NCBI GenBank assembly: GCA_015484555.1
Contig: WFMZ01000020.1
Location: 1 to 53,912, forward strand
Source: Hydrogenovibrio sp.
GTDB lineage: Bacteria; Pseudomonadota; Gammaproteobacteria; Thiomicrospirales; Thiomicrospiraceae
Direction: 5' to 3'
DNA length: 53,912 nucleotides
The notes below the pieces were generated by a model. It did no database searches. It saw only the letters and a program-made list of their open reading frames with translations, and was not told the DNA's origin. The position numbers and the translations under genes are program-made. Of the stretch, positions 1-53,912 are shown in pieces. Numbering within the stretch: the stretch's first letter is position 1; each line of letters begins with the position of its first letter.

Positions 1-746
1 GCACCCACTGATTCTGACTGCCAGTTCAGCACGCTGATTAAGTAAATCGGTAAGGCGACTACAAACCAAATATCCCTTGCGCCAAACAAAAAGAAGCGCG
101 CGGCCGATAACCAGTTAATGGCTTTAGACTTAGAAAATAGTTCAGAAAATTTAGATTTAGCCAAACTTTTACCATTATCTGCATCGACAAATAGAATGGA
201 AATGACCAATACAATCGCAATCGCGCCCGCCAATATTTGTACCGAATGGGCAAAACCAACACTGGCAAGCAAGGCAGCACCGACAAAGAACCCTACACCT
301 TTTAAAGCATTTTTTGAACCGGTTAGTAAACTCACCCAACGGTACAGCTGCCCACTGGTATCAGAAGCCAGCGATTTAATCGCACTTTTTGCCGACATTT
401 TATTTAAGTCTTTCGCAATACCCGATAAGGCTTGCGCTAACATGACATAAAAAACGGTTAGCAAGCTTTCATCAACCGACAACATTAACAAAGCGACTAT
501 CTGCAAAGCTAACCCAGCATTCATGGTCATTTTTAGACCAAACTTTGCGCCTAACCAACCGCCAAACAAGTTAGTGACGATACCAAAGAACTCATACAAC
601 AAAAATAACGAGGCAATTTCTAAAGGCGAGTAACCCAACTGAAAAAAGAACAACAACACCAACATACGCAAGGCGCCATCGGTAAGTGTAAACACCCAAT
701 AGTTAGCAGTAATTAAGCCGTATTGTTGTAAGGCAGATAACTTCAT
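1..746 (-). CDS. arsJ: ArsJ organoarsenical efflux permease (3' end outside window)
   Basis: Membrane transporter of the major facilitator superfamily that in characterised systems exports 1-arseno-3-phosphoglycerate, giving arsenate resistance. The frame opens at an ATG at 744-746 and stays open to the left edge, so about 248 residues are present and the C-terminus is missing. The N-terminus (MKLSALQQYGLITANYWVFT), the LTDGALRMLV and YEFFGIVTNLFGGWLGAKFG stretches and the ALSGIAKDLNKMSAKSAIK segment are typical of ArsJ. Hydrophobic helices alternate with short loops throughout. It starts 11 bases after the stop of the GAPDH gene, the pairing known for ArsJ, so the two should be co-transcribed. 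Any arsR regulator or other ars genes would lie to the left. The assignment rests on family resemblance plus context. Confidence 0.88.
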   Translation of the reverse strand, partial: MKLSALQQYGLITANYWVFTLTDGALRMLVLLFFFQLGYSPLEIASLFLLYEFFGIVTNLFGGWLGAKFGLKMTMNAGLALQIVALLMLSVDESLLTVFYVMLAQALSGIAKDLNKMSAKSAIKSLASDTSGQLYRWVSLLTGSKNALKGVGFFVGAALLASVGFAHSVQILAGAIAIVLVISILFVDADNGKSLAKSKFSELFSKSKAINWLSAARFFLFGARDIWFVVALPIYLISVLNWQSESVG

Positions 747-757
747 TTATAAACTCT

Positions 758-1777
758 CTAGTGACTCTGTTGGTTTAATTTAGCCACTTTACAGGCTAAT
801 TCCATCATACGAACCACATAACCAATTTCATTGTCATACCAAGCCAGTAATTTTAATTGCGTGCCATTCACGACCATCGTTGAGGGTGCATCAATCACCG
901 CAGAACAGGTTTCCCCTTCATAGTCTACCGATACCAATGGACGAGTTTCAAACCCTAAAATATTTTTTAAATAAGTTTGTGAAGCAGTTTCTAACAAGCC
1001 ATTCACTTCTTCAACCGTGGTCGGTTGTTTTAATTCCAATACTAAATCGGTTAAAGAGGCGTTCATTAAAGGAACACGCACAGCCACGCCATTCAGCAAA
1101 CCATTTAAGTCAGGAAAAATGCCGCCAATCGCTTTTGCCGAACCGGTCGTCGTTGGAATTAATGATTCAAATGACGCTCTCGCACGGCGTAAATCTTTAT
1201 GCCCATGATCGACTACTTTTTGGGTATTGGTACGATCGTGCATAGACGTAATCATGCCATGCTTAATGCCTAGCTTTTCATGAATGACCTTAATCACTGG
1301 TGCAATGCAATTGGTGGTACAAGACGCTGCGGTAATCAAAGGATCTTGTCCTGCTTCAAAAATATTATCATTCACGCCCATCACAATATTTTTAATACCC
1401 TCTTTCATGGGTGCAGCAACAATCACTTGCTTCACACCCTGGTCAAAATAAGGTTGAACATCAGTTGTATCTCTAAAAACACCGGTTGCTTCAATCACAA
1501 CATCAACGCCTAAAGCACCCCAATCAAAATCTTCAATTTTTTGACAAGAGGAATAGCCAATGGTTTTCTCTTGAATTTTCATCGCGCCGGCTTCCACCGT
1601 TACATCATGCTGCCAACGACCATGAGCAGAATCAAAATGAAGTAAATGTGCCGAGCCAACAACATCCGTTGCGGTTTCATTAATATGAACAAATTCCACA
1701 CCCGGCCAATCAAAGGATTCTCTTAAGGCTAAACGCCCCATTCGACCAAAACCATTAATCGCGACTTTAATACTCAT
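758..1777 (-). CDS. gap: ArsJ-associated glyceraldehyde-3-phosphate dehydrogenase
   Basis: A 339-residue type I GAPDH. In ArsJ systems this enzyme uses arsenate in place of phosphate and makes unstable 1-arseno-3-phosphoglycerate, which ArsJ expels. NAD-binding motif INGFGRMGR lies at residues 7-15; the catalytic cysteine is C153 in ASCTTNC and the partner histidine H180 in [10 protein letters not shown]. The [13 protein letters not shown] stretch and the short acidic N-terminal half fit the ArsJ-linked subgroup better than glycolytic GapA. It is the first gene of a two-gene unit with arsJ directly downstream. An AAAGGA ribosome binding site precedes the ATG. A glycolytic role cannot be excluded from sequence alone, but the neighbour makes the arsenic role much more likely. 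Confidence 0.9.
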
Positions 1778-1853
1778 TATGCTGATTCCTTTAGCTGTAA
1801 ATTCTTAACATTTATTAACTGTTTTTACGTAAAATAGATTTTTAATAGGGTTA

Positions 1854-1859
1854 ATTATA
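1854..1859 (-). promoter_or_regulatory. -10 box for gap-arsJ
   Basis: A perfect TATAAT on the minus strand, 77 bases upstream of the GAPDH start. No good -35 hexamer lies at the right distance, as is common for promoters that need an activator or are repressed. An arsenate-responsive ArsR site is expected in this divergent region, but I could not pick out a convincing dyad. Confidence 0.45.
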
Positions 1860-1923
1860 GTCATTAATTGTGACAAACAGATGAAATATACGGTGTGTGA
1901 TAGCCAAAATAAGTGAATTCTTA

Positions 1924-1929
1924 TATAAT
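1924..1929 (+). promoter_or_regulatory. -10 box for mqo
   Basis: A perfect TATAAT on the plus strand 24-29 bases before the first ATG of mqo. The -35 region is weak. If used, the transcript would start near 1936 with a leader of under 20 bases to the first ATG, or about 29 to the second. Confidence 0.5.
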
Positions 1930-1952
1930 CCCCCTTCTTCAAATCCTACGAT

Positions 1953-3311
1953 ATGGAAAATAAGATGCAAAACAGAGACTTTGACGTAATTATTATTGGT
2001 GGCGGTATTACCGGCACAGCGCTGACTTATGTGCTGTCTAAATATACTGACGTTGAAAGTATTTGTATTCTTGAAAAATATGGTTCGCTAGCCCCCTTAA
2101 ACTCTAACGCGACTAGCAACAGCCAAACACTACACTGTGGCGACATTGAAACCAACTATACACTTGCCAAAGCTAGCCAAGTTAAACACACTGCCAACAT
2201 GCTGGTGAACTACAAAAAGCAAGTTGAGAAAAATGACTTTTTGTACAAATACCCTAAAATGATTTTGGCGGTGGGTGATGATGAATGTGAGCGTCTAGAA
2301 AAACGCTATGCCGAGTTCAACGAAGCCTTTCCCTATATGGAATTATGGGATGCTGAAAAAATTGCTGAAATTGAACCTAAAGTCGCTTTAAAAAATGGCA
2401 AACCTCGCCCTGAAAAAATTATGGCGAGTGGTTGTACTGATGAATATTGTGCCGTTAATTTCGGCAACCTATCTCGTTCATTTATTGACAGTGCTCGTAA
2501 AAATAACAAAAACATTCAGGTATCTCTTAGCTCTGAAGTAACTCATATTGTTAAAATTGAAGAGGGTTATGAGTGCCAAACCGCACAAGGTAGCTTTCGC
2601 GCCAAATTTGTTGTTGTTTCAGCGGGGGCACATAGTTTATTGCTTGCTAACCAATTAGGGCATGGCTTAGATCTCTCTATTTTGCCAATGGCGGGAAGCT
2701 TCTACTTTATCCCTAGCACGCTTAACGGTAAAGTCTACACCATGCAAAACGACAAACTTCCTTTTGCCGCCTTACATGGTGACCCCGACTTAACCGAAGC
2801 CAATAAAACACGCCTGGGGCCAACAGCCCTCATGATGCCAAAACTAGAAAGATACACAGGCGGCACTTACCTTGATTTCTGGAAGAGCTTAAAGTTAGAT
2901 AAAAAAGTGGTTAAGGTCTTTTGGGATTTAATGAAAGACAGCACCATTCGCAACTATATTTTCCGTAACTTCTTATTTGAAGTACCTTGGCTGAACAAAA
3001 AATTATTTGTCAAAGATGCACAAAAAATCATTCCAGATTTAACCGCTAATGACCTTACCTATGCAAAAGGTTATGGTGGTATTCGCCCACAAGTTATTGA
3101 TAAAACAGAAATGGTCTTAAAGCTAGGCGAAGCCAGCATTGTGCCTAATAAAGACCCTATTATCTTCAATATGACGCCTTCACCAGGGGCAACGACTTGT
3201 CTTGGTAATGCCTACCGAGATGCAAAGATAATTTGCGAACGTTTAGATATTCCGTTCAATAGAGAAGACTTTATTAACGAATTACTAGACGGAAAAGACT
3301 TAGATATTTAA
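1953..3311 (+). CDS. mqo: Malate:quinone oxidoreductase, epsilonproteobacterial type
   Basis: Peripheral membrane FAD enzyme that oxidises malate to oxaloacetate and passes electrons to quinone. The 452-residue length is that of the short Helicobacter/Campylobacter form, not the roughly 500-550 residues of the E. coli type. The Rossmann FAD motif GGGITGTAL is at residues 16-24; SNSQTLHCGDIETNYT, PMAGSFYFIP, LPFAALHGDPD, GPTALMMPKLER and FNMTPSPGATTCL follow in family order. The first ATG (1953) has almost no leader; a second in-frame ATG at 1965 follows a GGAAAA and may be the true start. It stands alone, divergent from the arsenic pair. Presumably it serves the citric acid cycle branch with gltA elsewhere in the window (inference). 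Confidence 0.9.
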   Translation: MENKMQNRDFDVIIIGGGITGTALTYVLSKYTDVESICILEKYGSLAPLNSNATSNSQTLHCGDIETNYTLAKASQVKHTANMLVNYKKQVEKNDFLYKYPKMILAVGDDECERLEKRYAEFNEAFPYMELWDAEKIAEIEPKVALKNGKPRPEKIMASGCTDEYCAVNFGNLSRSFIDSARKNNKNIQVSLSSEVTHIVKIEEGYECQTAQGSFRAKFVVVSAGAHSLLLANQLGHGLDLSILPMAGSFYFIPSTLNGKVYTMQNDKLPFAALHGDPDLTEANKTRLGPTALMMPKLERYTGGTYLDFWKSLKLDKKVVKVFWDLMKDSTIRNYIFRNFLFEVPWLNKKLFVKDAQKIIPDLTANDLTYAKGYGGIRPQVIDKTEMVLKLGEASIVPNKDPIIFNMTPSPGATTCLGNAYRDAKIICERLDIPFNREDFINELLDGKDLDI

Positions 3312-3334
3312 GCACTTACTTAGTAGAACAAATA

Positions 3335-4519
3335 TTACTGCATGAATTCAGCGCAGACAATTTTAGATAGTTGCTCTGCACTTAATAGGTGATTACCCGC
3401 CTGTCGGCTTTTCACAATTTTTTGACTACTGATCTCAACCAAACAAGCCACCAATTCAAAACACGCTAAACCTTCCCAACCTTCATTCTCGACTGCTAAC
3501 TTATTCGGCTTATTCGACGAACCTTGATCTAACGGAGCCTGCCAAGCAAACAACTTAACTTCTCCTTGCTGAATAGATCTCCAGTCTGTCACCCAAGCAT
3601 GTTGTTGAGCATCTGAAAGCTGCTGGCAAGCTTCAAGCGTATCAACCACCTGAATACCAGCATTTAAGAAAGAAAGTGGCGTATTTAGCACAAGCGTCTC
3701 TTCTTGAAAGCCTGCCCAACGACGATAAAGCTGTTCTACTTCAACCAAGTAACGAGCTTGCCCAATAAGCGCCATCTCATCTTCTGGCAGCGCCAGGTAA
3801 TCAGCCAAGTCAAATGCATCTGCCAGTAACGACATCATTGCCTGACACTGCATAGGACGACAAGGCAGTTGCGCCAAGCTTTGGTGCAGGCGACACCCAA
3901 TTAAATTAGGGAAGTGAGCCGCCAAAGTAAGCGCCATCGAGTTAATACGGGGCAAGCTTTGTAAACTGCCCAAACGCTGTTCATCTAAAATACAAATATC
4001 GACCATATCCGAAATTTGGTCATTCACCAAACGTAACCTAAGCTTGCTTAAAAAACGAACCGTTTCAGCCTTAGCTGGCCAGCCCACTTGCTCTGCTATC
4101 AATGTTCTTTTACCAGACAATAAGGCAACCACTTCAGACTCTTCTAAACTAGAAGACACTAGCCTCCATGCCAATAACGGAGAATGATCTAACAGTTCAA
4201 GTATTTGAGGATAACGCCCAGCATAATGCAGTAGTGTTAATTGATGGCTCGGAAATAAAGCACAGCTTTCAACCACCCAAGCAGGGATTTGCTTGCGCCA
4301 AAAAGCCAGCTGAGAAAAGTTAGACCAGGTTAAGAGGGTGATATCGTCAGGATAAGCAGGAATTGCCAAAGTGGACATCATCATCTTTTCCCAACTGGGA
4401 ATAGATAGAATATTGTATTCAGGCGCCCACTTGCGGCAATCTACCCATAGCGTTTGCGCTTCTTCATCCCAGTAGCAGCTTTTAGCCAACTGCTGCTGGA
4501 CAATTTTAGGCAACGCCAA
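3335..4519 (-). CDS. Uncharacterised 394-residue protein
   Basis: I do not recognise this protein. It has no signal peptide, no clear membrane segment and no familiar catalytic motif. It is rich in leucine, tryptophan and glutamine, with helical leucine patterns such as LLHYAGRYPQILELLDHSPL and several tryptophans near the N-terminus (CYWDEE, LWVDCRKWAPEY). That suggests a soluble, mostly alpha-helical fold. Its start lies only six bases after the stop of rlmI on the same strand, so the two are probably one transcript. It ends 23 bases from the convergent mqo gene. Codon use looks like that of its neighbours. Confidence 0.7.
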   Translation of the reverse strand: MALPKIVQQQLAKSCYWDEEAQTLWVDCRKWAPEYNILSIPSWEKMMMSTLAIPAYPDDITLLTWSNFSQLAFWRKQIPAWVVESCALFPSHQLTLLHYAGRYPQILELLDHSPLLAWRLVSSSLEESEVVALLSGKRTLIAEQVGWPAKAETVRFLSKLRLRLVNDQISDMVDICILDEQRLGSLQSLPRINSMALTLAAHFPNLIGCRLHQSLAQLPCRPMQCQAMMSLLADAFDLADYLALPEDEMALIGQARYLVEVEQLYRRWAGFQEETLVLNTPLSFLNAGIQVVDTLEACQQLSDAQQHAWVTDWRSIQQGEVKLFAWQAPLDQGSSNKPNKLAVENEGWEGLACFELVACLVEISSQKIVKSRQAGNHLLSAEQLSKIVCAEFMQ

Positions 4520-4525
4520 GCTGTT

Positions 4526-5728
4526 TTACCAAGCTTTACTAACGCGGAAGAAGAAAGTTTTAATGTATTCTGTTTCAGGAATAGCGGGGTGAACAGGATG
4601 ATCAGGCGCTTGGTGAGCTTGATCAAATAACTGAACCGTTCTGTCTAAATGACGAGCCGCTAATTGAACTTGGTTTAATAAAGCATCTCTAGACATATGG
4701 TGAGAACAAGACGCTGATACTAAGATACCGTCCGTTTCTACCAAACGAATGGCAAGCTCATTAATACGGCGGTAACCTTCTGAACCAGAACGAATATCTT
4801 TCTTACGTTTTACAAAAGCCGGCGGATCAATAATCACCACATCATACTTATTCCCTTCTGAAATAAGCACCTTTAAAACATCAAAAGCATTCCCTTCATA
4901 GGTAGTTACCTTATCAGCCACACCGTTCAAGGCAGCATTTCTGTCAACACCATCTAAAGCACTGCTTGATGAATCAACACAAACCACTTCACTTGCCCCC
5001 GCAACCGCAGCTTCAAGACCCCAACCACCTAGGTAGCTGAATACGTCTAATACACGCTTACCCTTCACCATTTCTTGTAAACGCTTACGGCCTAAACGGT
5101 GGTCGTAGAACCAACCTGTTTTTTGCCCACCAGAAACAGGGATATTAAATTTAGTACCATTTTCTTCTATTAGCACTTCTTCAGGTAATTCACCAATAGC
5201 CACTTCTTCATACATTGGCAAACCTTCTAGCTTACGACTAGAGGTTTCATTACTGTAAATTAAAGTACGAGGGTGGTATAGATTTTCAATGGTCGTGGTA
5301 ATGACATCTTTCATCTTTTCCATACCAGCCGTGGTAATTTGTGCAACAAATACATCACCAAAACGGTCTATCACTAAACCTGGTAGTCCGTCTGCATCAC
5401 CAAAAACAAGGCGATAATAAGGCTCGTCAAAACTTAACTCTCGTAAAGTCTGTGCCGCTTGAATACGCTTTTTAATAAAGCCTTGATTAAATCTCGCCTT
5501 GGCACTGCGACTAATAATACGACCACAAATTAAAGTATTAGGGTTGATGTAAGCTACCCCAATCACTTTACCATTTGAAGCCTCTACGGTAACCACTTCA
5601 CCCGCTTCAAACGACTTTAAAGGCGTTTCTTTAATGTCGACTTCATTACTAAAAATCCACACGTGCCCCTGCTTAATTCTGCGTTCTTCATTTTTCTTTA
5701 AACGAATAGATTTGTAGTTCTCTGACAT
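4526..5728 (-). CDS. rlmI: 23S rRNA (cytosine-5-)-methyltransferase, RlmI-like
   Basis: S-adenosylmethionine-dependent rRNA methyltransferase of the RlmI family; E. coli RlmI makes m5C1962 in 23S rRNA. An N-terminal PUA domain (GHVWIFSNEVD, residues 21-31) is followed by the RlmI domain (GQKTGWFYDHR, 201-211). The Rossmann SAM site is VLDVFSYLGGWG (226-237), motif IV is DPPAF (301-305), and the cysteine of SASCSHHMSR (C341) is the expected catalytic nucleophile. The 400-residue length is typical. The ATG at 5728 directly begins the PUA sequence. The unknown gene behind it is probably translated from the same message. Confidence 0.88.
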   Translation of the reverse strand: MSENYKSIRLKKNEERRIKQGHVWIFSNEVDIKETPLKSFEAGEVVTVEASNGKVIGVAYINPNTLICGRIISRSAKARFNQGFIKKRIQAAQTLRELSFDEPYYRLVFGDADGLPGLVIDRFGDVFVAQITTAGMEKMKDVITTTIENLYHPRTLIYSNETSSRKLEGLPMYEEVAIGELPEEVLIEENGTKFNIPVSGGQKTGWFYDHRLGRKRLQEMVKGKRVLDVFSYLGGWGLEAAVAGASEVVCVDSSSSALDGVDRNAALNGVADKVTTYEGNAFDVLKVLISEGNKYDVVIIDPPAFVKRKKDIRSGSEGYRRINELAIRLVETDGILVSASCSHHMSRDALLNQVQLAARHLDRTVQLFDQAHQAPDHPVHPAIPETEYIKTFFFRVSKAW

Positions 5729-5811
5729 GATATGTCCTTAAAGTAGGTGATTAAATTATTAGGTGTTCTTAAAGCTTTGACAAGGGGCTATCTTAAATCT
5801 CAAGAGTATCG

Positions 5812-6228
5812 CTACTCTTCATCTTCACTCTCATACGACAGAGGGCGTTCAATATAGTCGGCATACTCTGCATCATCCATCAAATCGTCCATTTCATTCA
5901 TATCATGCGCAGTCAGCTTAAATAGCCAACCACCATCATAAGGCTCCATATTAATTAAACTAGGCTGATCAAACAGTGCTTCATTGGCCTCGATCACTTC
6001 GCCACTAATGGGCGCTAATATATCTAAATGAAGTCGCTCAGCCACCAATGCCATGGCGGTATCATCTACGGCCAAGTCGGTGGTTTCTTTAGGCAGGTAA
6101 ACTTCTAATATTTCACCTGAAGATTCTTGAGCATAGTCAGTAATACCGACAACAGCATCACCTGCTTCATCAAAGTAAACCCAAATATGCGCTTCGGTAT
6201 ATTTTAAATGGCTAGGAAGAATGCTCAC
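5812..6228 (-). CDS. GcvH-like protein lacking the lipoyl lysine
   Basis: A 138-residue protein with the H-protein (biotinyl/lipoyl hammerhead) fold. LKYTEAHIWV, VGITDYAQESSGEI, LAPISGEVIEAN and EPYDGGWLFKL line up closely with E. coli GcvH. In GcvH a lysine sits a few residues before the APVSGE turn and carries lipoate. Here that stretch reads LVAERLHLDILAPISGE, with arginine (CGA codon) or glutamate at the site, and no lysine occurs between residues 47 and 104. It therefore cannot be lipoylated in the standard way. No glycine cleavage genes (gcvT, gcvP) or lipoate ligase are nearby. The acidic tail (SYESEDEE) is also unlike GcvH. A non-catalytic binding or regulatory role is possible; the function is unknown. 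Confidence 0.8.
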   Translation of the reverse strand: MSILPSHLKYTEAHIWVYFDEAGDAVVGITDYAQESSGEILEVYLPKETTDLAVDDTAMALVAERLHLDILAPISGEVIEANEALFDQPSLINMEPYDGGWLFKLTAHDMNEMDDLMDDAEYADYIERPLSYESEDEE

Positions 6229-6288
6229 AAAAACCTCTTTTCAATTTATTTTATAAATGGGTGCAAATGATACCAAAATTAAAGAACA

Positions 6289-8133
6289 TTATTCGGCGAC
6301 TTCAACACGATTACGCCCTTTATCTTTCGCTCTATAAAGAGCAGTATCGACTCGTTTATAAACTGTTTGGCTATTATCCCATTGTGTCATTAAGGTAATT
6401 CCTGAACTAATCGTAATAGAGCGCTTTAAATAAGGCAATACAGATTCTTCAATGACGACACGAATCCTATCCGCTAACAAAATAGCACCGTCTAAATCTG
6501 TTTCAGGTAGCAGGATAATAAACTCTTCTCCCCCTATTCTACATAACCGATCACTATCCCTTAACTGTGCTTGCACCAGTTTAGTCGTATCTATAAGCGT
6601 TTTATCCCCGATATCATGCCCAAACTCATCATTTACTTTTTTAAAAAAATCAATATCAAACATAATTAAAGAGATGCTCTGTTGATAACGTTGCACCCTA
6701 TTTAAGCTAGCATCAAGCTCTTGATTAAAGTAATGGCGGTTGTAACAACCCGTTAGCTCATCCCTATCCACCAGTTCTTCTAACTGCTTAGCATACTTAA
6801 CCTCAGCCGTTACATCGTTCATAAACAAGACCGTGTACATACCGCCAAAATAACTCTTAATTGAAGTCGCTTTAACTGAAAACAATGCGTCTCCATGCGT
6901 TGTATTCAAGGTAAACATTTCAGGTTTAGCTTTTTGAAGTAAAGAATCGACCCAATAAGCAGCATTTTTTTCTTTCATTAAATCAGTAGATTCAGGGGTC
7001 AGAAAATCTAATAGACAGTCATACTTTTTGTAAAATTGATCCATATTTTTAATATCATCAAATAGCTTATAAAACGCTTTATTAGCATTAATAATTTTAT
7101 AGTTATCAATGATACAAATAACTTCTGTTGCCTCATTAAAAAACTGATAAAAGAATTTTTTCTCTAACGCCACTTGATAACGCATATAGATAACAATAAA
7201 GGTAAACACCAACAATAGGAAAATAAAAATAACCACCAGAATATAGATATTTTTAAAGGTATGTGCATCTTTTAAAGAAAATGCATCCATTGGTTTTAAG
7301 GCAACCCAAACCGCCATTTCATTCCCTCTAAGATCCAATAAAGGCTTAACCAAAACAAATTGACCATCAACTACTTCAAAACCGTCCATGCTAAAAATAT
7401 GAGACAAGCCTATTTTTTTAATCAACGCTTTCTCTTCTGGTAAGACGTCTGTATTCGCAATAAAAGCATCCTCTAAAAATCGGTCTTGGGGCGCATTGAC
7501 TAACTGCTTTTTAAACTTGGGCAATGCTAAAATGACAGAAGAGACGCCTACACTTTTATACAAAGCTTTATCTATCGAATTCAGATGCCCAATCACATCG
7601 ACCAAACCGATCAATTTTCCTTGGTCATCTTTAACTGGCACAATATATTTAAAGCTTAAAGCAAATTTCCCCACACTAAAAACACTTAATGAACGAGGAT
7701 TTTGTAGAATCGAGGCAACATCTTTTCGCGTTTTAGAAAGGTCATCTCCATGCTTGTTACTCCAGCTACGTGACAAGCTAATGCCATTTTTATCCAAAAC
7801 TTGTATCCAAATATGCTTATAGACCGTTTTTTTAGCTAATTCACGAGTTAACTGTTTTATTTTATTTTGCCACCGATTATTAATCGCCCCTTTTTCTAGC
7901 ATACTCTGTAAAGAAATGTCGCGTGAAAATGTAATCGCCAACGCCTCAATCATATTTCTTTTTTGGGCAATTAAGCTATCAAGAGACTCATCAATAAAAC
8001 GCTGATTTTGTGATAGCTCAGACATCATTATTTTAGAAATCTGATAGTCATACAGACTTTTTGCCGCTACAAAAAATAACAAAAAAACAGCAAAGATAAT
8101 CCCGACTACTTTATAGCGAACCCTTCCTTTCAT
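6289..8133 (-). CDS. Membrane-bound diguanylate cyclase with periplasmic sensor
   Basis: Makes the second messenger cyclic di-GMP from two GTP. About 614 residues from the ATG at 8131-8133; a TTG 21 bases further upstream is also in frame, but the ATG follows GGGTGG. One membrane helix near residues 10-27 and a second near 296-318 enclose a periplasmic region of about 270 residues, probably a Cache-type sensor. Next comes a PAS-like segment (IICIIDNYKIINANKAFYKL region) and a C-terminal GGDEF domain. The signature is GGEEF at about 534-538, an active form, and RDSD five residues before it fits the product-inhibition I-site RxxD. No EAL domain. The ligand cannot be told. Two PilZ-type proteins lie at 30.2-31.0 kb. 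Confidence 0.88.
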   Translation of the reverse strand: MKGRVRYKVVGIIFAVFLLFFVAAKSLYDYQISKIMMSELSQNQRFIDESLDSLIAQKRNMIEALAITFSRDISLQSMLEKGAINNRWQNKIKQLTRELAKKTVYKHIWIQVLDKNGISLSRSWSNKHGDDLSKTRKDVASILQNPRSLSVFSVGKFALSFKYIVPVKDDQGKLIGLVDVIGHLNSIDKALYKSVGVSSVILALPKFKKQLVNAPQDRFLEDAFIANTDVLPEEKALIKKIGLSHIFSMDGFEVVDGQFVLVKPLLDLRGNEMAVWVALKPMDAFSLKDAHTFKNIYILVVIFIFLLLVFTFIVIYMRYQVALEKKFFYQFFNEATEVICIIDNYKIINANKAFYKLFDDIKNMDQFYKKYDCLLDFLTPESTDLMKEKNAAYWVDSLLQKAKPEMFTLNTTHGDALFSVKATSIKSYFGGMYTVLFMNDVTAEVKYAKQLEELVDRDELTGCYNRHYFNQELDASLNRVQRYQQSISLIMFDIDFFKKVNDEFGHDIGDKTLIDTTKLVQAQLRDSDRLCRIGGEEFIILLPETDLDGAILLADRIRVVIEESVLPYLKRSITISSGITLMTQWDNSQTVYKRVDTALYRAKDKGRNRVEVAE

Positions 8134-8305
8134 TCCACCCAAAATATTCCCCAAAAATATAACACCTAAATGTTAAGCCTACTCCTGCTAACCCATCAAT
8201 TCAACACTTTTAGTATCTTCCCATCGATTTTTACTTAGTCAGCGTCAATATCCTTGCAAAGAGTGCGGGATTGACGACACAGAGTAATAAGATAATCTCA
8301 CTACC

Positions 8306-8434
8306 TTGAAAAGGGAGTCACTCATATACGATACCGAACCAAAACAGTCTGCTATTGAAATAGCATTATTTAGTCAAAAGCCCATCACTCGAGTTGTTCG
8401 TGATTTAGGTATAAAAGTCACTACCCTAAAATGA
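8306..8434 (+). pseudogene. Remnant of IS3-type transposase OrfA
   Basis: A 42-codon open stretch ending in TGA at 8432. It reads YDTEPKQSAIEIALFS, then QKPITRVVRDLGIKVTTLK. This is the N-terminal helix-turn-helix of IS3-family OrfA proteins (compare the general pattern Y-x-x-E-F-K-x-x-A-V-x-L-A, then V-A-R-E-L-G-I). The rest of OrfA and all of OrfB are absent, and no ribosome binding site is visible. Regarded as a decayed insertion-sequence fragment. Confidence 0.6.
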
Positions 8435-8453
8435 ATACACGATGCCTTATAGG

Positions 8454-8582
8454 ATAGGAATCAACGAGAATACAAATTTAATACGGCAGTATTTTACAAA
8501 GCATAGGAAGCCTAACAGTGTTGCCGTGAAGCAAATCCGAGAAGTGATGGATAGGTTGAATAATCGACCACGTCAAACCTAA
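8454..8582 (+). pseudogene. Remnant of IS30-type transposase C-terminus
   Basis: An open stretch of 42 codons ending in TAA at 8580. It contains INENTNLIRQYF and EVMDRLNNRPRQT. These match the end of the catalytic domain of IS30-family transposases, which typically carry NENTNGLLRQYFPKG followed by LNNRPRK. The upstream catalytic portion is gone and the frame stops at the point where an intact protein would continue. A second, unrelated decayed element beside the OrfA fragment marks this 553-base gene-free stretch (8155-8707) as a scar of past insertions. Confidence 0.65.
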
Positions 8583-8615
8583 TTATTTAAAATGGCGGAT
8601 GAACTCTTCTTTAGG

Positions 8616-8639
8616 GCTGCAAGCAGATTTACTTGCAGC
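8616..8639. repeat. Perfect 8-base inverted repeat downstream of tsdA
   Basis: GCTGCAAG and CTTGCAGC form a perfect stem of 8 with an 8-base loop. It lies 69 bases past the tsdA stop. There is no T-run on the minus strand, so it is not a typical intrinsic terminator, though it may stabilise the tsdA transcript end or be an insertion-sequence remnant. Confidence 0.5.
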
Positions 8640-8707
8640 ATGATTTTAAATCTGATACTCCAAAAACCGCAGATTATGCAAGTAAAACGGCTAAAGTATA
8701 TGTAAGC

Positions 8708-9685
8708 TTATTTAATAACATGATCCCCTCTTATGGTATCAATATCTAAGCCAAAAGCTTTGAAATTACTTCTAACACTATCATGTTCAGTTGTTACTTC
8801 CGTATTATAAAAGCCCATTTTAGATTTTGGGAATAGATGGTCTTTTAAAATAAAATCAGCTCTTGGTTGTGCATCAAAATATAAAACGACATCTGCTGCC
8901 TCTTGATTAGTTAATGTTCCACCTTGTCCTAAAGGCATATTTGATTGTACCCAAACGGCAGCTTTATTTAATTTACTCATACCTGCACCCGTATTATAGG
9001 AAAGCCATTCTCCTTTTGAATTTTTACCCCAAAGAGGAGGAAAAGTACCTGCAACCCCAGCGCCATTCATTTGATGACATGATGCACATTTCGCTTGAAA
9101 TACTTTTTTACCATTCAAGTAATTACTATGTGTTGCTTTTTTCTGAAGTCTCGCAAATTTCTTTTTTCCTTTTACGTATTTATCAAAATTATATGGGCTA
9201 ATCGTTGCCTTTGGATTCATTTTTATAGGTAACCCTGTTGAAAGCCATGTTACATAAGCAACCATGGCCATACTGGCCTTTTTATCAATTATTGGTCTTA
9301 TTCCATCCATACTGCGCATAAAACAATTATCAATCCGATCTTGTAATGATTGAATAGTACCTTGTCTTTTTGACCATGCAGGAAAGACTGTTGCCGTACC
9401 TATAAGCGTACTCATACCTTTACCAGCCCCTGGTTTTCCATTCTGATTTGGTAGGTGACAATTTACACAGGTGAGTTTATTACCAACTAGATGTTTTGTT
9501 AAGGGATGCGTATCTGTATTGTTTAAAATGGCTTCACCTAATTTTACCATTTCACCTAATTTTCCTGCCGGATAGGTTGTTGGGGCATTTGGTACACTAT
9601 CTGTCGAAGATGCGTATGTCAAAGATGCGTATAATGCAACACTTAAAGTTAGTATCGTTACTGATAATCTAGTAAATATGCTCAT
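8708..9685 (-). CDS. tsdA: Thiosulfate dehydrogenase (tetrathionate-forming), dihaem cytochrome c
   Basis: Periplasmic dihaem cytochrome that joins two thiosulfates into tetrathionate, releasing two electrons. A cleavable signal peptide spans about residues 1-26 (ending LTYASS). Haem sites are CVNCH (73-77) and CASCH (200-204). The RIDNCFMRSMDG segment places C121 where TsdA enzymes have the unusual cysteine ligand of the active-site haem. The 325-residue length and two cytochrome c domains fit TsdA. The gene stands alone with no tsdB. It lies between transposase remnants on one side and tRNA-Met on the other, so it may have been acquired by transfer (inference). Its role fits a sulfur-oxidising organism. 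Confidence 0.83.
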   Translation of the reverse strand: MSIFTRLSVTILTLSVALYASLTYASSTDSVPNAPTTYPAGKLGEMVKLGEAILNNTDTHPLTKHLVGNKLTCVNCHLPNQNGKPGAGKGMSTLIGTATVFPAWSKRQGTIQSLQDRIDNCFMRSMDGIRPIIDKKASMAMVAYVTWLSTGLPIKMNPKATISPYNFDKYVKGKKKFARLQKKATHSNYLNGKKVFQAKCASCHQMNGAGVAGTFPPLWGKNSKGEWLSYNTGAGMSKLNKAAVWVQSNMPLGQGGTLTNQEAADVVLYFDAQPRADFILKDHLFPKSKMGFYNTEVTTEHDSVRSNFKAFGLDIDTIRGDHVIK

Positions 9686-9877
9686 GTATAATCCTTGAAT
9701 TTAAAAAAATAATAAGTCTAAATAAGTATGATTCTTTATCATACAGTAACACAGTAACACTCAACCTATAGACTTAAAACATGTTGCCATTCCAAAGATA
9801 TAGCTAGACCGTAAGGGAATAGAATCCCAAAAAGGTTGTTATATTTTTATTAAGAGGAGGGTGTCAAAAACTTTAAA

Positions 9878-9914
9878 GGTTTCAATCCCCACCCGACACC
9901 CCACCGGAGGGTGT
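9878..9914. other. Single CRISPR-repeat-like hairpin sequence
   Basis: GGTTTCAATCCCC is followed by CACCC and then the dyad ACACCC/GGGTGT (9896-9901 and 9909-9914). Read on the minus strand it is a GC-rich hairpin followed by GTGGGGATTGAAACC, the shape of many type I CRISPR repeats. Only one copy is present, with no spacer array, leader or cas genes, so it is described as a resemblance only. The rest of the tsdA-tRNA gap (9686-10027) holds no gene that I can see. Confidence 0.25.
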
Positions 9915-9958
9915 GGATAGCGTGATTCTTTATAAAACCTTGTGAGACAAGAAAAAAC

Positions 9959-9985
9959 AAAAAAGCCCCAATTAAGGGGCTTTTT
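9959..9985 (-). terminator. Intrinsic terminator after tRNA-Met
   Basis: A stem of ten (AAAAAGCCCC / GGGGCTTTTT) with a six-base loop. On the minus strand it is followed by a T-rich run. It lies 42 bases past the CCA end of the tRNA-Met gene, so it most likely ends that transcript. Confidence 0.8.
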
Positions 9986-10027
9986 AGGAGGTCATGATAC
10001 TTGTTGAAACATCATGAAACTATGATA

Positions 10028-10104
10028 TGGTGGCTACACCGGGATTCGAACCTGGGACCCCATCATTATGAGTGATGTGCTCTAACCAACTGAGCTATGT
10101 AGCC
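10028..10104 (-). tRNA. tRNA-Met (CAT), elongator
   Basis: A 77-base cloverleaf on the minus strand: 5' GGCTACATAGCTCAGTTGG start, anticodon stem CATCA/TGATG around loop CTCATAA with anticodon CAT, T-arm GGTTCGAATCC and an encoded CCA end. The acceptor GGCTACA pairs fully with TGTAGCC. The sequence is close to E. coli elongator tRNA-Met and lacks the unpaired first base of the initiator. Its 3' end faces the tsdA and transposase-remnant region. Confidence 0.95.
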
Positions 10105-10196
10105 GAAGAAGTTGCGTATTATAAAGAGTTTGCTTTCGTTGTCAATTACCTTAACAAGTTATTTACCAAAAAACATACCTTTAACTATTCCTAACG

Positions 10197-10233
10197 CTTG
10201 AAAGCCAAAAATCGCCAGGGGTGGGTACCTGGC
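10197..10233 (+). repeat. Dispersed palindromic repeat, half copy 1
   Basis: Contains the complete 18-base core AAAAATCGCCAGGGGTGG, followed by the variant GTACC ending. GCCAGG and CCTGGC inside it form a short hairpin. It lies between tRNA-Met and the 3' end of ychF, just 12 bases from the ychF stop. See the prmC copy for the family description. Confidence 0.85.
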
Positions 10234-10244
10234 AAAGCTTCTTT

Positions 10245-11336
10245 TTAAACGTTAAATCTGAAGTGCATGACATCGCCATCTTGCACAACATACTCTTTGC
10301 CTTCTAAGCGTTGCTTACCCGCTGCCTTCGCACCAGCGTCACCTTTAAACTCTACAAAGTCTTCGTAAGCAGTGACTTCTGCACGAATAAAACCTTTTTC
10401 AAAGTCGGTATGAATAACACCCGCAGCTTGTGGTGCGGTTGCACCGACTTTAACCGTCCAAGAACGTACTTCTTTAACGCCTGCTGTAAAATAGGTTTGT
10501 AAGCTTAACAAGTTGTAAGCGGCACGAATAACACGGTTTAGACCCGGTTCGCTTTGACCCATTTCGGCTAAGAAGTCGTCTTTATCTTCGTCATCTAGCT
10601 CTGCAATTTGCTCTTCAATTTCTGCACAAATTGCCACAACAACTGCATTTTGCTCTGCCGCAAGCGCTTGCACTGATGTTAATAGTGCATTATCTTCAAA
10701 ACCATCTTCACTGACGTTAGCAATGTACATCATTGGCTTAATCGTTAATAAGTGTAAATCTCTTAATATTAACAACTCATCTTCTGTTAAATCAATTAAG
10801 CGAACCAAGACACCCTTTTCAACTTCTGCCAACACTTTATTGTACACAGCTTGTTTAACAAGCGCTTCTTTGTCACCACTTCGTGCAGTTCTCACCACTT
10901 TTTGCAACGCTTTTTCTAGTGAATCAGCATCGGCAAAAGACAGTTCCATATTGATAATTTCAATATCAGAAAGTGGATCAATTTTACCCGCTACGTGTAC
11001 GATATCGTCATTTTCAAAACAACGAACAACCTGAACAATGGCATCGGTTTCACGAATATTGGCCAAGAACTTATTCCCTAGCCCTTCTCCTTTTGAAGCC
11101 CCTTCAACCAAACCAGCAATATCCATAAAATCAACCGTGGCAGACAAGGTTCTTTCAGGGTCTACAATCTCGGCTAGATATTTTTCACGCTCATCAGGAA
11201 CCGCAACCACCCCAACATTCGGTTCAATAGTACAAAACGGATAGTTTGCTGATTCAATACCCGCATTGGTTAAGGCATTGAAAAGGGTGGATTTCCCTAC
11301 GTTTGGTAAACCGACAATTCCACATTTAATGGCCAT
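10245..11336 (-). CDS. ychF: Ribosome-binding ATPase YchF (Obg family)
   Basis: Translation-associated P-loop NTPase of the Ola1/YchF group, which prefers ATP and binds ribosomes. The P-loop GLPNVGKST is at residues 8-16, followed by [12 protein letters not shown], the [20 protein letters not shown] switch region, a helical insertion and the C-terminal TGS domain (ending [11 protein letters not shown]). The full 363-residue length is normal. pth lies 64 bases upstream on the same strand, the pair order seen in many gammaproteobacteria. A copy of the dispersed repeat abuts its 3' end. Confidence 0.96.
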
Positions 11337-11400
11337 GTTTTAGCTCCTGATAATAAATTAAGCTGGCAAACCAGCTAAGTTTTGTATATTTTGTAAATTG

Positions 11401-11979
11401 TTAAGTTGCGGTATGCAACTCTTGCATGGCAGTCGCCACATCACCGCTAATAACTTGTGGCAATACTTTACTGGCTTGGTAAATAGCTTCTTCAATTTGA
11501 TTGAAGTGCGGTTTAGAAGGTGACTTAAGAACATAATCAACCACCATGTTTCGATCCCCTGGATGACCAATACCTAAACGCAAGCGCTGAAAGTCTTTAC
11601 TAGATAAAGCGGCAATGGTATCTCGCAAGCCATTATGACCACCATGACCTCCGCCCTTTTTTAAACGGGCGACGCCTGGCTCTAAATCTAGTTCATCATG
11701 AACGACCAGTATTTCATCCACGGCTATTTTATAAAAATTAGCCAATGCTTGGATAGACTGTCCGCTTCGGTTCATAAAGGTTGCTGGCTTTAATAACCAA
11801 TAGTCTAACCCCGCAGATTGAACACGAGCGACCTCTCCTAAAAATTTGGTTTCTGGGCGAAATTGACAGCCTGTTTGGCGAGCAACTTCCTCCACAAACC
11901 AAAAACCCGCATTATGTCGGGTCTGTTCGTATTGCTTGCCAGGGTTTCCCAGTCCAACAATGAGCTTAACAGATGACAT
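11401..11979 (-). CDS. pth: Peptidyl-tRNA hydrolase
   Basis: Releases tRNA from peptidyl-tRNA dropped by stalled ribosomes. GLGNPGKQYEQTRHNAGF at residues 9-26 holds the catalytic histidine and neighbouring asparagine. FMNRSG, VHDELDLEPG and KGGGHGGHNGLRD follow in the standard order. The length of 192 residues is typical. It lies between rplY upstream (36 bases) and ychF downstream on the minus strand, the classic gammaproteobacterial cluster, and probably shares the rplY transcript. Confidence 0.97.
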   Translation of the reverse strand: MSSVKLIVGLGNPGKQYEQTRHNAGFWFVEEVARQTGCQFRPETKFLGEVARVQSAGLDYWLLKPATFMNRSGQSIQALANFYKIAVDEILVVHDELDLEPGVARLKKGGGHGGHNGLRDTIAALSSKDFQRLRLGIGHPGDRNMVVDYVLKSPSKPHFNQIEEAIYQASKVLPQVISGDVATAMQELHTAT

Positions 11980-12015
11980 AATGCGGGTTCTTTAGTGTAA
12001 AACGCTAGTAACTAA

Positions 12016-12600
12016 TTACAGAGCAGTTTTAACTTGGCTGATGGCAACAACAGACTGATCGTAATCAGAACTACCGTGGCTTAATGCAGTCAAAGAAACA
12101 CCTTTTGGTAGATCTAAACCAGAAAGACGTAAGCTTTCGCCATCCTTCATTTCTGATAAATCAACTACTAGCTTAGTAGGTAAGTCTCTAGCCTTACAAC
12201 GCACTTCAACAGATTGCTGCATGAATGAGAACATACCACCGGCTTTAGAACCAGGTGACTCTTCTTGACCTGTAAACTCAACCGGAATACGCTTAGTAAT
12301 TAGCGTAGTCTTTCCAACACGTTGGAAATCGATGTGAGAAACAAGGCCTGTTGCTGGATGACGCTGAAGATCTTTAATAACACATTCTTCTTTTGTTCCA
12401 GCGCCTTCAACAGTAAGTACTGAGTTAAAAAGATCTGCATCTTCTAACGCGTGTTGTACTTTGTTTGAAGCTAGTGCAATTGACTTAGCTTCTTTACCTG
12501 CACCATAAATGATTGCAGGGATTTTACCCGTATGACGAAGGCGGCGGCTCGCACCTTTCCCATCTTCAGTACGAAGTTCTGCAGTCCAAACTTGACTCAT
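12016..12600 (-). CDS. rplY: 50S ribosomal protein L25, long Ctc form
   Basis: Binds 5S rRNA in the large subunit. The 194-residue length shows the two-domain Ctc/TL5 form: an N-terminal 5S-binding domain (LRTEDGKGASRRLRHTGKIPAIIYG, about residues 9-33) and a C-terminal beta domain (RIPVEFTGQEESPG through DLSEMKDGESLRLSGLDLP). E. coli L25 has only the first domain. A GGAG ribosome binding site lies just before the ATG. The leader carries a -10 box and a hairpin (12665-12706). Confidence 0.95.
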   Translation of the reverse strand: MSQVWTAELRTEDGKGASRRLRHTGKIPAIIYGAGKEAKSIALASNKVQHALEDADLFNSVLTVEGAGTKEECVIKDLQRHPATGLVSHIDFQRVGKTTLITKRIPVEFTGQEESPGSKAGGMFSFMQQSVEVRCKARDLPTKLVVDLSEMKDGESLRLSGLDLPKGVSLTALSHGSSDYDQSVVAISQVKTAL

Positions 12601-12664
12601 AATAATTCTCCGAATTTGCTTGTGTGCTTACTTTAAAAGCGACCTCAAACAAGTTTTAAATACT

Positions 12665-12706
12665 CTATGCTCGCGACCAAGCATAGAAATGAAGTGCGGT
12701 ATTATA
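12665..12706 (-). promoter_or_regulatory. Promoter and leader hairpin of rplY
   Basis: A TATAAT -10 box on the minus strand (12701-12706) stands about 100 bases before the rplY start, with a weak -35. Just past the expected transcription start, CTATGCT and AGCATAG (12680-12686 and 12665-12671) form a perfect seven-base stem with an eight-base loop. Such a leader hairpin in a ribosomal-protein gene may be a control element. That is inference. Confidence 0.5.
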
Positions 12707-12740
12707 CAGATTTTGTTGAAAAAATAAACACTTAGAAACA

Positions 12741-12768
12741 AAAAAGCACTGTAAAAACAGTGCTTTTT
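12741..12768 (-). terminator. Intrinsic terminator after prs
   Basis: AAAAAGCACTG and CAGTGCTTTTT flank a short A-rich loop, giving an 11-base stem with T-tracts in both directions. It lies 43 bases past the prs stop and separates prs from rplY. Confidence 0.85.
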
Positions 12769-12810
12769 GAGTTTAAAACCTAAATAAACGAAACTAGATG
12801 AAATCTAAAC

Positions 12811-13776
12811 TTAGGCGATAGGCATAATTTCCGAAACAGACTCTTCCTGGTTAACGCGTCGAATCGTTTCACCCAGCACAGGTGCAATAGAAACTTGACG
12901 AATTTTAGAAGACTTCTGAGCTGGTTCTGATAAAGGAATGGTATCGGTCACCACCAATTCAATTAGAGCTGAATTATTAATATTATCAATTGCAGGCCCT
13001 GAAAGAACCGGGTGAACCACATAAGCGGTCACGCTTTTAGCACCAAACTTAATCAAGGCTTCTGCCGCCTTGCAAAGCGTGCCGGCAGTATCAACCATAT
13101 CATCAACCAAGATACAGTCACGACCTTCTACGTCACCAATAATATTCATGACTTCTGATACATTGGCTTTCGGACGACGCTTATCAATAATGGCCATCTC
13201 ACAACCTAGAGACTTCGCAACTGCTCTGGCACGGACCACACCACCCATATCAGGTGACACAACCATCATGTCATCACCACCGATATGCGGAGAGTTTTTC
13301 ATGTCTTTTACTAAAGTAGGAGAAGCATAAATATTATCAACAGGAATGTCAAAGAAACCCTGGATTTGGTCTGCGTGCACATCAACCGTAATCACACGAT
13401 TAGCACCAGCAACGGTCATCATATCCGCCGCTAGTCTGGCTGTAATAGGAACACGTGCTGAATTAGGACGACGATCTTGACGAGCAAACCCATAATAAGG
13501 AACCACCGCGGTAATACGCTTTGCTGATGCACGTTTAAGTGCATCAATAATCACCAATAGTTCCATTAAGTTGGCAGCTGGTTCTGGTGTACAAGTTGGC
13601 TGAAGGACGTAAACATCCGTACCACGCACAGATTCATTAATCTGAACTTGAATTTCGCCATCGCTGAAACGACCGACAGTAGCTTTACCTAAAGGAATAT
13701 TAATGGAAGAAGAAATACTTTCCGCTAATGGAATATTTGCATTACCTGCAAAGAGTCGAACATTCTTATAAGCCAT
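12811..13776 (-). CDS. prs: Ribose-phosphate pyrophosphokinase
   Basis: Makes phosphoribosyl pyrophosphate from ribose 5-phosphate and ATP for nucleotide, histidine and tryptophan synthesis. [20 protein letters not shown] opens the protein; [29 protein letters not shown] and the PRPP-binding [20 protein letters not shown] loop are all present. The frame extends further upstream into the tRNA-Gln gene, so the ATG at 13774-13776 with GGAG upstream was chosen, giving 321 residues. It probably shares a transcript with tRNA-Gln, 62 bases upstream. In relatives ispE and lolB also sit here; they are absent. Confidence 0.96.
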
Positions 13777-13838
13777 TTCAGGCGTCTCCTGCGGCGATTG
13801 CCATGGAAAAAAATATTTGAAGAATTTGGGATGGAAAA

Positions 13839-13913
13839 TGGCAGGGCTAGCAGGATTCGAACCTGCGCATGACGGCATCAAAAGCCGTTGCCTTACCGCT
13901 TGGCGATAGCCCT
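13839..13913 (-). tRNA. tRNA-Gln (TTG)
   Basis: A 75-base cloverleaf on the minus strand. Acceptor AGGGCTA pairs with TAGCCCT, the anticodon stem ACGGC/GCCGT encloses loop TTTTGAT with anticodon TTG, the T-arm is GCAGG/CCTGC around TTCGAAT, and CCA is encoded. It resembles E. coli tRNA-Gln and occupies the same place before prs as in Pseudomonas. Confidence 0.95.
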
Positions 13914-13941
13914 AAACATAGTGTCTTAAAGACAGGTGCGT

Positions 13942-13969
13942 ATTATCCACTTAAAACTATTCAAATCAA
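13942..13969 (-). promoter_or_regulatory. Promoter for tRNA-Gln and prs
   Basis: Minus-strand TTGATT (13964-13969) and GATAAT (13942-13947) are 16 bases apart, about 30 bases before the tRNA-Gln 5' end. This suggests one primary transcript holding the tRNA and the prs message. Confidence 0.6.
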
Positions 13970-14003
13970 GTTTTTTTTAAAAATAACTGATGAAAAGGTA
14001 ATT

Positions 14004-14024
14004 AAATTTTAGCGATTAAAATTT
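14004..14024 (-). terminator. Possible AT-rich hairpin after the TPR lipoprotein gene
   Basis: AAATTTTA and TAAAATTT form a perfect eight-base stem around a five-base loop, 116 bases past the stop of the lipoprotein gene. It is AT-only in the stem, so its strength as a terminator is doubtful. Confidence 0.3.
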
Positions 14025-14139
14025 CTAAACCAGAAACCCCTTAAAATATAACAGGTTTCCTCATCGCAACCCCTCTTAATCTCTTTTTTAAAAAAAACAG
14101 CACCCAACCTTAAACTATTTCCTTAAAACCCAGGTTTGT

Positions 14140-15939
14140 TTATTTTTTAAGCTGCTTCAACAACCTCTCTAAGCGTTTATCATTCTGAAAAGTATTTTGG
14201 TACTTTTTAATTAAAGCTCTCGCTTCCTTTATTTTGTGTAACTGCACCTTCGTATCGACAAGGTGCAAGAACACCTCTAAATCAGTTTGAAGCGCAAATG
14301 CTCGTTCTAACAAGCCTTCTGCCTTAACATAATCACCCTGCTGATAGGCCAACCAGCCTAAACTATCTAAAATATAAAATGAATTAGGATTTAGCTTGTC
14401 AGCTCTATGCAACAAGACCGCCGCTTGATCTAAATGCTGAGCATTTTCAACATAGTAATAACCCAACGCATTTAAAGCCTCTACATCATCTTTATTTATT
14501 TTTAACACTTTTAATAAGTTATTCTCATATTTGTTAAATTGCTTTAATTTATAAAATATACCTGCCTGGGACACTAATACACTCACGTTATTGGGTGACA
14601 GCTTCAAAGCGCCATCATAAGATTCTATGGCCTTAGTAAACTGTTTTGACTTTTTATAAAAAATTGCTTCTGCACGATATAGCTTAACTTTCCCTGTATT
14701 TGTTTTGGGAGACAATGCCTGCAGTGCTTGCAAACTTTTAGCTAACCCTAACTTTGGAAACTTAATTTCAATAATATGTAATTGAGCATCTAAATAATAG
14801 TCATCACTGCTAATGCGTGAAAACAACCGAACCGCCTTTTTATAATGACCTTGCTCTTGTGCAGACACAGCCAAATAATAGGTAGCTGTCTCTTTATAAA
14901 TAGGCTGTTTCTGTAAGGAGATGAAAACCTTATCAGCAGATAGGAATGCTTTTCGCTCTAACATTAATAACCCAAGAGATAACTTTGCCGTCAAAGCCTT
15001 GCTATTGCCGTCAACAATACTTTGGTAACGTTTTTCAGCCAAAGCATACTGCTCTGATTTAACTTCCAAACGAGCTATTTGCTCTTGCAGCTCCCAGTCT
15101 TTAGGGTGTGCTTCACTGTAATCTTCTAAGCTATCAATCCCTTCCTGATACCGAGCCGTTTTTAGGTAAGCAGCCGCCAAGAGTAAGTACGCCTCCCTCT
15201 CTACTCTTCGTGAAAAAGGCGTCATATCAACATCTAAACGATCTTGATAACGACGAATACTTTCTGTTAACGGAGGAATCGCTAAAGCATACTGCCGGTA
15301 AGCTTCTGCCCCTGTACCTAAACTAAAATAGGACTCTGGCGCATCAGGGTAAGCCTCCTGTACCTTTTTCAAAAAAGATAAACCTGGTTTAACAGGGGCT
15401 GTTTGTGGAACACGCACCCCCACATCTATCAATGAAACAGAAAGCTTTTCATCGGTTAAGCTTAAGTAAGTTTGCCATTTTTTAAAGCCCGCCTCTACAG
15501 CTCCCATACGCACATCTATCAAGTAAGCTGCTTTCCAAGGCAAGGCTTTCTTAGGGGAAACTTCTAGCCATAAATTGGTTGCGGCCTCAATAGAAGCAAT
15601 ACTACCGGTCAACATAGACACTTGAAAAGTACGTTCCGCCAAAATAGGGTCACGGGTTTCTAAAGCTAATGGATAGATAACTTGAAAGGCGTCTTTACCT
15701 CGCTGACTTTTTACCAACATTTCTGTCAACATTATTTTATACATAGCTTCACCAGACATATTTGCCGGCACGACCACTTGTGGAGATTTAGCCTTCGCCT
15801 CTTCCGCCGCTTTTTGAGAAGAGATTAAAGCTGCTGGCTCTTTGTTATCTGACGAAGATAACTGAGCACAACCACTTACAAAAAGCAGGCATAAGCCCAC
15901 AATTGTTAGTTTTTTACCTAAAATAAATGTTTTACGCAC
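14140..15939 (-). CDS. TPR-repeat lipoprotein
   Basis: A secreted lipoprotein built mostly of tetratricopeptide repeats, a fold for protein-protein contacts; the exact role is unknown. A basic start (RKTFILGKK) and hydrophobic stretch end in the lipobox VSGC, so the mature protein starts at that cysteine and is probably anchored in the outer membrane. The clearest repeats are AKSYDGALKLSPNNVSVLVS-like blocks in the C-terminal third, including ALNALGYYYVENAQ and ILDSLGWLAYQQGDY. Start: GTG at 15939 gives a tidy signal peptide; an in-frame TTG at 15963 is the alternative. It diverges from hemA, the same place as its Pseudomonas counterpart beside lolB, but lolB is not here. Confidence 0.82.
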   Translation of the reverse strand: MRKTFILGKKLTIVGLCLLFVSGCAQLSSSDNKEPAALISSQKAAEEAKAKSPQVVVPANMSGEAMYKIMLTEMLVKSQRGKDAFQVIYPLALETRDPILAERTFQVSMLTGSIASIEAATNLWLEVSPKKALPWKAAYLIDVRMGAVEAGFKKWQTYLSLTDEKLSVSLIDVGVRVPQTAPVKPGLSFLKKVQEAYPDAPESYFSLGTGAEAYRQYALAIPPLTESIRRYQDRLDVDMTPFSRRVEREAYLLLAAAYLKTARYQEGIDSLEDYSEAHPKDWELQEQIARLEVKSEQYALAEKRYQSIVDGNSKALTAKLSLGLLMLERKAFLSADKVFISLQKQPIYKETATYYLAVSAQEQGHYKKAVRLFSRISSDDYYLDAQLHIIEIKFPKLGLAKSLQALQALSPKTNTGKVKLYRAEAIFYKKSKQFTKAIESYDGALKLSPNNVSVLVSQAGIFYKLKQFNKYENNLLKVLKINKDDVEALNALGYYYVENAQHLDQAAVLLHRADKLNPNSFYILDSLGWLAYQQGDYVKAEGLLERAFALQTDLEVFLHLVDTKVQLHKIKEARALIKKYQNTFQNDKRLERLLKQLKK

Positions 15940-16036
15940 AGAATTTTGCCCATTAACTTGCAATTAAAGACATAATTTAGCAAAATTACGCCTCTTTAAA
16001 GCAACTTTTTACTATTTTTTTAAGAATACCTACTCT

Positions 16037-17299
16037 ATGAAGCTATTTGTACTGGGCGTGAATCATGAAACTGCCCCCATTGATGTCCGCGAGAAAATCT
16101 CTTTTTCGTCGGAACAAACACAATTAGCGTTAACTGAGCTTAAAAATAACAAGCTGGGCAATGAACATATTATTTTGTCGACTTGTAACCGTACAGAGAT
16201 CTATTGCAACTTAAAAGAAACCTCCTGCGAAGAAATTAGAAGCTGGTTGCATCAGTTCTTTAACTTGCCTGAAAGTAGCATTGACACTTTTTTATATGCT
16301 CACTCTGACCTAGAAGCTATCAAGCATATTATGCGGGTTGCTAGTGGGTTGAACTCACTCGTACTAGGCGAACCACAAATTTTTGGGCAAATAAAAGAAG
16401 CCTACTCCACGGCACATCAAGCCGATGCTGTTCACCAAAAACTAGATGGTCTTTTCCAACATATTTTTAAAACCGTGAAACAAATTCGTACCGACACCGC
16501 TATTGGTTCGAGTTCAGTTTCAGTCGCTTTTTCAGCCGTTACCTTATCTGAACAATTTTTTGGAGACCTTTCTAACCAAACAGCACTATTATTAGGTGCA
16601 GGGGAAACCATCGAACTGGTCGCTAGGCATTTAACCGAGCGAGGCATTGGCCAACTAATTATTGCCAATCGAACCCTAGAAAAAGCACATACCTTAACGG
16701 CGGAGCTAGGCGGTTATGCCATAAATTTATCTGAAATGCCCAATCACTTGCATGAAGCGGATATTATTATTTCATCGACCAGTGCTCCCACTACTTTGCT
16801 AAATAAAGTACAGGTTAGCCAGGCTTTAAAACGCCGTAAAAACAAGCCTATGTTTATGGTCGATATTGCCGTGCCAAGAGACATTGAACCCAATATTTCA
16901 ACCCTAAGAAACGTGTACCTTTATACGGTAGATGACCTAACTGAAATTATTAACGAAAACAAAAAATCTCGCCAAGAAGCCGCCTTAGCAGCCGAAGAAA
17001 TTGTAGATAGTCAGGCTGCTAATTTTATGACCAAGTATCAAGCTGGCATACAAGCCAGCCCACTTATTCAACAGTACCGCCAACAGGCTTATCAAATTAA
17101 AGACCAAACCTTAACCGATGCCTTAGAGCAACTTGCCAAAGGCAATAAACCTGAAGATGTGCTAACCAAGCTCGCAAACCAGCTAACCAACAAACTACTA
17201 CACACAGCCTCCGCCAATATTCAACATGCAGGGCTTGAAGGCAAACCCCATATTATTGAAGCGGCTGAAACCATTCTACTGAAAAAATCAGTCGATTAA
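16037..17299 (+). CDS. hemA: Glutamyl-tRNA reductase
   Basis: First enzyme of the C5 haem pathway; reduces glutamyl-tRNA to glutamate-1-semialdehyde with NADPH. The catalytic cysteine is C50 in [24 protein letters not shown], the NADPH-binding [16 protein letters not shown] and the [13 protein letters not shown] stretch follow in order. The length of 420 residues is normal. It heads the plus-strand run hemA-prfA-prmC-moeB with small gaps (32, 8 and 13 bases), so these are probably one operon. Confidence 0.97.
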
Positions 17300-17331
17300 C
17301 CTCTTACCAAAGCGAACTAAAAGTAAACATT

Positions 17332-18414
17332 ATGAAAGATTCTATCCGCTCGAAATTGGAACTTTTAGTCGAAAGATTAGATGAGTTAAACCACTTGGTC
17401 TCTGATCCAGAAATTATTAGCAACCAAAATAAATACCGTGACCTCACCAAAGAACACGCCCAACTAACGCCTATCGTTGAAAACTTCACCGAGTTTTGCA
17501 ATGTAGAGGGTGACTTAGCAGAAGCCAAAGACATGATTGCGTCTGGCGACCCAGAACTAAAAGAAATGGGACAAGAAGAACTGCCTACGCTTAACAAGCA
17601 ACTAGAAGTGTTAGAAACCGACTTGCAGAAAATGCTACTGCCAAAAGACCCTAATGATGATGCCAACATCTTCTTAGAAATTCGTGCAGGAACCGGTGGT
17701 GATGAAGCGGCTATTTTTGCCGGCGACCTATTCCGCATGTACAGCCGTTTTGCTGAAAAAATGAAATGGCAAGTTGAAGTAGTTAACTCACAAGAAGGTG
17801 AGCATGGCGGTTACAGAGAACTCATTGCCCGCATTATTGGTGATGGCGCCTATTCGCGTTTAAAGTTTGAATCGGGTGCTCACCGTGTTCAACGCGTGCC
17901 AGCCACCGAAACACAAGGCCGAGTGCATACGTCTGCAGCTACCGTCGTTATTATGGCGGAAGTACCCGATGTAGAACAGGTAAACCTAAACCCTGCCGAC
18001 CTTCGCGTTGATACCTTCCGCGCTTCGGGTGCCGGTGGACAGCACGTCAACAAAACTGATTCGGCTATTCGTATCACCCACATTCCAACCGGCACCGTTG
18101 TTGAGTGTCAGGATGAACGTTCACAGCACAAAAACCGAGCCAGAGCCATGTCATTATTGGCTTCTCGCATCATGGACGAAAAGCAACGTGTACATGATGC
18201 TGAAATTGCAGATGAACGTAAAAGTTTGGTGGGGTCAGGAGATCGTTCTGAAAAAATTAGAACCTACAACTACCCACAAGGGCGTGTTTCAGATCACCGA
18301 ATCGGTCTAACGCTTTACCGTTTAGATGACATTATGCAAGGCAGTTTAGAACTGGTCGTTGACCCACTAATTAACGAACACCAAGCTGCTTTATTAGCCC
18401 AACTTAACGGCTAA
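17332..18414 (+). CDS. prfA: Peptide chain release factor 1
   Basis: Ends translation at UAA and UAG. The stop-codon-reading tripeptide is PAT (residues 190-192), which marks RF1 rather than RF2 (SPF). The GGQ motif that triggers peptide release is at 235-237 ([11 protein letters not shown]). The length of 360 residues is standard and no programmed frameshift is present, as expected for RF1. Its GGQ glutamine is the substrate of PrmC, encoded directly downstream. Confidence 0.98.
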
Positions 18415-18422
18415 TATTGCCC

Positions 18423-19316
18423 ATGCAAATATCTGAAGCTATTCAGCAAGCCCGCGATGCTTTAAGTCAAGCGGGACTTAAAGATTCGCCAAAGCTAGAT
18501 GCAGAACTGTTACTGGCACACGCCCTTCAAACCAATAGAACCTTTCTATTTACCTGGCCGGAAAGAGTCATTCCTGATGCAACTTACCAAGCCTTTCAAG
18601 ACTCCCTAAACCGACGTCAACAAGGCGAACCTATCGCTTATATTTTAGGCTATCAAGAATTTTGGGGGCTTGAATTTCACGTAAACGAACACACCTTAAT
18701 TCCCCGTCCAGATACCGAGATACTGGTAGAAGAAGCTTTATCGAAAGCCAAAAATCACCAGGGGTGGTGTCAAGATAGCAGACCACCCCTGGCGTTTATG
18801 CCCTTTAGGGTAGTTTTTAAGGTTCTCGATTTAGGTACTGGCTCTGGCGCGATTATTTGCGCTTTTAAGCATGACTTTCCTGACTGCGAAGCCACCGCCG
18901 TTGACTTTAGCGCCCCCGCGCTAGCAATGGCTCAAAAAAATGCAGAACATTTAGGGTTAGACATTGAATTTTTAGAAAGCAACTGGTTTAGTGGCGTTAA
19001 AGATAGACGTTTTAGCCTTATTATCAGCAACCCACCTTACATTGAAGAAGACGATAGCCATTTAAGTGAAGGCGATGTACGCTTCGAACCCTCAAGTGCC
19101 TTAACCTCTGGCACCAGTGGTTTAGAAGATATTAGTCTTATCATCAAACAGGCCAAAAACCATTTAGAAACAAATGGTTGGCTGTTAATAGAACATGGTT
19201 ATAATCAAGCAGAAGCCGTGCAAGCCATCTTTAAAGCAGAAGGCTACCAAGCCATTGAAACCAAAGTAGATTATGGCAATAACCCCAGAATTACCTTTGG
19301 TCAGTTTGTAAATTAA
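18423..19316 (+). CDS. prmC: Release factor glutamine methyltransferase with in-frame repeat insertion
   Basis: Methylates the GGQ glutamine of release factors 1 and 2 with S-adenosylmethionine. The N-terminal helical domain ends with the LIPRPDTEILVEEAL stretch. The SAM site LDLGTGSGA starts at residue 135, and the catalytic NPPY is N203-Y206. ATG at 18423 was chosen over a TTG six bases upstream, giving 297 residues, about 20 more than E. coli PrmC. The excess lies between VEEAL and VLDLG (about residues 107-133), exactly where a copy of the dispersed palindromic repeat sits (18742-18820). The frame is kept and the conserved motifs are intact, so the protein is probably active. Confidence 0.95.
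   Translation: MQISEAIQQARDALSQAGLKDSPKLDAELLLAHALQTNRTFLFTWPERVIPDATYQAFQDSLNRRQQGEPIAYILGYQEFWGLEFHVNEHTLIPRPDTEILVEEALSKAKNHQGWCQDSRPPLAFMPFRVVFKVLDLGTGSGAIICAFKHDFPDCEATAVDFSAPALAMAQKNAEHLGLDIEFLESNWFSGVKDRRFSLIISNPPYIEEDDSHLSEGDVRFEPSSALTSGTSGLEDISLIIKQAKNHLETNGWLLIEHGYNQAEAVQAIFKAEGYQAIETKVDYGNNPRITFGQFVN
18742..18820 (+). repeat. Dispersed palindromic repeat inside prmC (full copy 2)
   Basis: A 79-base element matching the intergenic copy at 27461-27540 end to end, with changes in the loop and right arm. The left arm AAAAATCACCAGGGGTGG differs from the core by one base; the right arm is CCACCCCTGGCG; the tail is CCCTTTAGGGTAGTTTTTAA. Arms pair to give a stem of at least 11 bases. Read in the prmC frame it has no stop and encodes SKAKNHQGWC then QDSRPPLAFMPFRVVFK. 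The right arm is of the same subtype as the copy at 44361. This is an insertion into a coding region that preserved the reading frame. Confidence 0.9.
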
Positions 19317-19329
19317 CACAGAGCCCATC

Positions 19330-20103
19330 ATGACACTTAATAATCAAAACAAGTCTGAGCTAGATGACAAGGAACTAAACCGTTACAGTCGCCACATTCT
19401 ATTGCCTGAAATAGATTATGAGGGACAACTGAAGCTAACCCAATCTCATGCAGTGATATTTGGGCTAGGCGGATTGGGTTCGCCCGCTTCACTTTACTTA
19501 GCTTCAGGTGGCGTGGGCAAACTAACCTTGGTAGATTTTGATGAAGTAGACGATTCCAACCTACAGCGCCAAATAGTGCATAAAGAAAAGAATATTGGCC
19601 AGTCTAAGGTCGCTTCCGCCAAGGCGAATTTAACCGAGTTAAATCAGCTGATTGACATTAACACTATCGACACCAAACTAACCGAAGCCCAAGCAAGCAA
19701 GCTGATTCAAACGGCTGATGTAGTCTTAGATTGTACCGACAATTTTGAAAGCCGATTTTTACTGAATACACTTTGTCACCAACATAAGGTGCCGTTAGTA
19801 TCGGGTGCCGCCATTCGCTGGGAAGGGCAACTGACCACCTATGACTTTAGAGATGACAAAGCGCCCTGCTATCAATGCCTATACAAAGAAGCAGGTGAGC
19901 AAGAACTCACCTGTAGTCAAAATGGCGTGGTGTCCCCTGTTGTAGGCATGGTAGGCTCAATGCAAGCTATTGAAGCGATTAAAGCTTTAGTGGGGATTAA
20001 AACCCTGTCGGGTAAATTATTGATAATGGATGCGTACAGCATGCAGTTTCAAAAACTGAACTTAAAACCAGATCCAAACTGTCCTACTTGTCACGCTAAA
20101 TAG
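19330..20103 (+). CDS. moeB: Molybdopterin-synthase adenylyltransferase (MoeB/ThiF family)
   Basis: Activates the C-terminus of a small sulfur carrier such as MoaD by adenylation. RYSRHILLPEI at the start, the nucleotide-binding GLGGLGSPASLYLA, DDSNLQRQIVH and the SGAAIRWEGQLTTYD stretch are all E1-like MoeB features. Zinc-binding cysteine pairs are CYQC and CPTC near the end. The length of 257 residues is usual. It could also serve ThiS in thiamine synthesis. It closes the hemA operon and converges on the permease gene with a 12-base gap. The molybdoenzyme MsrP is encoded in this window. Confidence 0.88.
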   Translation: MTLNNQNKSELDDKELNRYSRHILLPEIDYEGQLKLTQSHAVIFGLGGLGSPASLYLASGGVGKLTLVDFDEVDDSNLQRQIVHKEKNIGQSKVASAKANLTELNQLIDINTIDTKLTEAQASKLIQTADVVLDCTDNFESRFLLNTLCHQHKVPLVSGAAIRWEGQLTTYDFRDDKAPCYQCLYKEAGEQELTCSQNGVVSPVVGMVGSMQAIEAIKALVGIKTLSGKLLIMDAYSMQFQKLNLKPDPNCPTCHAK

Positions 20104-20115
20104 CCAAACTGAATA

Positions 20116-20922
20116 TTACAATTCGTGGCTATCAGCCTGCTTTACGATAGGCGTCTCATGCGTAATCACTCGTTTAAACAAAATGGACACAATCACACCA
20201 AATACCCCTAAACTCCACACAATCATCGCGCCGGATGGTAAGTCAAACAAAGCGGACAGTATCAGCCCTATTGCATAGGACAGTGCGCCAAAAATAAAGG
20301 CGTAGATAAGTTGCTTCTTACCGCTTAATTTTCGCATCACCAAAGCGGGAATAATTAAGCTGGTAAACACAAGATACACGCCGACCAACTGAACAGAAAC
20401 CGTAATCGCCACTGCAAACATTAAATAAAAAGCACTGGGAAATCGGTCACCAATATGCAAAGCATACCAACTTAATAATAAAACGATATAAATAATAGCG
20501 ACCAAAATTAATTGATCATAAGAAACCCATAATATTTGCCCGATCAATAAATCTTGTAAATGCTCACCACCATGAGGATTATTAGCGAGCAATAGAATAG
20601 AGAGTGTGGCGGAAAGGACAAATAAGACACCAATGAGTGCTTCCTGAATATCGCCAAAATGTTTCTCTGCCCAACGCAGTAACCAGGCACCGAGTATGGC
20701 CATTGACACCGCCGCTACTTGTACCTTCCAAACAGAATCATCCCATCCAAATTGACTCGCCGCAATCACCCCAATACCTGCCAGTTGCGCGACCGCCAAA
20801 TCAATAAAGATAATCCCACGTTTTAAGACTAACCGCCCTAATGGGATATGTGTGGAAAGCACTAATAAACCTGCCACAAAAGCAGGCCCTAGTATCGATA
20901 AATCGAGCGATTGCCAATTCAT
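20116..20922 (-). CDS. Metal ABC transporter permease (ZnuB-like)
   Basis: Membrane component of a zinc or manganese importer of the ABC-3 family. The 268 residues hold about eight hydrophobic helices (for example VLFVLSATLSILLLANN, LILVAIIYIVLLLSWYAL and LVGVYLVFTSLIIPALVMRK). The end (ETPIVKQADSHEL) is cytoplasmic. It follows the binding-protein gene with a gap of 14 bases. No ABC ATPase (ZnuC) lies in the cluster, so the ATPase must be encoded elsewhere. The metal is taken as zinc by analogy with the neighbour. Confidence 0.85.
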   Translation of the reverse strand: MNWQSLDLSILGPAFVAGLLVLSTHIPLGRLVLKRGIIFIDLAVAQLAGIGVIAASQFGWDDSVWKVQVAAVSMAILGAWLLRWAEKHFGDIQEALIGVLFVLSATLSILLLANNPHGGEHLQDLLIGQILWVSYDQLILVAIIYIVLLLSWYALHIGDRFPSAFYLMFAVAITVSVQLVGVYLVFTSLIIPALVMRKLSGKKQLIYAFIFGALSYAIGLILSALFDLPSGAMIVWSLGVFGVIVSILFKRVITHETPIVKQADSHEL

Positions 20923-20936
20923 GCTAATGCAAGCCC

Positions 20937-21845
20937 TTAATGAGTCAAGGCCTTTGTAAGCACGCTAAAGGTTTCATCATAAAGACTAAATAAGTCTTGT
21001 GCCTTATCATCGCCCCCTACCGTAAAAGGAAGTGTAACGGCCTTAATACCACTGCGCCCTGATAACCATTCAGAGGCCCGCTTGTCTTGATAACCCGCAT
21101 GAATAATAATATCTGCGGGATTACCCTTAAGTTGCTTTAATAAATTTGATAAATGGCCTGATGATGGCGGAATACCGGGTTTTTCTTCAATAGTAGCCAC
21201 TTGTTCAAAGTGAGCAAAATCCATTAAGTAATCCCAACTATCATGTTGCACAACAAAAGTTGCCCCTTTAAAAGGTTTGAGTTGTTTTTTCCATTTTCTC
21301 ATCGACTGTTTCCAACGTTTAAGAAAATTATCTGTATTTTGTTGATAGTAACCCGCATTCTCAGGGTCAATTTTTTTCATACGCTTTACCAGCGCCTTTG
21401 CAACCAACGCAATATTTTTAGGACTGGTCTGAATATGTGGATTACCCGCCGCATGCACATCTCCCTGACTTCTATCAATTTCCTTGGGAATACCCAATAG
21501 TTTGACATAATCTGCCGCAAAAAAATAACCCGGTTGATTGACCGCTAACTTAGGGTTGCTCGCTCTGCGTAATAAAACAGGTAACCACCCCACTTCCAAA
21601 CCTGCGCCCGAGCAAACCAATAAATCTGCTTTTCGCATTTTACTAATTAAACCTGGGCGTGCTTGAATATGATGAGGATCTTGCAGCCCATTGGTGGCAG
21701 AAAAACTGTCTACCTTATTCCCACCGAGTTCTTTCACTAACGCATTCCATTCTGGCTCACAGGTAAAAACATTGATATTGGCTAGCGCAACATTCGATTG
21801 AATACCGATAATGACCACCGTCAGCATCATAATTTTTTTAAACAT
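20937..21845 (-). CDS. Metal ABC transporter substrate-binding protein (ZnuA-like)
   Basis: Periplasmic cluster A-I metal-binding protein. A signal peptide of about 22 residues ends at ALANINVF. Candidate metal ligands are the histidines of DPHHIQARPG and GNPHIQTSP, the histidine of FVVQHDSWDYL, and an acidic residue near the C-terminus (TVGGDDKAQ). The 302-residue protein lacks the histidine-rich loop found in many zinc-specific ZnuA proteins. The permease follows directly, and an outer-membrane protein precedes it by 37 bases, suggesting a three-gene metal uptake unit. Confidence 0.85.
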   Translation of the reverse strand: MFKKIMMLTVVIIGIQSNVALANINVFTCEPEWNALVKELGGNKVDSFSATNGLQDPHHIQARPGLISKMRKADLLVCSGAGLEVGWLPVLLRRASNPKLAVNQPGYFFAADYVKLLGIPKEIDRSQGDVHAAGNPHIQTSPKNIALVAKALVKRMKKIDPENAGYYQQNTDNFLKRWKQSMRKWKKQLKPFKGATFVVQHDSWDYLMDFAHFEQVATIEEKPGIPPSSGHLSNLLKQLKGNPADIIIHAGYQDKRASEWLSGRSGIKAVTLPFTVGGDDKAQDLFSLYDETFSVLTKALTH

Positions 21846-21882
21846 AATTTTTCCTAAAGACTGTCGTTAAATTTTAATGCTA

Positions 21883-23223
21883 TTAATAACTATGGGCGCC
21901 ATGCGCACCAAAGGCGACAATATATTGCAGGGTATAAACATTATAAGGTTTCCCATTAAGGTTATTAGCATCCGCTTGCAAACGCACACGACTAAACTCA
22001 CTATTAGACCAATCCATCATAATAGACTGTTGAGTAGGCGAATGATTTAAACCATCTAACAAACTGCCATCAAACTGACTAGGTAGCTGACCTGATGTTA
22101 AACGTGAAGTTCGAACCCCTAAACGCCATTGTTGTGTAAATTGATAAACTGCTTGTAAATACCAACCATCTTGATTTCTATCGAGCTTTGCATTGGTTAA
22201 GTTTGTATCTGAAAAGGTACCCGCTTCATTCCTAAATAGGTATTCACCTTGTAATTTCAGCTCTTGCTCTGAACGATTACCTTGTGGCGCCCATTTATAA
22301 ACAAAATCTGCAATAGTTAACTGGCTAATGCCCGTAAAATGGTCTGTTGAATTGGCTGTTGAAGACTGTCTATCTCTTACATCAGCATGCATATAAGACA
22401 AACCTGCTCGCCAACTATGAGACAGGCCTATATCACCTCCAACATGCGTAAAGGCTGTCCAGACACCCGCGCCTGAATTAGCCGCACCCGCGGCAGGAAA
22501 GCTATCGCCACGATAGATTTCTGTCCCCGACTCCCAATAAAGCTTAGTCGGCGCTAACCAGGTTGCCTGAATACCATCATCTCCATATTGTCCGCCCAAA
22601 AAAGCTTCATAAGGCAGAGGTCTATTAGCAAAGTCATCTGTATGAGTATGTTTGTTCGTTAAATAACCAATATCAGAAAAGAAACGCCCTGCTTTAAGGC
22701 CTAACCCATGCCCCAAGCTAAGCGTTTGAATAAATGCTTCTTCGACTGCCGCGCCCCCCCCTCCAAAAGAAATGGTGCTACTACCAAAAAACTTGTCATC
22801 AATATTAGCAGACATATTAAGCTCTGACTCACCTAATTGAAATCCTTGTGAACCAGGCCCCGATTCTGGCCCCATAAAAAAGCCGGGAAAAACATATTTA
22901 GAACCATTTTTATAGTTAACAAAACGTCCATTTAACACCACGCCGATAGCAGGGTTAAAGGTGCTGGCTGATTTTTGATTTGACTGCTGCGAAACATCAA
23001 TCGCAAGCTGATCAAGGTTGTCTTCCGCCTCATCGTTAGCCTGCTCAACGTCATTTAAACGTGATTCTAGCTCTTTTGTTCTTTTTTGATAATCTTTTTT
23101 TAGCTGATCTAAATCTGCTTTTAATTGTTTCGTAGAGGGAGTCGAAGAAGGGGTTTTGGCAAAGGCAGGCGAAAAGCTTAAACTAACCCAAAGAAGGTTG
23201 ATTAACAAAAAGTATCTCATCAT
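21883..23223 (-). CDS. Outer-membrane beta-barrel protein of the metal uptake cluster
   Basis: A 446-residue porin-like protein. The signal peptide ends at about SPAFA; residues 30-70 form a charged coiled coil (LKADLDQLKKDYQKRTKELE); the rest alternates in the manner of a beta barrel with aromatic girdles and ends in a strand finishing with tyrosine (FGAHGAHSY), as outer-membrane proteins do. Glycine-rich loops carry histidines (TNKHTHTDDF). Position directly before the ZnuA- and ZnuB-like genes suggests passage of zinc or another metal. There is no TonB box or plug, so it is not a TonB-dependent receptor. Specific function unproven. Confidence 0.75.
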   Translation of the reverse strand: MMRYFLLINLLWVSLSFSPAFAKTPSSTPSTKQLKADLDQLKKDYQKRTKELESRLNDVEQANDEAEDNLDQLAIDVSQQSNQKSASTFNPAIGVVLNGRFVNYKNGSKYVFPGFFMGPESGPGSQGFQLGESELNMSANIDDKFFGSSTISFGGGGAAVEEAFIQTLSLGHGLGLKAGRFFSDIGYLTNKHTHTDDFANRPLPYEAFLGGQYGDDGIQATWLAPTKLYWESGTEIYRGDSFPAAGAANSGAGVWTAFTHVGGDIGLSHSWRAGLSYMHADVRDRQSSTANSTDHFTGISQLTIADFVYKWAPQGNRSEQELKLQGEYLFRNEAGTFSDTNLTNAKLDRNQDGWYLQAVYQFTQQWRLGVRTSRLTSGQLPSQFDGSLLDGLNHSPTQQSIMMDWSNSEFSRVRLQADANNLNGKPYNVYTLQYIVAFGAHGAHSY

Positions 23224-23284
23224 AAAATCTCTATAAAGGTATCATTGTAAAAAAGTAAAGGTTCACTCTAAAACTATTAATTCT

Positions 23285-23308
23285 AGTAGAAGTAGAAGTA
23301 GAAGTAGA
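23285..23308. repeat. Hexanucleotide tandem repeat (AGTAGA)x4 before the OMP gene
   Basis: Four exact copies of AGTAGA, 62-85 bases upstream of the outer-membrane protein start, between its coding region and a possible promoter (minus-strand TTGTCA and TAAACT 17 bases apart near 23310-23340). Tandem repeats of this size can change copy number by slipped replication. Here that would alter leader length or promoter geometry rather than a reading frame. Confidence 0.8.
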
Positions 23309-23356
23309 TATGATAGTTTATTTTTCTTTCATATTTATGACAAAGCTATCATCTCC

Positions 23357-23374
23357 TACTATTCCAGAATAGTA
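23357..23374. promoter_or_regulatory. Operator-like perfect dyad upstream of the OMP-znuA-znuB unit
   Basis: TACTATTC, two bases, then GAATAGTA: an 18-base perfect inverted repeat in the gap between motB and the outer-membrane protein gene. It lacks a T-tract, so it looks more like a protein-binding site than a terminator. It does not match the enterobacterial Zur box that I know, so the regulator is unknown. Confidence 0.4.
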
Positions 23375-23400
23375 CAACGAAAAATAGAGAGTTCAAGACT

Positions 23401-24093
23401 TTAAGGGTTTGGTTTATTCTTAATCAAAATAACCACGCGACGGTTTAGAGAACGACCATAGGCCGTCTTATTCGAAGCCAGATTATCATTATCAGCCATT
23501 CCTTCAATTTTTAACCATTTCTGATTGACCCCCATATAGATAAAGGTTCTGGCAACCGTTGCCGAACGCGCGGCAGACAACTCCCAGTTGGAGGGAAACT
23601 GAAAGTTCGAAATAGGAATATTATCAGTAAAACCTGTAATCGTAATATATTGATCTCTCCCAACTAAACTTTCCCCTAGCTGCTCTAATTCTTCTCGCGT
23701 GCTATCGGTAATATTAGCTCGGCCACTTTCAAAAAAGCTATCTGAACGAAGCGTGATTTTAATCCCTTCAGGGGTATCTTCAATATCAATATCTTTCGGA
23801 TTTACTTTCTTCAAGGCTTCTTGAACATCCTTTACCGTCATTTCTGGCTTAGATTCTTCTTTTTTTGCCTTGCTAACCGGAGGGGTTTCAGACTTAATGA
23901 GTTCTGCAGCACCACCATTTTCACCTAACACCGACTCAACAAAGGCTTGACGTTTTTCAGGGTCAATAATTGAAGCTAGCCACATGACTAGAAAAAAAAC
24001 CATCAGTACCGTCATCAAGTCCGCTAGCGCTATTTCCCAAGCCCCGCTTTCTTCAGACTCTTCACATCGTTTTTTTCTAGACATTTTTAACAC
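23401..24093 (-). CDS. motB: MotB-type stator protein
   Basis: Stator subunit that anchors an ion-driven motor to peptidoglycan. A short cytoplasmic start is followed by one membrane helix (ADLMTVLMVFFLVMWLA) with the ion-binding aspartate D25, a linker and an OmpA-like domain (about residues 100-225) with NWELSAARSATVAR and GRSLNRRVVI. The 230-residue length is on the short side for MotB. It follows the motA gene by 13 bases. No flagellar structural genes are in the window. Ion choice (proton or sodium) cannot be settled. Confidence 0.85.
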   Translation of the reverse strand: MLKMSRKKRCEESEESGAWEIALADLMTVLMVFFLVMWLASIIDPEKRQAFVESVLGENGGAAELIKSETPPVSKAKKEESKPEMTVKDVQEALKKVNPKDIDIEDTPEGIKITLRSDSFFESGRANITDSTREELEQLGESLVGRDQYITITGFTDNIPISNFQFPSNWELSAARSATVARTFIYMGVNQKWLKIEGMADNDNLASNKTAYGRSLNRRVVILIKNKPNP

Positions 24094-24106
24094 CTAAACT
24101 CTCTAT

Positions 24107-24937
24107 TTATCTTGGAATTTCAAATTCTACGGGGACTCGCTGGCGCGCAATTTCATTTGCCATTGAGGGAGAAACGCCATTTGCAAAAGCATTTAAAAAA
24201 GAAGCCCCTACTTCTAGCATCGATCTATCTTGTCTAATCATCACTTCTATCGCATGAGAAAAAGGAGCCACTACTGCAAAAGCCACAAAAATACCTGTTA
24301 AGGTACCCACTAATGCTGCGCCAACTGAACTACCAATTTTTGCCACATCCATGTCCCCGCCTAGTAGATTCATGGTTAAGATAATACCCATTACCGCAGC
24401 CACAATACCAAAGCCTGGCAAAAGGTTCCCTATTTTCCCCGTCGCCCTTGGTACCTCCATCATCGAATGAATAATATCTTCAATTTGTGCCTCTAAGTAA
24501 TATTCATACTTTAAACTTTTAGGCGGGTTTAGCAGTAAATAAGAAAAGTTATCAGCAATAAACTTGCGCAACTCCCTATGCTTCATGACGGCAGGGTATT
24601 TTGCAAAAATAGAACTCTCTTCCGGTGCAAGTACATGCTTTTCTAAAGCCAGAATACCTTTTGACCTCGCCAGCTTGGCTATTTCATCTAACAAAGCAAA
24701 CATTTCTGTATAAATCTTTTTATTAACACGCCCACCCTTAAAGAATCGCCCTAGGTACACCATGGTTTTTTTCCAGACATAAACAGGTGTAGAGGCCATA
24801 AAAACCCCTAAGGCAATGCCTAAAATAACAATTAATTCCGCAGGATGCCATAGTGAAAGCAGCTCTCCACCTTCCATCATGAAGCCACCAAAGAAGCTGC
24901 CTAATATAATAAATATAGCAAAAGGTTTTGAAATCAT
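24107..24937 (-). CDS. motA: MotA-type stator protein
   Basis: Four-helix membrane subunit that forms the ion channel with MotB and pushes on the rotor. Hydrophobic helices lie near residues 5-22, 33-52, 165-190 and 205-230; GFGIVAAVMGIILTM and GAALVGTLTGIFVAFAVVAPF are the conserved third and fourth helices. The cytoplasmic loop is charged as expected. The 276-residue length is typical. It heads the motAB pair 124 bases after nudE; I saw no sigma-28 promoter. Confidence 0.87.
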   Translation of the reverse strand: MISKPFAIFIILGSFFGGFMMEGGELLSLWHPAELIVILGIALGVFMASTPVYVWKKTMVYLGRFFKGGRVNKKIYTEMFALLDEIAKLARSKGILALEKHVLAPEESSIFAKYPAVMKHRELRKFIADNFSYLLLNPPKSLKYEYYLEAQIEDIIHSMMEVPRATGKIGNLLPGFGIVAAVMGIILTMNLLGGDMDVAKIGSSVGAALVGTLTGIFVAFAVVAPFSHAIEVMIRQDRSMLEVGASFLNAFANGVSPSMANEIARQRVPVEFEIPR

Positions 24938-25061
24938 AATTAAGTTCTTTTTATAAAAAATTTATCTAGCAGTAATTAAGCAATAAAAAGACCAAGTTTA
25001 AATAAGCGTTTTAATAGCCACCTCTTTTAATCTTAAACATAATGTAAAGACCACCTTCTAG

Positions 25062-25616
25062 CTAGATCAGACCCTTTTCGATCAAATAAATCATCACAGC
25101 AGCATAAGATCGCCCTTCCGTAAAGCAAGGTTCTTTAAGCAGGTTTTTCCAATCTGAAATAGGCCAGTGAATGACCTCTAGTGGCTCTGGTTCGTCACCT
25201 TCGGCACTTTGGACAAGTAAATCTTCCGCCAAAACAATATGTGTTTTGTGGGTCATATAGCCTGATGCTAATGACACTGTGTCCAATAATCTGACCTGTT
25301 TAGGTAAAAAACCAATTTCTTCCATACTCTCACGCTTAGCGGCTTCAGCCCAACCTTCTCCAGGGTCAACCTTACCTTTTGGAAAGGTCAGTTCGTAATG
25401 TTCAAGCCCCGCTGCATACTCTTTGATTAAGACAAAGTGACCCTCTAAAACGGCTACTATTAAAACCGCGCCATTCGGTGAGCTGACCATCCGTTCGTAT
25501 TCTGCTTTCACTCCATTATTAAATTGAAGCGATAAAGCTTCTACGGTAAAAATACGTGATTGAAGTGCCACTTTTTTGGCTAGAATACGGGGAAGAGTAG
25601 GATTTGATTTTTTCAT
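25062..25616 (-). CDS. nudE: ADP compounds hydrolase NudE
   Basis: Nudix hydrolase acting on ADP-ribose, Ap3A and NADH-type dinucleotides. The Nudix box GKVDPGEGWAEAAKRESMEEIGF, at about residues 75-97, has all its required acidic residues. The RILAKKVALQSRIF start and the length of 184 residues match NudE. It diverges from the yrfG phosphatase with 30 bases between them, the arrangement also found in E. coli, which supports both names. Confidence 0.9.
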   Translation of the reverse strand: MKKSNPTLPRILAKKVALQSRIFTVEALSLQFNNGVKAEYERMVSSPNGAVLIVAVLEGHFVLIKEYAAGLEHYELTFPKGKVDPGEGWAEAAKRESMEEIGFLPKQVRLLDTVSLASGYMTHKTHIVLAEDLLVQSAEGDEPEPLEVIHWPISDWKNLLKEPCFTEGRSYAAVMIYLIEKGLI

Positions 25617-25646
25617 CCTTAAATTTTACAAAAAAATGGATTTCTA

Positions 25647-26321
25647 ATGGAAATAAAAAGCTTAAATCTACCCTGGCATGAAATTGACACCGTCTTATTA
25701 GATATGGACGGCACGCTACTAGACCTTCATTTTGACTGGCATTTTTGGATGACTTATTTACCAGGCATTTATGCCAAAGAAAATAACTTAACCCTAGCAG
25801 AAGCCAACGAATTTTTGCATACCAAAATCCATTCTCAAACAGGCACATTAAATTGGTACTGCTTAGACTATTGGACGGAACAGTTGGCTTTGCCCGTAGC
25901 AGCATTAAAACAAGACTTGAAACATCTAATTAAACCACACCCAGGTGTTATGGAATTTTTACAGTGGCTAAAGGCTGAAAAAAAGCACGTCATCATGGTC
26001 ACCAATGCACACAGAGATAGTTTATCGATTAAGCTAGAAATGACTGAAATTGGAGATTACTTTGATGAAATCATCAGCGCACATGACTATCAAAAGCCTA
26101 AAGAAAATATTCAGATATGGAAAGATATTCAAACAGACATTCCTTACAACCCAGCTAAAACATTGTTGCTAGACGACAACCTGACCGCCCTAACCACGGC
26201 ACAAGAATTTGGCATTAAACATTGTATTGCCGCCACCTTTGTCAGCGATAAAATGGATAAAATTGACCCTAAGCAGTTTCCTTACATTGAAAACTTAACC
26301 GAGCTGTTACCCGCAAAATAA
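25647..26321 (+). CDS. yrfG: GMP/IMP nucleotidase (HAD family, YrfG)
   Basis: Removes phosphate from purine nucleotides. HAD motif I is LLDMDGTLLDLHFD (aspartates near residues 19 and 21), motif II is VTNAH, the conserved lysine is in QKPKENIQIW, and motif IV is LLLDDN. The DWHFWMTYLPGIYA stretch is characteristic of YrfG. Length 224 residues. It diverges from nudE and ends 15 bases before the convergent rsuA. Confidence 0.9.
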   Translation: MEIKSLNLPWHEIDTVLLDMDGTLLDLHFDWHFWMTYLPGIYAKENNLTLAEANEFLHTKIHSQTGTLNWYCLDYWTEQLALPVAALKQDLKHLIKPHPGVMEFLQWLKAEKKHVIMVTNAHRDSLSIKLEMTEIGDYFDEIISAHDYQKPKENIQIWKDIQTDIPYNPAKTLLLDDNLTALTTAQEFGIKHCIAATFVSDKMDKIDPKQFPYIENLTELLPAK

Positions 26322-26336
26322 CACCTTAGGACGTCC

Positions 26337-27035
26337 TTATTTTGCTCTTAGAGCATCCACTTCTAAAGCCGTTAAGGCGCGGTGTTCACCTAAAGGTAAG
26401 TCACCCAACGCCAAGCTACCTATCTGTTCACGATGCAAAGCGACCACACGGTTACCCACTGAGGCGAACATTCTTTTCACTTGATGATAACGCCCTTCAT
26501 AAATGGTTAGCCGACACGTTGTTGGACTTAGCACTTCAAGCTGCGCAGGCTGCGTGGTAAAGTCTTCCGTTTTAAAATAAATACCCTTTTGAAACAACTG
26601 ACCTGTTTCGGGCGATAAAGCATAGGCCGTTTCCACCCAATAGGTTTTTGGTACCTTTGCTCCTGGCAAGGTTATTTGGTTAGACCAAGCGCCATCGTTG
26701 CTAATAATCATTAAACCGGTGGTAGATCTATCCAAACGCCCTGCTATATGACAACCGGTTAAATCTAAAGGCGCTAGGTATTCAAACAAGGTCGTATGTT
26801 CATCGTCTTGTGTGGCACTTAAAATACCTGCAGGCTTATTCACCATTAAGTAAATAGCCGTTAAACCTGCCTGAACCAGCTTATCTTCCACTTCGACCTT
26901 ATCAAATTTTGATACTTCAGTCAGCCGGTCTTGCACCACCTTTCCATTTACTTTAACTCGCTTTTGGCTTAGGTTATTCAATGCTTGAACACGAGAAGCG
27001 TGGGGCTGTTTTCTTAAAATTTTTTCCAAGTTCAT
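26337..27035 (-). CDS. rsuA: 16S rRNA pseudouridine synthase, RsuA family
   Basis: Converts a uridine to pseudouridine, in E. coli position 516 of 16S rRNA. An S4 RNA-binding domain fills the first 60 residues (SRVQALNNLSQKRVKVNGKVV). The catalytic aspartate is in AGRLDRSTTGLMI; YEGRYHQVKRMFASVGNRV is the conserved C-terminal element. Length 232 residues. The usual GRLDxDTTG has a serine here. RluE or RluF members of the same family are possible alternatives, but size and motifs favour RsuA. Confidence 0.83.
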   Translation of the reverse strand: MNLEKILRKQPHASRVQALNNLSQKRVKVNGKVVQDRLTEVSKFDKVEVEDKLVQAGLTAIYLMVNKPAGILSATQDDEHTTLFEYLAPLDLTGCHIAGRLDRSTTGLMIISNDGAWSNQITLPGAKVPKTYWVETAYALSPETGQLFQKGIYFKTEDFTTQPAQLEVLSPTTCRLTIYEGRYHQVKRMFASVGNRVVALHREQIGSLALGDLPLGEHRALTALEVDALRAK

Positions 27036-27059
27036 ACCAGGGAATCTACTTTGCTACTT

Positions 27060-27068
27060 TGTTATAAT
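27060..27068 (+). promoter_or_regulatory. Extended -10 promoter for the VF530 gene
   Basis: TGTTATAAT is a perfect -10 box with the TG extension, which can work without a -35. It lies 31 bases before the ATG of the VF530-type gene. Confidence 0.55.
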
Positions 27069-27099
27069 AGTTTTTTTAAAACTTTGAATAGAGCTGACA

Positions 27100-27396
27100 A
27101 TGAAACCTAAAACTCGTGCCTTTGACCCATTACATGGTGTCACCCTTGAACAAATTGTACAGTTTTTAGAAGAGCACTTTGGTTGGGGTGGATTAGGCGA
27201 CCGTATTAACATCAATTGTTTTAATGATAATCCGTCCGTTAAATCTAGCTTAAAGTTTTTGCGCAAAACCCCTTGGGCAAGAACCAAAGTTGAATCACTT
27301 TATTCTGAAATTAAACGTCGCGAAAGAGTAAAAGAAGACAAAGCCATTGCCCGTCAACTGCGTGAACAAGAAACAGATACCTCAAGCGAAGGCTAA
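27100..27396 (+). CDS. VF530 family DNA-binding protein
   Basis: A small basic protein of the VF530 (DUF2132) family, whose Vibrio member has a solved structure and is described as DNA-binding; the cellular role is not known. [40 protein letters not shown] and [11 protein letters not shown] are hallmark stretches covering residues 9-68. A charged tail follows. Length 98 residues. It has its own extended -10 promoter and is followed by a full copy of the dispersed repeat before convergent parC. Confidence 0.88.
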
Positions 27397-27460
27397 GGCT
27401 TTAAACAAAACCTAGAGCAACCTAATACGATTTAAGACAACCTGAAGCTAAAACCAGCCT

Positions 27461-27540
27461 CGAAAGCCAAAAATCGCCAGGGGTGGTCTAACTTTTCAGA
27501 CCACCCCTGGCGATTTTTGTGCTTTAGGGTAAATTTTTAA
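27461..27540 (+). repeat. Dispersed palindromic repeat, full copy 3 (reference copy)
   Basis: The most regular copy. The left arm contains AAAAATCGCCAGGGGTGG, the right arm is its exact complement CCACCCCTGGCGATTTTT, and the two pair over more than 20 bases around an eight-base loop. The tail is GCTTTAGGGTAAATTTTTAA. It lies between the convergent VF530 gene and parC, where its strong hairpin might also work as a transcription terminator in either direction. Confidence 0.92.
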
Positions 27541-27558
27541 CTTCCTAACTTAGTCACC

Positions 27559-29787
27559 CTAACTATCTAGGGTAATTGCCGTTACATTTTTAAGTGTTCT
27601 AGGCAGAACTATTCCTTTTTTAGCACGGCTGGCAAAAGCTTCTTCAATGGCGGTTGGACCAAATGCCTTTTTATAACTATCTGCATGCAAGATGACTTTT
27701 TGACCAGGCGTAAAGGCAAAGACGGCGGTAACCGAAGTGGTTTTGTCCATCGAAATTAACTTACTGCCCTTTCCTTTTGCCAGAACTGGTAACTCTGAAG
27801 CTGGGAAGACCAACATTTTAGGTTCATCTGTCACCACCATCAGGTAATCGCCTTCTTTAACCAAAGCAGGCGTCAATATCTTCGCATTAGCAGGTACGCT
27901 AATCACAGCCTTACCTGCCTTACCTTTGGAATACAGGTTTTCATAGGCGGTCATAAAGCCATAACCCGCTGAAGAAGTCATCACATATTTATCCGTATTT
28001 GAACTTAACAATACCGCATCAATGCTCGCCCCAGCAGGTAGGTTTAAGCGCCCACTTAACGGCTCGCCATGACTACGTGCCGAAGGTAAACTGTGTGCAT
28101 CTAATGAATAGGCGCGACCTGTTGATGCTAAGAATACTGCCATTTGGCGACTTTGCCCTGACGCTTGCGCTTTAAAGCCATCTCCCGACTTGTAGCCTAA
28201 AGCCTGCCCATCAACATCATTTCCTTTAGCGGCACGCACCCAACCAGTTTGAGAGAGTACGACGGTAATAGATTCCGCAGGTAGTAAATCTTTTTCGGAC
28301 ATGGCGCGAGCCGCTGGCAAGCTAACAATAGGAGAACGACGTTCATCACCAAACTCTTCTGCATCGGCCAACAACTCTTTCTTCACTAAGGTTTTCATTC
28401 TGGCTTCGCTAGACAGTATTTTGGTTAATTTATCACGTTCGGCGGCCAATTCATCTTGCTCGCCTTTAATCTTCATTTCTTCTAACTTAGCAAGGTGACG
28501 TAATTTAAGCTCTAAAACAGATTCCGCTTGAGTGTCCGATAAACCAAATCGTGACATTAATACCGGCTTAGGCTTGTCTTCTTCACGAATAATGGCAATG
28601 ACTTCATCTATATTTAAAAAGGCAATGAGCAAAGCATCTAAAATATGTAAACGCGCCATCACCTTATCTAAACGGAACTGTAAACGACGGCGAACGGTTT
28701 CAATTCGGTAACCTAACCACTCAACTAAAATACCTTTTAAGTTTTTGACTTGTGGGCGACCATTCAAACCAATCACATTCAAGTTAACACGGTAACTTCT
28801 TTCTAAGTCGGTGGTGGCAAATAAATGCAACATCGCCGCATCCGCATCCACTCTTTTAGAGCGCAATTCGACCACTAAACGTACAGGATTTTCATGATCG
28901 GATTCATCGCGTAAATCGACCACCATCGGTAGCTTCTTCGCACGCATTTGGCTGGCAATTTGTTCCAATACCTTTGAACCTGATACTTGGAATGGCAAAG
29001 CATCAATCACTACATTAACACCGTCTTCTAAGGTGTAGCGAGAACGCTGACGTAAAGAACCATTACCCGTTTCATACAAACGATGTAGGTCTGGCTTAGG
29101 CGTAATAATATTGGCATGGTTTGGGTAATCTGGCCCTGGGATAATGTCAAACAAAGCTTCATTAGAAAGATTTTTATCTTCCAACAACGCCACACAACCA
29201 TTAATAACTTCAACTAAGTTGTGAGGCGGAATATCGGTTGCCATTCCTACTGCAATACCAGAAGTACCATTTAATAGAATATGTGGCACTCTGGCTGGTA
29301 AGGTAATCGGTTCTTTTAAAGAGCCATCAAAGTTAGGCGCCCAATCAACCGTACCTTGTGCCGTTTCTTCTAATAATAACTGGCTAAATTTTGAAAGCTT
29401 CGCTTCGGTGTAACGCATGGCGGCAAACGATTTAGGATCATCAACTGATCCCCAGTTACCCTGCCCATCAACCAATGGGAAACGGAATGAGAAGCTTTGT
29501 GCCATTAACACCATGGCTTCATAACAGGCTGAGTCACCATGAGGGTGGAATTTACCCAATACATCACCCACGGTTCTGGCTGATTTTTTATGTTTAGCTG
29601 ATGCTTTAAGCCCGAGCTCTGACATGGCATAAATAATACGACGTTGCACTGGTTTTAAACCATCACCAATATGTGGCAAGGCCCTGTCTAAAATGACATA
29701 CATGGCATAATCTAGATAGGCCTTTTCGGTAAATTCTGCTACCGTTTGGTTTTCAATGCCTTCATAGTTTATGGTTTGCTGACTCAT
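27559..29787 (-). CDS. parC: DNA topoisomerase IV subunit A
   Basis: Breaks and rejoins DNA to separate daughter chromosomes. The catalytic tyrosine is Y126 in [11 protein letters not shown]. The fluoroquinolone-determining region [10 protein letters not shown] (81-90) has serine and glutamate at the two key places, the susceptible form. The C-terminal beta-pinwheel repeats follow (for example [12 protein letters not shown]). Length 742 residues. parE is 1.5 kb away on the same strand, with the HMA, PilZ and DUF2892 genes between. Confidence 0.97.
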
Positions 29788-29789
29788 TT

Positions 29790-30071
29790 TTAGTCCTCTT
29801 TACTCATTGTACCTATCGCACAAGAGACAAAAGATTTAGCCTTTGAACCCAACGCTTCTAGTCCATGCTGTGAACCTACTGGCGGATAGCCCATCGAAGC
29901 TAAAGTTGCTTGAATTTCAACGCTATGTTCACCATCCATGTCACCCGATATAGAGCCATTTTCCACATCGACTTCTACCGATGTAACAAAGGCCAGTTTT
30001 AAAAGTTTGCCAGAGATCTGACTAGCACAACCACCGCACTTAATATTGTCGACTTGAATAGAAAATTTCAT
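29790..30071 (-). CDS. Heavy-metal-associated domain protein
   Basis: A 93-residue protein with a ferredoxin-like HMA domain. The metal-binding motif is KCGGCASQI (cysteines near residues 11 and 14), and [20 protein letters not shown] covers the rest of the fold. The frame extends upstream, but the ATG at 30069-30071 after AAGGT was chosen. It ends two bases before parC starts, so they are co-transcribed. It may bind copper or zinc; the tail with a further cysteine (SFVSCAIG) is unusual. Confidence 0.8.
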
Positions 30072-30239
30072 AACTGACCTTTTGTTTACAATAAACCTGA
30101 AAATGAACATCATTGTTTAGTTTGATATTAAGACAATAATTTAACACATTGCGTCATAAAAATAACGAGCAGATTTATTTTTTTACAATCCATTTTCAAA
30201 ACTACGTACAATAGAGTGCAATTAAAAGGTAAAACTGAT

Positions 30240-30596
30240 ATGACCTCTTCTAAAATAAATTCTCGACCCTGTACAGATGAAGACATGCGCCATAGTAGAA
30301 GGGTGACCACAGAAAGACCCGTACAGATTTTTGTCGAAGAAGGCATTATTAATGGCAAGATGATTGACATCTCTAACTTAGGAACCGGTATTTTAATTAA
30401 AGCCTTACCGCTGACAGAAACCTTCGTCGGCATTGAATTTAGCTTACCGACTTCTCCAGAAGCACCTATTAAACTAAGTGGACATGTTGTCCATAACTGC
30501 CGCGTTAGAAAAGAAACTTTAATTGGTATTCGCTTTGAGAAAGTGCCCGCTCGTTACCAAGCAAAACTGCGTGAATTTATTAATTCTAAATATTAA
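30240..30596 (+). CDS. PilZ domain protein
   Basis: A 118-residue protein that is a single PilZ domain, the standard cyclic di-GMP receptor. RHSRRVTTERPV holds the arginine motif (RxxxR) and DISNLGTGI the second motif (DxSxxG), so the ligand site looks complete. The ATG at 30240 after AAAAGGT was chosen; a GTG at 30216 is in frame. A second PilZ-type gene follows two bases after the stop. The output is not known. A diguanylate cyclase is encoded at 6.3-8.1 kb. Confidence 0.85.
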   Translation: MTSSKINSRPCTDEDMRHSRRVTTERPVQIFVEEGIINGKMIDISNLGTGILIKALPLTETFVGIEFSLPTSPEAPIKLSGHVVHNCRVRKETLIGIRFEKVPARYQAKLREFINSKY

Positions 30597-30598
30597 AT

Positions 30599-30961
30599 AT
30601 GCTTTTTAAATCCGCCTCTACTTACACTGACCGATCTATTTTAATCAAAGGCCAAACCGTTTCTGCAAAAGGGAATATGATTGAAATATCGACTGGTGGC
30701 GTGGTGGTTATTAGCCCCCTAAAAGCTTCTGCGGGTACACGAGTAGAACTCGTCTTTGAAATCCCTGCCTTAGAATACTTTCGTACCATTAGCTGCCATG
30801 CTATCGTCACACAATTAGAGGACATTACCATCGGTTTTAGGCTTGTCATAAAATTTGAAGCCCTCCCTTCAAAAGAGTATGCATTTATTACTGACTTTTT
30901 AGACTACAAAGACAGGCTAGCTCGTCTTGGTAAGAAACTAAAAACCCCCCGCTCATTTTAA
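30599..30961 (+). CDS. PilZ-like protein with degenerate ligand motif
   Basis: A 120-residue protein with PilZ-like pattern. NMIEISTGGVVVIS resembles the second PilZ motif, but the N-terminal RxxxR is missing, replaced by DRSILIKG. It may not bind cyclic di-GMP and could pair with its neighbour, as degenerate PilZ proteins can. It starts two bases after the first PilZ gene, so translation is probably coupled. Confidence 0.65.
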   Translation: MLFKSASTYTDRSILIKGQTVSAKGNMIEISTGGVVVISPLKASAGTRVELVFEIPALEYFRTISCHAIVTQLEDITIGFRLVIKFEALPSKEYAFITDFLDYKDRLARLGKKLKTPRSF

Positions 30962-31001
30962 AAAAAACTTAACTTCTTATTAATGTAAAAAAGGAAAAAT
31001 T

Positions 31002-31190
31002 ATGAAAGGCAATAAAATGGTTAGACTACTTTCACTCATGATTATCGGTTCAATTGCAGCCGCTTACTTCACAGGACAAGTTGACTTAACGCAACCTACC
31101 TGGATTTGGTTAACGTTGTTTGCAGGGGTCAATGCACTCCAGTCAACCTTTACAGGCTTCTGTCCGGTAGAAAAGTTTTTAAACAAGTAA
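31002..31190 (+). CDS. DUF2892 (YgaP-type) small membrane protein
   Basis: A 62-residue protein with two hydrophobic helices and the ending TGFCPVEKFLNK, the hallmark of the membrane part of YgaP-type proteins. The rhodanese domain of full YgaP is absent. AAGGAAAAAT precedes the ATG. The family is often met near sulfur or thiosulfate genes; the role is not established. Confidence 0.85.
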   Translation: MKGNKMVRLLSLMIIGSIAAAYFTGQVDLTQPTWIWLTLFAGVNALQSTFTGFCPVEKFLNK

Positions 31191-31220
31191 GCATTTCTTT
31201 ACTCGTTAAATGGCAGATAA

Positions 31221-31263
31221 ACAAAAGCCAAAGCAGATGTTAACACCCTGCCTTGGCTTTTGT
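31221..31263. terminator. Bidirectional terminator between DUF2892 gene and parE
   Basis: ACAAAAGCCAA and TTGGCTTTTGT, with GCAG/CTGC continuing after one bulged base on each side, form a stem of about 15 around a short loop. T-runs on both sides suit the two converging genes. Confidence 0.8.
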
Positions 31264-31296
31264 ATTTTTACCCTAAAGATACGACTTAATTAAGCA

Positions 31297-33201
<1,905 letters not shown>

Positions 33202-33221
33202 TTAAAACAATTAATTATGAA

Positions 33222-33257
33222 GGTACCCACCCCTGGCGATTTTTGGGTTTTAAACCA
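33222..33257 (-). repeat. Dispersed palindromic repeat, half copy 4
   Basis: Minus-strand core AAAAATCGCCAGGGGTGG with the GGTACC variant ending, as in copy 1 but inverted. It lies in the divergent gap between parE and pdxH, 39 bases before the parE start. Confidence 0.85.
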
Positions 33258-33305
33258 ATAACCGCTTTCTAAATGGGTTACCGAAGATAAACCTAGGACA
33301 AACCA

Positions 33306-33334
33306 TTGAGTTATTGAAAGGGCTAGGCTATATT
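33306..33334 (+). promoter_or_regulatory. Promoter for pdxH-ung
   Basis: TTGAGT (33306-33311) and TATATT (33329-33334) are 17 bases apart, 48 bases before the pdxH ATG. Confidence 0.6.
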
Positions 33335-33381
33335 ACTAAAAAACCCTGTGCTATTCCAATTCAATGAGATAAACAACGAAA

Positions 33382-34032
33382 ATGCCTAATCGAGACTATC
33401 ACCAAGAACGCCGAGACTACCAAGCTCCCTCTTTAAGAAGGGTAGATTTAGCCAGCTCTCCCTTTCAACAATTTTCAAACTGGATAGATTCCGCACACCA
33501 ATGCAAAGCGTTGAAAGACCCTACTGCCATGGCACTCGCCACCGTAAACCGTAGCGGACAACCCCACTGTAGAATTGTGTTATTAAAAGCCTTTAGTGAA
33601 CAAGGTTTATTATTTTACACTCACTATGATAGTCAAAAAGGCCTTGATTTATTACAACAACCCAAGGCTAGCGTTAACTTTTTTTGGCCTGAACTTGATC
33701 AGCAAATACGAATCAATGGACGTATTGAAAGATTAACTCACGAAGAGTCTAAAACATACTTTCAAAGTCGGCCTATAGACAGCCAACTATCAGCCAGTAT
33801 CTCACACCAAAGCCAGCCAGTGGAAAGCCGTGCCGCCTTAGAAGCACAAATGGCAAAGGCAGCTGAAAAAATGACTGGAAAAACCATTGAACTTCCTGAA
33901 AACTGGGGGGGATATCGCTTAATTCCTCAAGAGTTTGAATTTTGGCAAGGGCGTCCAAACCGTTTGCATGATCGATTTCGTTATCGCCTTCAGCCATCAC
34001 AAGATTGGCTTATTGAACGTTTAGCACCTTAA
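33382..34032 (+). CDS. pdxH: Pyridoxine/pyridoxamine 5'-phosphate oxidase
   Basis: FMN enzyme that makes pyridoxal 5'-phosphate, the active form of vitamin B6. FMN-binding GQPHCRIVLLK, FYTHYDSQKG and PVESRAALEAQ are in place; the C-terminal WQGRPNRLHDRFRYR is the family signature. Length 216 residues. ung starts three bases after its stop, so both share a transcript. The start MPNRDYHQERRDYQ fits family members. Confidence 0.95.
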   Translation: MPNRDYHQERRDYQAPSLRRVDLASSPFQQFSNWIDSAHQCKALKDPTAMALATVNRSGQPHCRIVLLKAFSEQGLLFYTHYDSQKGLDLLQQPKASVNFFWPELDQQIRINGRIERLTHEESKTYFQSRPIDSQLSASISHQSQPVESRAALEAQMAKAAEKMTGKTIELPENWGGYRLIPQEFEFWQGRPNRLHDRFRYRLQPSQDWLIERLAP

Positions 34033-34035
34033 AAA

Positions 34036-34779
34036 ATGCCATTTTCTTTAAAATCGCTCGTCACACAGTCTAGTTGGCAAACACTATTACAGGCTGAATG
34101 GGACAAACCTTGCATTCAAAAATTAGAAAATTTTTTAACCGAGGAATTAGCGCATAAAACTATTTTACCGCCTCAAAACCAGTGGTTTAACAGCTTAAAT
34201 AGTACGCCTGTCGAACAAGTTAAAGTCGTTATACTTGGACAAGACCCCTATCCAACTCCTGGGCACGCACATGGGTTAAGCTTTTCAATGCTAAGCGAGC
34301 AACAATCGCCCACCTTACCCAAGTCATTACAAAATATTTATAAAGAATTGTATGACGATTTAGCAATTGATAATTTCCATTCTAGCAACTTACAACCCTG
34401 GGCAGATCAAGGAGTGTTGTTGTTAAACGCAGTCCTTACTTTAGAATCTGGCTTGGCAAATAGTCACCAAAATAAAGGCTGGGAAAGCTTAACAGATAGA
34501 ATTATTAAAGGTATTTCAGACAGCCAACCCCATTGTGTTTTTATTCTTTGGGGGAAACAAGCACAGGAAAAACAGGTCTTAATTAATGCCAACAAGCATT
34601 CTATTATCATCACACCCCATCCCTCTCCTCTTTCTGCTTACCGTGGTTTTTGGGGGTCTAAACCCTTTTCTAAAACCAACCTTTATTTAAGCCAGCACCA
34701 ACAAACACCTATCAACTGGCAACTGCCTATTAATGCGATGGGACAAACATCCTTTTTTTTAAAAAACACAAAATACTAA
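34036..34779 (+). CDS. ung: Uracil-DNA glycosylase
   Basis: Removes uracil from DNA to start base excision repair. The water-activating motif is GQDPYP with D70, followed by TPGHAHGLSFS; LLNAVLTLESGLANSHQNKGW and the DNA-contacting HPSPLSAYRGFWGSKPFS complete the family set. Many relatives have GQDPYH; the proline here is a mild departure. Length 247 residues. Its stop overlaps the stop of the convergent OmpA/MotB-type gene by four bases. Confidence 0.96.
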   Translation: MPFSLKSLVTQSSWQTLLQAEWDKPCIQKLENFLTEELAHKTILPPQNQWFNSLNSTPVEQVKVVILGQDPYPTPGHAHGLSFSMLSEQQSPTLPKSLQNIYKELYDDLAIDNFHSSNLQPWADQGVLLLNAVLTLESGLANSHQNKGWESLTDRIIKGISDSQPHCVFILWGKQAQEKQVLINANKHSIIITPHPSPLSAYRGFWGSKPFSKTNLYLSQHQQTPINWQLPINAMGQTSFFLKNTKY

Positions 34780-35447
34780 TGTGAGGTTTCAAAGTGAGCC
34801 ACAATTAACAGTTGAATACGCCTATTTTTATTTTTACCTTCAGGCGTTGCATTACTGGCCACAGGGCGATACTGCCCATAACCTGCCTGACTAAAACGGT
34901 CGGGAGGTAGCCCTGAAAATCGATACAGGGCTAACATAACATTTTGTGCTCTCATACTGCTTAAGAACCAGTTATTTCTTAACCTAGAATCCGGGTTAAT
35001 CACATCGTTATCCGTATAACCTGCTACCGAAATCTCTCGATATAAAATAAGGTTTCGTTTACGTGCTTCCGCTTCAATACGACTCGGCATGCCACCATTT
35101 TTTGATGCAAGCAACGGTAATTTTTTTAATTTATCAGCCAACACTTTAAGGTCTGACAATAATGCGTCAGAAGGTTCAAACCCTCCTTTTATAAAAGCTG
35201 AGTCTGTTTTTACCTCTATTTGAACACCCTGAATTTCACGAGAGACCTGAATAACACTGGACTCTTTTAATTCTTTACTAAGTACTTGATAAACTTTATC
35301 TAATTCTACTTCTGCCCACTTTTGTACTCGATTAATCTCACCTTTATTTAGAACAATCATCAAAATAAAGAACGTGACGAGTAGCGTAATTAAATCTCCG
35401 AAAGATAATAACCAAATACTTTTTACTTTTTCGCTTTTATAACCCAT
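34776..35447 (-). CDS. MotB/OmpA-like protein B2 of a second stator-type operon
   Basis: A 223-residue protein with one N-terminal membrane helix and a peptidoglycan-binding OmpA-like domain. The helix reads SFGDLITLLVTFFILMIVL with aspartate D18 at the position of the MotB ion-binding residue. The OmpA-like part has GYTDNDVINP, NNWFLSSMRAQ and GKNKNRRIQLLI. Its start overlaps the end of the B1 gene by 11 bases, so the two are translationally coupled. The role is unknown: flagellar motor, another cell-envelope motor, or energy transfer. Confidence 0.83.
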   Translation of the reverse strand: MGYKSEKVKSIWLLSFGDLITLLVTFFILMIVLNKGEINRVQKWAEVELDKVYQVLSKELKESSVIQVSREIQGVQIEVKTDSAFIKGGFEPSDALLSDLKVLADKLKKLPLLASKNGGMPSRIEAEARKRNLILYREISVAGYTDNDVINPDSRLRNNWFLSSMRAQNVMLALYRFSGLPPDRFSQAGYGQYRPVASNATPEGKNKNRRIQLLIVAHFETSH

Positions 35448-36180
35448 TGGATAGACCTTTTTCCAAGGGAACTATTTGTGGCACCAAATAAATTTCTACC
35501 CGACGATTAATGGCTTGTGTCGTGTCTGCAACCAAAGGTTTAAAACTACCATAGCCGGCAATAGAAAAATTTTCAGCAGGTAGCTTAGAGTAAAGCTGAA
35601 TAAGACGCATCAAAGAATAAGCTCTAAAAGTACTTAATTCTTCATTAGACTGATATAAAGCCGTTTTTGCTAAGGCCAGCGAGTCACTGTGCCCTTCGAC
35701 TCTAATGGTCACTAATAAAGTCTCTCCTGGTTTCAATATTTTAGTCACCAAGTGAGAGTGTTTTTTCGCATAATTCGCTAAGTCTAGCGATACAATCAAA
35801 CTGATTATTCGGTTTATATAAGGTAAAAAATAAGGGTTTAATTTTGCCCTGCCGGGGCGAAATAAGTCTGTTTTTTGAAATAATTTAGGAGAAAATGTTA
35901 AACGAACCCCTTTAGCAACCGTATTTTCTACTTGTAGCCAATCCAATCCTTCTTTCTTTTTATAAAGAGAGACTTCGGTATAAAGTGTTTTAACTAACTT
36001 TTGATAATTACGAACCTCAGGATGGCCTTCAATATCAATGACAGAAATCAGCATCATGAACATCGCAAGAATAGAGGTGAACAAAGCTATAAACACAATT
36101 TGCGTACTACGCTCTCTATTCAGGTTTAGCTGTTGCTTTAAATGTTCAATCTCTTTAATAGGGTTGGCTATTTTTTTCAA
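35437..36180 (-). CDS. MotB/OmpA-like protein B1 lacking the ion-binding aspartate
   Basis: A 247-residue protein with a cytoplasmic start, one membrane helix (IVFIALFTSILAMFMMLISV, about 29-48) and a periplasmic OmpA-like domain with EGHSDSLALA, NEELSTFRAYS and AINRRVEIYL. Aligned with MotB, the channel aspartate is replaced by alanine; the only acid near the helix is D49 at its far end. It may be a structural partner of B2 in a mixed dimer. It starts 15 bases after the MotA-type gene. Confidence 0.8.
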   Translation of the reverse strand: MKKIANPIKEIEHLKQQLNLNRERSTQIVFIALFTSILAMFMMLISVIDIEGHPEVRNYQKLVKTLYTEVSLYKKKEGLDWLQVENTVAKGVRLTFSPKLFQKTDLFRPGRAKLNPYFLPYINRIISLIVSLDLANYAKKHSHLVTKILKPGETLLVTIRVEGHSDSLALAKTALYQSNEELSTFRAYSLMRLIQLYSKLPAENFSIAGYGSFKPLVADTTQAINRRVEIYLVPQIVPLEKGLSNGL

Positions 36181-36195
36181 AAAAAACTCCCTGAA

Positions 36196-37023
36196 TTAAA
36201 AAGCAGATTGTTCTAAGGTAAGTTTGGTTTGATAGTTTTTGTGTGCCAGCATGGCATCTCTTAAGATCAAGGTCGACATATTTTTCTTTAACCCAAGCAC
36301 ACCCTGAATAATAATTTCATTTTTGGCTACTTCAGCATCAGACAATACCTTTAGCTTGCCTGATACAGGAATAAAAATGAAGTTAGCAATAAAGACACCA
36401 TAAAAAGTGGTGACCAATGCCAAGCCCATGCCTTCTAACAAGCTGTCTAGCATGTTCTTACCTTCACCCACCACCGCATCGGCATTTTCAGCACCGACTT
36501 GTGCGGTCATCATAATAATTAATCCCATCACGGTTCCCATCATGCCAAAAGCGGGGGCATAGGTTGCCATATTATTAAATATATCTTGGGTTCTAAGGTG
36601 ACGAAAACGCATGGCGTTCAGGTGGTTATATAGACTTTCAGTTAACTGATCTATATTGTTGTAAATCATCATTTCAGACAAGGCGAATTGCAAAAAAGGG
36701 TCTGTTTGTGAGGAAATATGTTTTTCAAGCTCTAATAGGCTCGTTGATTTTGCCAAATGGCTTAGTTCAAGAATAGAGTTCACAACATCATCTTCTTTAG
36801 CTGGCTCTTTGGTAAAGATAATCTTAAACCCAACAAAGAAAAGCTTTAGCTGAGATAAAGGGTAGTTAATCATTGCGGCGGCAAAAGTACCGCCCACAAC
36901 AACTAAGAAGGCTTGAAGATTGAAAAAGGCACTTAGCAGCTTACCTGTTTCAAAATCAACCATACTCAACATAATTATCAATATCCCTAGTAACAAGCCT
37001 AGGCCAGAAGCAAATCTACTCAT
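36196..37023 (-). CDS. MotA-type stator protein of a second operon
   Basis: A 275-residue MotA homologue. Two N-terminal helices (GLGLLLGILIIMLSMVDF, LQAFLVVVGGTFAAAMI), a cytoplasmic loop and two C-terminal helices (APAFGMMGTVMGLIIMMTAQ, LALVTTFYGVFIANFIFIPV) follow the family plan. It differs from the MotA at 24.1-24.9 kb. It lies 11 bases after plsC and 15 before B1, so it belongs to the run glyQ-glyS-gmhB-plsC-motA-B1-B2. No flagellar genes are near. Confidence 0.85.
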   Translation of the reverse strand: MSRFASGLGLLLGILIIMLSMVDFETGKLLSAFFNLQAFLVVVGGTFAAAMINYPLSQLKLFFVGFKIIFTKEPAKEDDVVNSILELSHLAKSTSLLELEKHISSQTDPFLQFALSEMMIYNNIDQLTESLYNHLNAMRFRHLRTQDIFNNMATYAPAFGMMGTVMGLIIMMTAQVGAENADAVVGEGKNMLDSLLEGMGLALVTTFYGVFIANFIFIPVSGKLKVLSDAEVAKNEIIIQGVLGLKKNMSTLILRDAMLAHKNYQTKLTLEQSAF

Positions 37024-37034
37024 ACAATACGGGA

Positions 37035-37769
37035 TTACCCACTATCCTTTTCGATATCCTTTTCAGAAAGGTGTGACTGAAACCATTCCTTAGTTAATTT
37101 ATTAATATCTTTCGTATTTAAATCTTCTAAAACCAAGGGCGCACTAATATACACATTCACCACCCCTGGTTTAATTATCCATTGCTTTGCGGGCCAGCAA
37201 AGGCCTGCATCGTGTGCAACAAGGTAAGTTTTTACCTTTGCTTTCTGGGCCAATAAAGCGCCCCCAGCATTGATCTTACCTAGTTGCCCCACCGGCATTC
37301 TTGTGCCTTCTGGAAAGATAACCACCCAGCTACCGTTATGCAGTCGCTCGGTGCCTTCATCTAGCACTTGTTTCATTGCCTGACGACCTGCACCTCTGTC
37401 AATGGCAATCGGTGCAGTCATACGAAGCCCCCAGCCAAAGAAAGGAATATTTAACAGTTCTTTCTTTAGTACAAAGGCTTGGCGTGGGAAAATCCTTTGA
37501 AAAGCAAAGGTTTCCCAGGCTGATTCATGTCTAGCAAGAATAAGACCAGATTTCGTTAAATCTAAATGCTCTTTACCGTGCACTTGATAACGCACACCAC
37601 AAATAACGTTAAGGGAAAATAAAACAAACCTAACCATCTGATTAAAGTAAGCATAACGAACCGGTGTAGGGGTAAAAACAAGTAAGCTTCCCAGGGTTGA
37701 AAATACGATAATGGCTGAAAATTCCACCACCATAAATATAAGGCTTCTAATCACCCAAACTATTTTCAT
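37035..37769 (-). CDS. plsC: 1-acyl-sn-glycerol-3-phosphate acyltransferase
   Basis: Adds the second fatty acid in phospholipid synthesis at the inner membrane. An N-terminal membrane segment precedes the acyltransferase motifs: ARHESAWETF (HX4E, the form found in this gammaproteobacterial subgroup in place of HX4D) and FPEGTRMPVG. The frame runs upstream, but the ATG at 37767-37769 overlaps the gmhB stop (ATGA), which points to coupled translation and 244 residues. Confidence 0.9.
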   Translation of the reverse strand: MKIVWVIRSLIFMVVEFSAIIVFSTLGSLLVFTPTPVRYAYFNQMVRFVLFSLNVICGVRYQVHGKEHLDLTKSGLILARHESAWETFAFQRIFPRQAFVLKKELLNIPFFGWGLRMTAPIAIDRGAGRQAMKQVLDEGTERLHNGSWVVIFPEGTRMPVGQLGKINAGGALLAQKAKVKTYLVAHDAGLCWPAKQWIIKPGVVNVYISAPLVLEDLNTKDINKLTKEWFQSHLSEKDIEKDSG

Positions 37770-38299
37770 AACAAGCTCTCCACAGCCGCTAACAGATTTT
37801 GATAAACGGGCACACCCTTTAAACAAGCATCTTGTGTTGCCAAGGTTTTCTCCCCTTTCCCTGTTTTCACCAATAAAGGTTTCATGCCTTTTAACTGTGC
37901 CACTTTCATATCAGCCAAACTATCGCCAATCATAATTTCACCCGTTAAATCAATGTTATAACGGTTTTCAATGGCTCTTAACATACCCGATAAAGGCTTT
38001 CTGCAAACCGAACCGTCATCAGATAAATAAGGCGAATAGCTAATCCAATCTACTTTTTCGCCCTGCTCGGCCAATAATCCTTGCAGCTTTAAGTGCATAT
38101 TACTTAAAGTTTGTCTTGAGTAAAATCCACGTCGAATACCCGATTGATTAGTGGCGATAGCAACGGTATAACCCGCTTGTTTTAATTTAACAATCGCTTC
38201 AATACTGCCAGTTTCAGGCATCCATTCCTCTACCGACTTAATATAAGCATCGGAATCTTGGTTAATAACACCATCTCTATCTAACACAATAATTTTCAT
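37766..38299 (-). CDS. gmhB: D-glycero-beta-D-manno-heptose-1,7-bisphosphate 7-phosphatase
   Basis: HAD phosphatase of the heptose pathway for the lipopolysaccharide core. The catalytic motif is LDRDGVINQDS (aspartates 7 and 9), then ATNQSGIRRGFYS, a CRKPLSGM lysine region and MIGDSLADM. The zinc-loop cysteines of some members are reduced to one here. Length 177 residues. The order glyS-gmhB-plsC is common in gammaproteobacteria. Confidence 0.92.
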   Translation of the reverse strand: MKIIVLDRDGVINQDSDAYIKSVEEWMPETGSIEAIVKLKQAGYTVAIATNQSGIRRGFYSRQTLSNMHLKLQGLLAEQGEKVDWISYSPYLSDDGSVCRKPLSGMLRAIENRYNIDLTGEIMIGDSLADMKVAQLKGMKPLLVKTGKGEKTLATQDACLKGVPVYQNLLAAVESLL

Positions 38300-38317
38300 T
38301 ACTTCTCTTTCCTAAAC

Positions 38318-38342
38318 AAAAAAACCAGCATTACGCTGGTTC
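38318..38342 (-). terminator. Intrinsic terminator after glyS
   Basis: Minus-strand GAACCAGC, loop GTAAT, GCTGGTT and then a run of seven T. It lies 20 bases past the glyS stop and just before gmhB, so gmhB onward may depend on read-through or its own promoter. Confidence 0.82.
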
Positions 38343-38361
38343 TTAATAAAAAACGGCTTCA

Positions 38362-40443
38362 CTATAAACGTGAAATATCAGCTATTTGGATAAACAGTTG
38401 GTAGATACGATTTAGCAGAGCCAAACGGTTTTGTTTCACCGCTTCGTCTTCTGCCATGACCATGACATCAGCAAAGAACTGGTCGACAGGCTCTTTAACC
38501 GTGGCCAGTAAACGCATCGCACCAGCATAGTCTCTTGCTGCTGTTAAGGCAGAGACTTTACTTTCCAATGCTTCCACCGTTGTGAACAAACTGGTTTCTG
38601 CTTCTGAATCAAATAGGGCTGCATTAACCCCTTCAAAGTGAGTCACTTTTGCTTTTTTCAAAATATTTGAAATACGCTTATTGGCAGCACTTAAACTTTC
38701 TGCTTCTGGCATTTGTGCAAACTGCTGAATCGCTTTAATGCGCTTATCAAAGTCTAAAGGCTGACTAGGCGCACAAGCATTAACGGCTTCGAACTGCTCT
38801 GGTGTCATACCTTGACCAGCATAGTAAGCTTTTAAACGACTCATAATGAAGTTGAAAATTGAATCCACTAATTCATCTGTTGTCTCAACTGACTCATGTA
38901 ATGCTAAAGCCGTTTGAATAAGTGCTTTTAAATCGACATCAATTTTCTTTTCGATAATGATACGCATCAAACCTAGCGCTGAACGGCGTAAAGCAAAGGG
39001 ATCCTTATCACCAGTTGGAATTTGACCTACTCCGAAAATCCCCGTAATAGTATCTAGCTTATCAGCAATAGCGATGCTTTGTGAAACCGGTTGGTCAGGT
39101 AAGCTATCGCCAGCAAAACGTGGCAAATACTGGTCGTTAATGGCACAAGCTACGGCTTCAGTTTCGCCCTGCTCTCTTGCATAATAAGACCCCATTAAAC
39201 CTTGTAAATTAGGGAATTCACCGACCATTTCAGACATTAAATCACATTTTGATAAGATGGCGGCACGCTCTAAATCTGCTTTACTTGCCCCTAAAGGTTC
39301 GCCAATAACAACCGCTAAAGTAGCCAAACGTTTCGACTTATCTAATACGGTTCCTAGCTTTTGCTGAAACACCACATTGCCTAGGCGAGGCAAAAAACTG
39401 TCTAAACCTTGTTTTAAATCTTGTTCCCAAAAGAACTTTGCATCTGCCAGTCTTGGACGGATAACTCGCTCATTACCGTACTTCACAGAAGCAGGACAAG
39501 AACTGGCAATATTGGCAATGGTAATAAACTTAGCCATCAGCTTGTTGTCCGCATCAACCATATGGAAATATTTCTGATGACCTTTCATGGCAGACACTAA
39601 AGCTTCTGGTGGCACACTTAAGAAGTCTTCATCAAAATCGCCCACAATTGCATTTGGCCATTCGTTTAACGAGCTAACTTCTTCTAGCAAGTCTGCATCA
39701 ATTACCGCTGTTCCACCGGCTTCTTTTGCCACCAGTTCAACTTGTTGTTTAATTAATGCTTTGCGCTTGTCCATATCAACCAGCACAAACCCTTCAGTTT
39801 CTAGTTGGGCAACATAGCCAGCTGAAGACTGAATAACCAAATCGTTTGGTGCATGAAAACGATGACCACGAGAAGTATTACCCGCTTGCTGACCTAAAAT
39901 GGTGGCGGGTACAATTTTGGTATCCAACAACATCATTACCCAGTGAACCGGGCGAACAAACTCTACACTAGAATTTCCCCAGCGCATACGTTTTGGAATA
40001 GGCAGCTTGGCTAAAGACTGGCTAACAATTGCTTCTAATAATTCTGATGTTTGCTGACCTTTTTGCGCTAGGTAGTAAACCATCCAAATCCCTTTAGGGG
40101 TTTCAATTTCAGATAAATCTGCAACCTCTGCACCACAACCACGTGCAAAACCTTGCAATGCTTTGGTGGCATTACCGTCCGCATCAAAAGCTGCTTTTTT
40201 CGCAGGCCCTTTACGCTCAACCGTTTTATCGGCTTGTGCTAGTTGTAACGCATCTATTCTAACGGCCAGCCTTCTTGGGGAAGCCAATACATCTACTTCG
40301 CCAAAGCTTAGTTCAGCTTCTTTTAAACCGGCCTGAATGCCCGTTGAAAAAGCATTTGCTAATTTTCTTAAAGCCGTTGGCGGCAGTTCTTCTGTGCCAA
40401 TTTCAACGATGAAATCTGCTGTATTTATTTTTGTATTTGACAT
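38362..40443 (-). CDS. glyS: Glycyl-tRNA synthetase beta subunit
   Basis: Partner of GlyQ in the bacterial tetrameric glycyl-tRNA synthetase. The start ADFIVEIGTEELPPTALRKL, MRWGNSSVEFVRPVHWVMML, the HD-like middle and the C-terminal anticodon-binding region (SALTAARDYAGAMRLL) are typical. The frame runs back into glyQ, but the ATG at 40441-40443, one base after the glyQ stop, gives the expected 693 residues. Confidence 0.97.
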   Translation of the reverse strand: MSNTKINTADFIVEIGTEELPPTALRKLANAFSTGIQAGLKEAELSFGEVDVLASPRRLAVRIDALQLAQADKTVERKGPAKKAAFDADGNATKALQGFARGCGAEVADLSEIETPKGIWMVYYLAQKGQQTSELLEAIVSQSLAKLPIPKRMRWGNSSVEFVRPVHWVMMLLDTKIVPATILGQQAGNTSRGHRFHAPNDLVIQSSAGYVAQLETEGFVLVDMDKRKALIKQQVELVAKEAGGTAVIDADLLEEVSSLNEWPNAIVGDFDEDFLSVPPEALVSAMKGHQKYFHMVDADNKLMAKFITIANIASSCPASVKYGNERVIRPRLADAKFFWEQDLKQGLDSFLPRLGNVVFQQKLGTVLDKSKRLATLAVVIGEPLGASKADLERAAILSKCDLMSEMVGEFPNLQGLMGSYYAREQGETEAVACAINDQYLPRFAGDSLPDQPVSQSIAIADKLDTITGIFGVGQIPTGDKDPFALRRSALGLMRIIIEKKIDVDLKALIQTALALHESVETTDELVDSIFNFIMSRLKAYYAGQGMTPEQFEAVNACAPSQPLDFDKRIKAIQQFAQMPEAESLSAANKRISNILKKAKVTHFEGVNAALFDSEAETSLFTTVEALESKVSALTAARDYAGAMRLLATVKEPVDQFFADVMVMAEDEAVKQNRLALLNRIYQLFIQIADISRL

Positions 40444-40444
40444 G

Positions 40445-41362
40445 TTATTTAGCCCCCTTTTTAACCAAAGGGAAGCCAAGTGCCTCACGCCCTTCATAAT
40501 AAGATTCTGCAATTTGCTTCGACATGGTTCTAACACGCCCAATATAGCGAGCACGCTCCGTCACACTAATCGCATGACGCGCATCTAGCATATTGAATGC
40601 ATGCGAAGCCTTTAACACTTGCTCGTAAGCAGGCAAAGGAAGTTTTTCAGCGACTAGCTTAGAAAAGACTTGTTCACACTCATCAAAGGTTCTAAACAAA
40701 ATGTCGGTATCGGCATGTTCAAAGTTATAGGTCGACATCTCCACTTCATTTTGGTGAAACACATCGCCATAAGTTACTTTGCCTTCTGGTCCGTTTACCC
40801 AAGTCAGGTCATATACTGAATCCACCCCTTGAAGGTACATGGCAATACGCTCTAAACCATAGGTTATTTCGCCCGTTACCGGCTTACATTCTAGGCCGCC
40901 AACTTGCTGAAAATAGGTAAATTGTGTTACTTCCATGCCGTTCATCCATACTTCCCAGCCAAGACCCCAAGCCCCTAATGTTGGCGATTCCCAGTTATCT
41001 TCTACAAAGCGAATATCATGTTCAAGTGGATCAACACCCATGACCTTTAGTGAGTTTAAATACAACTCTTGAATGTTATCTGGCGAAGGCTTTAACATTA
41101 CCTGAAACTGGTAATACTGCTGTAAACGGTTAGGGTTTTCACCATAACGGCCATCTGTTGGACGGCGACAAGGTTGAACATAAGCCGCACGCCATGGCTC
41201 TGGCCCGATAGATCTTAAAAACGTAGATGGGTGAAACGTACCCGCGCCCATTTCGTTATCATAAGGCTGCATAATCACACAGCCTTGTTCTGCCCAATAG
41301 GTCTGTAAGGTTTGAATTAAACCCTGAAAAGTCGTAATATCGGTTGATGCTTGTACTGACAC
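40445..41362 (-). CDS. glyQ: Glycyl-tRNA synthetase alpha subunit
   Basis: Class II catalytic subunit that activates glycine. [59 protein letters not shown] and GLEWEVW-like [20 protein letters not shown] are all canonical. Length 305 residues. It is followed at once by glyS, the standard bacterial pair. Confidence 0.98.
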
Positions 41363-41531
41363 TGGTTCGTTCCCGTTTATTGCTTTTAATTTAGCCCGTA
41401 ATTATATCAAGTTTATTCATGAGTTTAAGGTTGTTTCAACACTGCCTTTAGCCGAATGAACCAGCAAGAAATCGAAAATTCAATTTTTAATACTAACAAG
41501 CCCCATTAACCGTTTTAAATAAGGAATTCAT

Positions 41532-41786
41532 ATGCCACAAATAACCGAAATAGATGCATTAGGTTTACGATGCCCAATGCCTGTCATTAAGCTACAAAAA
41601 GCCGTACGTAAAAGCTTGCCAGGTGCTCAACTGTCTATTTTTTGTACAGATTCTGGTGCCAGCAAGGACATTAAAAGTTGGTGCAAGGTCAATCGACATA
41701 TTTTTTTAAACAGTGAAGAAACCGGCCAACAATATAAAAATGAAACGGACATTATTCGCATCACGATTCAAATAAAAACCGATTAA
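41532..41786 (+). CDS. TusA family sulfur carrier protein
   Basis: An 84-residue protein with the TusA fold. DALGLRCPMPVIKLQKAVR carries the active cysteine in the CPMP motif that receives and passes sulfane sulfur. Members serve tRNA thiolation, molybdenum cofactor synthesis or dissimilatory sulfur oxidation; which applies here cannot be told. AAGGAATTC precedes the ATG. It is a single gene between glyQ (divergent) and the peptidase gene. Confidence 0.87.
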   Translation: MPQITEIDALGLRCPMPVIKLQKAVRKSLPGAQLSIFCTDSGASKDIKSWCKVNRHIFLNSEETGQQYKNETDIIRITIQIKTD

Positions 41787-41896
41787 GTGCTTAAAAGCCT
41801 TTTCTAACGCCTTAGCTACCTTGCCTTAATAAACGCTTCGCTTTATAATCAGGTCAATCTTAATAACCCTTACACTGTGTAAAAATAATCATTCTT

Positions 41897-43180
41897 GTGA
41901 AACTGCCGTCTTATCAAACATTACTACAACTTGGGTTAACTATTTTTATAGGCTTCCTCTCCTTTTCTACCCAAGCAAGTTTACCCTTTGAACGTCACAC
42001 GCTACCACTCCCTAAGCTAGACAATTCTTACCTTTCGCCAGCACCCACTCATCAGAAATCTGAGCCTCACAACTGGACACTACATACAATCAAGATTCCA
42101 AAATTTGGTTCCCTTTCAGGTGCATTAGATTCTGCGGGGATTCGTAAGGGAGTCCTCTTCCAAATCAATAAAATTCCTCACAGTAATTTACTCACTCAAT
42201 TACAAGTGGGCGATACCCTAAAAATTTGGACCAATGATCATGATGATTTAATGAAAATTGTCTACCCTAAAAACCACTCGACTACCTACCAATTAGACTC
42301 GGTTAAAGACGGTTTTAAAATTAAAATTATTAAAAAGAAAACAGATATTAAAGTGGTCTCTACAAGCGGAGAGATTAAGCACTCTTTTTATTTAAGTGGC
42401 AAAGCAGCTGGTTTAAGTGCTAAAACAATTATGGCATTGGCAGATATATTTTCATGGGAAATAGATTTTATTCGCCAACTACGTCCCGGCGATCCCTTTA
42501 AGGTAATTTATGAAAAGAAATATATTGATGGTAACTACATTGGTGATGGCCGAATTCTAGCAGCCGAAGTCACCACTAACCATGGCATAAAACATTCTGC
42601 ATTTTTATTAACCGATAAAAATAATAAAACCATTGGTTATTACAATGCAAAAAAACGTAATTTACGAAAAGCCTTTTTACGCAACCCTGTCGACTACGTT
42701 CGAATCACTTCTCGTTACAAGCCTAAACGTTACCACCCTGTTTTAAAAAAATGGCGAGCGCATAGAGGCGTTGATTATGGTGGCCCTGTCGGCACCCCTA
42801 TTCATGCCACGGGCGATGGGCAAATTATTCGCCGTGGCTGGAGCAAAAGTTACGGACGTGTTATCTACATAAAACATGCAGGAAAATACACTACCGTTTA
42901 CGCCCATATGTCACGTTTTGGAAAATACAAAAAATATCAATGGGTTAAACAGGGCAATATTATCGGCTATATTGGTTCTTCCGGTTTAGCCACTGGCCCT
43001 CATTTGCATTATGAGTTTCGTAAAAATGGGCGCCATATTGACCCTTTAAAAGTCAAGTTTCCTGATGCCGGCCCAGTCCCTAAAAAGTATCGAGCTAAAT
43101 TTATTAAGTTTTCGACCTTAATGTCTGCACAGCTCGATCGACTTTCAACCAAAACAAAATTGGCAAAAAACTTTGAATAA
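41897..43180 (+). CDS. M23 family murein DD-endopeptidase (MepM-like)
   Basis: Zinc peptidase that cuts peptidoglycan cross-links in the periplasm. The N-terminus is a signal anchor (TIFIGFLSFSTQAS). A middle OapA/LysM-like region leads to the LytM domain: zinc ligands H289 and D293 in HRGVDYGGP and H371 in HLHYEFRKNG, with H369 beside it. Length 427 residues. Start is GTG at 41897, the only sensible start that includes the signal. It overlaps the anmK start. Confidence 0.9.
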   Translation: MKLPSYQTLLQLGLTIFIGFLSFSTQASLPFERHTLPLPKLDNSYLSPAPTHQKSEPHNWTLHTIKIPKFGSLSGALDSAGIRKGVLFQINKIPHSNLLTQLQVGDTLKIWTNDHDDLMKIVYPKNHSTTYQLDSVKDGFKIKIIKKKTDIKVVSTSGEIKHSFYLSGKAAGLSAKTIMALADIFSWEIDFIRQLRPGDPFKVIYEKKYIDGNYIGDGRILAAEVTTNHGIKHSAFLLTDKNNKTIGYYNAKKRNLRKAFLRNPVDYVRITSRYKPKRYHPVLKKWRAHRGVDYGGPVGTPIHATGDGQIIRRGWSKSYGRVIYIKHAGKYTTVYAHMSRFGKYKKYQWVKQGNIIGYIGSSGLATGPHLHYEFRKNGRHIDPLKVKFPDAGPVPKKYRAKFIKFSTLMSAQLDRLSTKTKLAKNFE

Positions 43181-44297
43181 TCGATCTGATTATTATATCG
43201 GCATCATGTCTGGCACCAGCTTAGATGGTATTGATATTGTCATCGTATCCTTTCAAAATGAGCAACCCACTCTACACCACTTTGAAACTTTGCCATATGA
43301 CTTAGCGCTACAAACATCTTTACATGAGCTTAACTTAACCCAACAGATTCAACTACCTGACCTAGCAAAACTAGAACAGCAGTTAGGTAGCGCTTATGCT
43401 TCAGCGGTCAATCAAGTGCTTAAGCAACAAAACATACTGCCAAACCAAGTTTTAGCCATTGGTTGTCACGGACAAACTATTTTTCATGATCCAAATATTC
43501 CCATGAGCTTACAAATTGGCCACCCTGCTTTTATTGCAAAACAAACCGGTATTCGTACCGTTGCCGACTTTAGAGTGGATGATATGGCATGCAATGGCCA
43601 GGGCGCCCCTTTAGCGCCTGCGTTTCATCAAATTATATTTAAATTAAACCAACCTACCGCTATTGTGAACATTGGTGGCATTGCCAACATTTCAATCTTT
43701 AATGACGGCAAAATAACGGGCTTTGATACAGGCCCTGGTAATGGTTTAATGGATGAAATATGCCAAACTTACTTCAACCAAGCCTATGATGCTAATGGGA
43801 ATATTGCTGCCAAAAATAGCGTCAACAAAGCCCTGCTACATCAATTAAAGCAACATCCTTATTTTGCACAGCCTGCGCCTAAAAGCACCGGACGAGATAT
43901 TTTTAACTTGAATTGGTTAACAGAACAACTAGCACTAACCGGTTTAACGACACTCACCAAAAAATCTACCCTAAAGAGCATAAAGCCAGGAGTAGTCCTT
44001 GCCACCCTTAACCAGTTAACAGCAGAAACGATTGCCGAGGCCGTTCAGCAACACAATATTCAAAATATGATTGTGTGCGGTGGTGGCGCTGAAAACCAAA
44101 CGTTATTGAATAACCTAATAATCCTAATGGATTGCCCTGTGCAATCTAGTCAAGCACAAGCGATTAACCCACACGCTATTGAAGCCATGATGTGTGCTTG
44201 GCTGGCACAACAACGTTGCCAAAACAAACCCATTCAACTAACGCATATTACTGGTGCCGGTAAAGATGCTATTTTAGGCGGTATTTGGGAAGCTTAA
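43173..44297 (+). CDS. anmK: Anhydro-N-acetylmuramic acid kinase
   Basis: Phosphorylates and opens the anhydro sugar freed during cell-wall turnover so that it can be re-used. IGIMSGTSLDGIDIV near the start is the ATP-binding signature; GQGAPLAPAFH, NIGGIANIS, FDTGPGNGLMDE and GGGAENQTLL follow. Length 374 residues. The start is TTG at 43173, eight bases inside the M23 peptidase gene, so the two are probably coupled. Release and recycling of cell-wall material fit one unit. Confidence 0.94.
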   Translation: MNNRSDYYIGIMSGTSLDGIDIVIVSFQNEQPTLHHFETLPYDLALQTSLHELNLTQQIQLPDLAKLEQQLGSAYASAVNQVLKQQNILPNQVLAIGCHGQTIFHDPNIPMSLQIGHPAFIAKQTGIRTVADFRVDDMACNGQGAPLAPAFHQIIFKLNQPTAIVNIGGIANISIFNDGKITGFDTGPGNGLMDEICQTYFNQAYDANGNIAAKNSVNKALLHQLKQHPYFAQPAPKSTGRDIFNLNWLTEQLALTGLTTLTKKSTLKSIKPGVVLATLNQLTAETIAEAVQQHNIQNMIVCGGGAENQTLLNNLIILMDCPVQSSQAQAINPHAIEAMMCAWLAQQRCQNKPIQLTHITGAGKDAILGGIWEA

Positions 44298-44360
44298 TTT
44301 CATTAGCACTTTCTTAAAACTTCCATCAAAACCTTTTGTTAACACCTTTCTATTAGACAT

Positions 44361-44434
44361 AAAAAAGCCAGGAAATGAATGGCCAAACTTGGACACCACC
44401 CCTGGCGTTTATACCCTTTAGGGTAATTTTTAAG
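44361..44434 (+). repeat. Dispersed palindromic repeat, diverged full copy 5
   Basis: A decayed left arm (AAAAAAGCCAGG) and a good right arm (CCACCCCTGGCGTTTAT) with tail CCCTTTAGGGTAATTTTTAA. The right part is nearly identical to that of the prmC copy, so they form a subtype. It lies between convergent anmK and gltA. Confidence 0.8.
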
Positions 44435-44474
44435 TTGAATAAACCTTAAATCATCATTTATTCATTACCATTTA

Positions 44475-45626
44475 TTAACCGCGCTGCTCAATTGGAATAT
44501 AACAAGCATTGCCTGCACCCGTATAAATTTGAGTCGGTCTAAAAATCTTATTACCTTGAATTTGCTCGCGCCAATGTGCCATCCAACCTGCTGATCTTGC
44601 CACCGCAAAAATAGGGGTAAACAAACCAGCATCAAACCCCATTTCTTTATACAAAATACCAGAATAAAAATCAACATTTGGGTAAACACCCTTGTGCCCT
44701 AATAGCTCTTCACAAACCTTTTCAACCTCTACCGCTGTTTTAAAAATCTGACTCAATTCGCCCGTTTTGTTTTTCAACAACTTATCTGACAACTTTTGTA
44801 AAATCTTAGCGCGGGGATCTTTGGTTTTATATTCTCTATGACCCATTCCCCAAATCACTTTTTTCTTTGACAATCTGTCTTCGATATAAGCTCTCGCATT
44901 TTCAGGCGAACCAATTTCTTCTAACATTTCAATTACTTGCTGATTTGCACCTCCATGTAAAGGACCTGATAAAGAAGCGATTGCTGAAGCAATTACCGAA
45001 CAAGGGTTCGCTAAGGTTGACCCGGTTACCATCGTGGTAAAGGTTGATGCATTAATAGTATGTTCGGCATGTAAAATGAAACAGGCATCTAGCAATCTAG
45101 CCCAGTGTGCATCGGGTTCTTTACCCGTCACCATATATAAAAAGTTTTCGGCATAGGTCAAATCTGTGCGCGGTGCAATGGGTTCATAACCATTACGCAT
45201 ATGCTCCCACATCGCCACCAAAGTACCCATGTGAGAAATTATTTTAACCGTTACATCGTTTACATACGCCTGGTTTTCTGACCCATCATTCATGTATTCG
45301 GTACTGGGATAAAAGCTTGCCAAGCTAGCCACCACCACTTGCAACATGTGCATTGGGTGGGTAGTAGAAGGTAGATTTTCCATGATGTTACGAATGTTAA
45401 ATTTTATACGACGAGCATTTTTTAAGTTTTGATCAAACTCATATAACTCTGCTTTCGTAGGCAAGGTGCCAAACAATAATAATAAAGTCGTTTCTTCAAA
45501 AGAAGAATGCTCTGCCAGGTCCATAATGTCGTAACCACGATAAGACAACAAACCTTTTTGCCCATCAATACAGGAGATTTTAGATTCAGTGACAGGTACA
45601 CCTGCTAAGCCGGGAATATATTGCAT
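44475..45626 (-). CDS. gltA: Citrate synthase, short type I form
   Basis: Joins acetyl-CoA and oxaloacetate into citrate. At 383 residues it is the short form seen in archaea, Gram-positives and many sulfur oxidisers, not the 427-residue NADH-regulated E. coli type. Catalytic histidines are H189 (LHAEHTINAS) and H224 (GPLHGGANQQ); the aspartate is in VYPNVDFYSG. GMGHREYKTKDPRA binds substrate. A 2-methylcitrate synthase is possible, but no prpB/prpD genes are near. A half repeat sits between it and erpA. Confidence 0.88.
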   Translation of the reverse strand: MQYIPGLAGVPVTESKISCIDGQKGLLSYRGYDIMDLAEHSSFEETTLLLLFGTLPTKAELYEFDQNLKNARRIKFNIRNIMENLPSTTHPMHMLQVVVASLASFYPSTEYMNDGSENQAYVNDVTVKIISHMGTLVAMWEHMRNGYEPIAPRTDLTYAENFLYMVTGKEPDAHWARLLDACFILHAEHTINASTFTTMVTGSTLANPCSVIASAIASLSGPLHGGANQQVIEMLEEIGSPENARAYIEDRLSKKKVIWGMGHREYKTKDPRAKILQKLSDKLLKNKTGELSQIFKTAVEVEKVCEELLGHKGVYPNVDFYSGILYKEMGFDAGLFTPIFAVARSAGWMAHWREQIQGNKIFRPTQIYTGAGNACYIPIEQRG

Positions 45627-45686
45627 AAGATTTCTTTAGATAAGTCTTTTAATTATTATTTATTTACAAAGCGATATTTAAGACTA

Positions 45687-45721
45687 TTTGAAAGCCAAAA
45701 ATCGCCAGGGGTGGTCTAACG
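45687..45721 (+). repeat. Dispersed palindromic repeat, half copy 6
   Basis: Holds the complete core AAAAATCGCCAGGGGTGG and GTCTAAC, identical to the left half of copy 3. The right half is missing. It lies in the erpA-gltA gap, 60 bases before the gltA start. Confidence 0.88.
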
Positions 45722-45733
45722 TATAGCTAAAAT

Positions 45734-46075
45734 TTAAGGGCTAAACGATGAACCACAACCACAAGTCGTTGAAGCATTTGGGTTTTCAATCACAAAACGT
45801 GCGCCCTGTAAGTCTTCTAGGTAGTCAATTTTAGCGCCAACCAAATACTGGAAACTCATTGGATCAATCATCAGCTTAACGCCATCTCGCTCAACAACGG
45901 TGTCGTCTTCTGCTTGGCTTTCATCGAAAGTAAAGCCATACTGAAAACCAGAACAGCCACCCCCAGAAATATAGACTCTTAACTTTAAATCTGGGTTACC
46001 TTCATCTTCAATTAAACCGCTTACTTTGGCAGCGGCATTTTCCGTAAAGTTAACCGGTGTGGGTATTTGTGACAT
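45734..46075 (-). CDS. erpA: Iron-sulfur cluster insertion protein ErpA
   Basis: A-type carrier that delivers [4Fe-4S] clusters to target proteins. The three conserved cysteines are C41 in [12 protein letters not shown] and C105 and C107 in TTCGCGSSF. Length 113 residues is usual. It follows argC on the same strand with a 115-base gap, a pairing seen in other gammaproteobacteria. Confidence 0.93.
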
Positions 46076-46190
46076 AACGTCTCCTTAATTCTTTAAGCCG
46101 AAAAACCGACACCAAAGCCCTTAAAAAGGCTAGGGTATTGTTTATAACGTCTTTTATTTTGAACTATTATAGCAAATATTCACCCAAAAT

Positions 46191-47240
46191 TTAGGGCAAC
46201 AAGGCAACCTGGTTCAAGCCTTGGGTTTCAGGCAAGCCAAATAGAATATTCATATTTTGTACTGCTTGACCTGCGGCACCTTTCACCAAGTTATCTATCA
46301 CCGAAGTCACAATCACCTTTTGACTACCTGGTGGCTTATAAACGGCAATTTTAACCATGTTCGAACCCTTTACCATACGCGTGTCTGGCTCGCTGTTAGC
46401 GGGCATGACATCGACAAAAGGCTCATCTTTATACATCTCTTCAAACAAGGCTTGTAAGGTTTCTTGCGAAACCTCTTCTGTTAAATTTGCATACAAAGTT
46501 GCTTCAATGCCACGAATCATCGGCACAAGGTGTGGCACAAACGTAAAGCCAACTGAATGGCCTGCCATGTCATCTAACCCTTGTTTTATTTCAGGTTGAT
46601 GACGGTGACCATTAATGGCATAGGCTCTGAAACCTTCTGAAGTTTCCGCAGCCAATGACCCCACTTTTGCACCCCGCCCCGCACCACTCACGCCTGATTT
46701 AGCATCGGCAATCAGGTCTGATGTATCAATTAAATTTGCTTTTAACAATGGCTGAAAACCTAATTGAATAGCGGTGGGATAACAACCTGGGTTGGCAATA
46801 ACCTTGGCTGCCTTAATATCTGAACGCATACGTTCTGGCAGCCCATACACAACGTCTTTCATTATTTCTGGGCAACCATGTTCCATGCCGTACCATTTTT
46901 CCCAAACAGCCATATCTTCGATACGAAAGTCTGCGGCCAAATCAATCACACGCACACCAGCTTCTACTAGCTCAGGGGTCAGGCTCATTGCCACGCCGTG
47001 TGGGGTGGCAAAAAACACCAAATCACAGGTTTTTAATAACGTAATATCTGGCACACTAAAAGCTAAGGTATAAAAACCACGTAAATTGGGGAACATATCC
47101 GCCACAGGTAAACCTGCTTCACTACGAGACGTAATGGCAATGACATCTGCCGCGGGGTGATTTGCTAATAAACGTAATAGCTCGACACCGGTATAACCGG
47201 TTCCGCCTACAATTCCAATTTTTACTTTCTTTTCAGCCAT
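46191..47240 (-). CDS. argC: N-acetyl-gamma-glutamyl-phosphate reductase
   Basis: Third step of arginine synthesis; NADPH-dependent. Rossmann motif [17 protein letters not shown] (residues 9-25), catalytic cysteine C153 in ANPGCYPT, then [10 protein letters not shown] and NGHRHQPEI. Length 349 residues, long-type ArgC. It starts divergently from msrP with 200 bases between. Confidence 0.96.
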
Positions 47241-47441
47241 GACACTCTTTGCCTTTTCAACTTAATTTACTGTGAAGAAATATTTTAACAAATTGAAGCT
47301 AACCCCCGCCTTTTTAATTGTTATGCTATTTTGAAACCAAACTGAAAGAAAATCTAGCTTTACCGTTCTAGTCTATATATAAGCCACACTACGCCCTGTT
47401 TTATGACAGCGAACTTGTTAAAGAATTACACAGGATTAAGC

Positions 47442-48356
47442 ATGACAAAACTAACCGAAAATCAGGTAACAGATGAACATCTATTTTTAAACCGCCGCGA
47501 GTTTATTCAAAAACTAACCGCACTCGGTTTAATCGCTAGCCCATTAGCAGGCTATGCAGGGCAAAACTTTACCTCCCACCCTAATCCAAACTATCAGCCA
47601 AAGCTAAGCTTAACGTCAGAAGAAGATGTGACTCACTACAATAACTTTTATGAAATGGGCACGTCTAAATCAGACCCTTCTCGTTTTGCAGATAGCTTAA
47701 AAACAGCAGGTTGGCAGGTAGAAGTCACCGGGCTTTGTAACAAACCAACAACCTTTAGCATGGACGAACTGGCTAAACAATTTCCTAACCAAGAACGTAT
47801 TTACCGTTTTCGCTGTGTAGAAGGTTGGTCAATGGTGGTTCCTTGGAGTGGCTTCCCTCTGGCAAGCCTTTTGAAAAGTGTTGAGCCAACGTCTAAAGCT
47901 AAGTTTGTAAAATTTACCAGCATTGATGACCCTGAAAACTTAAAAGGACAGCGTTTCCGTACAATTGACTGGCCCTATGTAGAAGGCCTACGCTTAGATG
48001 AAGCCATGAACCCGCTAACCTTAATGGCAACAGGGCTATATGGCAAAGCCTTGCCAAACCAAAACGGCGCCCCCATTCGTTTAGTTGTGCCGTGGAAATA
48101 TGGTTTTAAAAGTGCCAAGTCTATTGTCAAAATTGAACTGGTTGAAGAGCAACCTATTTCTAGCTGGATGCACATTGCCCCACAAGAATACGCCTTCTAT
48201 TCAAACGTCAACCCTAATGTGCCTCACCGTCGTTGGTCGCAAGCTAAAGAGCGTCCTTTAGGGTCTTTCTTTAAAAAGAAAACCTTAATGTTTAATGGTT
48301 ATGGAAAAGAAGTCGCTTACCTTTATAAAGGCATGGATTTAAAGAAGTATTACTAA
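47442..48356 (+). CDS. msrP: Protein-methionine-sulfoxide reductase, catalytic subunit MsrP
   Basis: Periplasmic molybdenum enzyme that repairs oxidised methionines in envelope proteins. A twin-arginine signal is at residues 18-40 (NRREFIQKLTALGL). The molybdopterin-binding cysteine lies in YRFRCVEGWSMVVPW; GLRLDEAMNPLTLMATGLYG is typical. The frame opens at 47403, but ATG 47442 after AGGATTAAG gives a normal signal and 304 residues. msrQ begins directly at its stop. Confidence 0.94.
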   Translation: MTKLTENQVTDEHLFLNRREFIQKLTALGLIASPLAGYAGQNFTSHPNPNYQPKLSLTSEEDVTHYNNFYEMGTSKSDPSRFADSLKTAGWQVEVTGLCNKPTTFSMDELAKQFPNQERIYRFRCVEGWSMVVPWSGFPLASLLKSVEPTSKAKFVKFTSIDDPENLKGQRFRTIDWPYVEGLRLDEAMNPLTLMATGLYGKALPNQNGAPIRLVVPWKYGFKSAKSIVKIELVEEQPISSWMHIAPQEYAFYSNVNPNVPHRRWSQAKERPLGSFFKKKTLMFNGYGKEVAYLYKGMDLKKYY

Positions 48357-48974
48357 ATGAAAACCTTAAAAATAATTGGTTTAATTCTGCTCTGTAGCCT
48401 ACCCTTTTTTAATTTAGGCTGGCTATTTCTACAAGATGACTTAGGTGCTAACCCAGTAGAAACCTTAGAAAGTACCACTGGCGACTGGGCTATTTATTTT
48501 TTATTACTCACCCTATTAGTACCTTACTTAACGCAGGTCATTAAGTTTCGCTGGTTCTTGCCAGAATACTTAATAAAACGCACCTTAGGTCTTGCGGCCT
48601 TTGCCTATGTGCTGACGCATTTAAGTATTTACTTTGTTTTTGACATGAGTTTATCACTAGAAGACGCTTGGTTCGATATTATCGAAAGACCCTTTATTTT
48701 AGTGGGCATGTCAGCTTTATTATTGCTGATACCCTTAGCAATTACCTCTACTTTAAAATGGCAGCGCAGGCTAAAGAAACATTGGTTTACACTACACAAA
48801 GCCATCTATGTCATCATCTTGCTAGGCATTACCCACGGCATTATGATTCAAAAAGTTGACATTACCGAACCCCTTCTTTACCTAGGGCTATTTATTCTTT
48901 TAGTGATTTTAAAGCAGCTGAAGAAACGAAGATTATTTCCTAAGCATAAACTGTTTGCCTCCTCAAAAGCTTAG
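48357..48974 (+). CDS. msrQ: Haem-binding subunit MsrQ
   Basis: Inner-membrane haem b protein that passes electrons from quinol to MsrP. The 205 residues hold about six helices, with histidines for haem in LTHLSIYFVF, LHKAIYVIILLGITHG. TTGDWAIYFLLLTLLVPYLTQ is a family stretch. It starts immediately after msrP (the TAA and ATG touch) and ends overlapping the stop of the convergent GST gene by four bases. Confidence 0.93.
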   Translation: MKTLKIIGLILLCSLPFFNLGWLFLQDDLGANPVETLESTTGDWAIYFLLLTLLVPYLTQVIKFRWFLPEYLIKRTLGLAAFAYVLTHLSIYFVFDMSLSLEDAWFDIIERPFILVGMSALLLLIPLAITSTLKWQRRLKKHWFTLHKAIYVIILLGITHGIMIQKVDITEPLLYLGLFILLVILKQLKKRRLFPKHKLFASSKA

Positions 48975-49708
48975 TGAGCTTCTGCCAACAACGCCTTATC
49001 TCTAAATTCATTCTTCGTTGTTAATAACGGCTCATCAACCCATAAGGGTTGGTGAGCGGCTTCCCAAACAGGGCGGTTTTTCATAATATTCACAAACACC
49101 TCACTTGCCAAAATGCTCTGCAACCAACGCATTAAAAAGGGAAACTGCTCGCTTGCTTCACCCTCTCGCCAAGCAACATCCACATTCATAAATTGGCGTA
49201 CAAAGGTACAAACCGATAAGTCCGCATAACTTAACGGTTCGCCTAATAACCCCGAAGAGTTTGATAACAGATTATTCAATTTCGTTAGGAAAAACAGGCC
49301 TGCTTCACGATGCTCTAAGGGCGTTTTATCGGGGAACCTATCGGCATATTTATAACAGTCTAATGCCGTTTTAAAAGCGCCATCATTATCCGCAATTAAA
49401 GCCTCCGCCAAACCATGTTGTTCAGCAGACAAACCTTGATACCAATTTGCTTCCGCTTGGCTATCTGCATGGTTAAAAGCCCATTTTACAATGTCCCAGC
49501 TTTCATCAATCACGCCATTTTCATCAGGCAATACCAACACAGGAACCGTGCCTTTAGGGGAAGCCTGCAACATAGGCTCTGGCTTTTGCCAAAATACAAT
49601 CTCACGCTGTTCTACCTGTAAGCCCGCAACATAAATTGCCATACGCGCACGCATTGCATAAGGACAACGTCGATAGGAATAGAGAACAGGGTGTGATAAT
49701 AATTTCAT
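48971..49708 (-). CDS. Glutathione S-transferase family protein
   Basis: A 245-residue two-domain protein. The N-terminal thioredoxin-like domain has SYRRCPYAMRARMAIYVAG with a glutaredoxin-2-like CPYA site, and KGTVPVLVL is the cis-proline glutathione site. The C-terminal helical domain holds EPLSYADLSVCTFVRQF. Substrate unknown. A small unknown gene lies three bases upstream on the same strand. Confidence 0.85.
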   Translation of the reverse strand: MKLLSHPVLYSYRRCPYAMRARMAIYVAGLQVEQREIVFWQKPEPMLQASPKGTVPVLVLPDENGVIDESWDIVKWAFNHADSQAEANWYQGLSAEQHGLAEALIADNDGAFKTALDCYKYADRFPDKTPLEHREAGLFFLTKLNNLLSNSSGLLGEPLSYADLSVCTFVRQFMNVDVAWREGEASEQFPFLMRWLQSILASEVFVNIMKNRPVWEAAHQPLWVDEPLLTTKNEFRDKALLAEAH

Positions 49709-49711
49709 TTT

Positions 49712-50113
49712 TTAAATCCTGATTTGCAAAGTAAGATGTTTTTCAGCCACAGCTTCGGCAATCTCTTTTTCTAAAGCATCACACCCAAAGCTTAAGCTAT
49801 CGTTAATCACATGAACCGATATACCTGCATCAACCGCTTGGACAATAAACTGACTTATTTCGGAGGCAGCATAATTTTCAAATTCCGTTAAACTGGTAAT
49901 AAACAACATTTGGTTTTTGTAGGATTTTAATTGCGCTAATAGCTGACCCAAATCTCTTTCGGTAAAAATATCGGTAAACCCAAAGTTCCAAATAGTGACC
50001 TCTAACAAAGCTTGTTTTTTAACTTCGTAGCCGGGCGATTTAGGGTGGTCGTTAATAAAAAAAGCCGTCATACAATGATTACCCTGTTCAAAAGTAGATA
50101 AATAAGCCTTCAT
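49712..50113 (-). CDS. Uncharacterised small protein
   Basis: I do not recognise this protein. About 133 residues from the ATG at 50113; an upstream extension to 50155 and a downstream ATG (MTAFFIND) are also possible. It looks soluble and alpha/beta, with hydrophobic strands such as MLFITSL and ISVHVIND. It precedes the GST gene by three bases, so the two are probably co-transcribed. No motif suggests a function. Confidence 0.55.
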   Translation of the reverse strand: MKAYLSTFEQGNHCMTAFFINDHPKSPGYEVKKQALLEVTIWNFGFTDIFTERDLGQLLAQLKSYKNQMLFITSLTEFENYAASEISQFIVQAVDAGISVHVINDSLSFGCDALEKEIAEAVAEKHLTLQIRI

Positions 50114-50168
50114 AATATCACAGCAAACAACAGCCGTTACAGGTAAGACAGGCATAAAAATCAGACGA

Positions 50169-50204
50169 AAAAAAAGGCCGTTCCTAATAGGAACAGCCCT
50201 TTTT
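50169..50204 (-). terminator. Intrinsic terminator after groEL
   Basis: Minus-strand AAAAAGGGCTGTTCC, loop TATTA, then GGAACGGCCTTTTTTTT. The stem is about 14 with one bulged base and ends in a T-run, 22 bases past the groEL stop. Confidence 0.88.
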
Positions 50205-50225
50205 GTAATCGGTTAGCTGGGTGGC

Positions 50226-51875
<1,650 letters not shown>

Positions 51876-51911
51876 CTAAATTCTATAATTACGTTTTATA
51901 CAGTGACTTCA

Positions 51912-52202
51912 TTAATCAATAATGGCGATTAAATCTTCTTCGCGCATTACTTTAAGCTCTTGACCTTTATCGTCTTTTACTTCTTGACCAGAATACTGAC
52001 CAAACATTACTTTGTCGCCAACCTTAACAGTCATGGCAATAATAGAACCGTTGTCTGCTGCTTTACCTGGCCCAACTGCTACCACTTCACCTGTATTTTC
52101 TTTTTCTTGCGCTGTACCTGGAAGCAAAATACCACCAGCAGATTCAGTTTGCTCTTCTACTTGGCGAATAACGACTCTATCGTGTAAAGGTTTGATGTTC
52201 AT
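51912..52202 (-). CDS. groS: Co-chaperonin GroES
   Basis: Lid of the GroEL chamber. The 96 residues carry [26 protein letters not shown], the mobile loop, and [22 protein letters not shown] lies six bases before the ATG. Transcribed from a sigma-32-type heat-shock promoter upstream. Confidence 0.99.
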
Positions 52203-52278
52203 GTGAACTCCTAAAATAGTTTAAATAAATCATCTAAATGATGACCATCTGATATTGAATTAATTATTTGTCTTCTAT

Positions 52279-52306
52279 AAATGGGGGTAAGAAATTGGGT
52301 TTCAAG
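52279..52306 (-). promoter_or_regulatory. Heat-shock (sigma-32-type) promoter of groESL
   Basis: Minus-strand CTTGAA (52301-52306) and CCCCATTT (52279-52286) with a 14-base spacer fit the RpoH consensus closely. The start site would be near 52272, about 70 bases before groES. A near-palindrome AGACGTTTAAATGTCT lies just upstream (52313-52328). Confidence 0.85.
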
Positions 52307-52373
52307 TCTTTTAGACGTTTAAATGTCTTTAATAGAATAAAAACAAAGTTTTACCCTCTTTAACCTTGCCTTC

Positions 52374-52406
52374 ATCCAAACCCAAAAATCGCCAGGGGTG
52401 GGTATC
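52374..52406 (+). repeat. Dispersed palindromic repeat, half copy 7
   Basis: Complete core AAAAATCGCCAGGGGTGG with a GTATC ending, closest to copies 1 and 4. It lies in the divergent gap between groES and the YeeE gene, 86 bases before the latter. Confidence 0.85.
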
Positions 52407-52491
52407 AAAACTATCCATCAATTTATACGTATGGAGCCACTTAATTCTTTTATACTTATCCCTTGTTATTTTTTAGTGAAAAGAAACCACC

Positions 52492-53655
52492 ATGCTTGCC
52501 AACCGCCCTTTAAAACATTACAGCCTACTCTTTATTTTAGGGGCTATCATAATTTCCATCCTAACGGGTCACGACAAATTAACCTTATTGTTCATTGGCG
52601 CTATGTTTGGTGCTGTTTTAAATTATTACAGCTTTGGTTTTCGCACCTGCTCACAACAGCTTATTATTAAAGGTCAGACCGTTGGCATTCGCTCTGTGTT
52701 AATTATGCTGGCGGTTTCTTCTTTGCTGTTCTTCCCGTTATTAACCTTGGGAGAAGTCGGTCAGCAGACGCTAACCGGTTTTGTGCAACCTATTGGTATA
52801 TCAGTTATAGCGGGTGCTTTCTTCTTTGGTTTTGGTATGCAGTTTGGAAATGGCTGTACTTCTGGTACGCTTAATAAACTAGGACAGCTTCAGTTAGTAT
52901 CATTCAGTGGCTTCCTAGCATTACTTTTTGGGGGAACCTTGGCCGCATCGCAAATAGAGTTTTGGCGAAACTTACCCGCCTTTTCTCCCTATTCTATTTT
53001 GGAAGCCAACGGGCTTTGGCTAGGGTTAATTATTCAACTGTCTATTATTTATGTCCTGTACCAATATGCCTATCGCAAAGAAGTTCAGCGTAAAGGGCAA
53101 GCGCAAAAATTACTCACCCTTCAACCAAAACATTGGCACCCTTGGTTAAAAGCAGGCGTGTTACTGGCGCTATTTAATGCACTCTTATTAGCCACCTCTG
53201 GGCAACCTTGGTCTATTGCCAATATATTTCCTTTTTGGGGACTCAAACTCGGTGATTTTATCGGTTTACCTATCGACTGGAGCTTTTGGGACTATGGCCT
53301 TACTCATGCAGAAAGGTTGCATGGCAAGATTAGCAATGACCCTGTCAGCATCACCACTATTGGCTTAATATTAGGCGCCTTATATGTCAGTTTATTTAAC
53401 TTCAAGTCCTTTAAACAAACTAAAGAAGCTTTCAAAAAGGATACCCAAGAACAGCTTAACTTAACCAGCCATTTGTTTACCCTAGCAGGCGGTGTTTTAA
53501 TGGGTTATGGTGCCGTCATTGCCTATGGTTGTAATATTGGTGCTTTTTTCAGTGGCATTGCTTCAGGTAGTTTGCATGGTTGGCTATGGGCTTTCTTCGC
53601 TCTATTCGGTAATATATTGGGAATTTTCATCAAAAACCGCTTAACTAAAACATAA
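52492..53655 (+). CDS. YeeE/YedE family transporter (probable thiosulfate uptake)
   Basis: A 387-residue membrane protein with about nine to ten helices. The two conserved cysteine motifs of thiosulfate transporters TsuA/YeeE are present: FGNGCTSGTLNKLGQ near residue 120 and AYGCNIGAFFSGIASGSLHG near 350. This supports uptake of thiosulfate or a related sulfur compound, which fits TsdA and the TusA protein in the window. A new gene starts 10 bases after its stop. Confidence 0.85.
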   Translation: MLANRPLKHYSLLFILGAIIISILTGHDKLTLLFIGAMFGAVLNYYSFGFRTCSQQLIIKGQTVGIRSVLIMLAVSSLLFFPLLTLGEVGQQTLTGFVQPIGISVIAGAFFFGFGMQFGNGCTSGTLNKLGQLQLVSFSGFLALLFGGTLAASQIEFWRNLPAFSPYSILEANGLWLGLIIQLSIIYVLYQYAYRKEVQRKGQAQKLLTLQPKHWHPWLKAGVLLALFNALLLATSGQPWSIANIFPFWGLKLGDFIGLPIDWSFWDYGLTHAERLHGKISNDPVSITTIGLILGALYVSLFNFKSFKQTKEAFKKDTQEQLNLTSHLFTLAGGVLMGYGAVIAYGCNIGAFFSGIASGSLHGWLWAFFALFGNILGIFIKNRLTKT

Positions 53656-53665
53656 GAGCCAGGCA

Positions 53666-53912
53666 ATGAACGACAACTTTATTATCTTCACCATCAATAA
53701 CTGCCAGCAACCTATTCCGCTAGCCTTACCGGCCTTGTCGGAAAAAAACTGCCATTGTCAGTTAGAACAAGTTTGCTTAGAAGATGCGCTTGAACGCCTT
53801 GATGAGTTTAAAGAAGATAACCAAGAACTGGCTATTTGCTTGTTTGATGTCGACACCAACCCAACGGCCACCTTAATCTATGACGCCCTTGTCCAGACAT
53901 ACCCTCAAAGCC
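53666..53912 (+). CDS. Unknown protein, 5' part only (runs off the window)
   Basis: Open from the ATG at 53666 to the right edge, at least 82 codons. It begins MNDNFIIFTINNCQQPIPLA and has cysteine-rich stretches (NCHCQLEQVC) and later LAICLFDVD. CAGGC precedes the ATG at a suitable distance. It probably shares the YeeE transcript. I do not recognise it from this part. Confidence 0.6.
   Translation, partial: MNDNFIIFTINNCQQPIPLALPALSEKNCHCQLEQVCLEDALERLDEFKEDNQELAICLFDVDTNPTATLIYDALVQTYPQS

Follow-up and report, generated by a model that had tools for sequence, protein, structure and literature searches.

The stretch of DNA analysed here (the window) comprises 53,912 nucleotides from Hydrogenovibrio sp. 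(contig WFMZ01000020.1 of assembly GCA_015484555.1), in which the open reading frame at 18423-19316 encodes a PrmC protein of 297 amino acids that matches the profile TIGR03534 with 295.5 bits (cut-off 199.1). An earlier note had described the 79 bases at 18742-18820, inside this gene, as a mobile-looking palindrome inserted in frame and matching an intergenic element at 27461-27540 along its whole length. The match itself was borne out: BLAST with the 80-base reference at 27461-27540 aligned query positions 1-80 to 18742-18820 at 84% identity, with an E-value of 5.4e-16 for the genome. The prmC frame indeed runs across the repeat without a stop, the NPPY motif and the GxGxG motif (here GTGSG) are intact, and the extra residues separate the N-terminal part of the protein from its SAM-binding part, as the note had it and as seen upon alignment to E. 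coli HemK/PrmC (1t43, a 277-residue chain, and 2b3t). The reference copy, too, is open in the prmC frame, with 26 codons read before a TAA. The repeat unit is a sharp motif of about 24 bp, AAASYYAAAAATCGCCAGGGGTGGK, that occurs either singly or in inverted, terminator-like pairs; a longer form, type B, has a tail and, within the motif, about 18 additional bases (TACCCTAAAGGGCATAAA). The features of the window are as follows.

18423..19316, plus strand: prmC, release factor N5-glutamine methyltransferase, 297 amino acids, with two motif copies (NCBIfam TIGR03534 and congener alignment).
18742..18767, plus strand: left half of the prmC repeat, a dialect-1 motif, CGAAAGCCAAAAATCACCAGGGGTGG; a site in place, not inserted, with CCAGGCCTGG there in 7 of 10 congeners.
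18768..18818, plus strand: net insertion CQDSRPPLAFMPFRVVF, 51 nt or 17 codons, made up of the loop and of a second, inverted copy of type B together with its tail.
18783..18794, minus strand: core of the inverted second copy, reading CGCCAGGGGTGG on that strand.
18799..18818, plus strand: type-B tail, a mini-hairpin around CCCTTTAGGG followed by GTTTTT; a terminator-like pattern (18799-18812 plus tail).
27461..27540, plus strand: reference inverted pair between convergent open reading frames, with a long perfect stem and a tail, terminator-like on both strands.
10201..10224, plus strand: single intergenic motif copy.
33227..33250, minus strand: single motif copy in a divergent intergenic region.
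43959..43995, plus strand: degenerate type-B-like copy inside the open reading frame at 43173-44297.
44396..44433, minus strand: single type-B copy with an extra TACCCTAAAGGGTATAAA segment and a tail, between convergent open reading frames.
45691..45714, plus strand: single intergenic motif copy.
52378..52401, plus strand: single intergenic motif copy.

To define what had been added to prmC, we compared the gene in the window's genome (G000, 1.92 Mb) with its counterparts in ten congeners (G001-G010). The net insertion amounts to 17 codons (51 nt, 18768-18818) that are absent from all ten congeners; the earlier note was right that PrmC has gained residues, but the addition is smaller than the 79 bases that it described as inserted. 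The left 26 bases of the repeat overlie codons that are also present in the relatives (e.g. K-N-D-Q-A-W). Specifically, in seven of the ten congeners prmC contains CCAGGCCTGG at K-N-D-Q-A-W or a similar string, that is, at the codons that read K-N-H-Q-G-W in G000. Because these relatives carry their own motif at the same codons, the left half is, judged from the alignment, an old motif site with a switched spelling, and only the 51 nt are new. The segment that the note had thought might be unique to this PrmC is therefore unique in its right-hand 51 nt, but not in its left half, and the insertion of all 79 bases as a single mobile element, of the kind found in Rickettsia, is on this ground not supported. 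Nor are the relatives free of the repeat elsewhere, a combination that the note had held against insertion: they share the left half, but they carry their own dialect at other places in their genomes. In G003, G004 and G009 the prmC motif is in the genome's own spelling at a second site, where the residues (Q-A-G or Q-V-G) vary with the dialect. All 11 prmC genes contain the spelling of their own genome, and none contains any of the other three. We note that the type-B tail gives prmC a terminator-like pattern in mid-gene (18799-18818), because a T-rich run comes after the small hairpin that this tail forms.

That the repeat occurs throughout the genome, as the note supposed, was evident from searches with the 12-base core CGCCAGGGGTGG at up to one mismatch, which found 300 matches in G000 (144 forward and 156 reverse) as compared to 0 and 1 for the reversed core that served as control. 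In the ten congeners the same core was found only 1-17 times each, close to the reversed controls. Within a sample of G000 (734,077 bases from 12 of 73 contigs, 90% coding) there were 99 exact 12-mers, against an expectation of 0.10, and 19 with one mismatch. These two sets of counts exclude a chance match, the alternative that the note had considered for the prmC copy. An 18-mer, AAAAATCGCCAGGGGTGG, gave 71, 23, 11, 12 and 10 matches in this sample at 0, 1, 2, 3 and 4 mismatches, respectively, and its reversed control gave 0, 0, 0, 2 and 5; beyond these genomes, the matches listed for the 18-mer in other taxa include at least five single matches in unrelated records.

The G000 sample contains 118 sites at up to one mismatch, namely 69 single copies, 41 members of inward pairs and 8 members of outward pairs. 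Single copies have sharp edges and are informative only from about -24 to +13 around the core, where a weak A-tract, AAA, S-Y-Y, AAAAAT and the core are followed by G or T. No inverted partner lies within 90 bases of them, and the stem that a lone core can form is short (5-6 pairs). When close pairs were defined by the exact 10-base core, the G000 sample contained 17 inward, 4 outward and no direct pairs, the gap in inward pairs being 12-35 bases (12-16 in 15 of the 17); a sample of G003 contained only two inward pairs and one outward pair. Longer stems are possible in inward pairs, two of which were folded: the pair at 27461 (-58.5 kcal/mol, z-score -10.1) and the pair in prmC (-40 kcal/mol, z-score -4.9).

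Type-B copies add a second layer to this picture. At up to three mismatches, the tail pattern CTTTAGGGTAATTTTTAA matches the sample from G000 20 times, as compared to 3 times for the reversed control. An exact core is adjacent to 11 of these 20 matches and, by eye, a degraded core to about four others; there is one match in the G001 sample and none in the G003 sample. The existence of this tail family in G000, set against one and no match in the other two, shows that some copies have spread as longer pieces of 40-80 bases. In two inverted pairs, at C51:465-526 and C51:5136-5197 of G000, a further flank, GTACGCTTCTACATAACGGTAA, is held in common, which suggests a local duplication that takes in the pair. 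One type-B copy, at C51:16331-16378, sits just upstream of a translation-factor gene that looks RF3-like by eye, unless the gene is extended at its N-terminal end, in which case the copy would lie within that extension.

The tail family bears on whether the repeat is a mobile, RPE- or MITE-like palindrome able to enter genes in frame. Rickettsia palindromic elements add residues in frame to housekeeping proteins, as has happened in PrmC here, and the 17 codons found in no congener, the 20 tail matches in G000 as against one in G001 and none in G003, and four extra residues at a site in pepP (see below) are all what such an element would leave behind. We nevertheless consider this explanation unlikely. 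In prmC, the left half of the repeat was already a motif site before the insertion, so that only the right 51 nt were added; of the inward pairs in the 734-kb sample, only the one in prmC lies well within a predicted gene; and the 69 single sites among the 118 sampled are bare motifs of about 24 bp. With no flank conserved beyond about -25 to +14, these lone copies also speak against the note's single palindromic unit. Unlike Rickettsia palindromic elements, moreover, the family as a whole is a short motif with genus-wide dialects.

Copies of the core lie inside predicted genes at 26 of 115 sites in G000 (in a sample that is 90% coding), 27 of 57 in G001 and 11 of 38 in G003. Between genes, in G000, divergent regions are under-used (6 of 88 sites, as compared to 72 of 383 regions) and convergent regions are over-used (37 of 88 sites, as compared to 65 of 383 regions). 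This avoidance of divergent regions, together with the scoring of either strand of the pair at 27461-27540 as an intrinsic terminator, is what one would expect if the copies were solely intrinsic transcription terminators with a common stem sequence. That account is extremely unlikely, given that single copies, which have no long stem, make up 69 of the 118 sampled, a lone copy forming at most 5-6 pairs, and that copies in mid-gene occupy matching codons in several species; as a pure explanation, we ruled it out on the single copies and on the location of some copies in mid-gene.

A further alternative is that the copies are bound by a chromosome-organising or cell-division protein whose specificity drifts from one species to the next. 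The motif occurs hundreds of times, spaced along both strands, and its core is palindromic in seven genomes, all of which would suit such a protein. Inverted terminator-like pairs and the preference for gene ends would not, and in the G003 sample the strands are equally used (19 and 19), unlike those of polar signals; the split in the G000 sample is 49 and 66, with the leading strand not assigned. We know of no chromosome-organising system in which hundreds of sites have been respelled genome-wide inside one genus, and we regard this explanation as rather unlikely. E. coli Chi, considered as a further candidate, is at chance level. The longest motif-free stretches in the samples of G001 (323488-362517) and G003 (274977-315883) contain, by eye, the rpoBC/ribosomal-protein cluster, and the longest gap in the G000 sample contains flagellar-looking genes; with such contents, these gaps say nothing about foreign islands.

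The dialects came to light when a search of the family (62 genomes) with the 18-mer at three mismatches revealed AAAAA..CCAGGCCTGG in several congeners. Congeners carry 120-482 matches each to their respective spellings, which are CCAGGCCTGG in seven, TCTGCCAGGCTGGG in one and TCTGCCAGGTTGGG in two. For the first of these, the pattern AAAANNNCCAGGCCTGG, in which symmetric sites are counted twice (once per strand), has 358 matches in G001, 190 in G002, 120 in G005, 458 in G006, 375 in G007, 317 in G008 and 482 in G010, none in G000, G003, G004 or G009, and its reversed control has none in any of the 62 family genomes. In the other three congeners the spelling takes the form TCTGCCAGG(C/T)TGGG. 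When k-mers were counted in 400 kb of G003 with no motif presupposed, ATCTGCCAGGCTGGG ranked first among 10-mers and among 12-mers and second among 9-mers. Matches to TCTGCCAGGCTGGG at up to one mismatch number 355 in G003, 210 in G004 and 235 in G009, but three at most in each of the other 59 genomes, and the copies listed for G004 and G009 read TCTGCCAGGTTGGG, with one exception in each genome. In all three sampled genomes (G000, G001 and G003; the G001 sample is likewise 400 kb) the top 10-mer belongs to the motif of that genome, and none of the other spellings occurs. In G001, CCAGGCCTGG occurs 114 times as compared to 0.89 expected, which corresponds to 57 sites because the word is a palindrome read on both strands; in G003, CCAGGCTGGG occurs 49 times as compared to 0.39 expected. 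All spellings share one architecture: an A-tract, CCAGG, a few variable bases and TGG. Other words are strongly overrepresented as well, namely CGGATGCCG (56 copies), GTCGCTGTG (54) and CAGTGCAAA (58) in the G003 sample, and the G001 sample has 12-mers that are present 19 times in 400 kb.

Beyond the genus, the CCAGGCCTGG form has 254 matches in G061 (the sole g7 genome), 0-102 in g5 genomes and 5-48 in g6 genomes, and none in the nine genomes of g2-g4. Its presence in these other genera (g5, g6 and g7) is the reason to think that CCAGGCCTGG may be the older spelling. On an 11-row PrmC tree the spelling groups require three changes, the least possible, though the signal is modest, since 16 of 200 label shuffles score as low; the CCAGGCCTGG group has support values of 75/79.

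The prmC gene is not alone in having its motif respelled in place. We chose nine further sites of G000 from its 28 in-gene matches and compared them with five of the CCAGGCCTGG congeners; the gene names given here are our reading of the translations, prmC alone being assigned by profile. At orthologous codons CCAGGCCTGG was present in recN (4 of 5 congeners), a waaC-like gene (3 of 4), rlmL (3 of 5), ybeY (4 of 5) and hrpA (5 of 5), and no congener had a motif there in pepP, sufD, nuoL or folC (0 of 5 each). The pepP site of G000 has four extra residues, as expected from an insertion. Overall, 19 of 44 aligned cells at the nine sites contained CCAGGCCTGG, as compared to 10 of 753 control windows. 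A switch is thus seen at five of nine further sites and, with prmC, at six of the ten in-gene sites tested. The amino acids track the DNA spelling, with QAW becoming QGW and PGLV becoming PGVV. Independently of these sites, when in-gene sites of G001 were aligned to the G003 sample, the G003 spelling was found at 6 of 12 (four exact and two with one mismatch; control, 0 of 225), and the reverse comparison, from G003 to G001, gave 2 of 7 (control, 0 of 129). The corresponding small-sample comparisons with G000 found no such site, either from G000 (0 of 3 towards G001, 0 of 5 towards G003) or in reverse (0 of 3 and 0 of 1); about three of the G000 sites involved are bare 10-mers without an A-tract. 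In two of these comparisons control windows matched (4 of 93, to G003, and 4 of 19), which is explained by the different positions of the prmC motifs in G003 and G000.

These in-place sites bear on the possibility that the motif represents REP/REPIN elements mobilised by a Y1 transposase (RAYT), with single REPs, inverted REPINs and a REP class peculiar to each species. REPIN/RAYT systems number hundreds of copies, single or in inverted pairs, and fall into species-specific classes; in these respects they resemble the motif described here, which likewise forms singles and inverted pairs (with 12-35 bases between cores), is mostly intergenic in G000 and shares that genome with two Y1_Tnp genes. 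Searches with the one profile used, however, found Y1_Tnp in only 4 of the 11 genus genomes and in none of the seven others, which have 120-458 dialect matches each. In the surroundings of the two G000 genes, covering at most about 1.5 kb on each side, one gene has a degraded unit and the other a single copy, and no pair flanks either gene. Finally, five of the nine further in-gene sites, along with prmC, overlie codons at which relatives have their own motif, the spelling differing in place. An origin through RAYT is accordingly very unlikely, and as a main cause we ruled it out on the distribution of Y1_Tnp and on the in-place sites. We note that the two Y1-type transposase genes (C27:74649-74978 and C53:1367-1696; L149 and L150) have, by eye, repeated ends of another kind, CGCTACCC-like and GGGGTC-like, and that a degraded motif unit lies near one of them.

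The combination of features is reminiscent of the DNA uptake sequences of a few other bacteria. Neisseriaceae and Pasteurellaceae are the only families described as recognising their own DNA by motifs at the binding step (PMC12616744, 2025). In Neisseriaceae the uptake sequences (DUS) have dialects that follow the phylogeny, inverted pairs at terminators and intragenic sites (PMC3630211). The motif found here shares the abundance of a short word, dialects that agree with the phylogeny and have an invariant inner part, terminator-linked inverted pairs and sites inside genes, and its overlapping dyad arrangement is like that of some Neisseriaceae species (PMC3630211). It differs from DUS in sequence, the canonical 10-mer GCCGTCTGAA, the only form searched, having 0, 0 and 1 copies in three samples; in being longer, with an upstream A-tract; and in having 120-482 matches per genome rather than the 943 to nearly 6000 exact DUS per genome reported there, i.e. 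about 940 to 6000 (PMC3630211). One-mismatch DUS outnumber exact DUS (PMC3630211), whereas such forms are few here (19 as compared to 99 exact), although this is a property of Neisseriaceae DUS and not part of their definition. With the uptake signal sequences (USS) of Pasteurellaceae the motif shares a core with A/T-rich tracts, the occurrence of more than one type per family, and inverted pairs as terminators (PMC12616744), but the A-tract here is upstream of the core. The Hin- and Apl-USS (AAGTGCGGT and ACAAGCGGT) are near expectation in three genome samples. With known DUS and USS sequences at chance level, the motif belongs to neither class proper.

Taken together, these findings favour the view that the repeat is a genus-wide, DUS-like recognition signal with species-group spellings, not a transposon, and that its putative function lies in DNA uptake; we put the probability of this reading at roughly 0.6. 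It is favoured because the spelling changes genome-wide while the sites keep their codons, which is the trace expected of uptake dialects. Against it we count the 120-482 matches per genome, the small number of one-mismatch forms, the few in-gene copies in G000, the four of nine further sites at which congeners had no motif, the negative small-sample comparisons with G000, the modest tree signal and the spread of type B. ComEC is found in all 11 genus genomes, which is compatible with uptake but supports it weakly, since 10 of 14 control genomes have ComEC too. Word scans found three prepilin-like open reading frames in the G000 sample and four in the G001 sample; a word scan of the samples for RuBisCO found none.

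A DUS-like signal of this kind would work as follows. A type IV pilus DNA receptor would bind the motif, and DNA carrying the motif would be preferentially taken up and recombined. In the lineage of G000 the specificity of the receptor would have shifted, and biased uptake would have rewritten CCAGGCCTGG to CCAGGGGTGG in prmC and elsewhere. In prmC, where the old site already existed, a 51-nt piece that included a second, inverted copy and the tail of that copy would then have been added in frame, perhaps from incoming DNA that carried a pair, with the resident motif providing the short homology for recombination.

A 16S piece from the congener G002 matched 478 plasmid records; the 25 that were listed, all from gammaproteobacteria, were 80-82% identical to it over 97-98% of its length, and 29 others reached 90-95% identity. 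This comparison, together with the absence of the Neisseriaceae and Pasteurellaceae motifs, suggests that the lineage lies outside both families. In the portions of the literature covered, including work on Hydrogenovibrio/Thiomicrospira relatives, we found no report of an uptake motif in such a lineage. On balance we lean towards seeing here a further, independently evolved system for recognition of self-DNA during uptake in this apparently separate gammaproteobacterial lineage, in which four dialects would exist in one genus, a change of dialect would have rewritten sites genome-wide along with amino acids of housekeeping proteins, and a resident motif would have served as the landing point for the in-frame addition of 17 codons to PrmC. 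If this is true, there is a lineage with uptake motifs that is apparently neither Neisseriaceae nor Pasteurellaceae and that has four spellings within one genus, a natural series in which to see how the specificity of a receptor and hundreds of genomic sites change together. Such a series would also allow one to ask whether biased uptake can drive amino-acid substitutions in housekeeping proteins; in six genes the switch of spelling is already seen at matching codons.
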